Part shown: piece by piece, positions 1-7,036 of the stretch | Position numbering within the stretch: the first letter of the stretch is position 1 | How the letters are laid out: every line of letters begins with the position of its first letter | Origin: Candidatus Latescibacterota bacterium | Lineage (GTDB): Bacteria; JAAXHH01; JACQVL01 | Direction: 5' to 3' | Length of the DNA stretch: 7,036 nucleotides | Assembly: GCA_016209865.1 (NCBI GenBank) | Contig: JACQVL010000236.1 | Location: 1-7,036 of the forward strand | The notes under the pieces: model-generated | Seen by the model: the letters and a program-made list of their open reading frames with translations, nothing else | Told to the model about the DNA's origin: nothing | Databases searched by the model: none | Program-made: the position numbers and the translations under genes

Positions 1-2
1 GA

Positions 3-42
3 GCGTTGGCACGTTAGAACGTTGACACGCTCACACGTTAAG
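3..42. repeat. Degenerate 8-bp tandem repeat, left block
   Basis: Five imperfect octamers with an ACGT-like core follow one another: gcgttggc, acgttaga, acgttgac, acgctcac and acgttaag. The block lies just beyond the stop of the Rieske oxygenase gene. It faces a second octamer block at 63-97. A perfect 14-nt inverted match joins them (cacgttagaacgtt at 10-23, its complement at 71-84), so a hairpin is possible. The 5-bp pair agcac 48-52 / gtgct 66-70 could form a smaller stem. No T-run follows in the minus direction, so I do not call it a terminator. Confidence 0.8.
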
Positions 43-62
43 GGCATAGCACTTTCTGTATG

Positions 63-97
63 AACGTGCTAACGTTCTAACGTGTGAACGTGTGAAC
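63..97. repeat. 8-bp tandem repeat, right block, overlapping a gene end
   Basis: Four consecutive octamers, aacgtgct, aacgttct, aacgtgtg and aacgtgtg, are followed by a partial aac. The period is exact. On the minus strand this array encodes the last residues and the stop codon (69-71, TAG) of the Rieske oxygenase. The two blocks, 3-42 and 63-97, use the same core in opposite orientation. Confidence 0.9.
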
Positions 98-1178
98 ACA
101 GAAATTCATGAACGAGCGCGTGGAAGTGGTAGACCCCGTTCTCCCGTTTCACGGAGTAACGGCCCCGGTCGTACGAGCGGGAGTTGAGTCCGCGCTGGAC
201 ATGCTCGCAGATGAAGATATCCTCGTCCTGAATCTCGTCCCCGAACTTCACGACCTGGTCGATCTTCTGCCGAGTCTCCGGGACATCCGCGTCGAGGAAG
301 TACCACTCGAAGATCGTCAGAGTGCGATCGTGCGAGAGCGGGACGACCAGGTTGGTGGACATCTGTCCCAGGTAGATGTTGAGCATCAGGTTGGGGAAGA
401 CCCAGTAGTACTGCGCGTCCGGCGGGTCGTCCGGGCCGGGCTGGTAGCGCCGCTCCCCGCCATACCCTCTCGACTCCGCGCCGCGGATGGGGGAATGCTG
501 GAGCGAGGAGTACCGGAACGTCTCCACCCGGTAGGCGTCGTAGTCGATCTCCCGGTAGAGGCCGGGATGGACGACCGGGATATGGTATCCCTCCAGATAA
601 TTATCGACGTACACCTTCCAGTTGCAGGCGATCTCGTAGTCCTTCCGCAGCGCCCACCGCATCTCGCCGATCCGATGCCCCGCCGTGCGTTGCGGGATAT
701 CGCCGAGAAACTCAGTTAAGGACGGCGCGTCCGGGTCGAGGTTCACGAACAGGAGCGGACCCCACGACTCGACCCGCACCGGCCTGAGCGCCATCGCGCG
801 CCGGTCGACGTCCTGCACCTCCTCGAACTCGGGCGCATGCCGGAGGCTGCCGTCTAAGTTGTACGTCCATCCGTGGTAGTAGCAGACGAACGTCTGCCGG
901 TTGCCCTGCTCAAGCGCGACCGGGCCGGCGCGGTGGCGGCAGACGTTGTAGAACGCGCGGACCTGGTCATCCGCCCCGCGCGCGACGACGACCGGCTCGC
1001 CCGCCACATCGACGGTGAAGTAATCGCCGATGCGGGCGACCTGCTCCGTCCGCCCCACCAGTTGCCACGTCCGGTGGAAGACCCGTTCCCGTTCGAGCGC
1101 TAAGCAGGCCGGGTCGGTGTAGAGGGCCGATGGCAAGGTGTAAGCATGCTCGATGCGTGCGTTGAAGGAGAAGTCCAT
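69..1178 (-). CDS. Rieske [2Fe-2S] non-haem iron oxygenase, alpha subunit
   Basis: The product has 369 aa, the usual size for a Rieske ring-hydroxylating or demethylating oxygenase alpha subunit. The N-terminal Rieske domain shows C80-x-H82 and C99-x2-H102, which bind the 2Fe-2S cluster. The catalytic domain has the mononuclear iron ligands H199 and H204 (motif NYLEGYHIPVVHPGL), with D320 in the QDEDIFICEHVQRGL segment as the likely third ligand. The bridging position three residues before H199 is E196. From family knowledge, Glu here is typical of oxygenases acting on quaternary amines (choline, carnitine and glycine-betaine types), whereas many aromatic dioxygenases have Asp. The exact substrate is inferred, not shown. 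Electrons must come from a reductase, and none is encoded here. The start fits the family N-terminus (TLPSALYTDPACLALERERVF), but the Shine-Dalgarno is weak (gaaag), so coupling to the transporter gene 38 nt upstream is likely. The last nine or so residues (CSHVHTLER) come from the octamer array. Confidence 0.95.
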   Translation of the reverse strand: MDFSFNARIEHAYTLPSALYTDPACLALERERVFHRTWQLVGRTEQVARIGDYFTVDVAGEPVVVARGADDQVRAFYNVCRHRAGPVALEQGNRQTFVCYYHGWTYNLDGSLRHAPEFEEVQDVDRRAMALRPVRVESWGPLLFVNLDPDAPSLTEFLGDIPQRTAGHRIGEMRWALRKDYEIACNWKVYVDNYLEGYHIPVVHPGLYREIDYDAYRVETFRYSSLQHSPIRGAESRGYGGERRYQPGPDDPPDAQYYWVFPNLMLNIYLGQMSTNLVVPLSHDRTLTIFEWYFLDADVPETRQKIDQVVKFGDEIQDEDIFICEHVQRGLNSRSYDRGRYSVKRENGVYHFHALVHEFLCSHVHTLER

Positions 1179-1202
1179 ACGGCAGTCTTTCTATAAGAGC
1201 AG

Positions 1203-1281
1203 TGACAAGTGACGAGTTAATGACGAGCAGAAGAAGGTTCCTGATCTTCACTGACCCCTGACCCCTGATCCCTGACCCCTG
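1203..1281. repeat. 7-bp tandem repeats (TGAYNNN) at the transporter/oxygenase junction
   Basis: Two groups of heptamers share a TGAY start. The first is tgacaag (1203-1209) and tgacgag (1210-1216), then ttaa, then tgacgag (1221-1227). The second is tgacccc, tgacccc, tgatccc and tgacccc (1252-1279), ending in tg. Together with the interrupted middle they span the 3' end of the transporter gene and part of the spacer before the oxygenase start. The transporter stop codon lies in the ttaa between heptamers. Confidence 0.85.
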
Positions 1282-2581
1282 TCTTTATCAGCCACCCGTA
1301 GATCGGAATTCCCGCCACTAACAGGACACTCCCCCACCAGATCGCCTCAACGCCCGTCCCGTAAACAATCCAGAGGACGAACACCAGTCCGACTATCGTG
1401 ATCGCTCTGGTGAGGCCGTGCCGCCGGACCGGGAACGACTCCGGCTCTCGTTCAGCGAGCCTCAGCTCCGCGACGACGGTGGTGAGGTGCGGAAGCAGGG
1501 TGAGCAGGACGGAGAGGAGGATGATGAAATCGAACGCCTCGATGAGCGACCGGGACAGCCGGAGCATCAGGAAGACACCCGTCACCGCCGTTGAGACGAG
1601 CAGGCTCACGTGGGGGGTGCGGAACCGCGCGTGAATCCGAGCCAGAGGAGCTGGGAAGAGTCCGTCCCCGGCTGCGCTGATGGGAATCCGGCCGGTCAGC
1701 AGAATCCAGCCGTTGAGCACCCCCCGTCCCGCTAAGAGGGCGCTGGCGGCCATGAGCGTCTCTCCCCACGGCCCGAACACCTGCGCGGCTGCGCGAGCCA
1801 GCGGACTGACCGAGGCGGCGATGTCGTCGTTCGGCAGGACTCCGATCACCGCCAGGCTGACGAGCATGTACACCCCGGTGGCGATCCCGAACCCCCACAG
1901 CGTGCTGCGTCGGATCGTCGTCTGCGGGGCGGCCACCTCTTCCGCCGGGACGGTCGCCGATTCCACCCCGGCAAACGCCCAGACAGTCAGCGCCGCGCCC
2001 GACGAGATCGCGTTCACCCCATGCGGAGCGAAGGGGGTCAGGTGGCCTGGATTGAACCGCCAGATGGCGACGCCGCTCAGGATCAGCAGGGGGATGGTCT
2101 TTGCGACGGTCGTCATCACCTGGACAGCCGCGCCCTCGCGGACGCCCACGATGTTAATCCCCGTCAGCGCCCACAGGACGCCCTGTGCGACCAGGACCTG
2201 GAGCGCCGGGCTGTCCGCGAGTCGTTGGTTGAAAACTCCCATGTACCCGACCGTCGCGATGACGATCGCCGCGTTGCCGATGACGTTGCTCAGCCAGTAG
2301 CTATACACCACCTCGAACCCGACGAAAGACCCGAACGCGCGGCGCGCGTAGACATACGGGCCGCCGCTGCGCGGGTAGGCGGTCCCCATGTCAGCGTAGA
2401 TGATGGCCAAGAAAAGGTAGCCGGTCGCGGTCAGCAGCCAGGAGACGAGGGAGATCGGCCCGGCGGTGAGCGCCAGCGAGGCGGGCAGGGTGTAGATGCC
2501 CGTCCCGATCATGTTGCCGACGATCAGGGCGGTGGCGGAGACCGGCCCGAGACCCCGGACGAGGGTGTGTTTCGCGTCCAT
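1217..2581 (-). CDS. APC-superfamily amino acid/polyamine-type permease
   Basis: The product has 454 aa and about 12 hydrophobic segments, an inner-membrane transporter of the amino acid-polyamine-organocation superfamily. It looks closest to the basic amino acid/polyamine antiporter group (AdiC, PotE, CadB). The substrate-binding loop of TM1 is visible as GNMIGTGIY (residues 22-30). The TM6 motif WAFAGVES has W201 and E207, matching AdiC W202 and E208. NGWILLTG has W292, matching AdiC W293. The substrate is not settled by these residues. I chose ATG at 2581, not an upstream in-frame start at 2680, because conserved sequence begins there and the ATG overlaps the isomerase stop by one base (TGATG), which suggests translational coupling. 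Residues 434-454 after GWLIK are polar, are encoded largely by the heptamer array and look like an acquired tail. Confidence 0.93.
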   Translation of the reverse strand: MDAKHTLVRGLGPVSATALIVGNMIGTGIYTLPASLALTAGPISLVSWLLTATGYLFLAIIYADMGTAYPRSGGPYVYARRAFGSFVGFEVVYSYWLSNVIGNAAIVIATVGYMGVFNQRLADSPALQVLVAQGVLWALTGINIVGVREGAAVQVMTTVAKTIPLLILSGVAIWRFNPGHLTPFAPHGVNAISSGAALTVWAFAGVESATVPAEEVAAPQTTIRRSTLWGFGIATGVYMLVSLAVIGVLPNDDIAASVSPLARAAAQVFGPWGETLMAASALLAGRGVLNGWILLTGRIPISAAGDGLFPAPLARIHARFRTPHVSLLVSTAVTGVFLMLRLSRSLIEAFDFIILLSVLLTLLPHLTTVVAELRLAEREPESFPVRRHGLTRAITIVGLVFVLWIVYGTGVEAIWWGSVLLVAGIPIYGWLIKTGVRDQGSGVSEDQEPSSARH

Positions 2582-3525
2582 CAGGCTCCCGGCACGTTCG
2601 GGACGTACTCGTCGAGCAGCCAGCGCATGTAGTCCAGGAACCGGCGCATGTTGTACGCGTAGTCCGCGCCCCGCCCGCACTCGTGGATGGCGGCGCCGTC
2701 GTACCCGGCGGCGATGAACGCCTGCGCGTACGCATAAATAGGCTGCGTCCCCTCATCCGCATGCGCGCCCGTCCGCTGCCATTCCCCGTCCGGGCCGAGC
2801 GTCCGGGTGTACTGCTTCACGTGCCAGTGGTTGACGTACGGTGCGACCATCTTCGCCTGCGTGACCGCATCCGGGACGACCTCGCCCGGAAAGACCCACC
2901 CGTTATCCAGCGTGTCCGGGTTGACGCCGACGTTGGCCTCGTCGATCATCTTCAGCAGTCGGAGGGCGGACGGAGTGCAGTCGTGGATGGAGTCCTCGTG
3001 GATCTCTAAGGAGATGGCCGCGCCGAAACCCGCGATCCGGCGCGCGTAGTCCTTCAGCCGCGTGGCTGAGACCTCGAAGTCCCGGTCGGTCGCATCCCAC
3101 AGGCTCCGGATCATCGGCCGGCGGGGTTTCCCTTCGACCGGGGCGACGGCGAGCGGTGGGGCGACCATGATGTCGATGATCCGGAGACCGAGGATCTCGG
3201 CGACACGGGCGATGTGCAGCAGATCGGCCGATTTTTCCTCCGCCCAGGGCTGCCGGCAGATCATCCGGCGCCAGGCGAGGGTGCTGTGGAACCGCACCCC
3301 GGATTCTTCAACCACCGCCCGGGTGGTTCGCCATTCCTCGTCGGAGACCCGGAAGAACGGCCCGGTCTGTGACAAGAGGTCGGTGGAGATTTCCACCACC
3401 TGAAACCCCTGATCGTGCCAGAACCGTAACTCCCGGACGGTCTTCTGCGTATTCCACCCCGTCCCGGCGCCCGGTCCCCATCCGTATTTCTTCAGAATCC
3501 CCTCGACTTTGAACCCGAGTTGCAT
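2581..3525 (-). CDS. Sugar-phosphate isomerase/epimerase-like TIM-barrel protein
   Basis: The product has 314 aa and belongs to the AP-endonuclease-2/xylose-isomerase-like TIM-barrel family, cytosolic and metal dependent. The likely metal ligands lie in the expected order on successive strands: E174 (SLEIHED), D204 (VNPDTLDN), H235 (NHWHVKQY) and E282 (IHECGRG). Family members isomerise or epimerise sugars, inositols and related hydroxy-acids, and a few act as dehydratases or hydrolases, so the reaction is not predictable. The start is firm: the ATG at 3525 follows aaggaggt with a 5-nt spacer. It is the first gene of a tight three-gene set, its stop overlapping the transporter start. It probably processes a product or relative of the compound imported and oxygenated by the next two genes. 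This is inference from gene order. Confidence 0.9.
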   Translation of the reverse strand: MQLGFKVEGILKKYGWGPGAGTGWNTQKTVRELRFWHDQGFQVVEISTDLLSQTGPFFRVSDEEWRTTRAVVEESGVRFHSTLAWRRMICRQPWAEEKSADLLHIARVAEILGLRIIDIMVAPPLAVAPVEGKPRRPMIRSLWDATDRDFEVSATRLKDYARRIAGFGAAISLEIHEDSIHDCTPSALRLLKMIDEANVGVNPDTLDNGWVFPGEVVPDAVTQAKMVAPYVNHWHVKQYTRTLGPDGEWQRTGAHADEGTQPIYAYAQAFIAAGYDGAAIHECGRGADYAYNMRRFLDYMRWLLDEYVPNVPGA

Positions 3526-3530
3526 AAAGG

Positions 3531-3538
3531 ACCTCCTT
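3531..3538 (-). promoter_or_regulatory. Strong Shine-Dalgarno of the isomerase gene
   Basis: The minus strand reads aaggaggt, a full match to the anti-Shine-Dalgarno, five bases before the ATG. It is the strongest ribosome site in the window. It points to high independent initiation at the first gene of the isomerase-transporter-oxygenase set, while the last gene has only a weak site. Confidence 0.85.
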
Positions 3539-3573
3539 AAAAGGCAGGTTAAGAGTGAGCATTTCAGTTTTCA

Positions 3574-3597
3574 CTCAACCTCAACCTTAACCTCAAC
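3574..3597. repeat. 6-bp tandem repeat between kinase and isomerase genes
   Basis: Four hexamers follow in exact register: ctcaac, ctcaac, cttaac and ctcaac, then a partial cct. The array fills part of the 86-nt gap between the kinase stop (3612) and the isomerase start (3525). An 8-bp inverted match links it to upstream sequence in the gap (aggttaag 3546-3553, cttaacct 3586-3593). A 6-bp pair, gagtga 3553-3558 / tcactc 3571-3576, could form an alternative hairpin. I see no clear promoter in this gap. Confidence 0.85.
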
Positions 3598-3611
3598 CCT
3601 TTCCCACCGTA

Positions 3612-4331
3612 TCACACGGCTGTCTCGAACTTCGCCTGACAGGCGGCGACGATAGCCGCGGCCGCCGCGTCGAGCCCCAGGGTGTCTGTCTGCAGGGTCA
3701 TGTCGTATTCACTCGGATTATCGACCTCGCGATTAAAGACGGTCCGGGTAAAGGCCGCGCGGTCGTGATCTACCTGATGGATCTTCTTCAGCGCCTCAGC
3801 GTGCGTGATGGAATCCCGCTGCATGATCACCTGAGCCCGGCACTCCTCCGAGGCCCGAAGCCGGACGTTGAGCGCGTCGCGCAAGACGAAGTTCGCCCCA
3901 CGGCCCAGGAGAATCTTATTGCCCTGTTGTGCTAAGGCGAGCAGCACCTGAGCCAGGTACCGGCGGTACCCCATCGTTTCCAGGACATACCCCTTGAACA
4001 ATGTGTGAATCATCTCACCCATCCACGACTGGGTCTGTTCATCCAGGGCTTCGACCATCTCGGTCCTCACCTGGGCGCTGTGGGCGAGTTGTTCGATGAT
4101 TTCTTTATCCCAGACCTGCCATTGAGGGCCTAATCGTTCAGCCACTGCCTGGACGACGGTATGCCCTCCGGCGCCGAACTGGCGAGAAATCGTGATCACG
4201 GATCGTACAGTCTGTACGCGTGACGCCGTGGCAGCCGTTCGTTCTTCGTATTCCCGCTCGCGCCGCGCTTTCTCGCCCACAAACCATTCGGTCACGCGCC
4301 GGTCAGCCAGGCGAGCCTCAGCCGTGTTCAT
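3612..4331 (-). CDS. Cytidylate-kinase-like family P-loop protein
   Basis: The product has 239 aa from the chosen ATG. It resembles the cytidylate-kinase-like family (Pfam Cytidylate_kin2), whose in vivo substrate is mostly unknown. Residues 46-58, ITISRQFGAGGHT, form a degenerate phosphate-binding loop with His (H57) where classical CMP kinases have Lys, as I recall for this family. Later come GRGANFVLRD (143-152), a lid-like DHDRAAFTRTVFN (188-200) and YDMTLQTDTL (209-218). The first 45 residues are charged, helical-looking and precede the kinase fold. I start at 4331 because gaggggg lies six bases before that ATG; the in-frame TTG two codons earlier would abut it. A promoter lies about 86-114 nt upstream. 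Whether it phosphorylates a nucleotide or another small molecule is open. Confidence 0.88.
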   Translation of the reverse strand: MNTAEARLADRRVTEWFVGEKARREREYEERTAATASRVQTVRSVITISRQFGAGGHTVVQAVAERLGPQWQVWDKEIIEQLAHSAQVRTEMVEALDEQTQSWMGEMIHTLFKGYVLETMGYRRYLAQVLLALAQQGNKILLGRGANFVLRDALNVRLRASEECRAQVIMQRDSITHAEALKKIHQVDHDRAAFTRTVFNREVDNPSEYDMTLQTDTLGLDAAAAAIVAACQAKFETAV

Positions 4332-4337
4332 GATCAA

Positions 4338-4344
4338 CCCCCTC
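4338..4344 (-). promoter_or_regulatory. Shine-Dalgarno deciding the kinase start
   Basis: The minus strand reads gaggggg, six bases before the ATG at 4331. An in-frame TTG at 4337 touches this site directly and so cannot be served by it. The site decides for a 239-aa rather than a 241-aa protein. Confidence 0.75.
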
Positions 4345-4416
4345 GGAGATCAGAGTCAGATGGCGGATTGTTCGGTCAGCGATTCTAAAGACGTGGAGCT
4401 TGGCAACATGATCATC

Positions 4417-4445
4417 AACATATTCGTCTCATACACGGCTGTCAA
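4417..4445 (-). promoter_or_regulatory. Sigma70-like promoter for the kinase gene and probably the genes after it
   Basis: On the minus strand a perfect -35 box TTGACA (4445-4440) is followed after exactly 17 bases by TATGTT (4422-4417), four of six matches to the -10 consensus. It lies in the 133-nt gap between ahcY and the kinase gene and would give a leader of about 80 nt. No other promoter this good is visible between here and the end of the oxygenase gene, so it may drive all four downstream genes. Confidence 0.6.
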
Positions 4446-4464
4446 GGGACGATGAGTGCGCGTG

Positions 4465-5721
4465 TCACGTGCCCTGCTGCCATGACGTCAGGTACGTTTC
4501 CTGTTCCGGCGTCAGAGTATCGAGCCGGATGCCCATCGTGTCGAGCTTGAGCCGGGCGATGCCGTGGTCGATCTCCGGCGGGAGGGTGTGGATGCGAGGG
4601 GCGAGCGTGCCCCGGTGTCGTACGAGATACTCGGCCGCCAACGCCTGATTGGCGAACGACAGGTCCATCACCCCGGCCGGATGGCCCTCGCCGGCGACCA
4701 GGTTGACCAGACGCCCCTCTCCAAGCACGTACAGCCGCCGGCCGTCCGCCAGACAGTACTCATCCACGAATGGCCGGATGCGCCGGACGCCGACCGTCCT
4801 CGCCCGGAGGGCCTCCAGGTCGATCTCCACGTTGAAGTGGCCGGCGTTCGCTAAGATCGCCCCGTCCGGCATCGCGTCCAGGTGCGTCCCGTCGATCACC
4901 CGACGGTTCCCCGTGACCGTGATAAACAGCCGGCCGGCGGCCGCCGCATCGATCATCCGCATCACCCGGTATCCGTCCATCGCCGCCTCCAGCGCCCGGA
5001 TGGGGTTGACCTCGGTCACGGTCACGTTCGCCCCCAATCCAGCCGCGCTGGCCGCCAGTCCCCGGCCGCACCACCCGTACCCGCACACCACGACCGTCGA
5101 GCCGGCCAGGAGAACGTTCGTCGCCCGGATGATGCCGTCGAGCGCGCTCTGACCCGTCCCGTACCGGTTGTCGAACAGATGCTTCGTGTCCGATTCGTTG
5201 ACGGCGACGACCGGGAACCGGAGCACTCCGGTCCGTTCCATGCTCCGCAGCCGGATGACGCCCGTCGTCGTCTCCTCCGTCCCGCCGATGAGAGTATCGA
5301 TCAGAGCCGGGTATGCCGAATGGACGGTCGTGACGAGGTCCGCGCCGTCGTCCATCAGCAAGGCCGGCTGCCCATCGAGGACCGTCCGGAGGTGCCGGGC
5401 GTACGTCTCCTCGTCTTCCCCCTTGATGGCAAACGTCGGAATCCCGTGGCGCGCGACGAGACACGCCGCGACGTCATCCTGCGTGCTGAGCGGGTTGGAC
5501 GCGCAGACCGTCACGTCCGCGCCGCCCGCCTTGACGGTCAGGACGAGGTTGGCGGTCTTGGTCGTCACGTGCAGGCAGACGGCCACCCGAAGCCCGTTGA
5601 ACGGCTGTTCCCGCTCGAACCGCGTCCGGATCGACTGTAACACGGGCATCTGGCGCGTGTCCCATTCGAGTCGGGCCGCCCCGGTCTCGGCCAGGGACAG
5701 GTCTTTCACGTCGTAGTCCAT
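4465..5721 (-). CDS. ahcY: Adenosylhomocysteinase (S-adenosyl-L-homocysteine hydrolase)
   Basis: This cytosolic NAD-dependent enzyme reversibly splits S-adenosylhomocysteine to adenosine and homocysteine, relieving methyltransferases of product inhibition. Landmarks in the 418-aa product are HVTTKTANL (51-59), [11 protein letters not shown] (76-86), DDGADL (124-129), EETTTG (149-154), [11 protein letters not shown] with K180 and D184, DNRYGTGQS (184-192), the NAD-binding GYGWCGRG (214-221), [10 protein letters not shown] (292-301) and [13 protein letters not shown] (344-356). It is the short archaeal/thermophile-like type: it has HxxxKTA rather than HxxxETA, lacks the insertion of the long form and ends YLTSWQQGT rather than in the usual Lys/Tyr tail. 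I start at 5721 because aggag lies eight bases before that ATG. An in-frame ATG at 5757 would add 12 residues that are partly the translated ribosome site. No SAH riboswitch consensus is visible in the leader. Confidence 0.97.
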
Positions 5722-5725
5722 GACA

Positions 5726-5734
5726 CCTTCTCCT
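5726..5734 (-). promoter_or_regulatory. Shine-Dalgarno deciding the ahcY start
   Basis: The minus strand reads aggagaagg, with aggag eight bases before the ATG at 5721. The longer in-frame reading from 5757 translates this very site as part of its extension, so the short start is preferred. Confidence 0.8.
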
Positions 5735-5767
5735 GATATGGCCCCTTTATCGTCCATTTACACGCAA

Positions 5768-5801
5768 GCTGTAGGGGCGCAGAATTCTGCGCCCCTACAG
5801 C
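5768..5801. repeat. Perfect 34-bp palindrome in the ahcY upstream region
   Basis: The left half reads gctgtaggggcgcagaa and the right half is its exact reverse complement, centred on an EcoRI-type gaattc with no spacer. It begins 46 bp upstream of the ahcY ATG. As RNA or single-stranded DNA it would form a hairpin of up to about 15 bp closed by a few central bases. The outer gtaggggcg/cgcccctac arms resemble dispersed repetitive palindromes that I recall from several bacterial groups. No T-run follows on either side, so it is not a typical terminator. Confidence 0.92.
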
Positions 5802-5833
5802 CGTACCATGAACCAACCGATTACTATGAATGC

Positions 5834-5861
5834 CACCCTTCATGGCAACTGAAGAGGGTAG
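5834..5861. repeat. Imperfect hairpin, left of a pair flanking the metalloprotease gene
   Basis: The stem pairs accc-ttca (5835-5842) with tgaa-gggt (5850-5853, 5856-5859), with a 2-nt bulge and a 7-nt loop. The 10-mer tgaagagggt at 5850-5859 recurs in the same orientation at 7022-7031, just past the metalloprotease gene, and both are preceded a few bases earlier by atgg. Confidence 0.45.
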
Positions 5862-5883
5862 TCTCCCATCCGACCAAAGTCAA
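5855..5883 (-). promoter_or_regulatory. Weak candidate promoter for ahcY
   Basis: On the minus strand TTGACT (5883-5878) is followed after 17 bases by TACCCT (5860-5855). The -35 match is good and the -10 match poor. Transcription from it would place the 34-bp palindrome in the ahcY 5' leader. It is the best-spaced pair I found in this direction, but chance is a real alternative. Confidence 0.25.
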
Positions 5884-5918
5884 GCCGAAACACGGAGAAG
5901 AATGAATCGAAATATTAC

Positions 5919-5946
5919 TTGACAAATATGGAGAATATCATATATT
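5919..5946 (+). promoter_or_regulatory. Near-consensus sigma70 promoter for the metalloprotease gene
   Basis: A perfect TTGACA (5919-5924) is followed after 16 bases by TATATT (5941-5946), five of six matches to the -10 box. It sits in an AT-rich patch that stands out from the GC-rich surroundings. The expected transcription start near 5953 gives a leader of about 180 nt before the ATG at 6135. Confidence 0.65.
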
Positions 5947-5952
5947 TTGTAG

Positions 5953-6134
5953 TTGTGATCCATCGGCTTCTTGATGTGTTCACCATCACAAGTTTTCAAT
6001 CTCTCTCCTAACCGGTCAAGAGCTTCTGTTCCTGCACGACTGAGTGACAGTGCCAAATCCAATGGCGATGTCGGGCGATCTTGGCCGTTTCCTGATGGGT
6101 TGAGTTCTGTTCACGTACAGAGGAGGGCAGAGTC
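5953..6134 (+). other. Long 5' leader of the metalloprotease gene
   Basis: This stretch has no recognisable gene. Near its start ttgtgat (5953-5959) and atcacaa (5985-5991) can pair, while tgatg (5972-5976) and catca (5984-5988) offer a competing smaller stem. An ATG at 5974 opens 54 codons that end in TGA at 6136-6138, overlapping the metalloprotease ATG as ATGA. It has no ribosome site and a Ser/Arg-rich, family-less product, so I do not call it a gene. No known riboswitch consensus is apparent. Confidence 0.4.
6121..6127 (+). promoter_or_regulatory. Shine-Dalgarno of the metalloprotease gene
   Basis: The site aggaggg lies seven bases before the ATG at 6135. It fixes the start, which also places a hydrophobic signal sequence directly at the N-terminus. 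Confidence 0.85.
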
Positions 6135-7004
6135 ATGACACGTGTCTCTTTTTCTGTCGCGGTCGCTTTGCTGATCGCAGGGTGCGTCATCGTAGGGTGT
6201 GTTCAAGACTCGGACATTCTTGCGCCAGACCTGACCGGATCACGGTCTGAGAGCCCTGCGGTGGTAGCAAAAGTGCAACCGTCAGGGACCAGGACTATTC
6301 AGTCCGCAGAAGCGCTCCAACGGACCCCGCTCTCGATCACATTGCCCGATGGTCGTGTGGTCGAACGACACGTCCACATCTTCTATGAGAAGGGCTTCAG
6401 CCACAAGCCGAATCACAACGGTGGAGGCGGCGGAACCGGGAAGTGTTATGCCTTTATGTCAGGGGGGATCAAGTGGAAAACCACCGAGCCGTATGTATTG
6501 GATACGACGAACGGGGATGGGCTTTCGGAGGAGTTTGTCGCTTCCAGCACGGAGGCCGGTCTGAACGCCTGGGACGATCAGGTGGCCTTCGACATCTTCG
6601 GATCGAGGGATATCGTGAGCATCGTTGACGGAGCAGACACGCAGTCTCCGGACGGAAAGAATGAAATCTTCTTTGGGAGCATCGAAGATCCCGGAGTCAT
6701 TGCCGTCACCATCGTATGGCGCACATTGGTCGGGAAGACGATCGTAGAGTACGATATGATCTTTGACGACCCGGACTTCACCTGGGGGGATGCAGGCCCC
6801 ACGGACGAAACAGGGTTAGGCAACACCAGCGTCATGGATTACCAGAACGTCGCCACGCATGAAATCGGCCATGCGGCCGGTCTGGCCCACCCGTCGGACT
6901 CTTGCACTGAAGAGACGATGTACCGGTTTGCCCAGGCTGGCGAGACGAAGAAGAGAACTCTGAATACAGGGGATATCGCGGGGATTAAGGCACTGTACAA
7001 GTGA
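6135..7004 (+). CDS. Secreted matrixin-like zinc metalloprotease, probable lipoprotein
   Basis: The product has 289 aa. Residues 1-22 form a signal sequence with two possible lipoboxes, IAGC (Cys17) and IVGC (Cys22), so the mature protein is probably lipid-anchored outside the inner membrane. A variable linker follows, with a glycine run at 96-100. The catalytic part starts near 104 (KCYAFMSGGIKW). The zinc motif HEIGHAAGLAH gives H242, H246 and H252 as ligands and E243 as the general base, the HExxHxxGxxH signature of metzincins. M262 in TMYRF is the likely Met-turn, and the C-terminus NTGDIAGIKALYK matches the matrixin pattern of a final helix. No cysteine-switch propeptide is seen. C104 and C257 could form a disulfide. 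The substrate is unknown; extracellular protein degradation or surface processing is likely. It is alone on this strand with its own promoter. Confidence 0.88.
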   Translation: MTRVSFSVAVALLIAGCVIVGCVQDSDILAPDLTGSRSESPAVVAKVQPSGTRTIQSAEALQRTPLSITLPDGRVVERHVHIFYEKGFSHKPNHNGGGGGTGKCYAFMSGGIKWKTTEPYVLDTTNGDGLSEEFVASSTEAGLNAWDDQVAFDIFGSRDIVSIVDGADTQSPDGKNEIFFGSIEDPGVIAVTIVWRTLVGKTIVEYDMIFDDPDFTWGDAGPTDETGLGNTSVMDYQNVATHEIGHAAGLAHPSDSCTEETMYRFAQAGETKKRTLNTGDIAGIKALYK

Positions 7005-7005
7005 T

Positions 7006-7031
7006 GCCCTCCCCTGAATGGTGAAGAGGGT
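7006..7031 (+). terminator. Possible weak hairpin after the metalloprotease gene
   Basis: Directly after the stop, ccctc (7007-7011) can pair with gaggg (7026-7030) around a 14-nt loop. The stem is short, and the window ends before any T-run could be seen. The right arm is part of the 10-mer shared with 5850-5859. Confidence 0.25.
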
Positions 7032-7036
7032 GGCGA

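Follow-up and report, generated by a model that had tools for sequence, protein, structure and literature searches.

The contig described here carries a gene for an APC-family transporter followed by one for a Rieske oxygenase, and the pair probably serves to import a betaine-type cationic amino compound and then to cleave its C-N bond oxidatively or demethylate it. Transporter and oxygenase would form the core of the unit; that an adjoining isomerase gene belongs to it is doubtful.

Organization of the locus

The window is the entire 7,036-bp contig of a MAG that is 83% complete. Three genes lie in a row on the minus strand, encoding an isomerase (2581-3525), an APC transporter (1217-2581) and a Rieske oxygenase (69-1178), and both the open reading frames and the Pfam matches agree with the sequence-only reading in this respect. 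The TGATG overlap which that reading had pointed out between isomerase and APC is present at positions 2579-2583 (minus strand), where the TGA of the isomerase (2581-2583) and the ATG of the transporter (2579-2581) have one base in common. Between the stop codon of the APC gene and the start of the Rieske gene lie 38 bp (1179-1216, minus strand), and no terminator-like site was found in positions 1-4500. Downstream, the Rieske gene adjoins the contig end (1-68), which holds degenerate AACGTG-type repeats within a 42-nt imperfect inverted repeat (4-45/49-90); these repeats probably explain why the assembly breaks off here.

The contig, which stops 68 bp past the oxygenase stop codon, contains no reductase gene, and none was recognized among the scanned neighbors, about 10 kb around the Rieske genes, in relatives with longer contigs. 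The MAG holds one Fer2-type reductase, unlinked to the Rieske gene.

The isomerase gene product (314 amino acids) is a xylose-isomerase-like TIM barrel of the sugar phosphate isomerase/epimerase type, matching PF01261 (AP_endonuc_2) at 2.3e-13 and 50.8 bits against a gathering score of 31.1. Its structural model, of moderate confidence (pLDDT 70), matches 5tnv and D-psicose/D-tagatose 3-epimerases; these and YcjR share its fold at 12-19% identity, and the xylose-isomerase-like epimerases show no conserved linkage to oxygenases.

The oxygenase resembles quaternary-ammonium enzymes

The oxygenase (369 amino acids) is a group Va-like Rieske non-heme iron enzyme of the quaternary-ammonium type, with matches to the Rieske domain (PF00355, 6.9e-20) and to Ring_hydroxyl_A (PF00848, 3.7e-40). 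Compared with PDB sequences, it aligns best with CntA, at 182 bits and about 29% identity over the full length, whereas the next match reaches 112 bits. With a model of pLDDT 87, Foldseek likewise ranked CntA highest (E value of 5e-30, TM score of 0.83), followed by Stc2 and only then by aromatic-ring enzymes, whose sequence matches cover mainly the N-terminal half. By sequence and predicted fold, the enzyme is nearer to the betaine-type than to the aromatic oxygenases, as had been supposed. In a phylogenetic tree, CntA/YeaW and the window oxygenase fall in one large part, and the single aromatic row lies on a long, unresolved branch. The oxygenase itself belongs to a large clade that spans Gemmatimonadota, Chloroflexota, Acidobacteriota, Planctomycetota, Bacteroidota and Xanthomonadales and for which no assigned function was found. 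A homologue is present in Frateuria terrea (L106).

Residue markers for quaternary-ammonium oxygenases were taken from published work (PMC7948474 and PMC10952381), in which group Va is defined by an aromatic residue at CntA position 203 and E205 carries electrons (PMC7948474). The translation contains the Rieske [2Fe-2S] ligands as C80-x-H82 and C99-x2-H102 (873-941, minus strand). Alignment to CntA places a Y194-L-E196-G-Y-H199....H204 motif at 567-599 (minus strand), where Y194 corresponds to the pi-cation tyrosine Y203 of CntA and E196 to its bridging glutamate E205. H199 and H204 are iron ligands, and D320 (219-221, minus strand; D323 in CntA), invariant in 108 relatives, supplies the third, so that the 2-His-1-Asp site is complete. 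The bridging glutamate named in the earlier reading is therefore borne out, in the arrangement E196-x2-H199-x4-H204 with D320, and the position of CntA Y203 is Tyr or Phe in all 108 relatives in the alignment.

Similarity to CntA does not extend to the whole carnitine pocket. Two of its residues, Y225 and N270, are kept (Y216 and N267), whereas F258, Y295, Y315 and F319 are replaced by A255, F290, F312 and I316. The Cys206-X-X-Cys209 pair is also missing, with G197 and I200 in its place; this pair is not universal among group V members (PMC10952381). Because the cysteine pair and the four pocket residues differ from CntA, carnitine itself is, as judged from sequence, an unlikely substrate, and assignment as a carnitine monooxygenase equivalent to CntA was ruled out by the pocket mismatch. 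No substrate-specific marker was found in the oxygenase. The group Vb enzymes Stc2 and GbcA share with it the bridging glutamate and, by inference for the window enzyme, quaternary-ammonium chemistry, but they have Asn rather than Tyr at position 203 and branch apart in the tree. The GbcA equivalog model (NF058607) was rejected at 177.6 bits against a curated cut-off of 670.

Gene context also departs from that of CntA systems, which include CntB and BCCT-type transport: no CntB lies beside the Rieske gene in the scanned relatives, and the window unit has an APC transporter. The semialdehyde or tartrate/D-malate dehydrogenases of CntA-like clusters in Burkholderia and Priestia do not accompany the window oxygenase.

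The transporter is AdiC-like

The transporter (454 amino acids) belongs to the amino acid/polyamine/organocation family and matches AA_permease_2 (PF13520) at 3e-61 and 208 bits, against a gathering score of 27. Its closest solved relative, also at 208 bits, is the arginine/agmatine antiporter AdiC, with which it shares the fold family, about 30% identity and the residues W202, E208, W293, N101 and S357; it differs from AdiC by the changes S26 to T, C97 to N, I205 to A and Y365 to H. Both narrower assignments were rejected, as the protein scored 282 bits against a curated cut-off of 409 for the basic amino acid/polyamine antiporter model TIGR00905 and under the cut-off of the AdiC model.

APC and Rieske genes are linked recurrently

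Of 98 Rieske loci, 11, from about six lineages, are followed on the same strand by an APC gene no more than about 550 bp away. If APC genes were as dense everywhere as they are in this genome, 0.2 such adjacencies would be expected; counting only the lineages, the chance is still about 4e-8. Most of the 98 loci have no adjoining APC gene, and the paired transporters belong to several unrelated APC subclades. Within the same order, the two orthologs occur in separate genomes but at one syntenic position, behind an M16 peptidase gene: the APC ortholog (62% identical) occupies it in G011 and G013, the Rieske ortholog (about 74% identical) in g3 genomes.

Neighboring genes, predicted by codon-usage calling, point to the breakdown of methylated amines. 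In Xanthomonadales, the Rieske gene is accompanied by a flavoprotein whose nearest relatives are histamine and trimethylamine dehydrogenases (TMADH), a dipeptidase like Cc2672 (whose PDB title is L-arginine carboxypeptidase) and an AdiC-like APC; in Pyrinomonadaceae, by a folate-binding domain that scores best against TMAO demethylase. Relatives of the window transporter (42-43%) in two genomes, G021 and G308, are divergent from an MTTB methyltransferase beside a B12-binding corrinoid protein; such systems demethylate quaternary amines by corrinoid methyl transfer, not oxygenation, and are absent from the window. Peptidase genes recur as neighbors. In the nearest relatives, Gemmatimonadota and Chloroflexota, the neighbors are mixed and uninformative.

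Seven acidobacterial (gp2) loci have an aldehyde dehydrogenase gene immediately upstream of the Rieske gene that is MMSDH-like rather than BADH-like (569 versus 300 bits). At one gp2 locus, where this gene lies 2 bp upstream, beta-alanine betaine is a possible substrate, although the cluster looks mixed because genes for glucose-6-phosphate dehydrogenase and glucokinase flank it. In Gemmatirosa, genes for a histidine methyltransferase and for an FGE-sulfatase/DinB protein, which resemble egtD/egtB, lie nearby; an ergothioneine link was set aside, since beta-lactamase-like genes keep these apart from the Rieske gene.

Alternative explanations

All three genes might instead form one pathway, in which the oxygenase breaks open a substrate resembling a betaine or an amino sugar and the TIM barrel isomerizes the resulting keto or aldehyde compound. 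Tight packing on a single strand, the TGATG overlap, the lack of a terminator-like site between the genes and an isomerase fold suited to keto-sugar chemistry speak for this pathway, but we judge it unlikely. An isomerase relative is present in none of the 98 Rieske loci and none was found at an E value of ≤1e-17 in 384 genomes, the best matches within the same order having only about 30% identity. The expectation that the three genes would stay together elsewhere thus failed, and the isomerase was ruled out as a conserved partner; it is probably a lineage-specific, co-transcribed neighbor that is dispensable for oxygenase chemistry. What stands of the proposed compact amine or betaine module is an oxygenase of that type, nearest to CntA and Stc2 and with the Tyr/Glu marker, linked to an APC transporter; together they are not identical to any described pathway. 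The transporter, for its part, may simply carry arginine or ornithine, because its nearest plasmid-borne relatives sit within arginine deiminase clusters, and AdiC is its closest solved relative. That its place beside the oxygenase is then a coincidence of this genome is improbable, given that the adjacency recurs across lineages and that the two genes share a syntenic slot within the order.

Choline enzymes also fall in group Va (PMC7948474), and a choline monooxygenase would produce betaine aldehyde for osmoprotection. Among the relatives, an internal subclade has the form DGGYH. We take this to be the form of plant choline monooxygenase, but the window enzyme has EGYH and lies apart from that subclade; the transporter is not of the BCCT type, and the upstream aldehyde dehydrogenase is confined to the gp2 loci and is not BADH-like. 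A choline-oxidizing role is accordingly a distinctly poor prospect. Least credible is an aromatic-ring dioxygenase: the Pfam and NCBI names are generic and there are weak NCBIfam matches to HcaE and BenA, but we consider this assignment highly improbable in view of the largely N-terminal sequence matches, the fold ranking below CntA and Stc2, the Tyr/Glu marker and the absence of a beta subunit from the window.

Proposed function and implications

We propose that the AdiC-like transporter would import an amino compound, cationic or zwitterionic, whose quaternary nitrogen is methylated. An NAD(P)H reductase/ferredoxin encoded elsewhere would supply electrons, which would pass from the [2Fe-2S] cluster through Glu196 to the mononuclear iron, where O2 would hydroxylate the carbon adjoining the nitrogen. 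Either the C-N bond would then break to give trimethylamine and an aldehyde, as with CntA, or a methyl group would leave as formaldehyde. A more specific, speculative and much less probable suggestion is that the multi-phylum clade is a new quaternary-ammonium oxygenase acting on a cationic amino acid with a trimethylated nitrogen, for instance N-epsilon-trimethyllysine from protein; it stems from the AdiC-like pocket, the Cc2672-related dipeptidase, the TMADH/histamine-dehydrogenase-like flavoprotein and the repeated peptidase neighbors. Peptidases would release trimethyllysine, the transporter would import it, the oxygenase would split off trimethylamine and, in Xanthomonadales, the TMADH-like enzyme would demethylate the latter. 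A literature search found no Rieske enzyme acting on trimethyllysine.

Quaternary-ammonium Rieske oxygenases with known substrates are few; those listed act on carnitine, choline, benzalkonium, glycine betaine and proline betaine (PMC7948474). The recurrent APC partner narrows the search for the substrate of this clade, and the cultured relatives Frateuria and Dyella make its function accessible to experiment. Carnitine use has been proposed in sponge symbionts (PMC5649159). If the clade does degrade a betaine-like compound, soils, and perhaps sponge symbionts as well, would have an additional aerobic source of methylamines.

Organization of the contig

The window represents one entire contig (G000:C181, 7,036 bp) from a metagenome-assembled genome (MAG) of 3.75 Mb with 83% completeness. 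Its minus strand carries, in order of transcription, genes for an adenosylhomocysteinase (4465-5757), a PF13189 cytidylate-kinase-like protein (3612-4337), an isomerase-like protein (2581-3525), an APC transporter (1217-2581), and, last, a Rieske oxygenase (69-1178); a matrixin-like protease (Peptidase_M10) with a lipoprotein-like N-terminus is encoded on the plus strand (6135-7004). The coordinates, TGATG overlap, and oxygenase Glu bridge described in the sequence-only reading all match the sequence and alignment. Spacing suggests that the isomerase gene is likely cotranscribed with the unit, and because the adenosylhomocysteinase and PF13189 genes (3612-5757) lie upstream on the same strand, the three genes could be part of a longer transcript. 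The oxygenase stop is followed by 68 bp of repeat sequence before the contig end. Degenerate short tandem repeats (AACGTG/TGTGAAC, CTGACCCCTGACCC, and CTCAACCTTAAC) occur between genes and at the 3' end of the APC gene (positions 1-97, 1251-1278, and 3574-3597), and the first tract (1-97) gives rise to an imperfect inverted repeat of 42 nt where the contig ends.

Recurrence of the gene pair

Of the tight linkage proposed for the three genes, that between the transporter and oxygenase recurred in some of the relatives. A same-strand APC gene was found within ~550 bp downstream of Rieske in 11 of 98 loci, versus 0.2 expected at the APC density of the window genome, and six additional loci carried one 1.3-2.6 kb downstream. 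Counting six lineages gave a Poisson value of ~4e-8 under a rough model that ignores between-genome density differences. The isomerase, by comparison, dropped out of the proposed conserved unit: relatives were absent from the 98 Rieske loci, none was found at E <= 1e-17 among 384 genomes, and the best matches inside the order reached only ~30% identity. The protein belongs to AP_endonuc_2, with a TIM-barrel model of moderate confidence, and its closest solved chains are 5tnv and D-psicose/D-tagatose 3-epimerases (12-19% identity). A pathway common to the isomerase and the APC-Rieske pair is not supported.

Within the order, genomes of the L036 locus type show the arrangement Vgb-like, MocA, M16 peptidase, and Rieske; further along are an ABC transporter gene in convergent orientation and a gene for a His-phosphatase/glycosylase. 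Genome G011 carries Vgb-like, MocA, M16 (split), APC, and His-phosphatase genes, and genome G013 carries M16, APC, and His-phosphatase; both lack the Rieske gene, and their APCs share 62% identity with that of the window. The window genome's own top M16 matches (27-32% identity only) lie on a different contig. The most parsimonious interpretation is that APC and Rieske were neighbours in an ancestor and later underwent differential loss.

Identity of the oxygenase

Oxygenase orthologs in g3 genomes of the same order share 73-75% identity (~74%). The nearest relatives outside the order (50-59%) belong to Gemmatimonadota, Chloroflexota, and Acidobacteriota, and at 40-50% the range widens to Planctomycetota, Bacteroidota, Ignavibacteriota, and Xanthomonadales. 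An iron-site variant, D-G-G-Y-H (Asp bridge plus one inserted residue), occurs in 22 relatives, including loci L043, L107, L119, and L120; this form is known from plant choline monooxygenase. In the oxygenase tree, Stc2/GbcA-like and CntA/YeaW groups were separate from the window's clade; the sole aromatic row sat unplaced on a long branch, so the tree by itself leaves the aromatic question unsettled. In phmmer searches against PDB, CntA was the best match (182 bits, full length), followed by Stc2 (112 bits) and then aromatic enzymes, which matched mainly over the N-terminal half. A structure model built from 22 locus-derived sequences (pLDDT 87) likewise gave CntA as top fold match (E 5e-30, TM 0.83), ahead of stachydrine demethylase and then terephthalate and other aromatic enzymes. 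GbcA identity was ruled out by model score (178 versus a cut-off of 670).

Mapped on CntA, the iron ligands are H199/H204/D320. CntA residues Y203, E205, Y225, and N270 are kept (Y194, E196, Y216, and N267), whereas the Cys pair is replaced by G197/I200 and F258, Y295, Y315, and F319 are all changed. An aromatic residue at 203 is the defining mark of group Va and E205 is the electron carrier (PMC7948474), while the Cys pair is confined to some group V members (PMC10952381). From this mapping and these reports, we call the oxygenase a predicted group Va-like enzyme, not a carnitine monooxygenase.

The absence of a reductase in the earlier description applies to a contig that extends just 68 bp past the oxygenase stop and may simply reflect where the assembly breaks off. 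No reductase was recognized near g3 Rieske genes among the part of the genes within ~10 kb that was scanned. The MAG contains one unlinked 434-aa NAD_binding_1 plus Fer2 reductase (GbcB model, 115 bits versus a cut-off of 500; flavohemoprotein model, 252 versus 432), a candidate electron partner only.

Substrate indications

In the APC tree, Rieske genes are paired with several APC subclades, and the window APC groups with the set of AdiC-like, MTTB-linked, and Xanthomonadales-linked APCs. It conserves W202, W293, N101, S357, and E208, positions that belong to the substrate site of AdiC. The Rieske-APC pair of L122, a contig labelled Eremiobacteraeota, is, by tree placement, near-identical to that of Dyella monticola, probably reflecting mis-binning or recent transfer.

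Lysobacteraceae/Rhodanobacteraceae loci combine peptidases of families S9 and S58 with Rieske, a Cc2672-like dipeptidase (NF051886, 519 bits, exceeding the cut-off), an AdiC-like APC, and a flavoprotein that most resembles histamine and trimethylamine dehydrogenases. This Xanthomonadales cluster, S58 peptidase through flavoprotein (L096, 8770-15988; also L100, L117, and L124), looks like an undescribed amine pathway. In Pyrinomonadaceae, the gene directly upstream of Rieske and APC is GcvT-like and scores best against the TMAO demethylase folate-domain model, and in two genomes of family f9 (L172, 773-4331; L174, 1202-4825), MTTB and a B12-binding corrinoid protein are divergent from an APC relative with 42-43% identity to the window APC. 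The flavoprotein, folate domain, and MTTB with its corrinoid protein are methylated-amine enzymes; however, arginine deiminase clusters on plasmids also contain APC relatives, a signal counter to a methylated-amine reading. In gp2 Acidobacteria loci (e.g., L064, 8469-11098), an MMSDH-like dehydrogenase gene stops 2 bp ahead of Rieske, which would fit malonic semialdehyde released from beta-alanine betaine.

As the chemistry is envisaged, APC would import a substrate that the oxygenase would then process by oxidative C-N cleavage or demethylation. Overall, we conclude that the pairing of APC with a group Va-like Rieske oxygenase is real and that it belongs to a widespread, uncharacterized clade.
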